From assembly GCF_001718195.1 (NCBI RefSeq), contig NZ_MCNV01000012.1, positions 62,001 to 126,000 on the forward strand: a DNA stretch of 64,000 bases. Reading direction: 5' to 3'. Positions 1 through 64,000 of this stretch are shown in pieces (within the stretch, counting starts at the first letter, position 1; each line of letters starts with the position of its first letter). The notes below the pieces were generated by a model. It worked only from the letters and a program-made list of their open reading frames with translations, had not been told where the DNA came from and did no database searches. The translations under genes were made by a program, and so were the position numbers. Source of the DNA: Paraburkholderia nodosa (GTDB lineage Bacteria > Pseudomonadota > Gammaproteobacteria > Burkholderiales > Burkholderiaceae).

Positions 1-1095
1 CGCGACCACTTCGTGCAGGTCGAGCGGCGCCTCGCGCAACTCGATCTTGCCCGACGTGATGCGCCCGACGTCGAGCAGGTCGTCCACGAGCCGGGTGAGG
101 TGCACGATCTGACGGTCGATCATTTCGCTCGCTCGCTCGATCTCGGGGCTCGGCGCATCCATGAGGCGCATCGTGGCCACGGCGTTGCGCACCGGCGCGA
201 GCGGGTTGCGCAGTTCGTGCGCGAGCAAGGCGAGGAACTGCTTCATCTGTTCGCTCGAATGCTCGAGTTCGTCGGTGCGGCGGCTTTCGGTCATGTCGCG
301 CGTGACCTTCGCGAACCCCGTGAGGCGGCCTTGGCCGTCATGCACCGCGGTGAGCGTGACACTGGCCCAGAACATCGAGCCGTCCTTGCGCACGCGCCAG
401 CCCTCGCTCACGACCCGGCCCAACTCCTTCGCGCGGCGCAGCTCGCGTTCGGGCTGACCGGCGGCGACCTCGTCGGGCGGATAGAACACGGAAAAATGCT
501 GGCCGACGATCTCGGCCGGACGGTAGCCCTTCAGGTTGGTCGCGCCGGTGTTCCAGCTCACCACGTTGCCCTGCGGATCGAGCATGAACATCGCGTAGTC
601 GCTCACGCTTTCCACGAGCAGGCGAAAGCGCTCTTCGGAAAGACGCAGCGCTTCGACCTGGCGGCGTTCGGCGGTGAGGTCGCGCGTGACCTTGGCAAAG
701 CCGGAGAGCGAGCCGTCGCTCTCGTGCAGCGCGGTGATGACGACGTTGGCCCAGAACATCGAGCCGTCCTTGCGCACGCGCCAGCCTTCGTCGTTGAAGC
801 GTCCGTGCAGCGCGGCCTGCTCCAGCTCGTGATCGGGCCAGCGGCGCGCGTTGGCTTCGTCGGTGTAAAAACGCGAGAAATGCTGGCCGATGATCTCGTG
901 CGCTTCATAGCCCTTGATGCGGGCCGCGCCGCGATTCCAGCTCACGATGTAGCCGCGCGTATCGAGCAGGAAGATCGCGTAGTCCTCGATCGGCTCCACG
1001 AGCGCCTCGAAGCGGCGTTCGTGGTGGCTTTCGGCGACGGTGTTTTGCTGGGCGATGCCGGGGTCGGGCGTCGTCATGGTCCTCGGGTCTGTCAT
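1..1095 (-). CDS. PAS-PAS sensor histidine kinase, N-terminal part (runs off left edge)
   Basis: Partial gene; only the first 365 codons are in the window and the 3' part lies beyond base 1. It encodes two PAS domains in tandem (roughly residues 25-150 and 155-280), each carrying the PAS motifs DYAIFLLD or DYAMFMLD and VSWN.GA, then a HisKA dimerisation domain with the H-box LLAHELRNPLAP (the phospho-accepting His follows LLA). The ATPase domain would lie outside. No transmembrane segment is seen before the PAS domains, so a cytoplasmic sensor is likely. Start at 1095 or the in-frame ATG at 1077 (GAGG lies only 3 nt before it) cannot be decided. The partner regulator is not visible. Confidence 0.88.
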   Translation of the reverse strand, partial: MTDPRTMTTPDPGIAQQNTVAESHHERRFEALVEPIEDYAIFLLDTRGYIVSWNRGAARIKGYEAHEIIGQHFSRFYTDEANARRWPDHELEQAALHGRFNDEGWRVRKDGSMFWANVVITALHESDGSLSGFAKVTRDLTAERRQVEALRLSEERFRLLVESVSDYAMFMLDPQGNVVSWNTGATNLKGYRPAEIVGQHFSVFYPPDEVAAGQPERELRRAKELGRVVSEGWRVRKDGSMFWASVTLTAVHDGQGRLTGFAKVTRDMTESRRTDELEHSSEQMKQFLALLAHELRNPLAPVRNAVATMRLMDAPSPEIERASEMIDRQIVHLTRLVDDLLDVGRITSGKIELREAPLDLHEVVA

Positions 1096-1166
1096 AGGGC
1101 CTGTTCACAAGATTAACAGGCTCCGGCCTCCTGAATGGACGGCCCGCACGCAGCGGGCGTCGCAGC

Positions 1167-2126
1167 TTACCACGCGCGCTGCCCTGAGCGGTCGTACTTT
1201 TCGGCCATTGCCGGAATGCCCGCGCGCACGTGGCGTTCCGCGCGGCGTACCTGGCGGGTGAGCAGCACGACGTGCGGCGGCACCACGCGGCGTGCGCGCA
1301 ACGTCCAGAACGCGCCGCGCAGCAGCGCCACGCCCGCGGGCCCGAGCGAGCGCTGGCGCGCGAACACCGCGAGCGCACGGCCGGTCGCCGCGATCGCATC
1401 GCGCGCGGGCAATCGCATCCACGCCACCCAGGCGGTGTTGCGCGCGAGCGAGCATTGCTGCGCGCGCGTGAACCAGCGGTAAAGCGGCTCGCGATGCGCG
1501 AGCGCCTGCTCGCAATAAACGATCTGGTGGCCGGCCGACAGCATGTCGAGCGCGGCAAGCTCTTCGGCGCCGCCGTGTGACAGCCGCTCCTCGTAGCCGC
1601 CGAGCGCGTGGAACACGGCCGCGCGGAAAATGCACGCGCCGGCCATGAAGTTCGCGAGCGCAGGCCCGGCTTCGCCTTCCGTACCCGGCGACGTGGCGGC
1701 GAGCATCAGGCAGGCGGGGTGAATTTCGCGCTCGTCGCCGCTCACCACGCGCGCGTTGAGCACGGCCACCTGCGTGTGGGCGTCGAGCAGGTGCGCCGCA
1801 CGCGCGAGCGCGCCGGGCGCGAACCAGGTGCTGTCGTCGCAGCACGCGACATAGTCGGTGCGCGCGAGCAGCACGGCGCGATTGAAACCGGCCATGCCGT
1901 GATCGCCCAGCGACTGGACGATGCGCACTTGCGGAAAGAGCGACGCCAGCAGGGAGACGGTGGAATCGGTGGAGCCGTTGTCGGCCACGATGACGTCCGG
2001 GTGTTCGGGAAGGGCGGTGAGGCGCGCGACGGTATCGATGGTTTGACGTACATGATTGCGCGTGAGGACGACCACCGTCACGCGCGGCGCGCTGGGAGTT
2101 CCGGGGGCAGGGGCGGAGTCGTTCAT
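1167..2126 (-). CDS. Family 2 glycosyltransferase
   Basis: A 319-residue protein with a GT-A type nucleotide-sugar fold at its N-terminus: the strand VTVVVLTRNH, then DNGSTDS, and CCDDST where family 2 enzymes have the metal-binding DxD region. It probably transfers a sugar to a surface polysaccharide or lipid, but donor and acceptor cannot be told from sequence. No membrane segment is evident. The neighbours are a histidine kinase and a HAD phosphatase, so there is no polysaccharide cluster to narrow the role. The C-terminal 100 residues are Arg/Ala-rich and less typical. Confidence 0.85.
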   Translation of the reverse strand: MNDSAPAPGTPSAPRVTVVVLTRNHVRQTIDTVARLTALPEHPDVIVADNGSTDSTVSLLASLFPQVRIVQSLGDHGMAGFNRAVLLARTDYVACCDDSTWFAPGALARAAHLLDAHTQVAVLNARVVSGDEREIHPACLMLAATSPGTEGEAGPALANFMAGACIFRAAVFHALGGYEERLSHGGAEELAALDMLSAGHQIVYCEQALAHREPLYRWFTRAQQCSLARNTAWVAWMRLPARDAIAATGRALAVFARQRSLGPAGVALLRGAFWTLRARRVVPPHVVLLTRQVRRAERHVRAGIPAMAEKYDRSGQRAW

Positions 2127-2333
2127 CGCAGCAGGCGGCGGGAGCCGGCCGGTGAGTTGTCGAATTGACCTATGTCAGCATACGCCGATGGCGCGCGACA
2201 TGCAGTACATGACGTGCGCCAGAAGCGGGGCGGCGCAGCCGCGGTGCTGCACTGCACAGCCGAGAGCTGCGCAATTTTCGCGCCGCGTGCGGCGGCGCGC
2301 GCAATCAGTCCGAGCGGCGGCTCGATCAGCGGC

Positions 2334-3017
2334 TCAATCGCGAGCGCAGACTTCGTCGAGATGGTCGAGCAGGTCGGCGGGATCTTCGTACACGCGTAGC
2401 GCGCCCGCGCGTTGCAGCTCCTCGGTGCCGTAGCCGCCCGACTGCAGGCCGATGCCGAGCGCGCGGCAGCGTTGGGCCGCGAGCATGTCCCAGACGCTGT
2501 CGCCCACCACGAGGCAGCGCTCGATCGGCACGTTCAGCCGCAGTGCCGCGGCGACGAAAAGATCGGGGTCGGGCTTGGCGTGGCGCACTTCGTCGCGCGT
2601 GACCACCGTCGTGACGGACGGGTCCACGCCGAGCGCCTGCAGGTTCACGGACGCCGTGGCGAGCCGCCCGCTCGTGGCGATCGCCCAGGGCACTTGCGCC
2701 GCGCTGAGGGTGTCGAGCAGCGCGCGGGCGCCGGGCAGCGGGCGCACCTGGTCGGCGTGGCGGCGGTAGGCGTCGGCGTGTAGTTTTTGCAAGCGCGCGA
2801 TGCGCTCGGGGGCGATCGACTCGTGGGCCTCGTGGGTCTCGCGCAGCAACTGGTTCATGAAGAGACCGCCGCTCATGCCGATGCGCCGGTGAATGCGCCA
2901 CACCGAGAGCTCGATGCCGTCCGCGTCGAGCGCTTCCTTCCATGCGAGCACATGCTGGTACACGCTGTCGACGAGCGTACCGTCGAGGTCGAACAAAAAG
3001 GCCGTTTCGTTGCGCAT
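2334..3017 (-). CDS. HAD-superfamily hydrolase (phosphoglycolate phosphatase-like)
   Basis: A 227-residue HAD subfamily IA phosphatase. Motif I is FLFDLDGTLVDS near residue 10 (the first Asp is the nucleophile), the motif II region is AIATSG, motif III includes the Lys of HAKPDP, and motif IV is VVGDSVWDM. An alpha-helical cap lies between motifs I and II. The natural substrate is unknown; relatives act on phosphoglycolate, sugar phosphates or nucleotides. A strong AGGAG lies 6 nt before the ATG. It lies 100 bp beyond the stop of the trehalase gene on the same strand and may be co-transcribed with it. Confidence 0.87.
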   Translation of the reverse strand: MRNETAFLFDLDGTLVDSVYQHVLAWKEALDADGIELSVWRIHRRIGMSGGLFMNQLLRETHEAHESIAPERIARLQKLHADAYRRHADQVRPLPGARALLDTLSAAQVPWAIATSGRLATASVNLQALGVDPSVTTVVTRDEVRHAKPDPDLFVAAALRLNVPIERCLVVGDSVWDMLAAQRCRALGIGLQSGGYGTEELQRAGALRVYEDPADLLDHLDEVCARD

Positions 3018-3117
3018 GGGGGGCTCCTGGTTGCTATACGACGATTACGCTGCGGTGGCGCAAAAAGTGTACGCCGCGCGCCGCCGGCGTGCGGCGCGGC
3101 GGGCGCGCGGCGGCGCC

Positions 3118-4965
3118 TCAGGGCGTGCTGGCCGCGGCCGCGGCGGACGCCGCCGGTGCGCCTTGCGCGGCGCCCGTCTGCGGATACATCTGCAGCAGCA
3201 CGCGCAGGACGCCGTTGGTCCATCCAAAGCCGTCCTGCAGCGGATATTCGCCGCCGCCTGCCGACGAGGCCTTCGTGGCCGACGCGCTCACGTCGTACTT
3301 CTCGACGAGCTTGTGTGTGCGCGCGTAGTAGGCGAGATTCGTCGCGATCCAGCGCGTGGCGATCTCCTGCGCGAGGTCCTGTGCGCCGTAGCGGCGCAGC
3401 CCCATGACCGCGAGATATTGCAGCGGCGCCCAGCCGTTCGGCTCGTCCCATTGCTGGCCGGTCGCGACCTGGGTGGTGGCGAGGCCGCCGGGGCGCAGCA
3501 GCCCGGCGCGCACCGCGGCGGCCACTTCCTGCGCCTGGGCCTTCGTCGCCACGCCCGCATAGAGCGGATAGACGGTCGCCGCCGTGAGCCGGTGCGTGAG
3601 CGTGCGGTGCGCGAAGTCGTAGTCGCTGTAGGCATGCAGTTGCGGGTCCCAGAGCACGCGGTCGATGGCGTCGGCGCGTTGTTGCGCGCGCTTCGTCATC
3701 AGTTCGGCCTCGCGCGCGTCGCCCTTGAGGCCATAGGCCTTCGCGAGCGTGCGTTCGAGGATCACCATCAGCGAATTGAGGTCGACCGGCGCGAGCGAGG
3801 TCACATCGATAGTCGAGAGCGTTTGGCCGTCGGCGAGCCAGCGCGAGCTGTAGTCCCAGCCCGTTTCCGCGCCCGCGCGCAGGTTGCGCCAGAGGTCGGA
3901 GGCGTCGCGTTGCGGCGTGGCGCGCGCGGTCAGGATGTCCTCGCGGTACGACTCGTCGCGCGGGCGGTTGCGCGCGTCCCAGTCGCGGTTGAGCAGCGTG
4001 CCGTCGGGCAGGCGCACGAGGTGGCGCGCGGCGTGACCGGGCTTGAGCGTCTGCGCGCCGGCCATCCAGTAGTCGTATTCCTTGCGCAGTTGCGGCAGGT
4101 AGTGGAGGTACACGGCGTCGCCGTCTTTTTCCGCAACGAGGCTCACCATCTGCGCGAAAAACGGCGGCTGCGAGCGGCTCAGGTAGTACGTGCGATTGCC
4201 GTTCGCGATGTGGCTGTATCGGTCGATCAGCGCGGCGAAGTTGCTCAGCTCGTCGAGCGCGAGTTCGTGGCGGCCGCTCGCTTCCAGGCCGAGCATGATG
4301 AAGTACGAATCCCAGTAGTAGATTTCGTTGAAGCGGCCGCCCGGCACGACGTACGCATAGGGCAGCGGCAGCAGCGACGAATACGGATTCGGCTTTGCGT
4401 CGGGGCGGCGGCTCAGCACGTTCCAGAGCGTGTCGATGTGGCCGACGACATCCTGGTTCGGATCGGAAACGTAGTGATCTTCGGTTTGCGCCGGGGCCGT
4501 GAAGTACCGGTTCACGAACTGCGCGAGCGCGGCCTTGCGCGCGGCGCTGTCGTGCAGCCCCGCGTGTTGCTGGCGCCAGCGCTCGTAGGCGGCCGTGATC
4601 TGGCTCGGGCGCTCGTTGGGCAGTATGTCGGCAAACGTCTTGCCGTCGGGGAAGATCTGCGCGAGCTGCACGTCGTGATAGAGGCGGCCATAGAGGTCGG
4701 CGGGCGTGGCGGGCCGGCTCTCTTTTGCGGCGTCATGCTGCGCCGGCGAGCGAACCGGCCTTGCCGATCGCGCGGGCGTTTGTAATTCCTGCGCGTTGGC
4801 GGGTGCGCTCGCGGAGGCTGCGACGTCGGCTTGTGCGTCGGCGGCATGGGCGGTTTGCGCGAGCGGCCAGGCGAGGCACAGCGCAGCGGCGAGCGTGGCG
4901 GCAAACGGGACGGGGCGGGATGTCGTGGCGGATGTGGGCGTGCGGGAGCGGAACGGGAAGGACAT
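3118..4965 (-). CDS. treA: Periplasmic alpha,alpha-trehalase (GH37)
   Basis: A 615-residue GH37 enzyme that splits trehalose into two glucose molecules, probably in the periplasm. Both family signatures are present: PGGRFNEIYYWDSYF and QQWDEPNGWAP. The start at 4965 is chosen because it gives a clean signal peptide (a basic n-region, then AATLAAALCLAWPLAQ ending in AHA) with AAGG before the ATG; the frame stays open to 5097 but that extension is not signal-like. An Ala-rich linker of about 60 residues precedes the catalytic domain. The gene is divergent from pobA. The C-terminal tail after MYPQTG is Ala/Pro-rich and probably disordered. Confidence 0.93.
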   Translation of the reverse strand: MSFPFRSRTPTSATTSRPVPFAATLAAALCLAWPLAQTAHAADAQADVAASASAPANAQELQTPARSARPVRSPAQHDAAKESRPATPADLYGRLYHDVQLAQIFPDGKTFADILPNERPSQITAAYERWRQQHAGLHDSAARKAALAQFVNRYFTAPAQTEDHYVSDPNQDVVGHIDTLWNVLSRRPDAKPNPYSSLLPLPYAYVVPGGRFNEIYYWDSYFIMLGLEASGRHELALDELSNFAALIDRYSHIANGNRTYYLSRSQPPFFAQMVSLVAEKDGDAVYLHYLPQLRKEYDYWMAGAQTLKPGHAARHLVRLPDGTLLNRDWDARNRPRDESYREDILTARATPQRDASDLWRNLRAGAETGWDYSSRWLADGQTLSTIDVTSLAPVDLNSLMVILERTLAKAYGLKGDAREAELMTKRAQQRADAIDRVLWDPQLHAYSDYDFAHRTLTHRLTAATVYPLYAGVATKAQAQEVAAAVRAGLLRPGGLATTQVATGQQWDEPNGWAPLQYLAVMGLRRYGAQDLAQEIATRWIATNLAYYARTHKLVEKYDVSASATKASSAGGGEYPLQDGFGWTNGVLRVLLQMYPQTGAAQGAPAASAAAAASTP

Positions 4966-5108
4966 GGCCTTGATGTTTTTGAGGGGCGACGAGCGCGCCA
5001 GTGCGCAAACCTGGGGCGCAGGCGAAGCGTGGCAATGAGCAATTTCCGTTCCGCACAATGGCGATGCGAGACGGCTGGCGACTGCAACACTATTCAAAAT
5101 AGAGATAG

Positions 5109-6374
<1,266 letters not shown>

Positions 6375-6455
6375 GGTAAGTGCAACGCATGAAAGGCCGC
6401 GCGAGTCCCGCAGGGTTCGCGCGGTTTTCTGTTTACAGCGTCGCGTTGGATCGCC

Positions 6456-7508
6456 TCAAATCGCCGTAAGCGGCGCAATGCCCAGTTCGGTGGCGATGTC
6501 GGCGAACGGCTTTCTCACGGAGTCGGGCAGCGTGATCGTCTGCATGTGCCGCGCACGATTTTCCGCTTCGTACTGGCCGGGGTACTGCACCGGCTGCGAC
6601 GGATCCTGCGGCGGGCAGCTGAGCAGATAATCGAGGAACGATTCGACCTCCTGCGAGCGCCACGTCGTGTTGAAGTCCACCTGCGGATCGAGCACCAGCG
6701 CGAACAGATTGTTGGTCGCGACGCCATTGCGCGGGTTGTCCGGATGGATCGTGCCGCCGCCCGAGAGCACCCCCGCGAGCAGTTCCGCCACGAGACCCAG
6801 CGCATAGCCCTTGTGCAGACCGAACGGCAGCAGCGCGCCTGGCGGGTCGGCGAACAACACGTTGGGGTCGGTGCTCGGCTGGCCGTTCGCGTCGATCACC
6901 GAGCCGTCAGGCGCCGGCAGGCCGTTTTCGGCGAGCACGCGCGCTTTGTTCACGGCGATGGCGCTCGTGGCGATATCCACGACGAAGGGCGGCCGCCCGC
7001 CCGGCAGCGGACCCGCGAAGCACAGCGGGTTGGTCGTGAGCCGGGGCTCGCGTCCGCCGAACGGCGCGACGGTCGGCGCGCGATTGACCACGTTGGTGAA
7101 GGCGAGCAGCACGTACCCCTGCGCCGCGACCATTTCGCCGTAGTGGCCCATGCGCCCCAGGTGATGGCTATGACGCAGCGTTACGATGCACTGCCCATGT
7201 TCGCGCGCGCGAGCGATCGCGTCTTCCATCACGACCTTGCCAATGTGCTGTCCGAAGCCGCTGTGGCCGTCATAGCCGATCAGGCTGCCGCGGTCGACGA
7301 CGCGCTCGGCGCGGCCGTCTGCGGTGACGAAGCCCGCGGCCAGCACGCGCTTGTAGTTAGGCAGGATCGACAGGCCGTGGCTCGCGTAGCCCACGCGGTC
7401 GGATTCGATCAGATGGTCGGCCACGTCGGCGGCGATGTCTTCGGTCACCGAGACGTTCGTGAGCACGGCCGTGGCGAAGCGGCGTGCGTCGTCGATCCTG
7501 ACTTCCAT
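6456..7508 (-). CDS. Malate/L-lactate dehydrogenase family oxidoreductase
   Basis: A 350-residue NAD(P)-dependent dehydrogenase of the Ldh2/MdhA (YlbC/ComC) family, which oxidises 2-hydroxy acids such as malate, L-lactate or sulfolactate. Family features seen are DRVGYASHGL near the N-terminus, the RHSHHLGRMGHYGE segment, TTNPLCFAGP, and LLPFGLHKGYALGL. The frame is open far upstream, but the ATG at 7508 has AAGGAG at good spacing and gives the family N-terminus. It lies 41 bp downstream of a DASS-type dicarboxylate transporter on the same strand, which suggests uptake and oxidation of a C4-type hydroxy acid. Confidence 0.88.
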   Translation of the reverse strand: MEVRIDDARRFATAVLTNVSVTEDIAADVADHLIESDRVGYASHGLSILPNYKRVLAAGFVTADGRAERVVDRGSLIGYDGHSGFGQHIGKVVMEDAIARAREHGQCIVTLRHSHHLGRMGHYGEMVAAQGYVLLAFTNVVNRAPTVAPFGGREPRLTTNPLCFAGPLPGGRPPFVVDIATSAIAVNKARVLAENGLPAPDGSVIDANGQPSTDPNVLFADPPGALLPFGLHKGYALGLVAELLAGVLSGGGTIHPDNPRNGVATNNLFALVLDPQVDFNTTWRSQEVESFLDYLLSCPPQDPSQPVQYPGQYEAENRARHMQTITLPDSVRKPFADIATELGIAPLTAI

Positions 7509-7549
7509 GAGCGGCTCCTTGCTAACCGTGCAGCGTTCGGGTGCAGTGT

Positions 7550-9046
7550 TCAGATCCAGCCCAGCCAGCGCCACCACGTCGCGGCGAACAGCAGCAACAA
7601 CACATAGCCGACGACGGTCAGCACGATGCCCACGCGCGCAAACTGCTTCGCCGTGAACGTTTCGGTGGCGAGGCACACCATGTTTTGCGGCGCGTTGATC
7701 GGCAGGATGAAGCCGAAGCTCACCACGTAGCCGAGCAGCATGGTGAGACCGAGCCGGTTGAAGTCGCCCTGCATGGACTGCAGCACCGACACGAGAATCG
7801 GCAACATCGCGGAGGTGAGCGCCGTTGCGCTCGCAAAACCGAGGTGGATGAGGATGAGGAAGGCCGAGAGAATCGCGAAGGCCATGAACGGCGTGGCGGT
7901 GTCGAGCCCCGTGTGATGCGCGACGAGGTCGCCGAGCCATTGGCCCGCTTTCGTCGTGAGCAGCGCCGTGCCGAGGCTGATGCCCACGCCGAACACGATC
8001 ACCGTGCCCCACGGAATGCGGCTTTGCACGGTCTTCCAGTCCATCACGCCAAAGCGCGGCAACAGCAGCAGCACGAGCCCCACGTAAGTGACCGAAGTGG
8101 TGTCGAACGGGTGCAGCTTGCCTTCGGTCGCCCAGAAGAGCAGCAGGCCGATGGAAACCCCGAGCAGGCGTTTCTGCGGGCCCGTCATGGGGCCGAGTTC
8201 GCGCAGCGAGGCTTCGACGGCTTCCTTGCCGCCCGCGATGGCATCGGCTTCGGGCGGCAGCATCTTCAGCACGATGAAGAGCAGCGCCGCCGACATCACG
8301 ATCGCCCAGGGCGCGCCCGCAATGAGCCAGTCGAGCCACGTGACGCGCGCGCCGAGCATCTTGTCCATGAAGCCCACGGTCAGCAGATTCTGCGCGGCGG
8401 CGGTCTGGATGCCGACGTTCCAGATGCTCGTGGCTTGCGCGACCACGATCATGATGCCTGCCGCGATGTTCGAGCGCTTGTCGACGCCGAACGCCGAGAT
8501 GACGCCCACCATGATCGGCACGACACACGCGCTGCGCGCGGTGGCGCTCGGTACGACGAACGAGAGCACGATGGTCACGGCGACCGCGCCGATCAGGATG
8601 CGCCGCGTGGTGGTGCCGATCAGCGAGAGCGTGACGAGCGCAATGCGCCGGTCGAGCCCGGTGACGGTCATCGCCGCGGAGATGAAGAGTGCGCCGGCCA
8701 CGAGCGCGAGCGCGGAATTGGAGAAGCCCGCGAGCGCCATGCTGATGGCTTTGTTGGTGCCGTAATCGACAGCGGGGTTTTCGATGGTGGGCGCGGTGCC
8801 CACGAGAAACGCCATGAGCGACGTGATGATGATGGCGCTCGCTTCGTACGATACGGCTTCGGTGAGCCACACGACCACGGCGAACGCGAGGATGGCGAGC
8901 ATGCGCTGGCCGGCGGGCGGGAGGCTATCGGGCAGGGGCAGCAGAAGCACGACGACGAGCGCGACCACGCCCGCGATCAGGCCCACAGGTATGCCCTTCT
9001 TCTGCGGCGCCGCGCTCGCGTTGGCGGCTGGCTGGGGTGCGTTCAT
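7550..9046 (-). CDS. DASS/SLC13-family anion symporter
   Basis: A 498-residue inner-membrane carrier with about 12 hydrophobic segments, resembling sodium- or proton-coupled di- and tricarboxylate transporters (SLC13/CitT group). Visible family traits are LTEAVSYEASAIII in the first third, the SATARSACVVP segment, and the late HLGFASATALTSAMLPI stretch matching the second substrate/sodium hairpin. The start at 9046 has AGGGAG upstream; an in-frame start 27 bp earlier lacks this. The downstream dehydrogenase suggests malate, lactate or a related hydroxy acid as cargo. Confidence 0.9.
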   Translation of the reverse strand: MNAPQPAANASAAPQKKGIPVGLIAGVVALVVVLLLPLPDSLPPAGQRMLAILAFAVVVWLTEAVSYEASAIIITSLMAFLVGTAPTIENPAVDYGTNKAISMALAGFSNSALALVAGALFISAAMTVTGLDRRIALVTLSLIGTTTRRILIGAVAVTIVLSFVVPSATARSACVVPIMVGVISAFGVDKRSNIAAGIMIVVAQATSIWNVGIQTAAAQNLLTVGFMDKMLGARVTWLDWLIAGAPWAIVMSAALLFIVLKMLPPEADAIAGGKEAVEASLRELGPMTGPQKRLLGVSIGLLLFWATEGKLHPFDTTSVTYVGLVLLLLPRFGVMDWKTVQSRIPWGTVIVFGVGISLGTALLTTKAGQWLGDLVAHHTGLDTATPFMAFAILSAFLILIHLGFASATALTSAMLPILVSVLQSMQGDFNRLGLTMLLGYVVSFGFILPINAPQNMVCLATETFTAKQFARVGIVLTVVGYVLLLLFAATWWRWLGWI

Positions 9047-9294
9047 GGCGATGACTCCCTGTTGGGCATGCACGCGGCATGGCTCGCGTGTCGCTTCTGG
9101 CAGAGCGCATGCAGCATCGAAAAGCGGCGGTGTGGCGGCTTGCGAACGAGTCAGCGCATTCGCATCGCGGATGGTACTGCCATTCGACTGATGAAGCGTT
9201 TAGTGTGTACAGCGGGAGCGCGCGAGCGCGAAGGCGGGGGAAGCGCAGCGTTGCAGCATGCTGCGGGTGATGCGGGCAAGCTGAAGGTGAAGGC

Positions 9295-9324
9295 GTTTTA
9301 ACCGGCAAAACAGCCGGTTAAAAC
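9295..9324. terminator. Bidirectional rho-independent terminator
   Basis: A perfect 12-bp inverted repeat, GTTTTAACCGGC then AAAACA then its complement, flanked by the T-runs inside the stem. It lies 15 nt past the stop of the minus-strand gene at 9340 and could serve either strand. The rest of the stretch 9047-9339 shows no gene. Confidence 0.8.
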
Positions 9325-9339
9325 GACCGCTGACGCGAA

Positions 9340-9669
9340 TTACTGGCTGGCGCCAGCAGCAGCGTTAGCTTTCTTCTGTGCGTCCTGCAGGTTCTGCGGA
9401 TAGTTCGGGTCGTTCAGCGCCGGCTTGTAGCCTGCGTCTTCCAGCTTCTTCAACTCGGCATTGTTCTTCGCGCGGGCCTGCTTGCGTTCGGCCTTGCGCT
9501 GCGCTTTGGCTTGAGCTTTGGCCTGCGCCTTTTGTTCCTTGGTGAGCGGTTGCGAGGCCGTGGCGGCGGGTGCGCTGGCTTCCGTTTGCGCAAATGCCGG
9601 CGCGGCAACGCCGATCAGGAATGCGGCGGTCGCCGCGGCGAGAGTCAGCTTGCTGGTTGTGGAGCGCAT
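9340..9669 (-). CDS. Small exported Lys/Ala-rich protein (DUF4148-like)
   Basis: A 109-residue protein with a clear signal peptide (STTSKLTLAAATAAFLIGV, cleavage after AFA). The mature part has a KEQKAQAKAQAKAQRKAERK helix of alternating Lys, Ala and Gln, then LKKLEDAGYKPALNDPNYPQN, the hallmark of small exported DUF4148 proteins common in Burkholderia. The function is unknown; a periplasmic or outer-membrane-associated role is likely. AAGGGAA precedes the chosen ATG, and upstream in-frame starts would destroy the signal peptide. It is monocistronic, with its own terminator. Confidence 0.82.
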   Translation of the reverse strand: MRSTTSKLTLAAATAAFLIGVAAPAFAQTEASAPAATASQPLTKEQKAQAKAQAKAQRKAERKQARAKNNAELKKLEDAGYKPALNDPNYPQNLQDAQKKANAAAGASQ

Positions 9670-9841
9670 TGATTCCCTTAATGGTTGATTTGAACGACTT
9701 ACCCAGGTCTGGGAGGACGGGCGCAAACGACTGCGGCGCGCCCGTTGCTCAATGTAATCGATCCCCATCAAAGACGGTAGCAAGCGCTGACCCTGGCTTG
9801 CCGGTAACCGCAGTAGTTACCCCGGCGGCCTCAACGGGCGC

Positions 9842-10525
9842 TCAAGCACCGAGCTTCGCGGCCGCCGCCGCGACTACGCGTGCGCGTGCGGCGAGCGATG
9901 CGGCTGTCTGCGCGCGCAACCTTTCCACGATTGCACGCGGCGCGCTGGCGGGGTCGCCTGCATCGAACGGCGGCGCGGGCGCGTACTCGAGTTCGAGCTG
10001 GAGCGCCTGGGCGTCCTCGTCGCCGATCAGTTCGGCGGCGAGCGTCAATGCGAAATCGATACCCGCGGTGATGCCGCCGCCGGTCAGCACGTTCCCGTCG
10101 CGCACCACGCGCGCTTTCACGGGCAGCGCGCCGAGCGGCTCCAGCAGTTCGTGGAAGGCCCAGTGCGTGGTCGCGCGCCGTCCGCGCAGCAGCCCGGCCG
10201 CGCCGAGCACGAGCGCACCCGTGCAAACCGAAGTGACGTAGCGCGCCGTGCTCGCCTGGCGGCGCAGGAACGCGAGCGTCTCGTCGTCTGGAATCAGCTG
10301 GGAGACGCCGCTGCCGCCCGGCACGCAGATCACGTCGAGCGGCGGGCAGTCCTCGAAGGTCGTGTCGGGCGTGAGCATGAGGCCGGTGCTCGAGCGCACC
10401 GGGTCGAGCGTCTTCCAGATGAGCCGCGCGCGGGTGTCCGGCATCGAGGCGAGCACGTCGTATGGGCCGGTCAGGTCGAGCTGTTGAACGTTGGGGAAGA
10501 CGAGAAATCCGATCTGCAGTGCCAT
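9842..10525 (-). CDS. DJ-1/PfpI family protein (GATase1-like, isonitrile hydratase type)
   Basis: A 227-residue single-domain protein of the DJ-1/PfpI superfamily. The N-terminal strand IGFLVFPNVQQLDLTGPYDVL, the middle VPGGSG, and the nucleophile elbow TSVCTGALVLGAAGLL (Cys near residue 100) followed by ATTHWAFHELL match the branch of GlxA N-domains and isonitrile hydratase. No AraC helix-turn-helix follows, so it is an enzyme-like stand-alone form rather than a GlxA regulator. The substrate is unknown. Bases 10526-10752 upstream hold no gene. Confidence 0.86.
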   Translation of the reverse strand: MALQIGFLVFPNVQQLDLTGPYDVLASMPDTRARLIWKTLDPVRSSTGLMLTPDTTFEDCPPLDVICVPGGSGVSQLIPDDETLAFLRRQASTARYVTSVCTGALVLGAAGLLRGRRATTHWAFHELLEPLGALPVKARVVRDGNVLTGGGITAGIDFALTLAAELIGDEDAQALQLELEYAPAPPFDAGDPASAPRAIVERLRAQTAASLAARARVVAAAAAKLGA

Positions 10526-10752
10526 GTGGTGTTCCCGGTCAAGGTTTGGCTATCGAAAAGGCCGACGCGGTGTGCCGATGATTCGGGAATCACTGTAATC
10601 TCGCGCCGCTCCACAACCATGCCAAAAACCGCGCAAAAACTGCCAGCGGCGTGCGAGCCGCAATCGGAAAGCACTCGGTGATCGACACCCGCGCCGCGTT
10701 CAGTCGCCGCTTAATTTGCGGCAGCTGAAGCAGCGCGCTTGCTGCTTCGGAC

Positions 10753-11097
10753 TCAAGCCGGCATCTTGCGGAACGTCACCGCGATGCGGTTCCAGCCGTT
10801 GATCGCGATGATCAGCAGCGTGAGGTCGGTGATCTCCTGGTCGCTGAAATGCGGCTTCACGCGTTCCCACACTTCGCCGGGTACGTGCGTTTGCGCGAGC
10901 AGCGTGACTGATTCGGTCCATTCGAGCGCCGCGCGCTCGCGCTCGGTGAAGAAGGGGGTTTCGCGCCACACCGATACCGTGGCGAGCCGGCGATCGGTTT
11001 CGCCGCCTTTACGCGCATCACCGGTGTGCATGTCCACGCAATAGGCGCAGCCGTTGATCTGCGAAGCGCGCAGGCGCACCGGTTCCGCGAGCGGCTT
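10753..11097 (-). pseudogene. AhpD-like carboxymuconolactone decarboxylase family gene, 5' truncated
   Basis: The frame encodes the conserved core of alkylhydroperoxidase AhpD-like proteins: VRLRASQINGCAYCVDMH with the redox CxxC (CAYC) and nearby His, then the C-terminal helices ending TFRKMPA. Family members have about 45 more N-terminal residues, which are absent. The frame continues upstream into unrelated sequence across 11097-11117, where it meets the truncated 5' end of a divergent MocR-type gene. A GTG at 11079 could in principle start a 108-residue product, but the lost N-terminus and missing promoter argue for a dead gene. Confidence 0.7.
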
Positions 11098-11109
11098 TTC
11101 AATCGAGCT

Positions 11110-11917
11110 TTTGCTCGCGCGCTCTACTCGGCGTTTCGCGCAAGACCACGCTCGACGTATTCGAACGGCTGCTCGCCGAAGGCTATCTGAAATCGCGGCG
11201 CGGCTCGGGCACTTTCGTGGCGCAGACGCTCGAACGCCTGCCCGCGCGCGAGCACGGTCATCCGAATCCGCAGATACGCGCGGCCACCGCGGCGATCACT
11301 TCTGCGCGTACCGGGAAGGTGCCGCGCGGGGCGCGCAGGCGCAAGCCGAGGCGCTGCACGGTTCGTTGCCGCGCCTCGATACGCGGCTCGCCTGCGATTT
11401 CGCGGGCGGTGTCACCGACAAGTCGCGCTTTCCCTTCGACGTCTGGCGGCGCTGCATCAACGACGCGCTGCGCGTGCAGGCGCGCGGTTTCGGCATGTAC
11501 CGCGATCCGGCGGGCGAGGAGAAGCTGCGCCTTGCGGTGTCGCGCTATCTTGCTTTCAACCGCGCGGTGCAGGGCATCTGGCAGGACGTGATTGTCACGC
11601 AGGGCGCGCAGCAGGCGCTCGATCTGCTCACGCGCAACATCTTTGCCGCATTGGGCGCGAAGGTCGTGCCGGTGCCGGTGGATCACGACGGGCTCGTCGT
11701 CGCGCGGCTGCCGAAAGCGGCGCGGCTCGTGTACGTGCTCGACGCTGCAGCGGTGGCGCAGGCCGCGCGCAGCGCGTCGATCGGGCTGCATCCGCTCGCA
11801 CCGTTTCATCTCGAAGCACCTGTGCAGAGCGGTTTTCTTTTCGGTTACGGTGGGGTCGACGCCGAGCGTATCGACGCAGCGCTGACATCGCTCGCCACGC
11901 TGCTGCGCCCGCTTTGA
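11110..11917 (+). pseudogene. MocR-type GntR/aminotransferase regulator, truncated and internally deleted
   Basis: Remnant of a GntR-aminotransferase fusion regulator. The first part, from about 11110, reads as the second half of a GntR winged helix (GVSRKTTLDVFERLLAEGYL then SGTFVAQTLERLPAR). A frame change then leads into the aminotransferase part (FPFDVWRRCINDALR, GMYRDPAGEEKLRLAVSRYL, VTQGAQQALDLL). The middle of the PLP domain, including the PLP-lysine region, is missing, and the frame resumes with QSGFLFGYGGVDAERIDAALTSLATLL, a family C-terminus. The start, half of the HTH and the catalytic core are gone, so it cannot be functional. Confidence 0.82.
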
Positions 11918-12241
11918 CTGCATTTTGCCGTCGCGGCGACACCGGCATGGCAGCCGAAATCGCGGAAAAACGCCATACGTGTGGCGCTTTCCTGTCGAAT
12001 GCGCCGTGCGCTGCGCCCCATCGAAGCGTGTCGTCCGTCGGTGATCCGGCTGCGCCAGGTGCACGTTTACCCCTGTAAACAGGCGTCAAAATGTGTTCGA
12101 GAGTCAGCGCTGCGCAACAAAATCGTAACGACAATGCAAAAGCTTCACGCAAAACGCTTGCGCGTATGTAGAATCCGCCGTTGAAGCACGTGCATTCCGC
12201 AGTGCTTCTTCGATTCACTGACCAACACTGGTAGGAGAAAC
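11918..12241. other. Gene-free stretch before the HU-like gene
   Basis: No supported gene. The right end holds the promoter region of the following gene: a TAGAAT that can serve as a -10 lies at 12169-12174, and GTAGGAG sits just before the ATG at 12242. Confidence 0.5.
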
Positions 12242-12691
12242 ATGCCGACTTCCGCAAAGAAAGTGGCCGCAAAAAAGGCAGCTGCCCCGGCCAAGAAGGT
12301 TGCCGCAAAGAAAGCGCCCGCCACCAAGACGGCCGCAGCTAAGAAGGTCGCCGTGAAGGCGTCCGGCGTACCGACGCCGATCAAGGACACCTTCACGAAG
12401 GCCTCGCTGGCTACCCACGTCGCTGAACGTGCAGGCGTCGAGCCGAAGGCTGCCAAGGCCGTGCTCGCCGCGCTGGAAGACACGATCCTCGGTTCGGTCC
12501 ACAAGAAGGGCGCTGGCGAATTCACGCTGTCGGGCCTTCTGAAGATCGTCGTCCAGGCCGTGCCGGCGAAGAAGAAGCGCTTCGGCAAGGATCCGTTCAC
12601 GGGTGAAGAGCGCTGGTTCCCGGCGAAGCCCGCATCGGTCCGCATCAAGGCGCGCGCCCTGAAGAAGCTGAAGGACGCAGCAGCAGCCTGA
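12242..12691 (+). CDS. HU-like DNA-binding protein with Lys/Ala-rich N-terminal tail
   Basis: A 149-residue nucleoid protein. Residues 1-45 are a histone H1-like tail of AKK, PAKK and AAKK repeats. From about residue 50 an HU/IHF-type fold follows (TKASLATHVAERAGVEPKAA, then LEDTILGSVHKKGAGEFTL, and RWFPAKPASVRIKARALKKL at the end), though the DNA-binding arm is altered compared with classic HU. It probably compacts or bends DNA. Strong GGAG before the ATG and a strong terminator at 12751 suggest a well-expressed monocistronic gene. Confidence 0.87.
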   Translation: MPTSAKKVAAKKAAAPAKKVAAKKAPATKTAAAKKVAVKASGVPTPIKDTFTKASLATHVAERAGVEPKAAKAVLAALEDTILGSVHKKGAGEFTLSGLLKIVVQAVPAKKKRFGKDPFTGEERWFPAKPASVRIKARALKKLKDAAAA

Positions 12692-12750
12692 TTGCGCTGA
12701 TTGCGCTTGAAGCCGCGACCTTCGGGTAGCGGTTACCTGTCAGTACCAAA

Positions 12751-12785
12751 AAATCCCCGTTGGCGTCGAGCTCACGGGGATTTTT
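12751..12785 (+). terminator. Rho-independent terminator of the HU-like gene
   Basis: Stem AAATCCCCGT, a 13-nt loop, ACGGGGATTT, then a T-run. It lies 60 nt past the stop codon at 12691. Confidence 0.88.
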
Positions 12786-12946
12786 CATTTGGTGCGTGCA
12801 ATGCGCACAGAACATGCATATCTATGCTCTGATGTTATGGTCAGGTATCCGGTATGATGTCCCCGTGTTAGAGGCATCATTGTCATTCGTGTCGTATGAA
12901 AACGATGTCGTAGACCACATAATTTAAATTTCCATAGCATAGTGTT

Positions 12947-13846
12947 ATGCGGGCAACCGACCTCAGTTTGCGCCAGGTGGAAGCGTTTCGCGCGCTGATG
13001 CACTGGGGTACCGTCACGCGCGCGGCACAGGCGCTCGGCATTTCTCAGCCTGCGGTGAGCCGTTTGCTTGCTGACTTCGAAGCCAGGATGGGGTTCGCGC
13101 TTTTCGAGCGGCGCCAGGGGCGTTTGCTGCCGACCGTCGAGGCCCATACGCTGCAAGATGAAGTCGAGCGCGCGTTCTTCGGCTTCGAGCGCGTGGCTCA
13201 GGCGGCCGCGCAGATTCGCGCACAACGGCGCGGGGTCGTGCGCATTGCCGCTTCAGCGGATCTTTGCGCCGACTTCCTGCCGCGCGTGGCCGCCGCGTTT
13301 GCAAGCGAGCACGAAGGCGTCGATTTCGAACTGCTGACTGGCGAAGCCGCCGGGATTGCCGAGCGCGTGGCGGCGCAACGCTGCGATCTCGGTTTCGTCG
13401 CGCAAGCCGTCGCGCATCCTGGCGCGCGTCTCGAGTATCTGGGTGAATGGCCGCTGCGCTGCATCGTGCCGCGCGGACACCGGCTTGCGCGCAAACGCGT
13501 GATTCATGCGCAAGACTGCGCGGGCGAACGCTTCATTTCGTTTGCCGCGACGAGCGAGGCGCGCCTCTCCATCGACCGGCTCTTTGCCGAATGCGGGGTG
13601 GTGCGCGAGCCCGGCGTCGAAGCGGCGCTCGCGCAATCGGTCGTGGCGATAGTGGAAGCGGGGATGGGCATCGCGCTCGTCGACGCGCTGACCGCCCAGC
13701 ACGCGAGCGCACGGGTGAGCGTGAAACGCTTCACGCCCACGCTGTCGAGCGCGCTCCATGTCGTGCGCAGCGCGCAGCGCGCGGCGACGGCGCTCAGCGA
13801 CGCGTTCGTGTGGCACGCCGCAGCCGCGCTGGCGCGGCTGCGCTGA
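12947..13846 (+). CDS. LysR-type transcriptional regulator
   Basis: A 299-residue LysR regulator of typical length. The N-terminal winged helix shows LRQVEAFRALMHWGTVTRAA and GISQPAVSRLLADFEARMGF; the rest is a periplasmic-binding-like effector domain (RGVVRIAASADLCADFLPRV and so on). No strong Shine-Dalgarno precedes the ATG; the upstream 150 bp are AT-rich. It lies between the HU-like gene and a convergent porin gene, and neither is an obvious target. The effector is unknown. Confidence 0.9.
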   Translation: MRATDLSLRQVEAFRALMHWGTVTRAAQALGISQPAVSRLLADFEARMGFALFERRQGRLLPTVEAHTLQDEVERAFFGFERVAQAAAQIRAQRRGVVRIAASADLCADFLPRVAAAFASEHEGVDFELLTGEAAGIAERVAAQRCDLGFVAQAVAHPGARLEYLGEWPLRCIVPRGHRLARKRVIHAQDCAGERFISFAATSEARLSIDRLFAECGVVREPGVEAALAQSVVAIVEAGMGIALVDALTAQHASARVSVKRFTPTLSSALHVVRSAQRAATALSDAFVWHAAAALARLR

Positions 13847-13940
13847 GTCTTGCGCTCGTGTAAAAGGCGTGTAAACGGCGTAAGTCACGACTTTGCGTGA
13901 ACACGCCCTTGGGGGATTGCTCCTAAAAACCGGCGGCCAT

Positions 13941-13977
13941 AAAAAAACCAGCCAGGGCTTGCGCCCGAGGCTGGTTT
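13941..13977 (-). terminator. Rho-independent terminator of the porin gene
   Basis: Inverted repeat AAACCAGCC / GGCTGGTTT around a 15-nt loop, with a seven-base A-run on the plus strand that becomes the U-tract on minus-strand RNA. It lies about 100 nt past the porin stop. Confidence 0.8.
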
Positions 13978-14077
13978 GTGCAGCGTGTCGTTTTCAGCTG
14001 CGTGGTCTCGCTCGCTTCGCCGGAATGGCTCGTCCGCCAGTTCCGGCGCCGGGCCGGAGCCCGGTGTAAAGCGTTGC

Positions 14078-15256
14078 TTAGAACTTGTGGCGGATGCCCA
14101 GGCTGACGATTTCCTGCGAGCTCGACGACGAGTTGAAGCTGTACGAGCCGATTGCTGCGCCAGCCGTCGTCGTCGTGCCGTCCGCGTTGCGCTGCGTGCC
14201 GTTGGCGTGCTGGTAAGCCGCAACAGCGTACAGGTCGGTACGCTTCGACAGGTTGTAGTCCGCGCCGAGCGAAACCTGGTTGTACGTGTTCGACGTGTCG
14301 CCCGAGCCGTGCGTCCAGGTGTAGCCGAGGCCGAGCAACAGGGCCGGGTTCAGCTGGTAGCCGACGAAGCCGCCCGCGACGTTGAAACGCTGGTTCGAAG
14401 CGAACAACGAAGCGCTGTCGCGACGCATCTGAACGTTGCTGTAACGGCCGCTGAACGTGAACGGACCAGCGACGTATTGCGCTGCAATCGAAGCGATACC
14501 GACCGAACTCGCCGTGTCGTAGCCAGCGGTGATCTGGTTGTCGCCGAACATCGAGTCCGACGTTGCGGTCGACGACCAGCCGGTGCGGGCAACTGCCGAC
14601 GCTGAGTTGTCCATGCGGAAGTAGCCGCCGGCAATGTTGAACGAGCCGATGCCGTACGTAGCCGCTGCGCCCCAGCTCTGACCCGAGCCCGTTGCGCCAG
14701 CCACGCCGCCCAGCGCGTACATGCCTTCGAACTGGAAGCCCTGGATGTTCGGCGAGACGTACTTGATGGCGCTGTTCGTACGCGAGCTGTTGTCGTTGTT
14801 GTCGACGTCACCCGGCGTCGTGAACGTGCTGCCGAAGTAGTTGTCGGCGGTCAGCGGCTGGACCATGTCGACCAGCGGATCGTACTGGCGGCCGAGCGTG
14901 ACCGTACCGTATTGATCGTGCGTCACGCCGACGTATGCCTGACGGCCGAACATCTTGCTGCCTTGGCCGAGCTTGCCGTTGTTGATGTCAAAGCCGTTTT
15001 CCAATTGGAAAATCGCCTTCATGCCGCCGCCCAGATCTTCCGTGCCCTTCAGGCCCCAGCGGTTGCCCGACAGGTTGCCGCCAGCGAGGCCCCAGAAATT
15101 CTTGTTCCCTGCTGCGCCGCCGACCGGGCCGGTGTTGTGCGCGAACTGGATCGATTCGTCGATCACACCATAGAGGGTCACGCTGTTCTGAGCGTGTGCG
15201 GTGCCTGCTGCGGCCAAGAGGGCCAGCGAGAGGGTCGAGAGAGCGACTCGTTTCAT
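14078..15256 (-). CDS. Outer-membrane porin (OmpC/Gram-negative porin family)
   Basis: A 392-residue trimeric-type porin. The signal peptide RVALSTLSLALLAAAGTAHA is followed by the standard Burkholderiales start QNSVTLYGVIDESI, then the constriction-loop region and repeated amphipathic strands, ending IVSLGIRHKF with the C-terminal Phe needed for BamA recognition. NRWGLKGTEDLGGG and GRQAYVGV are family motifs. GGAG precedes the ATG at 15256, and the frame upstream lacks signal character. It has its own terminator. Substrate preference cannot be read from sequence. Confidence 0.93.
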   Translation of the reverse strand: MKRVALSTLSLALLAAAGTAHAQNSVTLYGVIDESIQFAHNTGPVGGAAGNKNFWGLAGGNLSGNRWGLKGTEDLGGGMKAIFQLENGFDINNGKLGQGSKMFGRQAYVGVTHDQYGTVTLGRQYDPLVDMVQPLTADNYFGSTFTTPGDVDNNDNSSRTNSAIKYVSPNIQGFQFEGMYALGGVAGATGSGQSWGAAATYGIGSFNIAGGYFRMDNSASAVARTGWSSTATSDSMFGDNQITAGYDTASSVGIASIAAQYVAGPFTFSGRYSNVQMRRDSASLFASNQRFNVAGGFVGYQLNPALLLGLGYTWTHGSGDTSNTYNQVSLGADYNLSKRTDLYAVAAYQHANGTQRNADGTTTTAGAAIGSYSFNSSSSSQEIVSLGIRHKF

Positions 15257-15476
15257 TCTGTTTTCTCCACGCAGAAATTGTGTAGTTGTTGCGCGTTGGA
15301 GAATAACGCAGCAGGCCAGGCGACCTGAAATGAAAAAATAAAGATTGTCGCGAAAACCTGACACCGGCCAGAATCCCTTGTCAGGCGGGGACTCCGTCCA
15401 TTATGCCGTTTCAAGAAATATTGGATTGTTGATCGAGCATTATTGTTGGTTTTGATAAAAGTTCCGTAAACAGCCG

Positions 15477-16883
15477 TTATTTTTGCGCCTTGTTGCGACC
15501 TTTGGTAGCAGCCTTAATTGGCGCGGCGGCATGGGGGTGGCGGCGCCTGCCGGCGGTTGTCATGGCGAGCGCCGCGCTCGCGACGAACAGCACCGAACCC
15601 CACGGATGGCGCTTCACATAGCGGTCGGCGGCGGCGACCGTGCGGCCCGCGTGAACCAGCGTGAGCGCGGCCGCGTAGGTGGCGCTGTCTTCCATGCGCA
15701 CGACCGAACGGCGGATATGCAATCCCGATTTCAGCCTCCCGAATGGGCCACCATGCGCGCTCGCGCGCCGAATCGCGCCGAGCGGGGTTTCCGATAGTGT
15801 CGATTTGTCTGCCGAAACAGCTGCCGCCAGAGCCGCAGGCATTGCCGGGGCGGCTGCGCCGCCGTTTCCGATCGGCACGGCCTGCGGCGCCGACGCAGCG
15901 GGGCGGTCCCCACGCTTCGTGTCGTGCCGCGCGACGATGGTGGAGGCGGCGAGCACCGAGGCCAGCTTGGCGCGGCTGCCGGGTGGCGTTTCCTCGAGGA
16001 AACCCCAAGCGCCGCGCGGATCGTGCATACGCCCGCGCGCGGCCGAGAATTCCGCGCCCAGCAGGAGCACGGCCGCTGAAAAATAGAGCCACATGAGCAG
16101 CACCGCGAGCGAGCCGGCGGCGCCGAAGGCCGTTGCCATGCCCGCGTGCGCGAGATAGAGCGCGAACAGCTTCTTGCCCGCCGAGAACAGCACCGCCGCG
16201 ACGACGCCGCCCACCATCGCGTCGCGCCAGCGCACGTCGGCGTCTGGCAGGAAGCGCAGCAGGGCGCCGAAGGCGACGGCCAGCACTACGAGGCCCACGG
16301 CAAGCTGCATCAGGTTGCCGATGATCACATAAGGGGAATTGCCCCAGATCCACTGACCGACGAACGTAATAGCCGTGTCGAGCACGAGCGAGACGATCAG
16401 CAGGAACGCGACGCCCAGCACGAGGCTGAACGAAATGAGCCGCACGCGCACGAGCGCCATCACGCTGGAGGGACGCTGCCCGTCCGGCGGCCAGACGATG
16501 TTCAGCGCGGAATTGAGCGAGGAGAAGGTTGCGGACGCGCCGATCACGAGCAGGGCGAGCGAGATGATCGCCGCGACGCCGCCCTTGCCGCCCGCCCGAT
16601 GCGCGTTCTGCACGATGGTGGTGATGCCCGCGGCCGCGTCGTCGCCGAGCACGTTGTGGACCTGGCGGAAGAGTTCACCGCGCGCGGCATCGACGCCGTA
16701 GAACCAGCCCGCCACGGCAATCACCATCACCAGCGTCGGCGCGAGCGAAAACGCCGAATAGAACGCGATGCTCGCCGCGAGCGACGGGCAGCGATTGGCG
16801 ATGAACTGGCGCAACGCGCCCACCACCCACGACGCTTCCTTGCGTGCGGCGGACTGCAGTCGTTCGGTGGAAAGCGTTGACAT
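15477..16883 (-). CDS. YihY/BrkB family inner-membrane protein with long C-terminal extension
   Basis: A 468-residue protein of the YihY (formerly tRNA-processing RNase BN/BrkB) family. Residues 20-290 carry about six hydrophobic segments with family motifs (CPSLAASIAFYSAFSLAPTL near the start, the LNIVW segment, and LLMWLYFSAAVLLLGAEFSA). The C-terminal 170 residues are an unusual extension, rich in Ala and basic residues, with one further hydrophobic stretch (WGSVLFVASAALAMTTA). The function of the family is unclear. It is not linked to neighbouring genes. Confidence 0.85.
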   Translation of the reverse strand: MSTLSTERLQSAARKEASWVVGALRQFIANRCPSLAASIAFYSAFSLAPTLVMVIAVAGWFYGVDAARGELFRQVHNVLGDDAAAGITTIVQNAHRAGGKGGVAAIISLALLVIGASATFSSLNSALNIVWPPDGQRPSSVMALVRVRLISFSLVLGVAFLLIVSLVLDTAITFVGQWIWGNSPYVIIGNLMQLAVGLVVLAVAFGALLRFLPDADVRWRDAMVGGVVAAVLFSAGKKLFALYLAHAGMATAFGAAGSLAVLLMWLYFSAAVLLLGAEFSAARGRMHDPRGAWGFLEETPPGSRAKLASVLAASTIVARHDTKRGDRPAASAPQAVPIGNGGAAAPAMPAALAAAVSADKSTLSETPLGAIRRASAHGGPFGRLKSGLHIRRSVVRMEDSATYAAALTLVHAGRTVAAADRYVKRHPWGSVLFVASAALAMTTAGRRRHPHAAAPIKAATKGRNKAQK

Positions 16884-17078
16884 GATGGTGCGCCCCGCGG
16901 TGGTGCTTCAGTGGTTCGTTTTCGTCACAAAGATGGTTCATTCGCCATTCGATATTAGCAAGCGCGGTTCCCGGGCGAGCTCGCGCTGTACGCGCGTAAC
17001 GCTCGCGAGCATCCAGCGCGATCCGTCTCCCAAAACGTCTTATACTGAAAAAACCCACAATCAAGCCGAGGACGAATC

Positions 17079-20000
17079 ATGCTGCAGATGTCCCGGCGCC
17101 AGTTCCTCAAGGTCACGGCAACATCGCTGGCGGGTTCCAGCCTCGCGTTGATGGGTTTCGCGCCCGACAACGCACTTGCCGAGGTCCGACAATACAAACT
17201 GGCGCGCACCACTGAAACCCGCAATACCTGCCCGTACTGCTCGGTTGGCTGCGGGATCCTCATGTACGGTCTCGGCGATGGCGCGAAGAATGCTACGACG
17301 AGCATCATCCATATCGAGGGCGATCCCGATCACCCCGTCAATCGCGGCACGCTGTGCCCGAAGGGCGCGAGTCTGATCGATTTCATTCATAGCGAGAGCC
17401 GCCTCAAGTATCCCGAGTACCGGGCGGCCGGCTCGAACGAGTGGAAGCGCATTTCGTGGGATGAAGCGCTCGACCGGATCGCGAAGCTGTTGAAGGAAGA
17501 TCGCGACGCGAACTTCGTCGAGAAGACCGCCGACGGCAAGACCGTGAACCGCTGGTTGACCACGGGCATGCTGGCTGCATCGGCAGGCAGCAACGAAGTC
17601 GGCTATCTCACGCACAAAGTGGCCCGCAGCATGGGCCTGCTCGCATTCGACAACCAGGCGCGTGTCTGACACGGCCCGACGGTGGCAGGTCTTGCCCCGA
17701 CGTTTGGCCGTGGAGCGATGACGAACCATTGGGTCGACATTCGCAATGCGGACGTGATTCTGGTGATGGGCGGCAATGCGGCCGAGGCGCATCCGTGCGG
17801 CTTCAAGTGGGTCACGGAGGCAAAGGCGCACCGCGGTGCACGGCTCATCGTGGTGGATCCGCGCTTCACGCGCACCGCATCGGTCGCGGACTTCTACGCG
17901 CCGATCCGCACCGGCACGGACGTCGCGTTCCTCGGCGCGGTGATCAACTATTTGCTCACCAACGACAAGATCCAGCACGAGTACGTGAAGAACTACACGG
18001 ACTTCTCGTTCATCGTGCGCGAAGACTACGCGTTCAACGACGGCATTTTTTCGGGCTACGATCCGCAAAAGCATTCGTACCCGGACAAGTCGTCGTGGAA
18101 CTACGAGCTCGGCGACGACGGCTTCGTGAAGACCGACGACACGCTGCAGAATCCGCGCTGCGTGTACCAGCTGCTCAAGCAGCATTACTCGCGCTACACG
18201 CCGGAAATGGTCGAGAAAGTGTGCGGCACGCCGAAGGACAAATTCCTCAAGGTGTGCGAAATGCTCGCGACCACCGCCGTGCCGGGCCGCGCGGGCACGA
18301 TCCTGTATGCGCTCGGCTGGACCCATCACTCGATCGGCTCGCAGAATATTCGCACCGGCGCGATGGTGCAGCTCCTGCTCGGCAACATCGGCATTGCGGG
18401 CGGCGGCATGAACGCGCTGCGCGGCCACTCGAACATCCAGGGGCTGACGGACCTCGGGCTCATGTCGAACCTGCTCACGGGTTACATGACGCTGCCGTCC
18501 GAAGCGGAGCAGGACTACGACGACTACATCAAGAAGCGCGCGTCGCAGCCCATGCGGCCGAACCAGCTCAGTTACTGGCAGCATTACGGCGCGTTCTTCG
18601 TGAGCTTCATGAAGTCGTGGTGGGGCGACGCGGCGACGAAGGACAACAACTGGGGCTACGACTGGCTGCCCAAGCTCGACAAGCCGTACGACCTGCTGCA
18701 GACCATCGAGCTGATGAATCAGGGCAAGGTCAACGGCTATATCTGCCAGGGCTTCAATGTCCTCGCTTCTTCCCCGAACAAGGCCAAGACCGTCTCGGCG
18801 CTCAGCAAGCTCAAGTGGCTCGTGATCATGGACCCGCTCGCCATCGAGACTGCCGAGTTCTGGAAGAAGTACGGCGACTATAACGATGTCGATCCGACTT
18901 CGATTCAAACCGAAGTGTTCCGTTTGCCCACCACGTGCTTTGCGGAAGAAAACGGCTCGCTCGTGAGTTCGAGCCGCGTGCTGCAGTGGCACTGGAAGGG
19001 TGCGGAGCCGCCGGGCGAGGCGAAGAGCGACCTCGAGATCATGTCGGGCCTGTTCCTGCGCGTACGCGCCGCGTATCAGAAGGACGGCGGCAAGCTGCCC
19101 GATCCGATCGTCAAGCTCGACTGGCCGTATTCGGATCCCGCGAGCCCCACGCCGGAGGAACTGGCGAGGGAGTACAACGGCCGCGCGCTCGCCGACCAGA
19201 CCGACGCGAAAGATCCGACCAAGGTGCTCGTGAAGAAGGGCGAGCAGCTCTCGGCGTTCGCCCAGTTGAAGGACGATGGCACGACCGCGAGCGGCTGCTG
19301 GATCTTCTGCGGCGCGTGGACCCAGGCGGGCAACCAGATGGGCCGGCGCGACAACGACGACCCCACGGGTATCGGGCAGACGCTCAACTGGGCCTGGGCG
19401 TGGCCGGCGAACCGGCGCGTGCTGTACAACCGTGCCTCGTGCGACGTGGCGGGCAAGCCCTTCGATCCCACCCGCAAGCTGATTGCCTGGAACGGCAGCG
19501 CATGGAGGGGTGCGGACATACCCGACTTCAAAGCCGATGAGGCACCCGATCAGGGCATGGGGCCGTTCATCATGAACCCCGAGGGCGTGGCGCGTTTCTT
19601 CGCCCGCGACGGCATGAACGAAGGTCCGTTCCCTGAGCATTACGAACCGTTCGAGAATCCGCTCGGCTATAACCCGTTCCACCCGAACAACCCGCTCGCC
19701 ACGAGCAATCCGGCGGCGCGCGTGTTCCCCGACGACCGCAAGACGTTTGGAACCGCGCAGCAGTTCCCGCATGTGGCGACCACGTACCGGCTTACCGAAC
19801 ACTTCCACTTCTGGACGAAACACGCTCGGCTGAACGCGATCATTCAGCCGCAGCAGTTCGTCGAGATCGGCGAGGCGCTCGCGAAGGAGGTGGGCGTGGT
19901 GGCGGGCGAGCGCGTGAAGGTGTCGAGCAATCGCGGCTATCTGATCGCGGTGGCGGTCGTCACCAAGCGCATCAAGCCGTTGACCATCGAGGGCAAGACC

Positions 20001-20150
20001 GTGCATCAGGTTGGCGTACCGCTGCACTGGGGCTTCAAGGGGCTCACGCACCCGGGCTATCTGACGAATACACTCACGCCCCCCGTGGGCGACGGCAATT
20101 CGCAGACGCCCGAGTTCAAGTCGTTCCTCGTGAAGGTCGAAAAGGCATAA
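17079..20150 (+). CDS. fdnG: Formate dehydrogenase-N major subunit, selenocysteine-containing
   Basis: A 1023-residue molybdopterin-guanine-dinucleotide enzyme that oxidises formate in the periplasm. An N-terminal Tat signal (SRRQFLKVTATSLAG) is followed by the [4Fe-4S] Cys motif CPYCSVGC and a later Cys in GTLCPKGAS. Codon 197 is an in-frame TGA (17667-17669) in the context RV-U-HGP, the position of Sec in E. coli FdnG and FdoG, and the frame continues to 20150. A SECIS hairpin follows the TGA directly. GAGGACGAATC precedes the ATG. It leads an fdnGHI operon, followed by fdhE, selA, selB and the tRNA-Sec gene that insert the Sec. Confidence 0.96.
17667..17706 (+). promoter_or_regulatory. UGA selenocysteine codon and SECIS element
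   Basis: The TGA is followed at 19 nt by the apical loop GGTCT (17688-17692), identical to the loop E. coli SelB recognises, closed by the stem GGCA / TGCC with further pairs below. This is the bacterial arrangement, with the hairpin inside the coding sequence. Confidence 0.92.
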
Positions 20151-20162
20151 GGGGGCGACGAC

Positions 20163-21098
20163 ATGGCATGGCAATCACTTGACGTCAAACGCCTCTCCGC
20201 GACTACCTCGGAGCCACCCGGCGTGCGCGAGCCGGTGACTGGCACGGTCGCGAAGCTCATCGACGTTTCCAAATGCATCGGCTGCAAGGCGTGTCAGACC
20301 GCGTGCATGGAGTGGAACGATCTGCGTGACGAAATCGGTATCAATACGGGCGTCTACGACAATCCGCACGATCTGACCGAGCACTCGTGGACCGTGATGC
20401 GCTTCACGGAATACGAGAACTCGCAGGGCAACCTCGAATGGCTGATCCGCAAGGACGGCTGCATGCATTGCGAGGACCCGGGCTGTTTGAAGGCGTGTCC
20501 CTCGCCGGGCGCGATCGTGCAATATACAAATGGCATCGTCGACTTCCACCAGGAAAACTGCATCGGCTGCGGCAATTGCATTACCGGCTGCCCGTTCAAT
20601 ATTCCTCGCATGTCGAGCGAACGCCGCGTCTACAAATGCACGCTCTGCTCGGACCGCGTGGCCGTGGGACAGGAGCCCGCGTGCGTGAAGACCTGCCCGA
20701 CCGGTGCGATCGTTTTCGGCACCAAGGAAGACATGAAGCAGCACGCGGCCGAGCGCATCGTGGACCTCAAGGAGCGCGGCTTCGAAAACGCCGGGCTTTA
20801 TGATCCGCCGGGCGTGAGCGGCACGCACGTGATGTACGTGCTGCATCACGCGGACCGGCCGTCGCTCTATGCCGGACTGCCCCAGGATCCGCACATCAGC
20901 CCGATGGTGCGGATCTGGAAGGGCGTGGCCAAGCCGATTGGGCTCGCCATCATGGCGCTCACCGCACTGGCCGGTTTCTTCCATTACACGCGGGTCGGCC
21001 CGAACGAAGTGACGGCTGAAGACGAAGCCGCGGCGCGCGAAGAGGCGCGGCGCATGCGTGGCGAACCACCGGAGGAGCGCGGCGATGAAAGACGATGA
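20163..21098 (+). CDS. fdnH: Formate dehydrogenase-N beta (iron-sulfur) subunit
   Basis: A 311-residue electron-transfer subunit with four [4Fe-4S] clusters: [35 protein letters not shown] and CTLCSDR...CVKTC. A single C-terminal membrane helix ([17 protein letters not shown], near residue 260) anchors it on the periplasmic side, as in E. coli FdnH. It passes electrons from the Sec/Mo site of FdnG to the haem subunit. It starts 12 bp after fdnG and overlaps fdnI by 14 bp, so the three are translationally linked. Confidence 0.95.
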
Positions 21099-21711
21099 AC
21101 CGCAACTGATCGAGCGCTATACGCCCAACGAGCGCAGCAACCACTGGATCACCGCAATCTGCTTCATCCTGCTCGCGCTCTCGGGCCTCGCGATGTTTCA
21201 CCCGGCCATGGCATTTTTGTACGCGGTGCTCGGCGGTGGCCAGTGGACGCGCATTCTGCACCCGTTCATCGGCGTGGTGATGTTCGTCTCGTTCCTGATC
21301 CTTGCGCTGCGCTTCTGGCATCACAACTATCTGGACAAGGACGACATCCAGTGGATGAAACAGATGGGCGACGTGCTCAACAACCGCGAAGACAGGCTGC
21401 CCGAGATCGGTCGCTACAATGCGGGCCAGAAGCTGTTATTCTTTGTGATGGTGGTTTGCCTCGTGCTGTTGCTCTTGAGCGGCATCGTGATCTGGCGGCG
21501 ATATTTTTCGGTCTACTTTCCGATCGAAATTATCCGGCTCTCAGCGTTGGTGCATGCGGTAGCGGCATTCGTGTTGATCTGCGGCATCATCATTCATATT
21601 TATGCAGCCATATGGGTGAAGGGGTCGATCGGCGCGATGACGCGCGGTTACGTCACCTGGGGCTGGGCGAGAAAGCATCATCCGCGCTGGTTCCGCGAGA
21701 GCATCAAGTAA
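21085..21711 (+). CDS. fdnI: Formate dehydrogenase-N gamma subunit, cytochrome b556
   Basis: A 208-residue membrane subunit with four hydrophobic segments and the His residues used for two b haems ([21 protein letters not shown], the late [23 protein letters not shown]). It carries electrons to quinone. The ATG at 21085 is preferred over 21058 because GGAGGAG sits just before it and it removes a charged extension. It overlaps the end of fdnH. Confidence 0.93.
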
Positions 21712-21771
21712 CGCACCGGCTGCGCGCCGCCTGCCGCGCCGTTTGGCGAAGGCAGTGGCGGCGCGAGCGGC

Positions 21772-21807
21772 AAACCGCCGGCGCCCGCGAGGGCACGGCG
21801 GTTTTTT
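21772..21807 (+). terminator. Rho-independent terminator after fdnI
   Basis: Stem AAACCGCCG / CGGCGGTTT (21772-21780 and 21796-21804) around a 15-nt loop, followed by a T-run. It lies 60 nt past fdnI and before the fdhE start, so the structural operon probably ends here, with some read-through possible. Confidence 0.82.
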
Positions 21808-21838
21808 CTTCGTGAAGCCGTTCTGGAGTCGACCCGTC

Positions 21839-22771
21839 GTGACGCAACGCATTCTCGACCCGCAGCAAATCGAATCGCTCGATCCTTCGGCCATTCCGCG
21901 CATTCGTCTGCCCGAACGGGTCGCCTTTTTCAGTACGCGCGCCGTGCGCCTGCGGCATCTCGCGGACCACAATCCCATTGGCGGCTACGTGCGGCTCATG
22001 GCGGCGCTCGTCGACGCGCAGCAGGAGGCGCTAGAACATTGCAGCGCCTCCATGCCTTCGCGTGAAGCGATTACGAACGCGCAGCATCACTCCATGCCGA
22101 TCCTGCCGGCGCTTTCGGGCGAGCGTGATCCGCAATGGCGCGCCGTGCTATCGCGTCTTGCCGATCGGGTCGAAGCGGCAGGAGCGGTTGCGCCTGCGCT
22201 CGCGAAAGTGCTGGGCGACCTGCGCGCCATGAACGAAGGGCAACTCGATGCCCAGGCCGATGCGGTTCTCGCCCAGCGCTACACCGAAGTCGCGCCCGCC
22301 ACCGCGCCGTTCATCATGGCCGCGCTGCAGGTGGTGTGGACCGACCTCGCGAGCCGCATCGACGTACGCGACGTGCCTTATGTCGATGCGCCAGGCGTCT
22401 GTCCCGTGTGCGGCTCGCCGCCCGTTGCCAGCATCGTGCGCATTGGCGGCGTGTATCAGGGCTACCGGTTTGCGCAATGCGGCCTGTGCGGCACCGAGGC
22501 TCACGTGGTGCGCGTGAAGTGCACGAACTGCGATTCGACCAAGGGCATTGCGTATCACGGCATCGAAGGCGGCAATGCCGCACTCAAGGCCGAATCGTGC
22601 GACGAATGCCATACGTACCGCAAGATCGGCTATCAGGAGAAGGACCTCGATTTCGAGCCGCTCGCGGACGACCTGGCGAGCCTCACGCTCGATCTGCTGA
22701 TGAGCGACGCGGGCTACCGTCGCGCGAGCCCGAATCCGTTGCTATGGCCCGAAGTGCCGGGCGACCAGTAA
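21839..22771 (+). CDS. fdhE: Formate dehydrogenase accessory protein FdhE
   Basis: A 310-residue cytoplasmic factor needed for active respiratory formate dehydrogenase. It carries four Cys pairs of rubredoxin type: CPVC, CGLC, CTNC and CDEC in the C-terminal half. The start is taken as GTG 21839, preceded by GGAG, because the longer open frame from 21743 would run through the fdnI terminator. LLWPEVPG at the end is typical. It is followed after 15 bp by selA. Confidence 0.9.
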   Translation: MTQRILDPQQIESLDPSAIPRIRLPERVAFFSTRAVRLRHLADHNPIGGYVRLMAALVDAQQEALEHCSASMPSREAITNAQHHSMPILPALSGERDPQWRAVLSRLADRVEAAGAVAPALAKVLGDLRAMNEGQLDAQADAVLAQRYTEVAPATAPFIMAALQVVWTDLASRIDVRDVPYVDAPGVCPVCGSPPVASIVRIGGVYQGYRFAQCGLCGTEAHVVRVKCTNCDSTKGIAYHGIEGGNAALKAESCDECHTYRKIGYQEKDLDFEPLADDLASLTLDLLMSDAGYRRASPNPLLWPEVPGDQ

Positions 22772-22786
22772 GGAGCCGCGCACGCC

Positions 22787-24253
22787 ATGAGTGAAGCCGT
22801 GGGACAAGCAGCGGAGCACGATGCGCACGCCCTGCATGTGCTGCTCGCGAAAATGCCGGCGGTCGAGCGCGTGATTGCCTCGGAGCAAGCGCAGCCGCTG
22901 ATCGCGCAGTACGGACGCACCCAGGTGATCGACGCGATTCGCGCCACGCAGGACGGCTGGCGTCGCGATGTGCGAGCTGGCGTTCTGGCGCATGAAAACA
23001 AGGATGCCGAACCATTTTCATTGGAGCGCGTGATCGAGGCGACCACGCAACGGTTGGCCGAACGCGCGCAAAGCCGCCTGCGTTCCGTCTTCAATCTCAC
23101 GGGCACGGTGCTGCACACGAATCTCGGCCGCGCGCTGCTGCCCGACGAGGCCGTGAAAGCGGTGGTGCAGGCGCTCACGCAACCCGCAAACCTCGAATTC
23201 GATCTCGCGAGCGGCAAGCGCGGCGACCGCGACGACCTGATCGACTCGCTGATCTGCGAACTGACGGGGGCAGAAGCCGCGACCGTCGTGAACAACAACG
23301 CGGCGGCCGTGTTGCTGCTGTTGAGCGCACTCGCCAATCGGAAGGAGGTCGTCGTTTCGCGCGGCGAACTGGTCGAGATCGGCGGGGCATTTCGCATTCC
23401 CGACATCATGAGCCGGGCGGGCGCACGCTTGCGCGAGATCGGCACGACGAACCGAACGCATCTCAAGGATTACGAAGCGGCGATCAACGCGCACACCGCG
23501 CTCCTGATGAAAGTCCATTGCAGCAACTACGCGATCAGTGGCTTTACAAAGAGTGTCGAACTCGATGAACTCGTGCCGCTAGCGCGTCAGCACGGCCTGC
23601 CCGTAGCGGTCGATCTGGGCAGTGGGACGCTCGTCGATCTCGCGCAGTGGGGCTTGCCGGCCGAGCCCACGGTGCGCGCGACCGTGGAAGCGGGCGCGGA
23701 CCTCGTGACCTTCAGCGGCGACAAGCTGCTGGGCGGCCCGCAGGCGGGACTGATCGTCGGTCGCAAGGAATTGATTGCGAAGATCAAGAAGCACCCGCTC
23801 AAGCGCGCGTTGCGGGTCGGCAAGCTCACGCTCGCTGCGCTCGAGCCCGTATTGCGGCTCTATCGAGCGCCCGAATTCCTGCAGGAACGGCTCACTACGC
23901 TGCGCCTGCTCACGCGGCCCGCCCTGCAAATGCAAGAGGCCGCGCAGCGCGCGCTGCCCCCGTTTCAGCGCGCCATAGGCGAAGCGTATGCGGCGAGCGT
24001 CGAGCCGATGTTCAGCCAGATCGGTAGCGGCGCACTGCCCGTAGACGTGCTGCCGAGCAGCGGGCTCGTCGTGCGCCATGCGGGGAAGGGCGGCAGTGGC
24101 CGTGCGCTGCTCAGGCTCGAACGCGCCTTGCGCGAACTGCCGCGTCCCGTGATCGGCCGTATTGCCGACGACGCCCTGCGCCTGGACCTGCGCTGCCTCG
24201 AACCCGCGGACGAAGCGGCGTTCGTGGCGCAACTCGCGGAGCTGCGTCTGTGA
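22787..24253 (+). CDS. selA: L-seryl-tRNA(Sec) selenium transferase
   Basis: A 488-residue PLP enzyme, slightly longer than E. coli SelA, that converts Ser-tRNA-Sec to Sec-tRNA-Sec with selenophosphate. Recognisable parts are [48 protein letters not shown] and the PLP-lysine segment [20 protein letters not shown] precedes the ATG. It overlaps selB by four bases (GTGA). selD, for selenophosphate, is not in the window. Confidence 0.95.
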
Positions 24254-26178
24254 TCGTCGGCACGGCGGGGCACATCGACCACGGCAAGACCACGCTGGTC
24301 CGCGCGTTGACCGGCGTCGATACCGACCGCCTGAAAGAAGAGAAGGCGCGCGGCATTTCGATCGAACTGGGTTATGCGTACCTGCCGCTCGCCAACGGCG
24401 ACGTGCTGGGCTTCATCGACGTGCCCGGCCATGAGAAGCTCGTCCATACGATGGCGGCGGGTGCGTGCGGCATCGACTTGGCGCTGCTCGTGATTGCGGC
24501 CGACGACGGCGTGATGCCGCAAACGCGCGAGCATCTCGCCATTCTGCAACTGCTGGGCGTGCAGCAAGGCGCCATCGCGCTGACCAGGGGCGATCGCGTG
24601 GATGCGGCGCAGCTCGACGCCGTGCGTGCCGAAATCGCCGCGTGGCTCGCTGACACGATGCTTGCGGACGCACCCGTATTCGAGACCAATGCCACGCAGC
24701 CGCATGACGAAGGCGTGGCGCGCCTCGACGCCTGGTTGCGCGAGCGCGCGAGTACATGGCGGGCGCGACGAGACGATGGACTCTTTCGCCTCGCCGTGGA
24801 TCGCGTATTTACGCTGACGGGCCAGGGGACGGTGGTGACGGGTACCGTATTCGCCGGGCGCGTACAGGCGGGCGACGCGCTCGTGCTCGCACCTGCCGGC
24901 ACGCCTGTGCGCGTGCGTGGCCTGCATGCGCAGAACCGAGCGGTACAGGCGGGCGATTCAGGCCACGCCGGCCAGCGTTGCGCGCTCAATCTCGCGGGCA
25001 TCGACAAAGAGCAGATTGAGCGCGGGGACTGGATCGTCGATGCGCGGCTGGCCGAGCCGGCCGTGCGTCTCGACGTCGAACTGCAGTTGCTCGACGACGC
25101 GGGTATCACGTTGCAGCACTGGTCGCCGCTGCATGTGCATCTCGGCACGACGCATCGCGTGGCGAACGTTGCGTTGCTCGAAGGCGAAACGCTCGCGCCG
25201 GGCGCGGCTGCCCGAGTGCAGCTCGTCTTCGAAGCGCCGTTGCACGCGTTGCCGGGGGACCGCTTCATTGTCCGCAACGCGCAGGCAAACCACACCATAG
25301 GTGGCGGGCGTGTGCTCGATCCATTCGGTCCGTCGCGGCGGCGCCGGACGCCAGAACGGCGTGCCTGGCTCGACGCGTTGTGCACATGGCTCGACGAAGC
25401 GAGCCTGGCGCCGCTGATCGAAGAAGCGCCGCGTGGCATTGCGCGCGCGACGTTGACGCAGTTGACCGGTTACGACGACGCTGCGCTCGCTTTGCCCGCC
25501 GATGCGATTTCCATCGCACCGCAAGGACGCGACGACGAAGGCGCGGTGATCGCACACGCGCACTGGTCGAGGCTCACCGAACGCATTGTCGAGGCGCTCG
25601 CCGAGTTTCATGCGCGCTCGCCCGATGAGCAGGGGCCGGACGCGGCACGGTTGCGCCGCATGGCGGCGCCGCTCGTGAGCGATGCGGTGTGGCGCGCCGC
25701 GATCGAAGCGCTCGAGCGCGAGAGGCGAGTGTCACGCAGCGGGCCGTGGCTGCATCTGCCGTCACACGCGGTGACGCTCGACGCCGAAGACGAAGCGCTC
25801 GCCGCGCGCCTCATGCCGCTGCTCGCACAAGGGCGTTTCGATCCGCCGTGGGTGCGGGATCTCGCGCGTGAGACGCGGCAGCCGGAAGAGAAGGTGCGTG
25901 CGCTGCTGCGCAAGCTTGCGCGCCTGGGTATGGTGTATCAGGTCGTGCGCGATCTCTTCTACGATCGCGACATGGTGCAGACGCTCGCGCGTGCCGTCGC
26001 ACAGATTGCCGCGGAGCAGGGCGGTGCGGTCAACGCCGCGGCGTTTCGCGACGCCACGGCATTGGGCCGCAAACGTGCGATCCAGATTCTGGAGTACTTC
26101 GACCGCGTTGGATATACTCGCTTTCAGCGCGATACGCATCTGCTACGGCACGACAGCCGGATGCGCGAATGGTTGTAG
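24250..26178 (+). CDS. selB: Selenocysteine-specific translation elongation factor
   Basis: A 642-residue GTPase that delivers Sec-tRNA to UGA codons carrying a SECIS. The N-terminal EF-Tu-like part shows G1 [14 protein letters not shown]3 DVPGHEKL and the G4 position as ALTRGDRV, where many SelBs have TKxD. The C-terminal 250 residues are tandem winged helices that bind the SECIS (ending [17 protein letters not shown]). GTG start, overlapping the selA stop. The tRNA-Sec gene lies 46 nt downstream on the same strand. Confidence 0.95.
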
Positions 26179-26224
26179 GCACATCGATATGTGCGTGTGG
26201 TTGCAGGTGGTTGGGTTTCACGAA

Positions 26225-26320
26225 GGAAGGCATTCGTATCCGGTGGTACGGCCGGGCTTCAAACCCGGTTGGGGGCGTCAGCCGCTCCCGGGTCAGTTCG
26301 ACTCTGGCTGCCTTCCGCCA
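26225..26320 (+). tRNA. selC: tRNA-Sec (anticodon TCA), CCA encoded
   Basis: A 96-nt tRNA gene. The acceptor stem is eight base pairs (GGAAGGCA / TGCCTTCC), one longer than ordinary tRNAs and diagnostic for tRNA-Sec. The anticodon stem CCGGG / CCCGG encloses the loop CTTCAAA with TCA at 26259-26261, reading UGA. A long variable arm (GGGGGCGTC...GCTCCCG) and a T-loop GTTCGACTC follow, then G and the encoded CCA. It is probably co-transcribed with selAB. Confidence 0.96.
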
Positions 26321-26464
26321 TATGGGCCTTACGGCCTGGTCCGATATCTCTCTCTTCCGATGGCCCCCAGACGACCGCATTCTGTTCGAAGCTCTCTCGC
26401 CGCAATATGACGGATGCCTGGACGTCGGCGGAAAGATCGTGGACTATCAATTTCGCCATCCGCC

Positions 26465-27649
26465 TTACGGCTGCCACGATGAATCGGCTATTGCCCAGAA
26501 CGCGGCTTTCGGTTTCAGGTTCGCGTCGAATAGCAGCGGCAGATTGGTACGCGGCACCGGTATGGAGGTCAGCCACGTGTGCTTGTCCGAATAGCCCCAG
26601 AAGCTGACGGCCTTGATGCTTGGCTCGTGCTCGAACAGATCGAACACCGCGCGATACCGCTGCGCCTGCGCACGCATCACGTCGTTCGGCACCGGCTGGC
26701 CGAGATCGGGCAAGCACGCAGGCGGATGGCTCCAGCATGCGCCCGGGTCGCTGTAGAGACTGACATCGAGTTCCGTCACCTGGTTTTCGAGTCCGAGGGC
26801 GGCGACGTCGTCGAAAGCCTGCTTCATATTTTGCAGCGGCGGCCAGTTGATGCTGATATGCATTTGATGCCCGACGCCATCGATCGGCACGCCCTGAGCA
26901 CGCAAATCGCGTATCACGGAGAGCAGCTTCGCGCGCTTGGCCGCGTCGTCCGTGCTGTACTCGTTGATATAGAGCTTGACGTCAGGGTCGGCCGCACGCG
27001 CGGCGCGGAACGCAATTGCAATGTAGTCCTTGCCGAGCGCGCGATACCACGGGCTGTCTTCGCGATAGACCTGATGCGGGTCGTCGCTGATGACTTCGTT
27101 CACGACGTCCCATGCATAGACCTTGCCGCGAAAATGCGTGACGACATCGGTCACATAGCGTTGGAGCCGTGCCGCGACGATATCGTGATAATGCGGATCT
27201 TTGGCGTCGCCTGCAAAGAACCAGTCCGGCGCCTCGGTCCATTCGCCGCTCCTGTAATGCCACACCAGCGTGTGCCCACGCACGGCCAGGCCATGCGCCT
27301 GCGCGAACGCCGCGATCTGGTCGGCCGGCGCGAAGTTGTACTCGCCTGCGGCCACGCCTATCGTGCCCGGCTTCATTTTGTTCTCGGCGGTCAGGCTCGA
27401 GAACTGGACGGCCAGCAGCGCGGCGTCGGCGGGACTGTCGATGGAATCGGGTTCAATCGCCGCGCCTACCTTGAAATGCGCGGCCATCACGCTTTTCAGT
27501 TGCGGCACGGCCTGCGTGAGAGCGGCTGCGAGCGGCAATCCATCGGGGGTGGCAGCCGTTTGGTTGTGCGCGCAACCTGAGATCGACGCAATCGTGAGCA
27601 ATGTGACGCCTGCGTACAGTGCACGCACGGCGACTCCCGATGGACGCAT
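26465..27649 (-). CDS. GH10 endo-1,4-beta-xylanase, predicted lipoprotein
   Basis: A 394-residue glycoside hydrolase family 10 protein. The general acid/base Glu sits in VYAWDVVNEVISDD and the nucleophile Glu in QVTELDVSLYS; HTLVWH and the late FWGYSDKHTW are also family motifs. The N-terminus has a lipobox (LTIASISGC, Cys near residue 27), so the enzyme is probably anchored to a membrane facing the periplasm or surface. It likely cuts xylan-type chains. The ATG at 27649 has AAGGAG. It is convergent with the selenium cluster and alone. Confidence 0.92.
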   Translation of the reverse strand: MRPSGVAVRALYAGVTLLTIASISGCAHNQTAATPDGLPLAAALTQAVPQLKSVMAAHFKVGAAIEPDSIDSPADAALLAVQFSSLTAENKMKPGTIGVAAGEYNFAPADQIAAFAQAHGLAVRGHTLVWHYRSGEWTEAPDWFFAGDAKDPHYHDIVAARLQRYVTDVVTHFRGKVYAWDVVNEVISDDPHQVYREDSPWYRALGKDYIAIAFRAARAADPDVKLYINEYSTDDAAKRAKLLSVIRDLRAQGVPIDGVGHQMHISINWPPLQNMKQAFDDVAALGLENQVTELDVSLYSDPGACWSHPPACLPDLGQPVPNDVMRAQAQRYRAVFDLFEHEPSIKAVSFWGYSDKHTWLTSIPVPRTNLPLLFDANLKPKAAFWAIADSSWQP

Positions 27650-27884
27650 TCCCGTCTCCTTATAGTGATGTGCCTCGCCAGAAAGCATGTTTGCGTACCA
27701 TGCGACGTTACCGGTAACGTCGTGGGATGTTAAACACCGGACTTCAAGGTTGCCATGCGGGGTTTACCTGACGCGCGGTGCAGCGGCGGCCTTTGACGAG
27801 AGAACGAGAACTGCGCATCGATGTCGAGTACGCGCGACATAGACTGCGCCGCTCGACACGTCGCAGCGCTAGTTACAGCGTTAC

Positions 27885-30800
27885 CTACCAAAGAAAGCGC
27901 ACGCCGAGATCGCCCTCGACGCCACTGCGGCGGACATTGCTACTTCCACTTACGGCGAACTGGTAGCCGAACTGTCCGTAAAGGTTCAGCCGATCCTTGA
28001 TCCTGGCGGTGACACCGCCGGCGAGCTCGAGCCGCGTGGCCTGCACATTCAGCGGCACCGGTTCATTGCCGAAGGTCGTGGTGGCCTGGGCATTGAAATC
28101 CCGCCACAGGTTGGCACGCATATAGGGCTGCCATACCGCTTCATGGCTGCCTTCGATGGTCCATTTCGCGCGCACGCCGAGACGGCCAGTCGCGCCCGAC
28201 GTGGAGCCGAGGGACACGTCGCCCAGACCGTCGTTCGTGTCGGAGAACGACACATGCTGCCAGATGATTTGCGCCTGCGGCTCCAGCTCGAAACCCGGGC
28301 CGAGCGGCAGCGGGATCGGGTAGCCACCCTCGAGGGATGTCACGAAGCCCGTACCCTGAACCGGCAGATTCGCGAACTGCGTGGTCGCGGCGCCGTCGTA
28401 GTGCGTACCCTGCACGACTGCATCGAGATACCAGCCGCTGGGGCCGTAGTGCGTCCAGTAGCCACCGCCTGTGTAGGCATTCAGATGCATCGAGCCGGTG
28501 TGCTCCAGCACGTATCCGGTTGTCGCGGCGTTGGTGACGAGGCCATCGACATCGGCACTGCCGTAGCCGTATGCAAAGTAGACGCCTGCCGCATCGCGAT
28601 GGCCGGGCAGGAAGCTTCCTCGCCATACGTCGAGACCCGTCTGCAAGCCTCCGACTCCGCCGCTCGCGCGCGGATCGGCGTAGGCCTCGTAGTGGTTGTC
28701 GATCTGGCCGCCGAACACGCGTCCCCATGCGGAGCTTGCCCAGCCCGAACCGCCCGCTGCGCCGCTCTGCGTCGTAAGCGTGTCGCCGATGCGCTCATGC
28801 AGCGTCCCGAGCATCTCGACACCCATCTGCCGGGCGACCGGTTGCACGACGCCGTAGGTGGCGAGTTCCGGCCCGATGATCGGGTAGATGCCAGGCGGCA
28901 GCGGATCCGGTGGGGGCCCGGTGCCGGTTCCCGGTTCCAGTTCCTCTTCGCCTCCCCCCGGTGGAGGCGGCACGACGAACGAGGAGCGCAGAAACCAGTC
29001 CTCGGGATTGCTGCTGTTGAGGCCACCGCGAAACAAACGATAGTCTTCCGCGCCACCGCGCGCCTCGCCAGCGAGCGTAAAGGCATCCGACGCCGTGGTG
29101 CCACCGTTGGTTGTCTCGACGACGAGAATGCCGTTGCCCGTCGTCAACCCACCGGAGCCGCCGGCGTTCGTGACGCGTACGGCTGAAGGGTCGGCGCGGC
29201 CGCCGTTGATGACGAGCTTGTCCGACGGCGAGCCATCCAGACCGAGGAACGTGCGCAGCGCGAGCGTGCCGCCGGCCCCCACATAATTTTTGACGGTCAT
29301 CACACCGAATTGCCCCGCTGGGAGACCGAAGCCCGGCTCAACCGTTCCGGCATTGGTGACGGTATTCAAGTCCGTTCCTGCCCCGCCCAGGGTTCCGTTC
29401 GCTTCCACATTGACCGGCGACTGCAACGAGCCGGTCAGATTGAGCACGCCACCGCGAACGTTGGTCACACCGGTATAGGTGTTCTGGCCGGACAATGTGA
29501 GCACGCCGTTGCCGACCTTGGTCAGCGCGCCGCTTCCCGAGAGCACGCCGGACCATGTCGCGCCGATGCCGTTGGTGTCGATGGTCGATGTCGTGCCGCC
29601 GACCAGCGTTGCGTTGACGCCTGCGTTCAGCGCCGAACCCACCACCTGGATCGTTCCACCGCCGAGGTTGAATGCATACGTGCCGCCCAGATTGTTGAAG
29701 TCGCCGAACAGCGAATTCCCGCCAATCTGCAGTGTCCCGCCCAACAGCTTGTACGTACCGTTGCCGGCCGCCGCGAGGAACAGTCTCGACCCGCTGCCGA
29801 TTGCCAGGGTGCCGCCGGTCTGGTTGATCGTACCGGTGCCCTCGCTACCCGTCGACGCGACGTTCGAGCCGAGGAACAGCGACCCGTTGGCCACGTTGAA
29901 GGTGCCGCCGCTCAGGTTGAGCGTGCCGTTGCTCGGGTTGCCTTGCGTATTGCGCCCGAGCGTCACGAAGTCGGTGACGCTGTTGCCGAACGTGACCGTT
30001 CCGCCCATCAGGTTGTAGGTGCCCGTTCCGCCCTGATTGCCGATATTCAGCGACACCGGCGTGCCCGGCGTACCGAAGACGACGTTGCCCGCGGTCTGCG
30101 TCACCGTGCCTGTGCCGCCGAAGTCGCCGACCTGAAGCGCGGAGTTGAACGTGAGCGTGCCGCCGCCCACGTTCAACGTGCCCGACGACGTCGATCCGGG
30201 CACCTGCGTCGCCAGCGCATTGCCGAGGCCCAGCGAAAGATAGTCGATCGCGGCGCTGCCGCTGGTGAGCGCCAGTCCGCCGCCCACGACAAAAGCCGAG
30301 CCGGCCTGAATCCGCGCGCCGTTGATCGTGAACGTCCCTGTGCCAGTCTTGACCAAGATGCCGTGCAGCGCGTCGTTCACCGTGCCGGTATTGACGATCG
30401 TGCCGGAGAAGGTGGTGTTCGTGTTATCGGTGCCAACCACCAGGATGTTCGTGCCATCGATCACGGTGCCGCTGCCGGACAGGTTCGGCAGCGGCACGAC
30501 ACCGGTCGGGATCCCCGGTATCGGCGTGGTCGTGACGCCCGAAATATCGAAGGTGCCGTTGTTCAACATCCCGCTGGTCAGATTGATGCTGCCGTTGCCG
30601 GTCAGCGCCAGCGTGCCGGCCGAGATGGTCGTCATGCCGGTATAGGTGTTCGCATTGGTCAGCGTGAGCACGCCGTTGCCGACCTTGGTCAGCGCGCCGC
30701 TTCCGGAAAGCACGCCGGACCATGTCGCGCCGATGCCGTTGGTGTCGATGGTCGACGTCGTGCCGCCGACCAGCGTTGCGTTGACGCCTGCGTTCAGCAC

Positions 30801-31820
30801 CGAACCCACCACCTGTATCGTTCCGCCACCGAGGTTGAATGCATACGTGCCGCCCAGATTGTTGAAGTCGCCGAACAGCGAATTCCCGCCAATCTGCAGT
30901 GTGCCGCCCGACAGGTTGTACGTACCGTTGCCGGCGGCCGCGAGGAACAGTCTCGACCCGTTGCCGATTGCCAGGGTGCCGCCGGTCTGGTTGATCGTAC
31001 CGGTGCCCTCGGTACCCGTTGACGCGACGTTCGAGCCGAGGAACAGCGACCCGTTGGCCACGTTGAAGGTGCCGCCGCTCAGGTTGAGCGTGCCGCTGCT
31101 CGGGTTGCCTTGCGTATTGCGCCCGAGCGTCACGAAGTCGGTGACGCTGGTGCCGAACGTGACCGTTCCGCCCAACAGGTTGTAGGTGCCCGTTCCGCCC
31201 TGATTGCCGATATTCAGCGACACCGGTGTGCCCGGCGTACCGAAGACGACATTGCCCGCGGTCTGCGTCACCGTGCCTGTGCCGCCGAAGTCGCCGACCT
31301 GAAGCGCGGAGTTGAACGTGAGCGTGCCGCCGCTCACGTTCAACGTGCCCGAAGACGTCGATCCGGTGCCCAGCGAAAGATAGTCGATCGCGGTGCTGCC
31401 GTTGGTGAGCGCCAGTCCACCGCCCACCACGAAAGCCGAGCCGCCCTGGATCGTCGCGCCGTTGATCGTAATCGTCCCGGCCCCGGTTTTGACAAACTGG
31501 CCTTGTAGCGACACGGGATCGCTCGCAACGCCAGCGTTGTTGATCGTGCCGGAGAAAGCGGTGTCGGTGCCGTCGGTGCCAACAATCAGGACGTGGTTGG
31601 GGGGAGTGTCGATGGTTCCGCTCCCGGAGAGATTGGGCAGTTCAGTGGGTATCTGCTGTGCCAGCGCCGACGCGGGTGACAGGCCCAGGAGCCAGACGGC
31701 ATGGAGGATGTTGAGGGGGTTGAGCCGCTGATGCCGCGTCGTCAGCGATGTCGCCAATTGACCGCGCGCGACGCCTGCATAAGTGTTTAACGATGCGCGA
31801 CGAATCGATCTTGCAGCCAT
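27885..31820 (-). CDS. Autotransporter with duplicated passenger domain
   Basis: A 1311-residue type Va secreted protein. The N-terminus is a long, basic signal region (about 54 residues, ending PASALAQ). The passenger is Gly/Thr/Ser-rich beta-helix sequence with passenger-associated repeats such as GVLTLTNANTYTGMTTISAGTLALTG. It holds two long copies of the same block, each beginning LPNLSGSGT and ending near NTYTG. From about residue 1040 a C-terminal autotransporter beta-barrel follows, preceded by a Pro/Gly/Glu-rich linker. GGAGGGG precedes the ATG. The function may be adhesion or surface coating; no protease or lipase motif is seen. Confidence 0.93.
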   Translation of the reverse strand: MAARSIRRASLNTYAGVARGQLATSLTTRHQRLNPLNILHAVWLLGLSPASALAQQIPTELPNLSGSGTIDTPPNHVLIVGTDGTDTAFSGTINNAGVASDPVSLQGQFVKTGAGTITINGATIQGGSAFVVGGGLALTNGSTAIDYLSLGTGSTSSGTLNVSGGTLTFNSALQVGDFGGTGTVTQTAGNVVFGTPGTPVSLNIGNQGGTGTYNLLGGTVTFGTSVTDFVTLGRNTQGNPSSGTLNLSGGTFNVANGSLFLGSNVASTGTEGTGTINQTGGTLAIGNGSRLFLAAAGNGTYNLSGGTLQIGGNSLFGDFNNLGGTYAFNLGGGTIQVVGSVLNAGVNATLVGGTTSTIDTNGIGATWSGVLSGSGALTKVGNGVLTLTNANTYTGMTTISAGTLALTGNGSINLTSGMLNNGTFDISGVTTTPIPGIPTGVVPLPNLSGSGTVIDGTNILVVGTDNTNTTFSGTIVNTGTVNDALHGILVKTGTGTFTINGARIQAGSAFVVGGGLALTSGSAAIDYLSLGLGNALATQVPGSTSSGTLNVGGGTLTFNSALQVGDFGGTGTVTQTAGNVVFGTPGTPVSLNIGNQGGTGTYNLMGGTVTFGNSVTDFVTLGRNTQGNPSNGTLNLSGGTFNVANGSLFLGSNVASTGSEGTGTINQTGGTLAIGSGSRLFLAAAGNGTYKLLGGTLQIGGNSLFGDFNNLGGTYAFNLGGGTIQVVGSALNAGVNATLVGGTTSTIDTNGIGATWSGVLSGSGALTKVGNGVLTLSGQNTYTGVTNVRGGVLNLTGSLQSPVNVEANGTLGGAGTDLNTVTNAGTVEPGFGLPAGQFGVMTVKNYVGAGGTLALRTFLGLDGSPSDKLVINGGRADPSAVRVTNAGGSGGLTTGNGILVVETTNGGTTASDAFTLAGEARGGAEDYRLFRGGLNSSNPEDWFLRSSFVVPPPPGGGEEELEPGTGTGPPPDPLPPGIYPIIGPELATYGVVQPVARQMGVEMLGTLHERIGDTLTTQSGAAGGSGWASSAWGRVFGGQIDNHYEAYADPRASGGVGGLQTGLDVWRGSFLPGHRDAAGVYFAYGYGSADVDGLVTNAATTGYVLEHTGSMHLNAYTGGGYWTHYGPSGWYLDAVVQGTHYDGAATTQFANLPVQGTGFVTSLEGGYPIPLPLGPGFELEPQAQIIWQHVSFSDTNDGLGDVSLGSTSGATGRLGVRAKWTIEGSHEAVWQPYMRANLWRDFNAQATTTFGNEPVPLNVQATRLELAGGVTARIKDRLNLYGQFGYQFAVSGSSNVRRSGVEGDLGVRFLW
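29470..30490. repeat. Passenger repeat unit 2 (in autotransporter gene)
   Basis: Second copy of a long direct repeat, offset about 1167 bp from unit 1 in its best-matching part. It differs by an insertion of nine codons (around NALATQVP) and scattered substitutions; long stretches are nearly identical at DNA level. Confidence 0.85.
30640..31640. repeat. Passenger repeat unit 1 (in autotransporter gene)
   Basis: First copy of the long direct repeat, covering passenger residues from about 60 to 395. The strongest DNA identity with unit 2 is at 30640-31380; the N-terminal part has diverged more. Confidence 0.85.
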
Positions 31821-32296
31821 GCCAGCCCCTCCAATACCCGCCGGTGGAAGCTTGCCAGGTCAGACGAACTCGACCTTGGGAAACCGACCCATCGACGATA
31901 AATGTTGGACAGCGAGGCCCCGAACAGTCAATGCCCTACTAGTTGTGCCCTGTCGGTTGAGTTGTAATTAAGCCTCGCTAATAATAGGTAGGCAGATCGA
32001 ATTGTCAAGAAGAAACCCGGAAGGATTCGATTGCGAATCTACCATATCCTAAACACGCGTGAACGCAACCAAAATGCATGTTATTCAATATGTTTGCATT
32101 CAGTAAATTGGATACCTAAATATTATTAGCGGTGGCGACGATTGGCCGCTTCGCCCTTTAAATGAACTGCCCTTCGAGAACTTCCTTTGACGCTGATTGC
32201 AGTGTCGTAACAGTTCGCTGACAATGATGCAGGCGTGCAATTACACCGCTTGATGCAGAATCGGCGCAATGGCCACAACGACACGACCTGAATACC
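31821..32296. other. AT-rich gene-free stretch
   Basis: No gene. Bases 31960-32170 are clearly richer in A and T than the surroundings, with TAATTAAG, ATAATAGGTAGG and AATATTATTAGC. It separates the divergent autotransporter and hydrolase genes and must hold their promoters. Confidence 0.6.
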
Positions 32297-33016
32297 ATGG
32301 ACGACCCAGAATCGCTTTCCCTGGCAGTGCCCGACGGCACCAAGGTCTCTGCGCTCCTCCGAGTGCCGGAGGACGCGCGAGCCCTGTATGTCTTCGCGCA
32401 CGGTGCCGGGGCGGGCATGCAGCATGCCGGCATGTCGTCATTGGCCGACGCGCTTGCGTCGGCCAATGTCGCCACATTGCGCTACCAGTTTCCGTACATG
32501 GAGCGGGGCTCCAGGCGGGTGGACTCGCCGGCCGTGGCACATGCTGCCGTGCAGGCAGCAGTCGCAGAGGGCCGCCGGCGGCTGCCAGACCTGCCGCTCT
32601 TCGCGGGCGGCAGGTCGTTCGGCGGCCGCATGACGTCCCAGGCCCAAGCCATCGCACCGCTCGACGGCGTGCGTGGCCTCGCTTTCGTCGCATTCCCGCT
32701 GCACCCGGCGGGCGCGCCCGGCGTGGAGCGGGCACGGCACCTGGCGGACGTCACGGTGCCGATTCTCTTCCTGCAGGGCACACGCGACAAGCTGGCCGAG
32801 CTTCACCTGCTGAGGTCGGTCGTCGAGACGCTGGGGCCACGCGCCACGCTGCATGTGGTGGACGACGCAGATCATTCGTTCCACGTGCGCGCATCCTCCG
32901 GCCGGACCGACGCGGAAGTCGTGCTCGAACTGGCACGGACGATGTCGGCGTGGTTCTTCGCCGAAGGAGAGTTCGTGCCAGGTACCTGGTCCAGGAAATC
33001 AGGCGCGAGTCGATAA
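32297..33016 (+). CDS. Alpha/beta hydrolase (KANL3/Tex30-like)
   Basis: A 239-residue alpha/beta hydrolase. The oxyanion region is VFAHGAGAGMQHAGM, the nucleophile elbow is AGGRSFGGRM (Ser near residue 107), and the catalytic acid and His lie in LFLQGTRDKL and DDADHSFHVR. These features match the KANL3/Tex30-like family of small hydrolases. The substrate is unknown. The Shine-Dalgarno before the ATG is weak. The C-terminal 20 residues beyond the fold appear variable. Confidence 0.85.
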   Translation: MDDPESLSLAVPDGTKVSALLRVPEDARALYVFAHGAGAGMQHAGMSSLADALASANVATLRYQFPYMERGSRRVDSPAVAHAAVQAAVAEGRRRLPDLPLFAGGRSFGGRMTSQAQAIAPLDGVRGLAFVAFPLHPAGAPGVERARHLADVTVPILFLQGTRDKLAELHLLRSVVETLGPRATLHVVDDADHSFHVRASSGRTDAEVVLELARTMSAWFFAEGEFVPGTWSRKSGASR

Positions 33017-33385
33017 ATCTACAAAGACTTCAACTGAACCGAAGACCGGGTAGAGCCCGATTGGGAGTGCGTGAACGTCCGTTCGTCGGGGCGACGCGGG
33101 GGTACGTTCCTACGGTTTAGATAGGAATACTTACTCATGAAGCCTGCGAGGAGTCGCGCAGATCGGGGCGCGGGTAACAGGCGAGGGCGCCGGAAGACCG
33201 TGTACTGTCCCGAGGCGTCCCGATTGGACGCTCCCATGCGGGCGGCGTGCGTCGCGGAGCCGCCTTGCCGTCCGCGATATTTCCCGGCGAGCTTGCACAT
33301 ACGGCTCGGAGGGGCGAGGACCCAGGCTGTGAGGAATGAACGTCGGTGTGCGCGCGAACAAACCGCAATGTTCGGCGAGATGGCA
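33017..33385. other. Gene-free stretch between convergent genes
   Basis: Only short Arg-rich ORFs are present, none with convincing composition or ribosome site. It contains one copy of a 50-bp repeat with a palindrome at 33084-33134, which is the only notable structure. Confidence 0.5.
33084..33134 (+). repeat. 50-bp palindromic element, copy 1
   Basis: Near-identical to 55905-55955. The core is TTCCTA-CGGTTTAGA-TAGGAA, an inverted repeat with a 9-nt spacer, preceded by CGTCGGGGCGACGCG. It could be a regulator site, a hairpin or a small mobile repeat. Confidence 0.7.
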
Positions 33386-35578
33386 TCACTTTCGCTCCCT
33401 GCCTGCTGGCGAGGCCAGGATCATATCCAGAAGCAGGGGCGGCTGCAACGGCTTCACGAAGTGGTGATCGAAGCCTGCGGCGCGGCTGCGCGCCCGGTCG
33501 CCGTCCTGCCCGTAGCCGGTCAGCGCCACGTACGTGCGCGCCCGCGAGACGAGTAGGGTGCGTAAGCGCCTGCACAATTCGTAACCGTCCATGCCAGGAA
33601 GGCCGATATCGAGCACGACGACGTCAGGATCGATTGACGGCGCGCATTGCAGGGCTGCGACCGGATCATGAAGCGTCTCTACGATATGACCATGGATCCG
33701 CAGCCACTCGGCGAGCGCAAGGGCCGCATCTTCATTATCGTCGACCACGAGGACCCGCCGCCCCGCGGCTGCCGTCACAGTCGCCATACCGCCCTTCGCA
33801 TCGGCAGGCAGCGGTTCGACGTTGCCGCGCGGCAGCTCGACGGTGAATTCGCTGCCGCATTCGGGCCCGTCGCTCGTCGCGCGCACCGAGCCGCCGTGCA
33901 GCTCGACGAGATTTTTCACGAGCGCCAGACCGAGCCCCAGTCCGCCTGCACCGCGTCCGTCGGCTGCGTTGCCGCGATAGAACGGCAAGAAGATTTGCGT
34001 GAGCGAGTCCGGTGCGATGCCCATGCCGTTATCGCGTACGCGGATCTGGACATGTTGACCGTCGCATGAAGCTCTTACGCTTATCTTGCCCGCCGCATCG
34101 GTATAACGTGCCGCGTTCGTAAGCAGATTGCTGATGATTTGCGCGAAGCGCACGGGATCTGCGTCGCAGATCATGTCGCTCCCGATATCGACCTCGAGGG
34201 CGTGCCCGCGCAGCTCGAGCAACGGGCTTGCCATTTCTACTGCCTTCGCGATCGCCTCCCGAACATTGACGGCTTCCTTTTTCAGCACCACGTCGCCGCG
34301 TGTGATGCGGGAAACATCCATCAGGTCATCGACCAGACGGACGAGGTGGTCCACCTGGCGCTCGACGATCAAATGCTCGCGGGCCACTGCCGTTTCTCCG
34401 CGCAGCCGCATCAGCTGCAGCGCGGTGACAATCGGTGCCAGCGGGTTGCGCAGTTCGTGACCCAGCATGGCGAGGAATTCATCCTTGACGCGACCTGCCT
34501 GCTCGAGATCAGCGACCAGCGTGGCCCGTTCCGCATGCAGTCGTTCCAGCCGTTCACGCGTACGCACATGCTCCGTAACGTCAACGGCCGTCAGGATCAG
34601 GCTGTCGACGGGCTGGCCGCTTTCCGGATGCAGCGGATTGATGTGCACGGTGAACACGCGCCCAGCGCCAGCGGCTCCGTGACGGCGGTGTTCGTCGATG
34701 ACGACCGCCTCGCCGCGCGAGAACGCGCGCCGCAACGCCTGTACGATCTCATGATCCCCGGGAAACACGTCGGCGTAGCGGCAACCGATGACGTCATCAT
34801 GACCCGCCAGCGCCGCGTAGGCGAGATTCGCGAGGCGGAAGCAATGATCGGGACCGACGAGCAGTGCGGAGGCGACAGGTGAATTCATCAGCATGCCGTC
34901 ACGCTGTCGCTCGGCGCGCTGCCGGCGCAGGATTTCCGCCTCCAGGGCGCCCGCTTTTTGCCGCCAGAGCGCAGTGTGCCGGAATGCCTCCGCTGGCGAA
35001 TCGGCGGTGAAAATGTCGTCTGGCAGCACGCGCGTATGGGCGTCGCAGATGTGCCGGAAAACGCCAGTTTCTTCGCCAGTCGGAAAGAGGCGTTGCGGGT
35101 AGGCGCACATCAGCGAGAAGTGGTACCGGGTGCCCAGCGCGTTCCACAGGTGCTCGAGCCGCAGGGCTGCGTCATGCCGGCCCTGCGCGGACAACAGCGC
35201 GACCATCTCGCCAAACGCGTGCACGGGTCCGCTGCGTTGCGCAGCGCGGGCGACAATGGCACCGACCGTCGAATCGAACAGACGCTCGTCCGGCCAGCCG
35301 TCAACGCTCAGACCTGAGAGCGTCGTCTGCGCGTCGAGCATGACGAGTGACGACTCGCGGGCCTCAGGATCGCCGCGGATGCTGCGACCGCTCAGGCGCG
35401 CCCGAAGCGCGGCAAGATGCGGCTCCGTTGCAATCAGGATCGCGCTGCCGCCGGCGTCCAGCCCTTCTTCCGCGAAGTCCGCGACGCGCCGGATCAGCGG
35501 CGCGTCGTCTTCATAGAAGTGCACGCAGTGGTCGGCATGGCCGCCCGATCCTGCCGTCAATACGTCGGTAGTTTTCAT
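33386..35578 (-). CDS. Hybrid sensor histidine kinase: MEDS-PAS-HisKA-HATPase-REC
   Basis: A 730-residue soluble kinase. Residues 15-180 form a MEDS (DcmR-type sensory) domain (DHCVHFYEDDAPL). A PAS domain lies near 230-345, HisKA with H-box LAMLGHELRNPLAP near 380, and the ATPase with N-box ISNLLTNAARYT and G-boxes RDNGMGIAP and GLGLGLALVKNLV. A C-terminal receiver shows VVDDNEDA and the phospho-Asp in VVVLDIGLPGMDG. No transmembrane helix is seen. It lies at the 3' side of the stress-gene region and may relay a redox or ligand signal; its partner is not evident. Confidence 0.92.
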   Translation of the reverse strand: MKTTDVLTAGSGGHADHCVHFYEDDAPLIRRVADFAEEGLDAGGSAILIATEPHLAALRARLSGRSIRGDPEARESSLVMLDAQTTLSGLSVDGWPDERLFDSTVGAIVARAAQRSGPVHAFGEMVALLSAQGRHDAALRLEHLWNALGTRYHFSLMCAYPQRLFPTGEETGVFRHICDAHTRVLPDDIFTADSPAEAFRHTALWRQKAGALEAEILRRQRAERQRDGMLMNSPVASALLVGPDHCFRLANLAYAALAGHDDVIGCRYADVFPGDHEIVQALRRAFSRGEAVVIDEHRRHGAAGAGRVFTVHINPLHPESGQPVDSLILTAVDVTEHVRTRERLERLHAERATLVADLEQAGRVKDEFLAMLGHELRNPLAPIVTALQLMRLRGETAVAREHLIVERQVDHLVRLVDDLMDVSRITRGDVVLKKEAVNVREAIAKAVEMASPLLELRGHALEVDIGSDMICDADPVRFAQIISNLLTNAARYTDAAGKISVRASCDGQHVQIRVRDNGMGIAPDSLTQIFLPFYRGNAADGRGAGGLGLGLALVKNLVELHGGSVRATSDGPECGSEFTVELPRGNVEPLPADAKGGMATVTAAAGRRVLVVDDNEDAALALAEWLRIHGHIVETLHDPVAALQCAPSIDPDVVVLDIGLPGMDGYELCRRLRTLLVSRARTYVALTGYGQDGDRARSRAAGFDHHFVKPLQPPLLLDMILASPAGRERK

Positions 35579-35809
35579 CGATGACACCGGAGGTATGGAT
35601 CGCCTGCGCCCTTGCGCATCGGAGGCCCCGGCCGCCGAAAGACCAAAGCGGTGCGAGCAACGTTATGCCCAGCAAAAATCGTTCCGCTGCATACACTCCA
35701 GTTCCGTGCTGATCGATTTCCAGTGACGCATCAGCCCGATGATTTCGGTGACCGCTATGACATGAAGCGAAGTTCCCGACGCGGGATATTTGGCTGTATG
35801 ACGCCTGTG

Positions 35810-36313
35810 CTAGTTGCGCTGGAGCGAGCGACGCACTCGCGAATTCATGTCGCGGCCGACTGGCAGCCCAATAGCCGAAAGAAAGTATCGCGCCTGCGGG
35901 AAGCCGCTTTCGGGGTAGCGCTCGAAAATTCGGTTGAACGCCTCGACGAGTGGACGGGCACGCACCGGAACGGGGGCGTCAGGCCCCAGCATCAAGGCAG
36001 TTTGTCCAAACTTGACCGGTCCAGCCTTGATCAAGGCACGCAGCCCGGAATTCGCGCTGCCGCGCCCGAACAGCTCCATGCCGTATGCGCGGATCATGGC
36101 GCGCACGATCGCTTCCGCAGCGGGCGTAAGCGGCGGCATGGCCTCGACCAGGTGCAGATGCGGTGAGCGCACATCCGGCGTGGTGAAACGTCCGATATCG
36201 TCGATGTCGGCTTGCAGACGCTGCACCGGCAGGTCAGCGCTAAAGAGCAGGAGCCGGATGCGTTCATAAAGCGCGTCTTCGTCGTCGGGATCGATGACTG
36301 CAATATCTGTCAT
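35810..36313 (-). CDS. Hypothetical protein in stress region
   Basis: A 167-residue protein I do not recognise. It starts MTDIAVIDPDDEDAL, is soluble and mostly helical in appearance, and ends in a basic tail (SRVRRSLQRN). The start at 36313 is supported by AAGGAAAAGAG upstream; the frame is open further but without a ribosome site. It lies upstream of the hybrid kinase and downstream of small hypothetical genes on the same strand, which suggests a shared stress-related transcript. Confidence 0.7.
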   Translation of the reverse strand: MTDIAVIDPDDEDALYERIRLLLFSADLPVQRLQADIDDIGRFTTPDVRSPHLHLVEAMPPLTPAAEAIVRAMIRAYGMELFGRGSANSGLRALIKAGPVKFGQTALMLGPDAPVPVRARPLVEAFNRIFERYPESGFPQARYFLSAIGLPVGRDMNSRVRRSLQRN

Positions 36314-36435
36314 TCTCTTTTCCTTGATGTGGCTTGTGCCCAAACAGTTCCGGAAGCACGGCGAACCGGACTCGGATCGACCCTCGAATCCGCCGTTGTT
36401 CACCGTGCGTCCGGACGGCAGTTGCTGATTGGCGG

Positions 36436-36678
36436 CTAGGTTCGTCGGACATACCGGTCTGAAACGACCGAGCGCTGCTGGATCCACGCGACGGCAAGCT
36501 CCAGCGCTTCATCGCGTGCCTCCTGGGCGTTGGCAAAATCTCCATCGACACCGAGCGTGCGTATTTCGCCCGCCCGGTCGGTGACGACGGCCGCGGCTGC
36601 GTAACGGCCACTCCCGGTGGCGGTGACCACCGGCCGGACCTCGCAGCCGTGATACTCGATGACTTTGTCCGTTTGCAT
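36436..36678 (-). CDS. Small hypothetical protein
   Basis: An 80-residue protein: VIEYHGCEVRPVVTATGSGRYAA-like beta strands, then EARDEALELAVAWI, a helix. It shares the general plan (YHG.EV...beta hairpin...A..A..wI) with the genes at 37326 and 61518, so these may be distant relatives. The ATG at 36678 has GGAG at 7 nt. No function is proposed. Confidence 0.6.
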   Translation of the reverse strand: MQTDKVIEYHGCEVRPVVTATGSGRYAAAAVVTDRAGEIRTLGVDGDFANAQEARDEALELAVAWIQQRSVVSDRYVRRT

Positions 36679-36760
36679 ATGACATCTCCAGCTGAGCATC
36701 ATTTCCGAAACATCACCGGACACGCGGAATTCGCGTCCAGTCCGTCAAGCGCAGCACGTG

Positions 36761-36922
36761 TCATTCCCCGACCTGCACGCTCGGGTGGCCATCGGTTGGA
36801 CGCCCGACGACGACCTGTATCGCACCGGGGTTACCGGAGAATTTCACGGTAACCTCGCGCCCACACGCGACCGCGGAGATGACAAGCCAGGCGTTGTGAT
36901 CGCACACCCATTCAGCCTGCAT
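36761..36922 (-). CDS. Possible small hypothetical protein overlapping upstream gene
   Basis: A 53-residue ORF (MQAEWVCDHNAWLVIS...) whose ATG lies 11 nt inside the end of the preceding gene, an arrangement that fits translational coupling. Composition is balanced, unlike the Arg-rich shadow frames nearby, but the ribosome site is poor. Real status uncertain. Confidence 0.4.
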   Translation of the reverse strand: MQAEWVCDHNAWLVISAVACGREVTVKFSGNPGAIQVVVGRPTDGHPSVQVGE

Positions 36923-37220
36923 GTCCCGGCAACACGATATCCGCCGGTTGGCTGCCCGGCACGAGGGACGGCTCCGGCCTCTCCCCACTGCCGTTGCCGG
37001 CGGTCTTCCGGCTTCGGCGGGCTGCGTCGCCCGGGTGAAGCGCGTCGAGGAACGTTCGGCCCTTCCCGGTCAGGTATGCGCGGCGTGCGCCCTCGGCGCA
37101 ATGTTCCAGCATGACCAGCTGGCGTTCGAGCAGCGCGTCGAGTTCGGCGCGGTCCATGTCGAGCTGGTCCGGCGCCTGACGAACCAGCATCAGGGTCGCA
37201 AATTCGTGTGGACTGAGCAT
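36912..37220 (-). CDS. Small hypothetical protein
   Basis: A 102-residue protein starting MLSPHEFATLMLV with a helical first half (LDALLERQLVMLEH) and YLTGKGRTFLDAL, which looks like the wing end of a winged-helix fold, followed by a disordered basic tail. GGAGAAGAAA directly precedes the ATG. Resemblance to a MarR-like helix set is weak and no DNA-binding role is claimed. It is part of the minus-strand run of small genes between the hybrid kinase and the Hsp20 genes. Confidence 0.65.
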   Translation of the reverse strand: MLSPHEFATLMLVRQAPDQLDMDRAELDALLERQLVMLEHCAEGARRAYLTGKGRTFLDALHPGDAARRSRKTAGNGSGERPEPSLVPGSQPADIVLPGHAG

Positions 37221-37325
37221 TTTCTTCTCCCGTAAGGCAGGGTCCCGAAAGCAGCGGTCCCCTGCAGAAAAACGAAACGTAGTGCAAGCCGGAAAGGGGC
37301 TGCGCTACCATGCAACGCGGCGCGC

Positions 37326-37607
37326 TCACGCGAGGAATCGCGCCGGCGAACCCGTGTCGTTCAGACAGCCTGCGTTGATGGCGCGTATCGCGTACTCGAC
37401 CGTCTCCCGATGCGCCTCGTCCACGCTTGCCCAGTGCTGGGCGTAGCGCGGCAGATGCCAGTCCGCGACCATCTGCTCCGCGTGCCGGATGCGCACGACG
37501 GCCACGTACGTATCGCGGCCGGCATGAGGCAGCGCATAGTGCCGAACCGGAAACGCGCGGGTCTCGATCACGAAGCCCCTCCAGCATTCGCTGCGTACGT
37601 CGTCCAT
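37326..37607 (-). CDS. Small hypothetical protein
   Basis: A 93-residue protein: ECWRGFVIETRAFPVRHY, a beta-rich middle (YVAVVRIRH), then a helix TVEYAIRAINAG. GGAGG lies before the ATG at 37607. It resembles in plan the small proteins at 36436 and 61518. It lies just downstream of the second Hsp20 pair on the same strand and could be read from its promoter. Confidence 0.65.
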   Translation of the reverse strand: MDDVRSECWRGFVIETRAFPVRHYALPHAGRDTYVAVVRIRHAEQMVADWHLPRYAQHWASVDEAHRETVEYAIRAINAGCLNDTGSPARFLA

Positions 37608-37687
37608 AAATACCTCCGCGTGACAGGTCACGCGGCGCGGGCCGCCCGGTCCACGCCGCATGACCGGCCTTGCCCCTGTGCATACGC

Positions 37688-38101
37688 CTAGCCAACGTTC
37701 ACCTCAATGCGTCGCGGCTTTGCCTTCTCACGACGAGGAACGGTGAGCTTCAGGACGCCATCGCGCAACTGTGCGTCGATGCGCGAGGCGTCGAAATCGG
37801 GGCTGAGCGTGAAGGCGCGCCTGAAGTGCGGGTGGACCACCTCGCCATGCTGCAGGCGCAGTCCTGATGGAACGGGAATCACTGCCTCGCCCTCGATGTT
37901 CAGACTGCCGTCCTGCACGCGCACGTCGAGCTTTTCGCGCGGCACACCAGGCAGGTCGGCATATAGCGTGATGCCGCGGCTGTCCTCGAAGATGTCAACC
38001 GCAGGTGAGATCCGGGTCAGCTGCTTCGCAGGTTGCGCACCCTCGCGCGAGGCAACGTCAGTGCGCGACTCACGGGCGGCCAGTTCAGTGCTGTCGTTCA
38101 T
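37688..38101 (-). CDS. Hsp20/alpha-crystallin small heat-shock protein (pair 2, type B)
   Basis: A 137-residue small heat-shock chaperone that holds unfolding proteins. The alpha-crystallin domain runs from about residue 33 (PAVDIFEDSRGITLYADLPG), has GSLNIEGEA, and closes with DGVLKLTVPRRE. The tail RRIEVNVG provides an I-x-V motif for oligomer contacts. It is the second gene of an Hsp20 pair (upstream gene at 38142, 40 bp away) and is nearly a duplicate of the protein at 38946. Expression is presumably from the sigma-32-like promoter at 38720. Confidence 0.93.
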   Translation of the reverse strand: MNDSTELAARESRTDVASREGAQPAKQLTRISPAVDIFEDSRGITLYADLPGVPREKLDVRVQDGSLNIEGEAVIPVPSGLRLQHGEVVHPHFRRAFTLSPDFDASRIDAQLRDGVLKLTVPRREKAKPRRIEVNVG

Positions 38102-38141
38102 GATGTCCTCCGTGCTTTCACGTACTCCATTTGCGCCGGGC

Positions 38142-38582
38142 TCACTGGACGGCGATGGCGCGTGGCTTCGACGCCTCGGAACGTCCGACGCTCACCGTCA
38201 GGCAGCCGTTCACATAGCGCGCACTGACCTTGTCGGGGTCCGCGTGCTGCGGCAGCTCGATCACGCGCCGGAATGCCCCCATGAAGCGTTCCGTGGCGTA
38301 GACGCGGGTCTGATCGTCCGCTTCAGGTCCGGGCGGCTTGCGCTCGCCACTGATCGCAAGCACCCCCTTGTCGATCGAAACGTTGATGGCGGCGGGATCG
38401 AGTCCTGGCGCGAACGCGACGATCTCGAGGCTGTCGTCGGTGCTGCCGATGTTGACGGGTGGAAAGGTTTCGCTGCGCGTGGCGCGCAGGCTCGCGGGCA
38501 AGCCCGCAAAGACGCTGGCCATCTGCCGTTGCAGGCGGTCGAATTCGCCCAGCAGATCGGTGCTGAAGAAAAGATCGCTCAT
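38142..38582 (-). CDS. Hsp20/alpha-crystallin small heat-shock protein (pair 2, type A)
   Basis: A 146-residue Hsp20 chaperone starting MSDLFFSTDLLGEFDRLQRQ; the alpha-crystallin domain has PVNIGSTDDSLEIVAFAPG, GVLAISGERK and FRRVIELPQHAD, and the tail ends KPRAIAVQ. The start at 38582 is set by GGGAG at 5 nt and by its match with the type A paralogue at 39369. The 5' leader can pair with its Shine-Dalgarno. It is preceded by a sigma-32-like promoter and followed by the type B gene. Confidence 0.93.
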   Translation of the reverse strand: MSDLFFSTDLLGEFDRLQRQMASVFAGLPASLRATRSETFPPVNIGSTDDSLEIVAFAPGLDPAAINVSIDKGVLAISGERKPPGPEADDQTRVYATERFMGAFRRVIELPQHADPDKVSARYVNGCLTVSVGRSEASKPRAIAVQ

Positions 38583-38692
38583 GACTGGCTCCCTGAAACC
38601 GGGGCCGCGCACGAAAGACGAACGGAACCACGCGCTCCAGTCCGCCTGCCCGTGGGAAACCCCGCCGACAAACAAATCGAAACACGCAGCGC
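38583..38692 (-). promoter_or_regulatory. Conserved Hsp20 leader 2, possible RNA thermometer
   Basis: The leader begins with GCGTGTTTCGATTTGTTTG and contains ACTGGAGCGCG, both shared with two other leaders. Before the ATG, GGCCCC can pair with GGG(A)GCC, which hides the Shine-Dalgarno GGGAG in a stem with one bulge. Confidence 0.6.
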
Positions 38693-38719
38693 TTGATCGC
38701 GACTGCCTGAGCGATGCAT

Positions 38720-38748
38720 AAAATAGCGCAAGGAACGGAAATTTCAAG
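38720..38748 (-). promoter_or_regulatory. Sigma-32-like promoter of Hsp20 pair 2
   Basis: CTTGAAA (-35), a 14-nt spacer and GCTATTTT (-10), read on the minus strand. The -35 and spacing match heat-shock promoters; the -10 is a weaker fit. Confidence 0.65.
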
Positions 38749-38945
38749 TGGCCCTGCAACATGTCACCGGGGGCTTTATGGACCTTTTCGACAGGCTTCA
38801 GGAGCAGATCGATACCGTGCAACTGCCGCTCTACTTGCCTCCCGCGCCGCCGTTTATCTGCCGTCGACGGGCCTCCGCTGTCAGAGGGTGGCAGCCAGGC
38901 AGCCGCCACCCGGTGCTTCCTGCCGTTGTTGCCCGCGCGCCGACC

Positions 38946-39353
38946 TCAGCCCGTCCGCACTTCGATTCGTCGCGGGCGCGCCTCGTCGCGGCGCGGAATC
39001 GTGAGCTTCAGTACGCCGTCCTTCAGGCTCGCCTCGATCTTCGAGGTATCGAAGTCCGGGGAGAGCGTGAACGTGCGCGCAAAGCGCGGCTCACGAACCT
39101 CAGCATGCTGCAGCCGCAGATTTGCCGGTGTCGGCACAACCGCCTCAGCCTCGATGGCGAGATTGCCGTCATGGACTCGCACATCGAGCTTGTCCCGGGT
39201 AACACCGGGGAGGTCCGCCCACAACGTGACGCCCTGGGTGTTCTCGTAGATATCGACAGCGGGAGTAATCGTCATCCGCCGTGCGGAGGGCCGGCTTTCG
39301 CTGCGCGCGACCGCTGACGGGTCGCGCCTGCTCAGTTCGGTGGTATCGCTCAT
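38946..39353 (-). CDS. Hsp20/alpha-crystallin small heat-shock protein (pair 1, type B)
   Basis: A 135-residue Hsp20 chaperone, close in sequence to that at 37688: PAVDIYENTQGVTLWADLPG, GNLAIEAEA, DGVLKLTIPRRD, and the I-x-V tail RRIEVRTG. It lies 15 bp after the type A gene of pair 1. The repetition of an A-B pair indicates a tandem duplication of a two-gene operon. AGGGAGC precedes the ATG. Confidence 0.93.
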   Translation of the reverse strand: MSDTTELSRRDPSAVARSESRPSARRMTITPAVDIYENTQGVTLWADLPGVTRDKLDVRVHDGNLAIEAEAVVPTPANLRLQHAEVREPRFARTFTLSPDFDTSKIEASLKDGVLKLTIPRRDEARPRRIEVRTG

Positions 39354-39368
39354 TTTCAGCTCCCTGGA

Positions 39369-39809
39369 TTACTGGACTGTGATGGCTCGAGGCTTCGAAG
39401 ATTCGCGCTTGCCGATGGCGATCGACAGGCAACCGTTCTCGTAGCGTGCCTGAACCTTGTCGGGGTCCGCGTTCTCCGGCAGTTCGATGACCCGCCGGAA
39501 CGCGCCAGTGAAGCGCTCCTGCGCATAAACGCGTGTGTCCTCGCCGGTATCCGGTTGCGCCGGCTTGCGCTCACCGCTGATGGTCAGCAGTCCCTTGTCG
39601 ATCGATACGTTGAGCTCCGCCGCATTGATGCCCGGTGCAAACGCGACAATCTCGATCGAGTCGTCGGTGGCGCCAATATTGACGGGCGGGAACGTGCCGA
39701 AGCGGCTCGCCCGCAGACTGGAGGGGAAAGTACCGAGAAGGCTCGCCATCTGCTGCTGCAGCCGGTCGAACTCGCTGAAGAGGCCGGATCCAGAATAGAG
39801 ATCGCTCAT
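39369..39809 (-). CDS. Hsp20/alpha-crystallin small heat-shock protein (pair 1, type A)
   Basis: A 146-residue Hsp20 chaperone: MSDLYSGSGLFSEFDRLQQQ, PVNIGATDDSIEIVAFAPG, GLLTISGERK, FRRVIELPENAD, tail KPRAITVQ. The ATG at 39809 has AAGGAG, which is locked in a hairpin in the leader. It is headed by the best sigma-32-like promoter in the window and is first in the A-B pair. It is divergent from the hypothetical gene at 40056. Confidence 0.94.
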   Translation of the reverse strand: MSDLYSGSGLFSEFDRLQQQMASLLGTFPSSLRASRFGTFPPVNIGATDDSIEIVAFAPGINAAELNVSIDKGLLTISGERKPAQPDTGEDTRVYAQERFTGAFRRVIELPENADPDKVQARYENGCLSIAIGKRESSKPRAITVQ

Positions 39810-39901
39810 GATGCAGTTCTCCTTGAACGACGCAAGGAGGCGAACCGGCCTACGCGCTCCAGCTCGCCTGCCAGCGTCTGGCAAACAATCGAAACACGCA
39901 G
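39810..39901 (-). promoter_or_regulatory. Conserved Hsp20 leader 1, likely RNA thermometer
   Basis: The shared block CTGCGTGTTTCGATTGTTTG opens the leader. Just before the ATG, CTCCTTG (39833-39839) and CAAGGAG (39819-39825) form a perfect 7-bp stem around a 7-nt loop that buries the Shine-Dalgarno. This is the expected design of a heat-melting switch. Confidence 0.72.
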
Positions 39902-39944
39902 CGCACGGGACGCGGAAACCCGCGCGTCTGCCTGAGCGAATCCT

Positions 39945-39973
39945 AAGATAGGTACTCTGGCGAGGATTTCAAG
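39945..39973 (-). promoter_or_regulatory. Sigma-32-like promoter of Hsp20 pair 1
   Basis: CTTGAAA, a 14-nt spacer and CCTATCTT on the minus strand, close to the heat-shock consensus CTTGAAA-N14-CCCCATNT. Confidence 0.75.
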
Positions 39974-39993
39974 GAGCAAAAGCAGCGTTGCAC

Positions 39994-40022
39994 CTTGAAA
40001 AAATTTTGCCAGCTCATATCAT
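39994..40022 (+). promoter_or_regulatory. Sigma-32-like promoter of the gene at 40056
   Basis: CTTGAAA, a 14-nt spacer and CATATCAT on the plus strand. It is back to back with the Hsp20 promoter at 39945, the two -35 boxes being 20 bp apart. Confidence 0.65.
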
Positions 40023-40055
40023 CGCGGCGGAAACATGTAGCAAGCGGAGGACACG

Positions 40056-40439
40056 ATGGAATTCGATACCGACTGGTTGACCCTGGGCCCTCACCGCGTG
40101 CGTCTGCGCTCGACCAAAGGTTTTCCGACAGAAGCAATGCGTAAGGCGGTGGACGTCATCCGGACTGCGGTCGACAACAACATGAGCGCCCGCGCGCGCC
40201 TGGTGGAGGTGGTCTGCCGACAGGAAAAAAACTATGAAGTCACGATCGGGACGACCGTCGCCAAGGACAAGGTATGCGCGCCGCAGCTCGAAACGTTTAT
40301 CGCAGGCGTGCTTGGTCTCCTGCCGGACCAGATCACCCTGATCGTTACCGCAGTCGATCAGTCTGAAGTGGACCTCCACTTCGGCGTGTACGAGCGGATG
40401 CTGGCCGAAAAGCTGGGCACCGCACCGCCGATCCAGTGA
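40056..40439 (+). CDS. Hypothetical protein, probably heat-inducible
   Basis: A 127-residue protein I do not recognise. It starts MEFDTDWLTLGPHRVRL, is soluble with mixed alpha/beta character, and contains one Cys in CRQEKNYEV and another in KVCAPQLE. GGAGG precedes the ATG. A sigma-32-like promoter lies 34 bp upstream, sharing a divergent region with the Hsp20 pair 1, which suggests a role in the same response. Confidence 0.75.
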   Translation: MEFDTDWLTLGPHRVRLRSTKGFPTEAMRKAVDVIRTAVDNNMSARARLVEVVCRQEKNYEVTIGTTVAKDKVCAPQLETFIAGVLGLLPDQITLIVTAVDQSEVDLHFGVYERMLAEKLGTAPPIQ

Positions 40440-40632
40440 CAGGGCTGCAGACGGGCCGGTGGCAGCCGCCGGAGTGTGCCCCCGGCGCGACAAGGACGTG
40501 AGGCGTCGGCCGAAGGCCGTCCTGCGGAGCAGGTCGGGCTGGATCCGCGATATCGACCCCGCCGGGAACACTGACCGAAAGGCGCTCACCCTGCTTACAT
40601 CCGTTCGGATCACGAGCCGGGCGGGCGCCGCG

Positions 40633-41853
40633 TCAGCCTCGCGGCTTCAGGTCGACCGGAAAGCGGATTTCGAAGGTCGTGCCTTGACCCTCGCGGGACT
40701 CGAAGTGGATCTCGCCCTCGAGTGCGTGGCACAGCTCCCTGACGATCGCCAGACCCAGGCCGGCGCCCGGGATGTCGTCGCTGGCGGCCCGCTCGAACTC
40801 CCTGAACACGCGCTCCGTATCTGACGGCGCAATGCCGACACCGGTATCGGCCACGCGCATGAACCACCGGCCGTCACCGCATCTCGCGATGACCAGTTCG
40901 ATTCCCCCCTCGCGGGTATATTTCGTTGCATTCGACAGCAGGTTCAGCGCAACCTGCTTGAGCTTGATGCGGTTGGACTGCACACGGACCAGTCCGGCCT
41001 CAAGCGAGGCGGACAGACGCAGGCCTTTTCCTTCGATCGCTGGACGGGCGTTCGTGACCAGTTCGTCAAACAGCATGGGCAGATCAACCGGCTCGATGCA
41101 GATCTGGCTGCTGTCGCCGACGACAACCGAATATTCCACCATTTCGTCGACCAGCTGCTTCATGTCCTCCGCCTGCCGGGTCGCGAGCGCAAGTCCGGCC
41201 TCGGCTCGGGACGGAACGCGCGCAATCAGTTGCAGGTCGATCGAAAAGGCGTTCAGAAAGTTGCGCAGGTCGTGCACGAGGCCGCGCGTGACCTGCATGC
41301 GCGACCGGTACAGTTCGCTGACCTCGCGTTGCTGCTCACGCAGTTCCTCGTTAGCACGCTCCAGCTGGCTCGTGTATTCGGCGATGGTCCGGTCACGCTC
41401 GCCGATGACCTCGCGGATCGATGTCAGGGTGACAAAGCTGAGCGCCTCGTCGATCAGATGCAGGGCGCGGGATTCGTGGTCGCGTGTGAACGTGTCGTCG
41501 GACGCCGCGAATGCCCGGACGGCGGCAGCCAGTTCCTGCCGGAACAGCTCCAGTTCACGCACGAGTTCATCAACGCGGTACCCCTGCTGCCAGCGCACGT
41601 TCCCGTGCTGCCTCGCATTGCGTTCAATGGCCCGCTCGACTGGTTGGAGATCCTGCTCTTCGAGCGCGATGCAGATGCCGCTCAGGATAGCGGGCAGGTG
41701 ATCGGCCAGCTGCTCCCACGTCAGCCGGTCGGCTTCGATGAGGTCGGCATCGGCAGCGACGGCCTGCATCCATCTTTCCGTCAGGCGCGCCTGTTCCCGT
41801 CGTAGAAATCCGGCGAGGGCCTGCAGGGTAGTTCCCGTTTGAGAATCGGTCAT
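40633..41853 (-). CDS. Sensor histidine kinase with RsbRD-type N-terminal domain
   Basis: A 406-residue soluble kinase. Residues 10-150 form a helical RsbRD-N-like domain (FLRREQARLTERW... QGYRVDELVRELELFRQEL). A coiled linker (EELREQQREVSELY) leads to the H-box GLVHDLRNFLNAF and an ATPase domain with N-box LNLLSNATKYT, G1 VADTGVGIAP and G2 GAGLGLAIVREL. The start is uncertain because no strong Shine-Dalgarno precedes 41853 and the frame is open to 41991. Its divergent neighbour is a broken response-regulator gene, so the kinase may now be an orphan. Confidence 0.88.
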   Translation of the reverse strand: MTDSQTGTTLQALAGFLRREQARLTERWMQAVAADADLIEADRLTWEQLADHLPAILSGICIALEEQDLQPVERAIERNARQHGNVRWQQGYRVDELVRELELFRQELAAAVRAFAASDDTFTRDHESRALHLIDEALSFVTLTSIREVIGERDRTIAEYTSQLERANEELREQQREVSELYRSRMQVTRGLVHDLRNFLNAFSIDLQLIARVPSRAEAGLALATRQAEDMKQLVDEMVEYSVVVGDSSQICIEPVDLPMLFDELVTNARPAIEGKGLRLSASLEAGLVRVQSNRIKLKQVALNLLSNATKYTREGGIELVIARCGDGRWFMRVADTGVGIAPSDTERVFREFERAASDDIPGAGLGLAIVRELCHALEGEIHFESREGQGTTFEIRFPVDLKPRG

Positions 41854-41927
41854 GATCCGTACCAATGCGTGACACCATTTCGAAAGACCTGCGTGCGAGG
41901 ACACATTATCGTTTCCTCGCACCGTCA

Positions 41928-42375
41928 ATGGACAATGACCAGGATGGCAGCCGGGAACGCAATTTGCTCCGCTTGGCGGAAACAAGTCCACCGACCAGCA
42001 GAATACCTTCTATCCTGCCTGTCGACGACCCGCCTGAACTGCCCGACGCCTACTGCCTCATGTTCACCCTCGAACGGGTACGGCGTGCACTGCGCACACA
42101 ATGGCGTGGAGGCCCTCAACCATGCCCTGCGCCAGCCACCGATCTGATCATAACGGACTGGACGATGTCGCTGACCGGTGTGTGAGCTGTGCCGCCAGAT
42201 CCGGGCGCATGCTGCTCTGGCACACATCCGGATTCTGCTTCCTACGGCGATGCCACCTTCGATGCCGGGGCCGGTGCAGTGGGACGACTGCCTTTATCAA
42301 GCCGGTCCCGGCTGCACTCCGGCCCGCCACCGTGAAAAGGTGGTGTCCTCCGTGAGCCACGGGCGCATATCCTGA
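41928..42375 (+). pseudogene. Frameshifted CheY-like response regulator
   Basis: Pieces of a single receiver domain appear in order but in three frames: ILPVDDPPELPDAYCLMFTLE, shift, GYGVHCAHNGVEALNHALRQPP, shift, DLIITDWTMSLTGV, shift, ELCRQIRAHAALAHIRILL, shift, KPVPAALRPAT. The acidic pocket (VDD), phospho-Asp (ITDW) and late Lys (KPVP) are still readable. It lies divergent to the RsbRD-type kinase, its probable former partner. Confidence 0.85.
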
Positions 42376-42535
42376 CGCGATCCGTCCGACAGGCAACGCC
42401 GGCTTTCAGCGTCCGGTAATCCGGGATGTCGGGTCCAGGTGAGCGGGATCCATCGCGCCACCTTGAAAATTTTCATCAGTGAAACTAACTTATATCCAGC
42501 TCTGGCAGTGTGCCCGGTGATGGATCGGTTGCATG

Positions 42536-42627
42536 CTGCGTGTTTCGATTTGTTTGCCCCGCAGCATGGCAGGCGAACTGGAGCGCGCAAGCCCGTTCTC
42601 TTCCTTGCTGCGTCGAAGGAGAATACG
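42536..42627 (+). promoter_or_regulatory. Third copy of the conserved Hsp20-type leader
   Basis: Shares CTGCGTGTTTCGATTTGTTT, GGCAGGCGAACTGGAGCGCG and the end of the two Hsp20 leaders. TTCCTT (42601-42606) can pair with AAGGAG (42616-42621) and hide the Shine-Dalgarno; the ROSE-type string TTGCT is present. A CTTGAAA lies upstream at 42462 but without a good -10 at 14-nt spacing. Confidence 0.65.
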
Positions 42628-42768
42628 ATGAGCTGCCTTCATTTCCGCCCGGCTTCGACTACGTTGTTCGGGCACGTCCCCCGTACGATCGTCGCCGTGT
42701 CCGGCGTTTTCCAGGCGGTTGCGCAGCGTGCCCGGCGCACGCTGTCGGAGCGCATCGCCGCCGGGTAG
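42628..42768 (+). CDS. Small ORF behind an Hsp20-type leader
   Basis: A 46-residue ORF (MSCLHFRPASTTLF..., ending SERIAAG). The first codons resemble the starts of the type A Hsp20 genes (MS.L.F), after which similarity ends. It has GAAGGAG 7 nt before the ATG. It may be a genuine small heat-induced protein or the residue of a lost third Hsp20 gene. Confidence 0.45.
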   Translation: MSCLHFRPASTTLFGHVPRTIVAVSGVFQAVAQRARRTLSERIAAG

Positions 42769-43130
42769 CTGACGTTTCACCAGTTCACGTCGAGCCTGTG
42801 CCGCCGTTGGCAGGGCGGTTGCCCCGCGGGCACCGTTTGCCACGACGGTATGCCGTCGTTCGCGCCGTGCACTCGGTGCCGTCCCACGAAGCGTTCAGCG
42901 CCGCGTTCGGAGCGGTTTTCGCGCGAGCACCGCATGGAGGGTGCGATACCGGTACCCGCGCGAAGGGGAGTGCTTCAATGGAACGGCTGAGAGTCGAGAT
43001 ACGCAACGGACTGGAGATCCGTATGCACACGCTCGTCGTGAGGCACGTACGCACGGCGGCATGCTTCAGGGAAGTGAAAAGAAAACGTCACATGCAGGGG
43101 AGCGTCACTGGACGTCAAGAGGCTTGCACC
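42769..43130. other. Gene-free stretch
   Basis: A frame is open through this stretch and joined to the next gene, but it has no ribosome site and a shadow-like Arg/Ala composition before 43131. No feature is supported. Confidence 0.5.
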
Positions 43131-43505
43131 ATGAACAGACGATTGTGTGCCTTGGTCCCGGCAATTGTGATTGCCGGGTTATGGTCAGAGAACGCCATGT
43201 CAGCCAGCCCGCCGCTGCCGACGTTGCCCCTGCAACACGACATCTGGATCACCGGGACTGTCCAGCGTGGCAGCGGGGAGTATGCGCCGGGTGACTATAC
43301 GACAATCATGCTGGATCGCCCCTCCACCTCGCCCTGCAACCACAAGGTGGTGTCCGACATCCTTCTTGGAGAGGGGGGCGAACCATCCCCCACGCTCCTG
43401 CTGCCGTATCTGAAACAGCGGGTTGCCGTCAGGGGACGCGTATCCTGCCCCGACTCGGGCATTGAATTTACGCCGCAACCAGACGTCGTGTTTCCGGTTT
43501 GGTAG
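43131..43505 (+). CDS. Small exported hypothetical protein
   Basis: A 124-residue protein with a signal peptide (NRRLCALVPAIVIAGLWSEN, cleavage near AMSA). The mature part has ITGTVQRGSGEYAPGDYTTI, LDRPSTSPCN and RVAVRGRVSCPDS, looking like a small beta-barrel (OB-like) domain with two Cys that could form a disulfide. The type resembles small periplasmic proteins with DUF4431-like strands, but this is a weak guess. It is convergent with the catabolic operon. Confidence 0.7.
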   Translation: MNRRLCALVPAIVIAGLWSENAMSASPPLPTLPLQHDIWITGTVQRGSGEYAPGDYTTIMLDRPSTSPCNHKVVSDILLGEGGEPSPTLLLPYLKQRVAVRGRVSCPDSGIEFTPQPDVVFPVW

Positions 43506-43689
43506 AGGTGAGGGGAACCAGGTATTGGACGCCACGATGCTTCCGCAGATCGCCGACTGCAAATCTGTCCATCAAACCGGGCAATCTCAGTGCGCGATCG
43601 ACAGAGGAAAGCGCCCAATGTTTCGCGAAAAAGCGTGCGGCGGACGTGGCCGTTCCGCCTCAGTACACCCCCACAACCATTTGTTTCGC

Positions 43690-44628
43690 TCACTCTGCGC
43701 CCACGAATCCATAAAGCCTCTCCGGGTTCTCGACGAAGATCTTCTCCCGCCAGTCCGCTCGTCCTATCCACGAAGCCATGACGTCGACCAGCAAGGCATC
43801 GTCCGGCTTGCGCGCTTTTTCCGTAGGATGCGGCCAGTCGGTTCCCCACAGCATCCTGTCGGGCGCCATCGCAATGAAGGCCTTGGCGACCGGCGCCACA
43901 TCTGCATAGGCGGGAGCGCCGGCTTTTGTATCCACGTATGGTCCGGAGAGCGTGACCCACGTTTTCCCGTTGTCGACGAGGCGCTGCGCGGCCTTCATTG
44001 CCTCCGAGCCGAGGCCGTCCGGTTGCGGGATGTGCGCGATGTGGTCGATGACCAGCGGGCACGGCAAGGCGTTCAGGCGTGGTGCGAGTTCCGGCAGCCT
44101 GGCACCCTGGACGACAAGTTCGATGTGCCAGCCCAGCGGCGCAATACGCGCTGCGAGAGGCGCAAGCATGTCGATGGTCGTGGCACCTGGATAGCTCAGG
44201 TTGAAGCGGATGGCCCGCACGCCTGCCGTATTCATTTCATCGAGTTGCTCGCGGGTCACCGATGTGTCGACGACGGCTACGCCGCGCGCGTTGCCGTCGA
44301 ACTGCCGAAGTGCGTCGATGAGACAGCGGTTGTCGGTTCCGTAAGTCGACGGTGTAACGACAACGTTGCGATGAATGCCGAGGCGCTTCTGCAGGCGTCG
44401 ATACTGCTCGACTGTCGCATTTGGCGGCCGAAGCGAAGTGCCAGGCGCAACGGGGAAGCGGTCGTCGTAGATGTGCATGTGGCAATCAATAGCACCTGCC
44501 GGCATTTTGAACGACGGCGGATTGACACCCGTCGACCAGACTTCTTCTTCAGCGCCGAACGCGCGCATGCTGGCCGTAATTCCAGCCGCGCCGATCGCGG
44601 CGAGAAACTTTCTGCGATTGGTCTGCAT
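43690..44628 (-). CDS. Amidohydrolase-2 family (COG3618) metal-dependent hydrolase, exported
   Basis: A 312-residue TIM-barrel hydrolase with an N-terminal Tat-like signal (NRRKFLAAIGAAGITASM). The metal-site start is AIDCHMHIYD (H-x-H), the mid-barrel His is in VIDHIAHIPQ, and the late Asp in LWGTDWPHPT. This is the family of 2-pyrone-4,6-dicarboxylate hydrolase (LigI) and several sugar-lactonases. It is the last gene of a ten-gene operon, 1 bp after the MFS gene. Secretion suggests hydrolysis of a lactone before uptake. Confidence 0.88.
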   Translation of the reverse strand: MQTNRRKFLAAIGAAGITASMRAFGAEEEVWSTGVNPPSFKMPAGAIDCHMHIYDDRFPVAPGTSLRPPNATVEQYRRLQKRLGIHRNVVVTPSTYGTDNRCLIDALRQFDGNARGVAVVDTSVTREQLDEMNTAGVRAIRFNLSYPGATTIDMLAPLAARIAPLGWHIELVVQGARLPELAPRLNALPCPLVIDHIAHIPQPDGLGSEAMKAAQRLVDNGKTWVTLSGPYVDTKAGAPAYADVAPVAKAFIAMAPDRMLWGTDWPHPTEKARKPDDALLVDVMASWIGRADWREKIFVENPERLYGFVGAE

Positions 44629-44629
44629 C

Positions 44630-45958
44630 TCAGGCGATTTCGACTTTGTTCTTGTGGAGTTGCTTGCCCGAGCCGGGGCGCGTGAGCAACACGAGCGTGA
44701 TGACGCTGACGAGGGTGAGCGCGCCGAGCGGCATCAGCGCGAGCGCGTAGTTTCCCGTTGCGCCCTTCACCCATCCATAGACGTTGACCATAAGGCCGCC
44801 GCCCAACAGGTTGGCGATGGCGTTGATGGTGGCCAGTCCAGCTGCGGCCGTGCCGTTCGAAAGCATGCTGGAGGCCAGTGCCCAGAACGGTCCCTTGAAG
44901 GCGTACGCGCCGACGAGAACCGCGCAGAGCATGACGATGGTTGGCCCGAGCGAGCCGCTCAGCGACGTGCCGAAGAGGCCGAGGCCGATCAGCAGCATGG
45001 GGATGACAGTGTGCCAGCGTCGCTCCTGGCGGCGGTCGGAGCTACGTCCCCAATAGACCATCAGGACGGAGGAAAGCGCGTACGGAACCGCATTGAGGAG
45101 GCCGGTCTGCATGACCGTCAGCCCGAATGACTTCAGCAACTGTGGCTGCCATACCGAGAGCGTGCTCCCCGCACCCGACGCGCATACATCGACGAGCGCG
45201 AGGCAGAGGACGTAGCGGTTGCAGAACAGTTTCGCGAGGGACATCTGAGCGACTTTTTTGGGTTCCCGTTTTTCCTGCGAGAGCGCTGCCGTGAGCCATT
45301 CGCGCTCATCATCCTTCAGCCAGGTCGCTTGCGTCGGCTTGTCGGTAAGCAGTTTCAGGCAGATCAAGCCGAGAATGACCGTCGGGATGCCTTCAAGGAT
45401 GAACAGCCACTGCCACCCGCGAATGCCCGCGAATCCGTCCATATGCAGCAATACGGCGGAAATCGGCGAGCCGATAAAGCTTGCCGCCGGGATGGCGACC
45501 ATGAAAGTCGCGATGATGCGCGCACGATACTTCGCCGGAATCCAGTACGACAGGTAAAGGAGCACGCCAGGGAAGAAGCCGGCCTCTGCGGCACCGAGGA
45601 GAAAGCGCAGCACGTAGAAGCTCGACGGCGAGCGAACCAGCGCGGTGCCGGCGGAAACAAGGCCCCATGTAATCATGATGCGCGCAAGCCACACACGCGC
45701 ACCAAACTTCTGGAGCGCGAGGTTGCTCGGCACTTCGCAGATGAAATACGAGACAAAAAACAGGCTGCTGCCAAATCCGAATACCTGTGCAGACAGACCG
45801 ATGTCATTGTTCATCTGCAACGAAGCCATGCCGACGTTGCCTCTGTCGATGAATGCGAGCAGGTAACAGAGCGTGAGGAAGGGGACGAGACGCAGGACGA
45901 CTTTCTTGATGGTCCGGGTCTCCACTTCGGTTGCGAAATCAGTGCTGGAAATGTTCAT
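44630..45958 (-). CDS. MFS transporter, anion:cation symporter family
   Basis: A 442-residue 12-helix carrier of the ACS group (phthalate, tartrate and glucarate permeases). Family features are the start FLTLCYLLAFIDRGNVGMA, FFVSYFICEVPSNL and the central loop after FILEGIPTVILG. GGAG precedes the ATG at 45958; the long upstream open frame overlaps the preceding gene and is not coding. It likely takes up an organic acid with protons. It is one of four MFS genes in this operon. Confidence 0.9.
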   Translation of the reverse strand: MNISSTDFATEVETRTIKKVVLRLVPFLTLCYLLAFIDRGNVGMASLQMNNDIGLSAQVFGFGSSLFFVSYFICEVPSNLALQKFGARVWLARIMITWGLVSAGTALVRSPSSFYVLRFLLGAAEAGFFPGVLLYLSYWIPAKYRARIIATFMVAIPAASFIGSPISAVLLHMDGFAGIRGWQWLFILEGIPTVILGLICLKLLTDKPTQATWLKDDEREWLTAALSQEKREPKKVAQMSLAKLFCNRYVLCLALVDVCASGAGSTLSVWQPQLLKSFGLTVMQTGLLNAVPYALSSVLMVYWGRSSDRRQERRWHTVIPMLLIGLGLFGTSLSGSLGPTIVMLCAVLVGAYAFKGPFWALASSMLSNGTAAAGLATINAIANLLGGGLMVNVYGWVKGATGNYALALMPLGALTLVSVITLVLLTRPGSGKQLHKNKVEIA

Positions 45959-45975
45959 ACGCGTCTCCAATGCGT

Positions 45976-47220
45976 TTATTGTGCGCCTGTGCGGCGTTGC
46001 TTGAAATGGTGCAGGGCGGTAATGGCGACGACACTCGATGCGAGCACGATCGCCATCGCCGTGAAAGTCGAACGCACGCCCAACGCTTCGGACACGGTAC
46101 CGACGAGCAGATAGCCGAACGGCATCGTGCCGTTGTAGGCCATGCCGTACATGCCGACGAGTCCGCCGCGAACGTGGTCCGGGCACCGCTGCTGGATGGT
46201 GGCGTTTGTAGAGGTTGCTGAAAACGTGAGGCTGAAGCCGAGCACGCAGAAAGCGGGCACGGAAAGGCTGGCATCGTTGGTGAACGCCAGCGTGAAAAGC
46301 GCGGTGACAGCGAGCCACGGTGCGAAAGCGAGCAGCTTCCTGGTTGCACGTGGCCCCCACGCGGACGAGAGCAGAATCGCAGCAGTGAGCGAGCCGCCGC
46401 CCGCAGCGGCGAAGAAAATGCCCGTATAGCGCGCCGCGTTATGAAAGGCGTGGTCGGCAAGCAGCGGCACCAGCGTCTGATAGCTCGCAGCGAAAAGGCC
46501 CATGCAGGCAAGCGTCGGAAGGTAGCGAGCGGAAAACATATCCGAGAGGACGTAGCCCACGGCATTCCGGAGTCCGCCTCCGTCCGCGCGCGAACGGGCC
46601 GAAAGATTGGCGGGGTGGATCGAACGCACGCACATCGCCATCACGCACAACGCGCACCCGTACATCGCGAAAGCCGCCGCCGGCCCCAGCAGCGGATAGA
46701 CGAACCCGGCGATGCTCGGACCCACCATGCGTCCGACGTTGTAGACCATCGTGTTCATGGCGACCGCGTTGGACGTCAGCAAAGGATTGCGCAGACTGTT
46801 GACGAGCAGGAGCTGCCGCGCCGGCGTCTCGATTGCGCTCGAAATGCCAATCGCCAGCGCGAGCAGGAGGATGAGCTTCACGCCGAGTGCGCCAGCCAAC
46901 CACAGAACGAGCAGGATCGACGTCAGCGTCAATGACGTGGCAAGTACGCAGAGCGTGGCGCGGCGTGCATTCGCGGCGCGGATGCGCGAGCCGGCCACGG
47001 GTGCGACGATCAGCTGAGGTCCGTAGAGCAGGAAATTCAGGAGTGCAAAGACGGAGGCCTTGCCCGAGAGATGATAGACGAGCAGGTTCAGCGTGATGTT
47101 CTGGGTCCAGCTGCCGAGTACGGAAAGCACCTGCCCGCATGCGTAGCGACGCAGCGCGGGCTCCGCGAGCGCCGGGAAGAGCCGGTCGTAAAACGCACTT
47201 TGACGTGCCGCCGTATTCAT
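45976..47220 (-). CDS. MFS transporter (MFS_3/EntS-like)
   Basis: A 414-residue carrier with about 12 helices. GQVLSVLGSWTQNITLNLLVYHL near the start and ETPARQLLLVNSL in the middle are typical of the MFS_3 group, which includes siderophore and drug exporters such as EntS. Its presence in a catabolic operon suggests export of an intermediate or toxic by-product. The start overlaps the stop of the preceding gene by four bases (ATGA). Confidence 0.87.
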   Translation of the reverse strand: MNTAARQSAFYDRLFPALAEPALRRYACGQVLSVLGSWTQNITLNLLVYHLSGKASVFALLNFLLYGPQLIVAPVAGSRIRAANARRATLCVLATSLTLTSILLVLWLAGALGVKLILLLALAIGISSAIETPARQLLLVNSLRNPLLTSNAVAMNTMVYNVGRMVGPSIAGFVYPLLGPAAAFAMYGCALCVMAMCVRSIHPANLSARSRADGGGLRNAVGYVLSDMFSARYLPTLACMGLFAASYQTLVPLLADHAFHNAARYTGIFFAAAGGGSLTAAILLSSAWGPRATRKLLAFAPWLAVTALFTLAFTNDASLSVPAFCVLGFSLTFSATSTNATIQQRCPDHVRGGLVGMYGMAYNGTMPFGYLLVGTVSEALGVRSTFTAMAIVLASSVVAITALHHFKQRRTGAQ

Positions 47221-48494
47221 GCGAGCGTCTTCCCACGCGTTTCAGGTGCAAACAGAACGACGACCGCAGCGGCTGCGAAGGCAACAATCGTCGTCGCGAG
47301 TCCCTCGACGAAACCACTGGGCGTGGTGGCGAGCGAGCCGATGATGAGAGGCGCGATAAAGCCGCCGAGACGCCCGCCGTTGTAGGCGAGGCCCATGAGG
47401 AAGCCGCGCGAAGCGGTGTCACCAATCACTTCCGCGAGGAACGGACCGGCGCCCGCGAAGATGCCGTTGACGCCGAACCCCGTGAGAAAGATCGCGCACA
47501 GAATCAACAACGGCTCCGCCGAGCCGATGTACACGCCGACCGCCACCGCCCCCACGAGGAGATACGCGATGAACATCGGGCGACGCCCGAGTTTGTCGAC
47601 CAGCGCCGAGAAAAGCAGGAAGCCTGCGATGGCGCCGAACTGCAGTGCGAGCACGAATTTCAGGCTGTGTGCGAAATCAAAGTGCTTGACCGTGACGAGG
47701 AAGGTCGGCGTCCAGGTGAACACGCCCCAGTAGAGGTACTGGAGAAAGAAGATGAAGAAGAAAGCTGTGAGCAAGCCACGGACGTTGAGCTGTGCGCGCG
47801 GCGCGTTCCGGCTGGCGGCGGCCCGCTGTGCGGATGCCTTGCGCTCGAGCCAGATCGGAGATTCCGGAGTTTTGCGCGCAACCCAGAAGAGGATGAAGAA
47901 CGGCGCGGCGCCGATGAGGAACAGCGTGCGCCAGCCCTGACCGCCCAATCCGCCATTCAGTTCGGTCACGATGCCCGCGATGCTGATCGCGATGATCGCG
48001 CCAATGGGAAGCCCCATCTGCATGAGCGCGCCGCCCTTGCCGCGCCGGCTCGCGTGCCAGGTCTCCGCCACCAGCGCCGCGCCGGCGGTCCACATGCCGC
48101 CCATGCCGAGCGCGCCGCACAGCCGCGTGACGGCGAACCAGTGCTCGTTCGGCACGACTGCGAGCAGGCCCGAAAAGAGGGAATAGATGCCGATGCAGAG
48201 CAGCGCGGTGCGCACGCGGCCAATTCGATCCGACACATAGCCAAAGAGGATGCCGCCAATGATCTGACCGGCGGCCGTGATGCTCGTGAACACGGCGAGT
48301 TGGGGTTTCGTGAGGCCAAACTGCAAGGCGAGTGTCGGCAGCAGGAGCGAGAGCAGGAAGGAGTCGTAACTCTCGAACGTCCAGCCGAGTCCCGCGAGAG
48401 ACAGCGCCCGCCACTCAGGCGCAGTCACGGAGCGGATGCCGGCGCGCTTCGTACTCGCGGGCGCCCCACCGGCGATAGGGGTGTTCACTTTCAT
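47217..48494 (-). CDS. MFS transporter, aromatic-acid/sugar-type
   Basis: A 425-residue 12-helix carrier with GWTFESYDSFLLSLLLPTL, then GYVSDRIGRVRT between helices 2 and 3, matching the aromatic acid:proton symporter/sugar porter superfamily branch. Helix and loop pattern are complete. It is directly behind an amidohydrolase gene (stop and start adjacent) and overlaps the next MFS gene. It is a likely uptake carrier for an aromatic or sugar acid. Confidence 0.88.
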   Translation of the reverse strand: MKVNTPIAGGAPASTKRAGIRSVTAPEWRALSLAGLGWTFESYDSFLLSLLLPTLALQFGLTKPQLAVFTSITAAGQIIGGILFGYVSDRIGRVRTALLCIGIYSLFSGLLAVVPNEHWFAVTRLCGALGMGGMWTAGAALVAETWHASRRGKGGALMQMGLPIGAIIAISIAGIVTELNGGLGGQGWRTLFLIGAAPFFILFWVARKTPESPIWLERKASAQRAAASRNAPRAQLNVRGLLTAFFFIFFLQYLYWGVFTWTPTFLVTVKHFDFAHSLKFVLALQFGAIAGFLLFSALVDKLGRRPMFIAYLLVGAVAVGVYIGSAEPLLILCAIFLTGFGVNGIFAGAGPFLAEVIGDTASRGFLMGLAYNGGRLGGFIAPLIIGSLATTPSGFVEGLATTIVAFAAAAVVVLFAPETRGKTLA

Positions 48495-49538
48495 TTACTC
48501 GTCTCCTGGTACCGTGAGGCCGTATGTCGTTGTAGCGGTGCGGCTGAAAAGCGCCGACCTCTCCGTCATCGATCCGCTGGCGGCGAGTCGCTTGAAGGCG
48601 TTCCAAAGGACGGTGTAGCTGAACATGCCCTTGTCGACGGGGAAGTTGCTTTCGAACATGCAGCGCTCGGCGCCAAATAGCTCCATGCAGACGTCGAAGT
48701 ACGGTTTCCACGCGGCTGCGAGCGTTTCCGAAGCAGGAGGACGCTCGGCCTGGGCGAAGTCGAAGCCGAACACGGGCATTCCGGCGCCGCCGAGCTTGAG
48801 CCGTGTGTTCGGCAGGGCGGCGAGACGCCGCAGCGATGCCGACCACGCCGCTCTCGTCTGCGTCGTTTGGCCGGCGTGAATACCGACGCCGACCGGGCCG
48901 CCGAAGTGGTCGATGACGATGGTGACGTCCGGGACGAGGCGCGCCAGTTCGAGCAGCGCGTCGAGCTGGGTGTGATAGACCCAGACATCGAGCGAGAGTC
49001 CGTACCGGCCCAGCGTGCGCACGCCGTCGATGAACGCCGCGTTCTGCATGAGATCGCGCGGCGGTGTCACCGGGCTCGAGCGAACCCGTTCGTCCGCGTG
49101 CCACGCCAACGGGTTGCGGATGCCGCGCAATCTGCCCCCGGAGACCTCGAGCATCGCCTCGATGACTGCATCGACGTCATGCCCCAGCGCAAGATCCGCA
49201 CCGGCGACAATGGCTTCGCAGCAGCGCATCGCGCCATACGTCCCGCTCGCGAACATCGCGGCGACGCCATTGGCGAACTCGACCTCGCCCACGGGCTTCA
49301 TGGCATCCGGGCCGTCGGTTCGCAGCATCGAGCGGCACTGCACGAACACCGTCGATACAATGCGATGCCCGGCTGCCATGTCTTGCCGGAACTCGTCGGC
49401 GAGATAGCGGCCTGTCTGCCGGTCCCAGAGGTGATGATGCGCATCGACGATGGGAAGCTCCGGCAGCAGCGCGTCTTCGCGATGCAACGCGAGCCAGGCG
49501 TCGCGAACTGGAAGATGCGGGGCGTGGACGATCTGCAT
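48495..49538 (-). CDS. Amidohydrolase-2 family (COG3618) hydrolase, cytoplasmic
   Basis: A 347-residue TIM-barrel hydrolase without signal peptide. LPIVDAHHHLWDRQTGRYL is the metal-binding start, VIDHFGGPVG the mid-barrel His, and MFESNFPVDKG the late segment, where the usual catalytic Asp is replaced by Asn-Phe-Pro-Val-Asp spacing. It resembles L-fuconolactonase and LigI-type lactonases. The start at 49538 lies 11 bp after the porin stop; the open frame upstream is a shadow of the porin. It is the cytoplasmic counterpart of the exported homologue at 43690. Confidence 0.87.
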   Translation of the reverse strand: MQIVHAPHLPVRDAWLALHREDALLPELPIVDAHHHLWDRQTGRYLADEFRQDMAAGHRIVSTVFVQCRSMLRTDGPDAMKPVGEVEFANGVAAMFASGTYGAMRCCEAIVAGADLALGHDVDAVIEAMLEVSGGRLRGIRNPLAWHADERVRSSPVTPPRDLMQNAAFIDGVRTLGRYGLSLDVWVYHTQLDALLELARLVPDVTIVIDHFGGPVGVGIHAGQTTQTRAAWSASLRRLAALPNTRLKLGGAGMPVFGFDFAQAERPPASETLAAAWKPYFDVCMELFGAERCMFESNFPVDKGMFSYTVLWNAFKRLAASGSMTERSALFSRTATTTYGLTVPGDE

Positions 49539-49549
49539 GGTTTTCTTGC

Positions 49550-50722
49550 TCAGAACTTTTTGCGCATGCCGACCACGAAGCCGGTCTGGTCGTAATTCGC
49601 CGCGACCGTGCCGTAGCCGTTCACACCGAGCGCGGAGCCGCCTTTGTTGCGTGCGAACGCAGCGGTGGCATAGATATCGGTGCTCCTGGAGAGCAGATAG
49701 TCGGCGCTCAGCACGGACATCCACGGATCGGCGCTGCTGCCGTGCACGTCCTGGTAATAGGCGGCCGCCGTCACGAAGAAGGCGGGCGTGAACGCGTAGT
49801 TCGCGCCGGCCCACCAGAGATTGGCCGCACCCGACTGCGAGCCGTTGGCGGCGCCGATCGCATTCGCGGGCAGGAAGGCGCGCGACGCCTGCAGGTAGCG
49901 ATAGCCCGCGAACGCCTTGAAGCTGCCGACGAGCCAGGTTGCGGCGGCGGTGGCGCGGCGCTCCGTGGCAGTGTTGGTCGCGACCGTGTTGCTGTTGCGC
50001 TGCTCGTACGAGAGGCTGGCGGCGAGCGGTCCGCCCGCGTAGGTGAGCGAGCCGCCGAAGTAGCGGCCCGTGAGTTGCGCGCCGGGCACTTCGCTACCGT
50101 AGCCGGTGTCGTAGCGCGTGCTGTACATCGCAGCGACACTCACGGGGCCGAAGGCGCCCACGTACTTCGCGGAATTGTCCACGCGGCCCGCCGTCGCGTA
50201 GTCGATGGAGAGCGTGGAGTAGCGTGAGGATGCACCCATCGGATCGAACACGACGGCCTGATCGTAGAGCACCGAATTCTGGCGGCCGAAGGTGATCTGC
50301 TGGCCATGCCACGTGAGGCCCACCCACGCCTGGCGGCCGAACAGGCGCGAGGTGGTCGCCGCGTTCGCGCCCAAGCCCTTGGTCGACTGCGCGCTCGTGC
50401 CGTCGTTGACGTTGAAGCCGTTTTCGAGCGTGAAGATAGCCTTCATGCCGCCGCCGAGATCTTCTACGCCTTTGAGGCCCCAGCGCGAACCTGAGAGATT
50501 GCCCGACACTTCGCGCGTGGTCGCGCCGCCGCCTGGCGTGTTGTTGATGTGCTCGATGCCCACATCGACGATGCCATAGAGCGTCACGCTGCTTTGGGCG
50601 TGAGCGGCGTGCGGCGCGAGGGCGAATGCCGCCGTTGCTGCCGCGGCCGTTGCCGTCGCCGCGAAAGCTCGCGGCGAAGTGCGCGTGAAGGCGTGCGTCG
50701 TGTAGGTCTTGTGTTCCTGCAT
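49550..50722 (-). CDS. Outer-membrane porin in the catabolic operon
   Basis: A 390-residue OmpC-type porin. A long signal peptide ending PHAAHA precedes QSSVTLYGIVDVGI; SRWGLKGVEDLGGG and FGRQAWVGL are family motifs, and the protein ends FVVGMRKKF. GGAG lies before the ATG at 50722. Being inside the operon, it probably admits the operon's substrate. It is only moderately like the porin at 14078. Confidence 0.92.
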   Translation of the reverse strand: MQEHKTYTTHAFTRTSPRAFAATATAAAATAAFALAPHAAHAQSSVTLYGIVDVGIEHINNTPGGGATTREVSGNLSGSRWGLKGVEDLGGGMKAIFTLENGFNVNDGTSAQSTKGLGANAATTSRLFGRQAWVGLTWHGQQITFGRQNSVLYDQAVVFDPMGASSRYSTLSIDYATAGRVDNSAKYVGAFGPVSVAAMYSTRYDTGYGSEVPGAQLTGRYFGGSLTYAGGPLAASLSYEQRNSNTVATNTATERRATAAATWLVGSFKAFAGYRYLQASRAFLPANAIGAANGSQSGAANLWWAGANYAFTPAFFVTAAAYYQDVHGSSADPWMSVLSADYLLSRSTDIYATAAFARNKGGSALGVNGYGTVAANYDQTGFVVGMRKKF

Positions 50723-50796
50723 GGTGTCTCCGGTTGTTGGTTTGAGTGCGTGCGGATTTTGGCGAGAAGCGGACAACGAAAAAGCGAAAAATTGAT

Positions 50797-52173
50797 TCAG
50801 GCGTTCGGCTCTTCTCCGACGCCCGCGCCGGGGTCGCCAAGCCATGCGATCGTCAGCGCGCCGAGCAGCAGCACGGCGGCCACGGCGAGTAGCGGCACGG
50901 TGAAGCCGCCGGACATATCCTTGATGGCGCCGATCATCGACGGTCCGACGAAGCCGCCGAGATTGCCGATCGAAACGATCAGCGCGATGCCGCCCGCGGC
51001 GGCGCGGCCGGTGAGGAAGCCGGAGGGAATCGCCCAGTAGGTCGCCTGAAACGCCAGGATGCCGCTCACGGTCACGCACAGCGCGACGAGCTTGAGGAGG
51101 GGCGTGTCGAGCATCGCGCTGATCGCGAGCGCGGCGGCCGCGATGACGAGCGCACCGGCCACGTAGGGAATGCGATGTGCGGCACGGTTCGCGAGGCGAG
51201 CCCACCAGAGCATCGCGACGGCGCCGAGCGCATAGGGAATGGCTGCGAGCCAGCCCACCGTTGCGTGGCCGACGCCGAACTGCTTGATGATCTGCGGCAT
51301 CCACAGGCCCACGCCGATCGAACCGACAATGCCGCAGAAGTTGATCAAGGCGAGCACGAACACGCGCCAGTTCGTCATGGCGTCGCGCAGGCTGGAGCCG
51401 TGTTTGCCGGCGATACTGCGCTGTTCGAGCGCGAGGCGATGCGCGAGCACGTCCTTTTCCTCGCGGCTCAGCCAGCGGGCCTTTTCGGGGCGGTCTGCGA
51501 GGATGAAGAGGCAAGCGATACCGAGCGCAATCGCGGGCAGCCCCTCCATGAGCAGCAACCATTGCCAGCTGCGCAACCCGTGCAGGCCGCCGAGCTGTAG
51601 CAGCGCTCCGGATACGGGCGAGCCGATCATGTTCGCAACGGGAATGCCGACGAGAAAGGCCGCTGTGACTTTCGCGCGCCACTTGCCCGGGAACCATTGC
51701 GTGAAATACAGGTAGATGCCCGGCGTGAAGCCGGCTTCGGCGATGCCGAGCAGAAAGCGCGCGGCGGCGAAGCTTTTCGGCTCGACAACGAAGGCCGTCG
51801 CCATCGAGATCAAGCCCCACGTGATCATGATGCGCGCGATCCAGATACGCGCGCCCACTTTCTGCATGATCAGATTGCTCGGAATCTCGAAGAGGAAATA
51901 GCCGATGAAGAAGAGCCCCGCACCCACGCCGAATTGCTGCGCGGTCAGGCCGAGATCCTTGTTCATCGTCAGCGCCGCAAACCCGACATTGGTGCGGTCC
52001 AGATAGCTGATCACATAGCACGCGAAAATGAACGGCAGAATGCGCCGGAACGCGCGCGCAAGCGTGCGCTCGCTTTCAGCGTGCTGTGCGGCCGACATCG
52101 ACGCAGGAGTCGATTCGGCATCCTTATTGTCCGTAGACGAAACCGCCTCGCGGAGGGATTGGGAGAACTGCAT
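50797..52173 (-). CDS. MFS transporter, anion:cation symporter family
   Basis: A 458-residue ACS-type carrier: FIFACYVISYLDRTNVGFAALTM, FFIGYFLFEIPSNLIMQ and FTQWFPGKWRAK are family landmarks. It has a 45-residue N-terminal cytoplasmic extension. It is paralogous to the carrier at 44630; both probably import organic acid anions. It is fourth in the operon, between the SMP-30 lactonase and the porin. Confidence 0.9.
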   Translation of the reverse strand: MQFSQSLREAVSSTDNKDAESTPASMSAAQHAESERTLARAFRRILPFIFACYVISYLDRTNVGFAALTMNKDLGLTAQQFGVGAGLFFIGYFLFEIPSNLIMQKVGARIWIARIMITWGLISMATAFVVEPKSFAAARFLLGIAEAGFTPGIYLYFTQWFPGKWRAKVTAAFLVGIPVANMIGSPVSGALLQLGGLHGLRSWQWLLLMEGLPAIALGIACLFILADRPEKARWLSREEKDVLAHRLALEQRSIAGKHGSSLRDAMTNWRVFVLALINFCGIVGSIGVGLWMPQIIKQFGVGHATVGWLAAIPYALGAVAMLWWARLANRAAHRIPYVAGALVIAAAALAISAMLDTPLLKLVALCVTVSGILAFQATYWAIPSGFLTGRAAAGGIALIVSIGNLGGFVGPSMIGAIKDMSGGFTVPLLAVAAVLLLGALTIAWLGDPGAGVGEEPNA

Positions 52174-52255
52174 GTGCGCTCCTCAGTTGCTCTTTGCTCG
52201 ATGCAACTTGCTGTCTCGAAGCCGGCTGGCGTTTGCGCGCTGCCGGCAATTTTCT

Positions 52256-53194
52256 TCAGGTCGCCTGGTTTGGCGTTTTTGCCTGTTTGGGAAGGGGCCC
52301 GGCGATGTCCAGCTCGGCCTTCAGCACGGTGCCGGAGACAGATTCGGTCATGAAAAGTGTCTTCATATCCGGGCCGCCGAAGCACAGGTTCGTCAGCGAA
52401 GCGCCCGCAGGGCTGGTCAAGATCAGTTCGGGCTCTGCGAGGTGATTCAGCACCCACGCGCGACCCAGCCCCGGATTGGCGACGAAGAGCCTTCCCGCGC
52501 TATCGATGGTCAGGCCATCCGGGCCGCTCGGGCCATACGACGTGAAGAACTGGCCGACCTTGCTCACCGAGCCATCGGCCTGAAGCGGCGCGCGCCATAC
52601 GCAGTTGCCGCGGGTCATCGCCACGTAGAGCACCTTTTCGTCGGGCGAAAGCACGAGTCCGTTCGGGCTCGGGCAGTTGCCGAGCAGCATGTCCAGCCTG
52701 CCCTCGGGCGTGAGCCGGTAGACGCGCCCGGTCGGGTCGTGTAGGCCCGTCTGGCCCTGGTCCGTGAAATACAGGTTGCCCTTCGAGTCGAACGTGAGGT
52801 CGTTGACGCCGCGAAAGCGTTCCGTGTTGCGCCGCTCAAGATATGGCGTGACTTCGCCGCGTTCGATATCCAGCAGCATCAGGCCGTTGCGGTAATCCGT
52901 GATGAGCAGGTGGCCGTCATCGACGAGCTTCATGCCGTTCGGCTCGCCGTCGTATTCGACGACGAGCTCCCACTTGCCGGCGGCGGAGATACGGAACACA
53001 CGGCCGTGCGGGATGTCGGTCACATAGAGATGGCCGGACGGGCTCCAGACCGGACCTTCAAGGAATGAGTCGGTCGGCTGCCCGCCGCGATTCGCTCTGG
53101 ACCAATCCGTTTGCACGCCTGCTTTGCGCAAGTGCTCCGGCATGCGGGTGAACACGTCCGCCTGGCGGACTTCCGGCTGCTTGAGATAGAACAT
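52256..53194 (-). CDS. SMP-30/gluconolactonase family lactonase
   Basis: A 312-residue six-bladed beta-propeller of the SMP-30/LRE family. Visible blade motifs are SFLEGPVWSPSGHLYVTDI (with the metal Glu), VNDLTFDSKGNLYFTD (metal Asn) and GPDGLTIDSAGRLFVA (metal Asp). It probably opens a sugar or acid lactone. The start at 53194 has only a weak AGG upstream; the frame is open to 53239, so the start is tentative. It follows the dehydrogenase gene by 19 bp. Confidence 0.88.
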   Translation of the reverse strand: MFYLKQPEVRQADVFTRMPEHLRKAGVQTDWSRANRGGQPTDSFLEGPVWSPSGHLYVTDIPHGRVFRISAAGKWELVVEYDGEPNGMKLVDDGHLLITDYRNGLMLLDIERGEVTPYLERRNTERFRGVNDLTFDSKGNLYFTDQGQTGLHDPTGRVYRLTPEGRLDMLLGNCPSPNGLVLSPDEKVLYVAMTRGNCVWRAPLQADGSVSKVGQFFTSYGPSGPDGLTIDSAGRLFVANPGLGRAWVLNHLAEPELILTSPAGASLTNLCFGGPDMKTLFMTESVSGTVLKAELDIAGPLPKQAKTPNQAT

Positions 53195-53213
53195 ATCGAA
53201 CCTGCATTTTCGA

Positions 53214-54170
53214 TCAGGACTGCAAAGCGCTACGCGCATGCTCTTCGAATACGGCGATCACATTCGCCGCCGCACCCTTACCCATGTTCACGTACGCTGC
53301 GTCGCTGACGCCGCCGATATGCGGCGACAGAATGACGTTCGCGATGCCCTGGAACACATGGGGCGAGGGCATCGGTTCGACATCGAAACTGTCGAGGCCG
53401 GCCGCGAGCAGCTTGCCGCTCGAGAGCGCCTCGGCGAGCGCGGCTTCGTCGATCAAGCCGCCACGCGCCGTGTTGACCAGAATCGCGCGCGCCTTGAACT
53501 TGCCGAGTGCTTGCGCATTGATCATCTTGCGGTTCTCGTCGGTTAGCGGGCAGTGCAGCGATACGATGTCGGAAGAGGAGAAGAGTTCGTCGAGGCTGAC
53601 GAGCGCAACGCCGGCGGGTGCTTCCTTCGCGTACGGGTCGAACGCGAGCACACGCATGTCGAATGCCGTTGCGGCTGCCGCTACACGCCGCCCGATTGCG
53701 CCAAGCCCGATGAGGCCGATGGTGCGACCAGCAAGTTCGAGAGACTTGTGCGTGGACTTGTCCCAATGGCCCGCACGCATGCGTCCGTCGAGCTGCGGCA
53801 CCGAGTTCGCGCAGGCGAGAATGAGCGCCCAGGTGTGTTCGGCAACCGCCGCCGCGTTGGCTCCAACGGCGGCGCGCACGGCGATCCCTCGTTCAGCGGC
53901 CGCGGTCTGGTCGATGACGTCGATGCCGCTCCCGTGTTTGGAGATGACCCGCAGGTTGCCACCGCAGGCGTCCATGACGCGCGCGTTGATCTTCCCGTAG
54001 CGGACGATGATGGCAGCGGGCTTGTGCAAGGCACAGAGCGCAACAAGGTCGCCCTCTGTCGGTTGACGGCCCGCGAATACAACCTCGAAGTCGCCCAGCA
54101 TCTCGAGCGCTTCCGCTGCGAGATCGGCGCCGGTGACGATAAGGGCCGGCTTTTGCGTCGAAGCGTTCAT
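53214..54170 (-). CDS. D-2-hydroxyacid dehydrogenase
   Basis: A 318-residue NAD(P)-dependent dehydrogenase. The Rossmann motif is GLIGLGAIGRRVAAAATAF, the active-site Arg is in VNTARGGLIDE, and the His is in LSPHIGGVSDAA, all in the order expected for phosphoglycerate-type dehydrogenases. It likely interconverts a 2-hydroxy and 2-oxo acid in the pathway. The start overlaps the previous stop by one base (TAATG), showing tight coupling with the aldolase gene. Confidence 0.9.
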   Translation of the reverse strand: MNASTQKPALIVTGADLAAEALEMLGDFEVVFAGRQPTEGDLVALCALHKPAAIIVRYGKINARVMDACGGNLRVISKHGSGIDVIDQTAAAERGIAVRAAVGANAAAVAEHTWALILACANSVPQLDGRMRAGHWDKSTHKSLELAGRTIGLIGLGAIGRRVAAAATAFDMRVLAFDPYAKEAPAGVALVSLDELFSSSDIVSLHCPLTDENRKMINAQALGKFKARAILVNTARGGLIDEAALAEALSSGKLLAAGLDSFDVEPMPSPHVFQGIANVILSPHIGGVSDAAYVNMGKGAAANVIAVFEEHARSALQS

Positions 54171-54871
54171 TACAGGACCTCGCCTTCGGCGAGCATGCCC
54201 GCTGCGCGCAGTTCCTTGTCGAGCCACGCCGGGCGCAGCGCCTCGCGCTTGCGGATGGCGGCGATACGCGCGGTTTCCGCGTCGACCTTCTGTTGCGCCA
54301 GTACGAGAATGCGCTCGACGTCCTCGCGCGGAATCACGACGACGCCATCGGCATCGCCGACGATGAGATCGCCGGGGTTGATCGTCGCGCCGCCCGCGGA
54401 AATCTGGAAATTGACGCGGCCTGCCACGCTTTTGGTCGGGCCGCACGGGTTGAGGCCAGCGGCGAACACGGGAAAGCCGTTCTTCGCCAGTTCGGCAGAG
54501 TCGCGCACCGCGGCGTCGAGGACGAGGCCGCCGAGGCCGCTTTCGTGGGCCTGTGTCGTCATGATTTCGCCGATGAGCGCGCACGACAGGTCGCCCTTGC
54601 CGTCAACGACAATCACGTCGCCCGGCTTGGCGATGGCGAGCGCGGCGTGAATGGCAAGGTTGTCGCCCTGACGAACCTCCACTGTGACCGCGGGGCCCGC
54701 GACCTTCATGCCGGGAGCGACCGGCTTGACGCGGCCATGCAGCGTGCCGCGACGTCCCGCGACGTCGGCGAGAATGGCCGCCTGGAATTGCGACGCGGCT
54801 TTGACGAGTTCGGGCGAGACGCGCGTGATGTCGCGAACGATGGCGGGCGTGATGCTGGGAGATGCGCTCAT
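54170..54871 (-). CDS. RraA-like aldolase (HMG/CHA aldolase family)
   Basis: A 233-residue protein of the RraA/4-carboxy-4-hydroxy-2-oxoadipate aldolase family. GDVIVVDGKGDLSCALIGEI and GLGGLVLDAAVRDSAELA are the core motifs, the latter including the Arg-Asp that binds substrate and metal. The last 45 residues, a Glu-Val-rich helix, are as in LigK-type aldolases. It is first in the operon, directly downstream of the palindromic IclR-type sites, and splits a hydroxy-oxo-acid to pyruvate or oxaloacetate. Confidence 0.85.
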   Translation of the reverse strand: MSASPSITPAIVRDITRVSPELVKAASQFQAAILADVAGRRGTLHGRVKPVAPGMKVAGPAVTVEVRQGDNLAIHAALAIAKPGDVIVVDGKGDLSCALIGEIMTTQAHESGLGGLVLDAAVRDSAELAKNGFPVFAAGLNPCGPTKSVAGRVNFQISAGGATINPGDLIVGDADGVVVIPREDVERILVLAQQKVDAETARIAAIRKREALRPAWLDKELRAAGMLAEGEVL

Positions 54872-54894
54872 GGTAATCAACCTCTTCGATTGCG

Positions 54895-54920
54895 TTGTAC
54901 GTAGTACAACACTGTTGTAC
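54895..54920. promoter_or_regulatory. Palindromic operator array 1 (operon side)
   Basis: TTGTAC-GTA-GTACAAC-ACT-GTTGTAC: three alternating half-sites, 24 nt upstream of the aldolase start. Confidence 0.7.
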
Positions 54921-54981
54921 AAGGTGAAATCACTATAACGGTGCGTAAGGCGCACCTGCCATCCTCGTTTACCCTCCGCGA

Positions 54982-55000
54982 TGTACAACACAGTTGTACA
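54982..55000. promoter_or_regulatory. Palindromic operator 2
   Basis: TGTACAAC-ACA-GTTGTACA, a perfect 8-3-8 inverted repeat midway between the divergent genes. Confidence 0.75.
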
Positions 55001-55023
55001 TGGTAAAACATCAGGGCAGAATG

Positions 55024-55038
55024 TTGTACGATGTACAA
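55024..55038. promoter_or_regulatory. Palindromic operator 3 (regulator side)
   Basis: TTGTAC-GAT-GTACAA, 28 nt before the IclR gene start, placed to allow autoregulation. Confidence 0.7.
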
Positions 55039-55066
55039 TCGAGCAACAGAAACTGGAGAGGGGACG

Positions 55067-55807
55067 ATGGGAAACGAAGGGGTGCAGTCTGTCGAGAAGG
55101 CGCTTTCGCTACTCGACATCTTCAAGCCGGGTGCCGAGTCGCTGTCGCTCGCGGCGCTGTCGCAAGCATCGGGCATGCATAAGACGACTGTTTATCGCCT
55201 GATGAATTCGCTAGAGCGCATGAACTACGTGATCCGCTCGGACAGCGGCTCGTATTCGCTGGGGCCGCGCGTGCTGTATCTCGGCAAGCTCTATGAGCAG
55301 TCGTTCCATCTTTCGTCGGTGGTCGAGCCGGCACTTCATGCGCTCGCGACGTCGACGAAGGAGAGTGCGTCGTACTACGTCATCGATCACTCGCAGCGCC
55401 TTTGCCTGTTCCGCGCGGAGCCATCCGAAGGTCTGCGCGAAACGCGGCTGCCCGGCACCGTGTTCGCGCTCGACGATACGGCGATCGGTCAGGTCTTGAG
55501 ATTCTGGGGGCTAGGCGAAGCGATATTCGACACGACGCCTGAGCTGCCGCTTTTCACGTCGGGGGCGCGCGATCTCCATACGGCTGCATTCGCGGCACCC
55601 ATCTTCGGGTCCGGCGACAAGTTCATGGCTGCGCTCACGCTCTCCGGACCGGCGTCGCGGCTCGACGCCGCGCGTACGTCGGGGGACATCGCGACAGTGA
55701 TGCTGCGCGCCGCATCGGAACTGTCGAGGAAGCTCGGTGCAAGCGTTGGACTGTGCGAGCGGATGTACGGCGGCCTCGCTCCGGGGAGGGAGGCCGCCGC
55801 TGCTTGA
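55067..55807 (+). CDS. IclR-family transcriptional regulator
   Basis: A 246-residue IclR regulator. The N-terminal winged helix shows QSVEKALSLLDIF and ASGMHKTTVYRLMNSLERM; the C-terminal effector domain has the SYYVIDH and LPGTVFALDDTAIGQVL stretches. The ATG at 55067 with GGAGAGGGG gives the family N-terminus. It is divergent from the ten-gene operon and shares three TTGTAC/GTACAA sites with it, so it almost certainly controls that operon and itself. Confidence 0.93.
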   Translation: MGNEGVQSVEKALSLLDIFKPGAESLSLAALSQASGMHKTTVYRLMNSLERMNYVIRSDSGSYSLGPRVLYLGKLYEQSFHLSSVVEPALHALATSTKESASYYVIDHSQRLCLFRAEPSEGLRETRLPGTVFALDDTAIGQVLRFWGLGEAIFDTTPELPLFTSGARDLHTAAFAAPIFGSGDKFMAALTLSGPASRLDAARTSGDIATVMLRAASELSRKLGASVGLCERMYGGLAPGREAAAA

Positions 55808-56156
55808 GCGTGGCGTTGCGCTTCCGACTGGAGCTTCTGCTGAGGCTCGTGTGTCAAAGCTTTCTCTGGTGAAAATCGTACCCGGCCATGCACCGCGGGG
55901 GGGACGTCGGGGCGACGCGAGGGTATATTCCTACGGTTTAGATAGGAATACGTATCTTATTGTATCGATGCATTGCTCATCGATTCTTTAAGAGGTCCGC
56001 AAAGCCTGCAATCGACATGAAAGCTACTCATCCAACGGCGTATGCTGCGCCCGAAAGATGTATCCTCGTCTTTGTGAAAACGATGGCTGACCCAGGTCGG
56101 GAAAGAATAGGGATGCGCATCACGGCGTGCTCGCAACACCGCCAGGAGGAGGACTC
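55808..56156. other. Gene-free stretch with 50-bp repeat
   Basis: No gene. It holds copy 2 of the palindromic element (55905-55955), followed by a more AT-rich 150 bp leading to the small gene at 56157. Confidence 0.5.
55905..55955 (+). repeat. 50-bp palindromic element, copy 2
   Basis: Matches 33084-33134 with only a few differences; the core ATTCCTA-CGGTTTAGA-TAGGAAT is extended by one pair here. It lies about 200 bp before the gene at 56157. Confidence 0.7.
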
Positions 56157-57296
<1,140 letters not shown>

Positions 57297-57321
57297 CAAT
57301 ACCGTAGAAAAATTTGAGAAT

Positions 57322-57366
57322 GGGCGCCGGAGGTTAAAGAATTAACGGTTTAACTACCGGGCGCCA
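57322..57366 (-). terminator. Large hairpin downstream of clpK
   Basis: On the minus strand GGCGCC, CGG and GTTAAA are mirrored by TTTAAC, CCG and GGCGCC around a short loop. It lies 17 nt after the clpK stop; a weak U-tract (ATTTTTC) follows at a distance. Probably a terminator. Confidence 0.5.
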
Positions 57367-57382
57367 CTTCATTCCTGACTAT

Positions 57383-60190
57383 TTAGCTGGCGTTCCGCCC
57401 CGACTCTTTGTCGCTACGCTTTTTGCGCCCCTTGCCGGAGGCGGCTCCGGTCGAAGGTGCGGCCTTGTCTGCGTCTTCTTTAGACTCAGCGCCATTGCCT
57501 ATCTGCGGCTCAGACGTGGCTGCCGGCTCGAGCTTGTTAAATTTCACTTCCTCGCTTTCTTTGTCGTAGTCAATTGCCACGCTATCGCCGGATTTGAGCG
57601 TGTCGCCGAGTATTTCCCTTGCAAGGCGTGTTTCCACTTCCTGGCGGATTTGCCGTTTCAGTTCGCGTGCGCCGAATTCCGGTTGATAGCCGACATTGAC
57701 CAGGTGGTCCACCAGCGACTCGCTCACCTTGAGCGTGATGTCCTGTGCGGCTGCAGTGCGAACTACGCGATCGATCTGAATCTGTACGATCGCGCGAATA
57801 TTCTCCTTTGAAAGGGAATGGAACACGATGATATCGTCGATCCGGTTGAGGAACTCTGGACGGAAGTGGCCCTTGAGCACCTTCATCAGCTCCCCGCGCA
57901 CCTCCTTTTCGCCCTTGCGCTGCGCCTCTGGCTGCTCGAGGTTATCCATGATGATCGAGGCGCCCAAATTACTCGTCGCGATGATGATCGTGTTGCTGAA
58001 ATCGACCACGCGGCCCTTGCCGTCGGTGAGACGACCGTCGTCGAACACCTGCAGAAGGACGTTGTAGACATCGGGGTGTGCTTTCTCAATCTCGTCGAGG
58101 AGGATTACGCTATACGGGCGCCGCCGCACGCGCTCGGTGAGCTGTCCGCCCTCGTCGTAACCCACGTACCCAGGCGGAGCGCCGATAAGCCGGGCGACGG
58201 CATGGCGCTCCATATATTCGCTCATGTCGATACGGATAATTGCCTGCTCGTCCCCAAAAACGCTCTCCGCAAGCGCCTTTGCGAGCTCGGTTTTGCCGAC
58301 CCCCGTCGGCCCGAGAAAAAGGAACGTTGCAATGGGGCGGTGCTCCTGACCCAGGCCCGCGCGTGACAGGCGAACGGCATCGCTCACCGCCACGACCGCG
58401 TCGTCCTGACCGACCACGCGCTCTCGCAACTTGTCTTCCATCTTCAGAAGTTTTTGAAGTTCCTCCTGCGTGAGCTCGGCAACAGGAATACCGGTAAGGC
58501 GCGAGACGACCTCTGCGACGGACGCTACCGTAACTTCCAGTGTTTCTGTGCCGGTTTTACGCTGCCATGATTCCATCTGCTCATCGAGCTGTTTCTGCTT
58601 GTCGTTGATGCGTTCCTCGAATGTCTTGGCCTCATCGAAGCGCTTGCGCGACGACGCGTAGTCCTGCTCGCGCTTGAGCTGGGCAACTTCCGCTTCGAGT
58701 TCCTGGATGTCCGCCGGCCGGGACGTGGCGCCGATGCGCACGCGCGCGGCGGCCTGATCGATCAGGTCGATGGCCTTGTCCGGGAGAAAGCGCGAGGTGA
58801 TATAGCGGTCTGCAAACTCCGCGGCAGCGACGAATGCGTCATCAGAGAACGTTACCTGGTGGTGCGCTTCAAGCTTGTCCCGCAGGCCGCGCAAGATAAC
58901 GATGGTCTGCTCGACGCTGGGTTCTGGAACGAGCACCGGCTGGAATCGACGTTCCAGCGCCGCGTCCTTCTCGATGTACTTCTGGTACTCGTTGAGCGTA
59001 GTCGCACCGATGAGGCTCAGTTCGCCGCGCGCAAGCGCGGGTTTCAAGACGTTCGCGATGTCGAGGCCACCTTCACCGCCGCCCTGTCCGGCACCGACGA
59101 TGGTATGCAGCTCATCGATGAACAAAATCAGTTCGTCCTGCTTGGCCGTCACCTCGTCGATCAACTGTTTGGCGCGCTCCTCGAATTCGCCGCGGTACTT
59201 CGCACCGGCGACCATCGAATTGATATTGACCTCGACGAGGCGTTTGCCCCGCAGCACTTCAGGCACATCGCCATTCACGACGCGTTGTGCGAGTCCTTCA
59301 ACAATCGCGGTCTTGCCGACGCCCGGTTCGCCAATGAGTACAGGATTATTCTTTTTGCGGCGCGCTAGCACTTCAATCGTGCTTTCAATTTCCTGAGCGC
59401 GACCGAGCACCGGGTCGAGCTTGCCCTGGCGAGCGAGCGCGGTAAGGTCGCGGCCGAACTTGTCGAGGTTCGGCGTGCCGGTGGGTGTTTCGACACGCCC
59501 GTCTTCCGCGCCCTTGCCGACGACCTTTACGACCTTCTGGCGCAGCGCCTCAGCCGTTACGCCATACTTCTTCAGCAGCGTGCCCGCAAGGCTTTCCGGG
59601 ACGGCTGCAAGGCCGATCAGCAGATGCTCCGGGCCAACATAGGAGTGTCCGAGATCGCGGGAGGCCTGGAATGCGAACTGAAATGCCTTTTTCAGACGCG
59701 GCGATACGGTCATTCTCTCGAGCGATTCGTCGTCGCTGGCGGTCCCGTGCTTTGCGTGCTCGTCGATATAGCTCTTGATGTCCTGGGGAGAGAGCTTCAA
59801 CTCTTTCAGTAGCGCCGCGCACACGTCGGTGTCGGCGAGCACGTAAAGCAGATGCTCCGTATCCAGCTCGGTGCGGTGTAACTCGTGGGCCTTTTCCGCC
59901 GCGCGCTGGAGCAGCTCCATAGTCTGTTCACTGAATGCATCGGTTGCGTCGACGGACTCTCGAGGCACACTCGCGCTCAGTCCGGACTCGTCTCCGAACC
60001 CGCTCAGGAGACCGGACAGATCGCCGCCCCCGCCGAGCAGAGAGTCGAACGGATTCAGCATGCTTTGGTGGCGCATCAGCTGTCGATAGTGATAGTCGCA
60101 GATCGACAGCGACTTTCGCTCGCCGTTCTCGGTCACAACGACTCGCGCAACAGCGGGGCGAGCGTGGCAGATATCGCAGAGTGTAGCCAT
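57383..60190 (-). CDS. clpK: ClpK/ClpG-type stand-alone AAA+ disaggregase
   Basis: A 935-residue Clp/Hsp100 ATPase. The N-terminus has a zinc-finger-like set (C5, C8, C31, H34) before a Gly-rich linker and two Clp N repeats (about 85-230). Walker A of NBD1 is GEPGVGKT (287-294); a short coiled middle domain (IQELEAEVAQLKREQ) and NBD2 with GPTGVGKTELAKAL follow. The tail is acidic and basic low-complexity. The Zn-type N-domain matches ClpK/ClpG heat-resistance disaggregases, and no ClpP-binding [LIV]GF loop is seen. The usual thermotolerance-island partners are absent except small stress genes. Confidence 0.9.
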   Translation of the reverse strand: MATLCDICHARPAVARVVVTENGERKSLSICDYHYRQLMRHQSMLNPFDSLLGGGGDLSGLLSGFGDESGLSASVPRESVDATDAFSEQTMELLQRAAEKAHELHRTELDTEHLLYVLADTDVCAALLKELKLSPQDIKSYIDEHAKHGTASDDESLERMTVSPRLKKAFQFAFQASRDLGHSYVGPEHLLIGLAAVPESLAGTLLKKYGVTAEALRQKVVKVVGKGAEDGRVETPTGTPNLDKFGRDLTALARQGKLDPVLGRAQEIESTIEVLARRKKNNPVLIGEPGVGKTAIVEGLAQRVVNGDVPEVLRGKRLVEVNINSMVAGAKYRGEFEERAKQLIDEVTAKQDELILFIDELHTIVGAGQGGGEGGLDIANVLKPALARGELSLIGATTLNEYQKYIEKDAALERRFQPVLVPEPSVEQTIVILRGLRDKLEAHHQVTFSDDAFVAAAEFADRYITSRFLPDKAIDLIDQAAARVRIGATSRPADIQELEAEVAQLKREQDYASSRKRFDEAKTFEERINDKQKQLDEQMESWQRKTGTETLEVTVASVAEVVSRLTGIPVAELTQEELQKLLKMEDKLRERVVGQDDAVVAVSDAVRLSRAGLGQEHRPIATFLFLGPTGVGKTELAKALAESVFGDEQAIIRIDMSEYMERHAVARLIGAPPGYVGYDEGGQLTERVRRRPYSVILLDEIEKAHPDVYNVLLQVFDDGRLTDGKGRVVDFSNTIIIATSNLGASIIMDNLEQPEAQRKGEKEVRGELMKVLKGHFRPEFLNRIDDIIVFHSLSKENIRAIVQIQIDRVVRTAAAQDITLKVSESLVDHLVNVGYQPEFGARELKRQIRQEVETRLAREILGDTLKSGDSVAIDYDKESEEVKFNKLEPAATSEPQIGNGAESKEDADKAAPSTGAASGKGRKKRSDKESGRNAS

Positions 60191-60231
60191 GATCGAAGCA
60201 CCTTTAACCGTTGGGGGTTAACCTGAAGAAG

Positions 60232-60399
60232 TCAGCGGGCGCCGTCCGTTGCCTGTGAAAGGGCAACCGGCACCGACGCTTCGCTTGTTGGCATCAAGAA
60301 AGTGAACGTTTCACGCAGATACAGCCTGACCGTAGTGTCGGTGTGGCCAAGATAGCCGATGGAAAGCTCCTCGCCGAAATGGAGCTCGTAGTCGCCCCC
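60232..60399 (-). pseudogene. C-terminal remnant of a family 1 encapsulin
   Basis: The last 55 codons read GGDYELHFGEELSIGYLG, then VRLYLRETFTFLMPTSEASVP, which match the C-terminus of encapsulin shell proteins (RGGDFEL..GQDLSIGY, ESFTF...PEA). The rest of the shell protein is not present; upstream sequence in this and other frames is unrelated or shifted. It sits 42 bp before the clpK start on the same strand. Confidence 0.6.
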
Positions 60400-61024
60400 G
60401 CGTGTATCATGGCGCGCGCGTTCCAGTTGCGAGAGCCGGGGTCGCTGTTCACGACCGTGGTGGTGGCGTCGCGGTTGTCGGGCAAGTGTGCGGCCAACTC
60501 GAAGCGCAGGTCGATCGTCGCCGCAATAAAGTTCGCGAAGTGCCCGGGGTTGGGGGAAATCGCGGCGAAACCAAAAAGGGACAATTTGACGATTGAATTC
60601 TATTGTCGGATTCAGCGGATGTGAACATCTCGCCATCCGATACTTTATATCGGCGAATTCATCACCGAGCCAATTCACGATATCAGGTATCGGGTTCAAG
60701 AGAGGAACCCGACAATTTTGCATGGTGAATTTCGATGTACGATTTGTCCAATGTGGCGATAAATGCATTGCATTGCTCACACGAAATGCATGAGGCGCCG
60801 TTCGGCCCGGGAGTGATGCGGGCGGCGCAGTTCGGAAGCGTGGATCGTCGCAGCGTGTCTGAGGGGAACGTCATGAACGGCATTATCGGAGGATACGTCG
60901 GTGGAGTCGGAGCGAAGAGAGCGCCGCTCAATCCTGTGTTCGGCCCCGACCTGATCACGGGGTCTTGATTTTTGGTTTCGTCAGCTGCCGCCGGTCCGGT
61001 AGCGCTTTCCAACGGGGTTCAGTG
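60400..61024. other. Gene-poor stretch
   Basis: No convincing gene. Several short frames exist on both strands, including one (60435-60600, minus) with a fairly normal composition that I cannot assign. Bases 60590-60790 are less GC-rich than the surroundings. It may hold debris from the loss of the encapsulin gene. Confidence 0.5.
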
Positions 61025-61483
61025 ATGAAATTCGATAATGAGGCGAGCGCGCGTGTGGATGCGCCCAAAAAAGCCGGGCCGCACCTGACTACGCACGAAC
61101 ATGTGGGGCTGAACGGCAAGATTGCGGTCGCCATTACCAATGTGGTGGGGACAATGTGGTGCGCTTATGTCTTTGCGGCGATTGCACTTGTGAGCTTACC
61201 CTCGGCAATCCAAAGCGGCATTTCAGCGCTCGTTGCGTGGATCGCCCAGACCTTTTTGCAGCTCGTACTGCTTTCGGTAATCATGGTCGGCCAGAAGGTG
61301 GCAGCAGCGGCATCCGACAAGCAGGCATTGCAAACCTACAAGGACGCCGAGGCACTCCTGAAACTGCAGGACGAAATGCGCAGCCTCATTGAAGTTAACA
61401 ATACGCTAACGGAAGCAATTCATCGCGCAGTGCAGGAGATGAGAACCTCGACGACCGGACGGCCGGCCGCGCCGGCGGATTGA
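61025..61483 (+). CDS. Two-helix membrane protein (DUF1003-like)
   Basis: A 152-residue membrane protein. Two hydrophobic segments (AITNVVGTMWCAYVFAAIAL and WIAQTFLQLVLLSVIMVGQ) lie in the middle, with a short soluble N-terminus and a helical C-terminus (EALLKLQDEMRSLIEVNN). The pattern resembles DUF1003-type proteins. The ATG at 61025 follows GGGGTTCAG. The function is unknown. It lies next to the small gene at 61518 in the same orientation. Confidence 0.75.
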   Translation: MKFDNEASARVDAPKKAGPHLTTHEHVGLNGKIAVAITNVVGTMWCAYVFAAIALVSLPSAIQSGISALVAWIAQTFLQLVLLSVIMVGQKVAAAASDKQALQTYKDAEALLKLQDEMRSLIEVNNTLTEAIHRAVQEMRTSTTGRPAAPAD

Positions 61484-61517
61484 CGACCAGCAGCCTGCGT
61501 AATCACGGAGACCCCGG

Positions 61518-61850
61518 ATGGTGCCAACCGGGAATGTGACGTACAACGGGTTTGTGATAACGACACGATCCCGCAACAACGAGCGCGGCGGCTGGATCGC
61601 GCACGTGGAGATTCGTCGCGACGGCCGGTTGTTTGTTTGCAGCCCTGACACCGTCCAGCCGGAATGGTTGACGGAGACGGAGGCCAATCGGGATGGCCTC
61701 GAGCGAGGCTGCAAATTCATCGACCGCATAAAGAACGACCGCCAGGATCGCTCGTGGGTCGCCGTTCGCGAGCACGCGGAGCGCTGGTTCTTCAGACTCG
61801 AAACCTCGCAGGAAGCGCAGCAGATCGTCCGCGATCTCGATGCGCATTGA
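61518..61850 (+). CDS. Small hypothetical protein
   Basis: A 110-residue soluble protein: VTYNGFVITTRSRNNERGGW, AHVEIRRDGRLFV, then a helix EANRDGLERGCKFIDRI. This resembles in plan the small proteins at 36436 and 37326 (Y.GF.I, beta strands, helix). GGAG precedes the ATG. No function is proposed. Confidence 0.7.
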   Translation: MVPTGNVTYNGFVITTRSRNNERGGWIAHVEIRRDGRLFVCSPDTVQPEWLTETEANRDGLERGCKFIDRIKNDRQDRSWVAVREHAERWFFRLETSQEAQQIVRDLDAH

Positions 61851-62062
61851 GGGCCCGCTAGCGCAGTCGAACCACGCCATGCACCGTGGCCGTACCGCGC
61901 CGCATCAACTGTCGTCGACATTGTTGGCGTAGTGATCGATTGCGACCTTGCACTCGTCTACGATGACCCGAAGCTGGTCCGGCGTTGGCGACTCATATCG
62001 GTCGACCCTTTCCCGGGATGGTGAAGCTGTGCCGCGTGCGAATCAGGCTGCAACGCAACGCC

Positions 62063-62515
62063 TTACCACGATAGAGATTGTGTGAAGATTTTGCCGCCAT
62101 AACCGCGCACGACGTCCTCCACTTCATTGTCAGGCGGATTCCTGGTTTCGAGAATGAGCGCGAAGGTCCCCGGACGGAGTTCGAGTTCAATCGCGCCCGT
62201 TAGTTTCTTGTCCAGAACGTGCTCCAGCGCCCGACCCGCGAGCCCGGCACCTGCGCCTGCGACAGCGCCCGCGATTGCGCCGGGCGGCCCACCCAACAGA
62301 CCGATCAGCGCACCGCTTACTGCGCCGATCACGACGCCCCAGTGCGGCTCGCTGTATTGCGTCAGCACGTGCAGCTTGCCGTCCGAAGTCTTTTCGACCA
62401 TCACGCCGCTTTCAATCTTGAAGTCATCGTCCTTTTCGAAATTGTGCAGATCGCGCGAAGCTCTTTGAGCGACATCCAGATTGCCAAACGTTGCCACGAT
62501 CAGTTTCTGAGTCAT
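62063..62515 (-). CDS. DUF1269-family protein with glycine-zipper segment
   Basis: A 150-residue protein. The N-terminal KLIVATFGNLDVAQRASRDL and EKTSDGKLHV are as in DUF1269 proteins. A Gly/Ala-rich segment (GVVIGAVSGALIGLLGGPPG and on) forms a glycine-zipper-like hydrophobic stretch, followed by ELELRPGTFALILE. It is often linked to stress or oxidative conditions in relatives, but its function is not known. CAGGAGAGG precedes the ATG at 62515. Confidence 0.82.
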   Translation of the reverse strand: MTQKLIVATFGNLDVAQRASRDLHNFEKDDDFKIESGVMVEKTSDGKLHVLTQYSEPHWGVVIGAVSGALIGLLGGPPGAIAGAVAGAGAGLAGRALEHVLDKKLTGAIELELRPGTFALILETRNPPDNEVEDVVRGYGGKIFTQSLSW

Positions 62516-62598
62516 GCCCTCTCCTGTGATCATCATCCGGGACTCTTCAAGATAGTCAATCGGGATGCTCGCGTCATTGAACATTATTCCGATATTAA

Positions 62599-63561
62599 CT
62601 ATGGGTTCAACGCCTCCGAGATGTAGCTTCTGAGCGTGTCGACGACTTTACGGACCCGCAGGGCAATTGGACGCTGCGGCTGGATCAGCAGGTTCAGGGC
62701 AAGCGCGGGCACTTCATATTGGGGAAGCACCCGCACCAGTTCGCCGGTCGCGAGGGCGTCCTTCACGGCCGGCGCCTCGAGCACACCGAGCCCGAGTCCA
62801 GCCAAGACCAGTTCATACATCGGACGCCAATGCGTCGTCTTGATGATCGTCTGAACCGGCACGGAATCGATGAGCGCGCCGTCCCGGCAGATGGGTAGCA
62901 GGTCCGCATCGAAAGCACCCTTCACGCGGATCAGATTGTGTCGCGAGACATCCGCCAGGTCGTCGATCGCGTCGCTGCGGCTCAGATAATCCGGCGAAGC
63001 AACGAGCACGCGTTCGATGTCCCCAAGCGGCCACGCGATGTACGCACCGTCGCCCAGCTGTCCGAGACGAAACGAGATATCGACGCCCTCGGTGACAAGA
63101 TCGGTGACCTTGTCGTTGAGCACGAGCTCGATGTCGATGCGCGGATAGCTTTCACGGATACGCTTGACGCCCTCCGGCAGAAGGGTTTCGCCGAAGCAAT
63201 GCGGCGCTGCAATACGGATCGCGCCCTTCATTGCCTGTTCGTCGTTCGAGACTTCGGCCACGGCTTGCTCCACAGCGCCTAGAACAGCCTTGCTGCGTTC
63301 ATGGAAGATGGTTCCCTCAGGTGTGCACTTGAAGGCGCGCGCGTTGCGCAGCAGCAGGCGGCATCCAAGGTACTTTTCGAGCCGCTCGATGCGCTCGCTG
63401 ACGGCCGGCTGGCCGATGTCCAGATCTCTTGCTGCGCCCGAGATGCTGCCTCTTTCCACGACTCTGACGTAAATCCGCATAGCCTCCAGCAGATTCACAT
63501 TGCGTTCCCTGCCGTGGCCGGGGATATTCGCGGTGCGTCCTTCCGTAAGTGGCGTTGACAT
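62599..63561 (-). CDS. LysR-type transcriptional regulator
   Basis: A 320-residue LysR regulator. The HTH reads VVERGSISGAARDLDIGQPAVSERIERLEKYLG, then the effector domain (GAIRIAAPHCFGETLLPEG). The ATG at 63561 has GAGAGGAA upstream; an alternative GTG at 63498 gives a more usual 299 residues. It is closely like the truncated fragment at 56594, suggesting a former duplicate. Target genes are unknown. Confidence 0.9.
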   Translation of the reverse strand: MSTPLTEGRTANIPGHGRERNVNLLEAMRIYVRVVERGSISGAARDLDIGQPAVSERIERLEKYLGCRLLLRNARAFKCTPEGTIFHERSKAVLGAVEQAVAEVSNDEQAMKGAIRIAAPHCFGETLLPEGVKRIRESYPRIDIELVLNDKVTDLVTEGVDISFRLGQLGDGAYIAWPLGDIERVLVASPDYLSRSDAIDDLADVSRHNLIRVKGAFDADLLPICRDGALIDSVPVQTIIKTTHWRPMYELVLAGLGLGVLEAPAVKDALATGELVRVLPQYEVPALALNLLIQPQRPIALRVRKVVDTLRSYISEALNP

Positions 63562-63760
63562 ACGATTCCTCTCATTTCTTTAGCTCCAATTCTTGCGTCG
63601 CATCCAGAAGAGGCGACGTGGCGATGGAACAAGAGTAAGAGGGGGGACTCATGCGCGGAACGCACAAATCGCACTCACTGAGTAGAGTACAGTTTGGATG
63701 CACGAGCGCCGGGTGAAGAGCGTAGATAACAGTTGGAGCACTGGCCAGCCCTGAACTGTT

Positions 63761-64000
63761 ATGGAAACTGGATCGCCCAGTGCCGGGAGCGCTGGCGCAA
63801 GCTGCCTGCACAGTGCCACGGCTGCGGACGCGCTCGCGTTGCGCTTTCTGCCGCTCGCGCCGGCACTTACGTCGATCGCGTGCCACGTGGAAAATGAATT
63901 TGGATTCCTGATTTTCAGCGAACCCGATCTCGATGCAAGGGTGAAAGACTTCCTTCTGCAGCGCGATACGGCGGTTCATCGTCAAGCAGCGCACGTAGCG
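63761..64000 (+). CDS. Partial ORF running off the right edge
   Basis: A frame open from ATG 63761 to the end of the window (80 codons). It has a normal amino-acid mix with GFLIFSEPDLDARVKDFLL, while the opposite-strand ORF over the same bases is Arg-rich. No Shine-Dalgarno is visible and I do not recognise a family. Tentative. Confidence 0.35.
   Translation, partial: METGSPSAGSAGASCLHSATAADALALRFLPLAPALTSIACHVENEFGFLIFSEPDLDARVKDFLLQRDTAVHRQAAHVA

Follow-up and report, generated by a model that had tools for sequence, protein, structure and literature searches.

Three leaders and the genes they precede

The window, i.e. the whole 64-kb stretch of DNA that was analysed, carries two tandem two-gene hsp20 operons on the minus strand, each headed by a copy of a related leader, and a third copy of this leader on the plus strand in front of a small ORF. 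Operon 1 encodes Hsp20 proteins of 146 aa (39369..39809; PF00011, E 2.5e-19) and 135 aa (38946..39353; PF00011, E 6.9e-17), operon 2 encodes Hsp20 proteins of 146 aa (38142..38582; PF00011, E 1.9e-17) and 137 aa (37688..38101; PF00011, E 3.1e-17), and the first proteins of the two operons are 68% identical. A covariance model built from the leader family yielded three strong copies and no more within the window (cmsearch), namely copy 1 of class I (39820..39932, minus strand, E 4.1e-20) upstream of the hsp20 gene at 39809, copy 2 of class II (38590..38707, minus strand, E 5.7e-21) upstream of the hsp20 gene at 38582 and copy 3 of class I (42504..42620, plus strand, E 7.9e-19) upstream of the small ORF, the next match having an E-value of 0.008. 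Because these three copies were among the sequences on which the model was trained, BLASTN served as an independent check: with copy 1 as the query it recovered copy 3 (3e-15) and copy 2 (7e-4), together with a fourth copy elsewhere in the genome (G000:C24:88224-88340), ahead of another hsp20 gene. The first-pass annotation had described three related leaders before the genes starting at 39809, 38582 and 42628, and we found the gene starts, the motif and the sequence blocks where it had placed them. Copies 2 and 3 contain TGTTTCGATTTGTTTG, copy 1 contains the one base shorter TGTTTCGATTGTTTG, and the GGAGCGCG block is common to all three. What had been overlooked is the main structure, in which the TGTTTCGATTTGTTTG block pairs with the GGCAGGCGAACTGGAGCGCG block over 22 bp.

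The family comprises 165 distinct leaders, which share descent and whose counts are not independent of one another. It is nearly confined to the Burkholderiaceae (Paraburkholderia, Caballeronia, Burkholderia, Cupriavidus, Ralstonia, Robbsia and Mycetohabitans); a spread beyond this family was rejected, as only 6 of 300 genomes of the order gave a match (three in-family, one strong in another family and two weak). Most copies stand before an Hsp20 gene, and the leaders occur almost only before small-heat-shock protein (sHsp) genes and their derivatives.

All three copies in the window are preceded by a sigma-32-like -35 box, CTTGAAA, and a -10 region: 39967..39973 and 39944..39951 (CTATCTTA, at the family-wide spacing) for copy 1, 38742..38748 and 38719..38726 (CTATTTTA) for copy 2, both on the minus strand, and 42462..42468 and 42485..42492 (CTAACTTA) on the plus strand for copy 3. 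CTTGAA is found upstream of 159 of the 165 family leaders, where shuffles predict 4.4, and a conserved -10 region follows it at 16-17 nt in 143 leaders. Judged by this motif and the fixed spacing of the conserved -10 region, the leaders would fit the sigma-32 regulon.

The small ORF behind copy 3 (42628..42768, plus strand) encodes 46 aa and ends with a TAG at codon 47. It belongs, in truncated form, to a family of microproteins that shares the leader and whose members usually count 59-62 aa. Near relatives show a dN/dS above 1; in the wider set the length is conserved at 59-62 aa and the median pN/pS is 0.71, and therefore the coding is weakly constrained and the view that the ORF is noise was rejected. 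No member was found in viral contigs. Copy 3 itself belongs to a separate old group that is found in several species. The earlier proposal that the leaders had spread by duplication is right as far as duplication goes, and a recent event was ruled out, as the copies fall in old, separate groups.

Helix P2 and the competing hairpin B

The 22-bp, G.U-rich helix P2 is formed by CUGCGUGUUUCGAUUUGUUUGCC with GGCAGGCGAACUGGAGCGCGUAG, and a second, compact hairpin, B, by GGCGAACUGG with CCGGUUCGCC. P2 and B have one strand in common (GGCGAACUGG) and therefore compete. In copy 1 (minus strand) the 5' strand of P2 lies at 39878..39901 (CTGCGTGTTTCGATTGTTTGCCAG), its 3' strand at 39850..39874 (CTGGCAGGCGAGCTGGAGCGCGTAG) and B at 39839..39868 (GGCGAGCTGG ... 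CCGGTTCGCC). In copy 2 (minus strand) P2 spans 38628..38689 (5' strand 38667-38689, 3' strand 38628-38650) and B 38617..38646 (GGCGGACTGGA ... TTCCGTTCGTC); in copy 3 (plus strand) P2 spans 42536..42589 (5' strand 42536-42558, 3' strand 42568-42589) and B, weaker here than in the other two copies, 42572..42601 (GGCGAACTGG ... CCCGTTCTCT).

Both helices are conserved and both covary. The cells of P2 are paired in 97.3% of cases in 47 sequences, and again in 97.3% in 54 further distinct sequences, vs 36-57% in a slid register, and the covariation score of P2 exceeds that of all 500 shuffles in both sets. For B, 89.7% and 89.8% of the cells are paired in the two sets, with 26 and 33 double-changed cells vs 12 and 16 in the shuffles, and, when mapped on a tree of the Hsp20 proteins encoded downstream, the compensated pairs of B change state at least 4, at least 2 and at least 7 times. 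The compensatory changes whose absence would have refuted the first-pass reading are thus present in relatives for P2 and B alike and recur in the independent set of 54 sequences. A further helix, P1ext (GCAG.CGCG/CGCG.CTGC), is 94.7% paired. Two helices that share a strand and are each kept by compensatory changes would be expected to represent mutually exclusive folds, and the basal part of P2 could coexist with B as a pseudoknot. A DNA operator alone, which leaves the compensatory changes unexplained, was rejected; an upstream ORF starting from a conserved GTG was rejected because lengths and frames vary freely.

About seven of the wobble pairs in P2 scarcely vary, i.e. the sequence is conserved beyond the needs of pairing. 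Such conservation might reflect a binding site: by analogy with E. coli IbpA, an sHsp (or another protein) could bind the near-invariant strands and repress its own translation until titrated by unfolded proteins. It would suit such autoregulation that the leaders stand almost exclusively ahead of sHsp genes and derivatives and that gamma-proteobacterial IbpA binds its own 5' UTR (PMC10474464), yet the wobble conservation can also be explained by a need to keep P2 and B in balance, and we consider this form of control improbable.

The Shine-Dalgarno hairpin and the proposed switch

The first-pass annotation had stressed a terminal hairpin that pairs with the Shine-Dalgarno sequence (SD), and this is the weakest-supported part of the leader. 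The perfect stem of 7 bp in copy 1 was confirmed: in hairpin P3 (39819..39839, minus strand) CTCCTTG (39833-39839) pairs with CAAGGAG (39819-39825). That all copies share the hairpin is only loosely true, because the stem of copy 3 (CTTCCTT ... AAGGAG, 42600..42621, plus strand, carrying UUGCU) is shorter and the SD region of copy 2, GGGAGCC, has another predicted partner in local folds, GGCCCC (38587..38606, minus strand). The SDs of class I are more hidden than those of shuffles (0.24 vs 0.33), those of class II, to which copy 2 belongs, are not, and P3 shows no covariation beyond shuffles, for which reason it was dropped as a conserved core. The anti-SD strand CTCC is conserved across the leaders.

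In computed, sampled ensembles the SD is freer when B is formed than when P2 is formed, both in class I (0.31 vs 0.17; 46 of 52 leaders) and in class II (0.38 vs 0.24; 17 of 21). According to the energy model B has a mean share of 0.38 at 20 C, which grows to 0.49 by 50 C, the individual trend being up in 52, down in 18 and flat in 84 of 154 leaders, and the mean accessibility of the SD changes little between 25 C (0.25) and 45 C (0.29). Temperature is predicted to have a weak effect, and not the same one in each copy of the window: the model gives no shift for copy 1, where P2 stays at 0.97-0.99, and a reversed one for copy 3. Changing the wobble U to C is computed to lock P2 fully in copies 2 and 3.

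We propose, with about even confidence, that the leader is a cis-acting two-state translational switch of the Burkholderiaceae small-heat-shock genes, placed under a sigma-32 promoter. The transcript would fold in one of two ways, either into the long G.U-rich P2 or into the compact B on the 3' strand of P2. With P2 formed, the GUUCGCC strand beside the anti-SD would be free and help to hold the SD paired (OFF); with B formed, the same strand would be locked away and the SD would be freer (ON). The near-invariant wobbles would weaken P2 enough for B to compete, and heat or the heat-shock state might tip the leader towards B. Translation would then be the output, and in our best reading temperature (or the heat-shock state) is the probable input, so that the switch would work like an RNA thermometer. 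Going further, the leaders might be two-state RNA thermometers of the Burkholderiaceae, a family not described before: heat would shift them from the long, wobble-weakened P2 to B, the SD hairpin would be an output arm only, and the controlled genes would comprise the sHsp operons and the Paraburkholderia cationic microproteins of ~60 residues, possibly derived from the sHsp N-terminus; this we put forward tentatively, as a possibility on the doubtful side. Very unlikely, in our estimation, is a purely transcriptional induction via sigma-32 in which P2 is a lasting duplex that stabilises the mRNA or is cleaved by RNase III/E. A long helix near the predicted 5' end and a nearly universal sigma-32-like promoter would agree with such a stabilising or processing leader, which leaves unexplained why B, the CTCC strand and the wobble pairs have been retained.

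ROSE elements and other known systems

ROSE elements are sHsp leaders of alpha- and gamma-proteobacteria, and the leaders had at first been taken as ROSE-like. They resemble ROSE in being sHsp leaders with two to four hairpins and the SD in the 3' hairpin, although the SD pairing of class II is no better than that of shuffles. By definition a ROSE element also has a U(U/C)GCU motif whose pairing with the SD is imperfect and leaves a G bulged (PMC3669281, PMC11342760). Of 30 class I leaders 8 carry this motif and of 30 class II leaders none does, i.e. it is missing in 52 of 60, and within the window only copy 3 has it. Nor did the Rfam models match: neither 9 kb of the window nor eight homologous loci gave an Rfam match at E <= 5, and over the own genome RF00435 and RF02523 gave best values of 5.86 and 0.83, with none at the leaders and none above the cut-off; the sensitivity of both models is modest, since they also stayed below the cut-off in all 14 control genomes. 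Membership of ROSE, as originally suggested, is therefore not borne out. In the narrow sense it would imply that P2 and P1 form a fixed scaffold (like hairpin I of Pseudomonas), that only the 3' SD hairpin melts with heat and that B is accidental. The stable 5' hairpins, which are typical of ROSE (PMC3669281), the sigma-32-like promoter, the hidden SDs of class I and the UUGCU of some class I leaders could be read in this way. The perfect stem of copy 1 speaks against it, as perfect SD pairing abolished switching of the Pseudomonas ROSE (PMC3669281), and the repeated compensatory changes in B are unexpected of an accident; such a ROSE-like mechanism thus seems unlikely to us.

The leader family is absent from the Rfam RNA library, to which it would add a new entry. 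In the open-access literature searched we found no sHsp thermometer in Burkholderia, Cupriavidus or Ralstonia, and where transcription starts were mapped in B. cenocepacia and the leaders compared with Rfam, an SAH riboswitch and the sucA motif were the only leader motifs reported (PMC4603805). The clear consensus, the covariation and the defined competing helices lead to testable mutants for the control of heat-shock proteins in soil, symbiotic and clinical bacteria.

The two-state switch that we propose shares features with several known systems. Like ROSE (RF00435, RF02523, including the short ROSE of Pseudomonas ibpA), the family consists of sHsp leaders of ~60-125 nt with several hairpins, a sigma-32 promoter and the SD in the last hairpin; unlike ROSE, it is strongly conserved in sequence, has both the 22-bp G.U-rich P2 and its conserved competitor B, and is nearly limited to the Burkholderiaceae. 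With the E. coli ibpA 5' UTR it has in common the sHsp gene, sigma-32 and, as proposed here, translational control, whereas the E. coli leader, which is bound by IbpA, differs in sequence and structure. In fourU thermometers the SD likewise lies within a hairpin, but their UUUU/SD pairing is absent here, the anti-SD being CUCC or UUCCUU. The lambda cIII and cspA leaders (PMC4166951) also have two alternative folds that are proposed to set the access to the ribosome-binding site, a comparison in which the folds described here rest on covariation and energy models; in contrast to what is proposed for the present family, it is at lower temperature that lambda cIII and cspA leaders promote translation, and their genes are unrelated.

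Leader copies, downstream genes and promoter

The hsp20 genes of the window are organized in two tandem minus-strand operons of two Hsp20 genes each, all matching PF00011: operon 1 (39809-39369 and 39353-38946) and operon 2 (38582-38142 and 38101-37688). A leader element precedes the first gene of each, copy 1 at 39820-39932 and copy 2 at 38590-38707 (both minus strand), and a third, copy 3 at 42504-42620, lies on the plus strand upstream of a 46-codon ORF at 42628. The three were recovered by a covariance model with E-values of 6e-21 to 8e-19, and nothing else in the 64-kb window scored better than E 0.008; a fourth copy precedes another hsp20 pair on a different contig. The first-pass annotation had proposed that the leader spread by duplication, and the operons bear this out: the identity between them (68% for the first proteins, 62% for the second) is far above that between the first and second Hsp20 within one operon (only about 30%), so that the two-gene operon was duplicated as a unit together with its leader. 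Between the leaders lies a sensor kinase (40633-41853, minus) that contains RsbRD_N and HATPase domains, and a 127-residue ORF without a Pfam or NCBIfam match (40056-40439, plus) diverges from operon 1.

The nearest named relatives of the source genome that carry the leader are Paraburkholderia and allies. Within the family, BLASTN with a consensus-like leader hit 53 of 150 genomes (11 of 25 genera); within the genus, the covariance model matched 61 of 117. In an order-wide sample of 300 genomes the model matched six, of which three belong to the family, one is a strong match in another family and two are weak. When TGCGTGTTTCNNTTTGTTTG was used to scan a named collection, the hits were to Paraburkholderia, Caballeronia, Burkholderia, Cupriavidus, Ralstonia, Robbsia, Mycetohabitans and a few other records, among which a MAG labelled Bordetella was confirmed by the covariance model and several unrelated genera were not. 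The strong order-wide match in another family (L081; G409:C19:118087-118200, E 4e-20) precedes an Hsp20 gene and may reflect transfer or a misassigned genome.

In most cases the gene downstream of the leader encodes an Hsp20, which starts MSDLY.. in class I (which includes copies 1 and 3) or MSDLFF.. in class II (which includes copy 2). In three Burkholderia loci (L101, L113, L146) class II leaders precede, in place of Hsp20, Arg-rich ORFs of 107 residues (MNDPFF.FDRL..) whose N-terminus resembles Hsp20, yet which do not match the local Hsp20 profile. CTTGAA is found upstream of 159 of the 165 distinct leaders (4.4 expected), in 143 of them 16-17 nt ahead of CTAYNT; judged by sequence, the two elements constitute a sigma-32-like promoter, with a predicted transcription start directly 5' of the conserved GGCAG block. 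At L004 (481-645) a further Hsp20-type gene nearby has the same promoter type and a different leader.

Copy 3 belongs to the leader subgroup GGAGCGCGCAAGC of Paraburkholderia and Caballeronia, whose members are often near, and divergent from, an hsp20 leader. In Paraburkholderia these leaders precede ORFs of mostly 59-62 codons (MSxLHxR..LFERLHR..R.RR) that weakly resemble the N-terminal part of Hsp20 (best E 1.6e-5 in a comparison with a small local Hsp20 set) and have a median pN/pS of 0.71, which indicates weak constraint; the Caballeronia counterparts share a different 56-residue sequence. The window ORF (42628-42768) stops at a TAG at codon 47, where its relatives continue to about 60. 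Such Arg-rich microproteins of about 60 residues, behind the same heat-shock leader and without a Pfam or NCBIfam family, also occur at L097, L134, L137, L159, L236, L242, L245 and L247.

Two helices sharing one strand

Ahead of the Shine-Dalgarno (SD) there are three conserved helices: helix P1ext (GCAG.CGCG with CGCG.CTGC), the long G.U-rich helix P2, in which the TGTTTCGATTTGTTTG block already seen in the first-pass annotation and the GGCAGGCGAACTGGAGCGCGTAG block pair with a single mismatch over 22 bp, and hairpin B (GGCGAACTGG with CCGGTTCGCC), whose 5' strand is common to B and P2. The helices were derived on 47 sequences (A4) and recounted on 54 distinct, previously unused ones (A7), aligned with MAFFT without fitting to structure. 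Paired cells amounted to 97.3% in both sets for P2, 89.7% (A4) and 89.8% (A7) for B, and 94.7% for P1ext (A7), against only 19-63% in slid controls for P2 and B, and covariation scores exceeded all 500 shuffles. On a phylogeny of the Hsp20 proteins encoded downstream, the B pair states AU (pair 2), UA (pair 3) and GC (pair 5) required at least 4, 2 and 7 changes, counts mildly biased because the 3' register was picked by best match. The pairing, the covariation and the repeated compensatory changes together imply that selection acts on both P2 and B, which compete for a single strand; the two helices may be fully exclusive, or coexist in part as a pseudoknot of basal P2 and B.

Several P2 pairs (columns 42/98, 46/94, 52/88 and others) are U.G or G.U in nearly all sequences, each a single mutation away from Watson-Crick. 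Six U-to-C changes made in silico in copies 2 and 3 placed the shared strand wholly in P2 at 25-45 °C, with loss of B; copy 1, where one of the six positions is a G, was unaffected since P2 is already dominant there. The simplest reading is that the wobbles would hold P2 at a strength at which B can still compete, the other being that they are conserved for recognition by a protein.

A predicted switch and its possible input

The anti-SD strand is conserved (CTCC/GGAG 94% paired in class II, core pairs 93-100% in class I) and its C-to-T changes preserve G.U pairs; the SD itself cannot vary, and covariation of the SD helix did not exceed that of shuffles. When the upstream 40 nt were shuffled, the SD proved more hidden than expected in class I (0.24 versus 0.33 free) and no better hidden in class II (0.31 versus 0.335). 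In ensembles sampled at 37 °C the SD was freer with B than with P2, in class I (0.31 versus 0.17; 46 of 52 leaders) as in class II (0.38 versus 0.24; 17 of 21), a comparison confined to leaders that populate both states and, these being phylogenetically non-independent, with optimistic p-values. There is a geometric reason for this difference: P2 leaves the GUUCGCC strand adjoining the anti-SD free, and B binds it. On these two grounds we propose that P2, with the SD less free, would be the OFF state of translation and B, with GUUCGCC bound, the ON state. Such a two-state switch is the best-supported mechanism, although we consider the chances of its being correct to be evenly balanced.

Temperature could set such a switch. 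The computed share of B in the shared strand averages 0.38 at 20 °C and climbs to 0.49 at 50 °C; of 154 leaders, 52 show an increase between 25 and 45 °C, 18 a decrease and 84 a level course. Among the window copies, copy 2 follows the prediction (P2 from 0.39 to 0.08 between 25 and 45 °C), copy 1 remains in P2 and copy 3 shifts in the opposite direction. Nearest-neighbour models are poor for thermometers, and these shifts therefore neither prove nor exclude temperature sensing. The main rival, by analogy, is that the input would be a protein, through autoregulation by the small heat-shock proteins, for which IbpA provides a precedent (PMC10474464).

Comparison with ROSE elements

The leader family is real and widespread, with two conserved competing folds, and is absent from Rfam and from the papers searched. 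The first-pass annotation had considered it ROSE-like, a membership that the comparison does not uphold. At E <= 5 no Rfam family matched in 9 kb of the window or in eight homologous regions, and neither of two ROSE models run on the genome matched at these leaders. ROSE elements are defined by a U(U/C)GCU that pairs imperfectly with the SD (PMC3669281, PMC11342760), a motif present in 8 of 30 class I leaders and 0 of 30 class II leaders. The perfect stem of copy 1 counts against ROSE as well, because in Pseudomonas ROSE perfect SD pairing makes the hairpin too stable for switching (PMC3669281). The leader may nevertheless work in a thermometer-like manner without being a member of the ROSE family.
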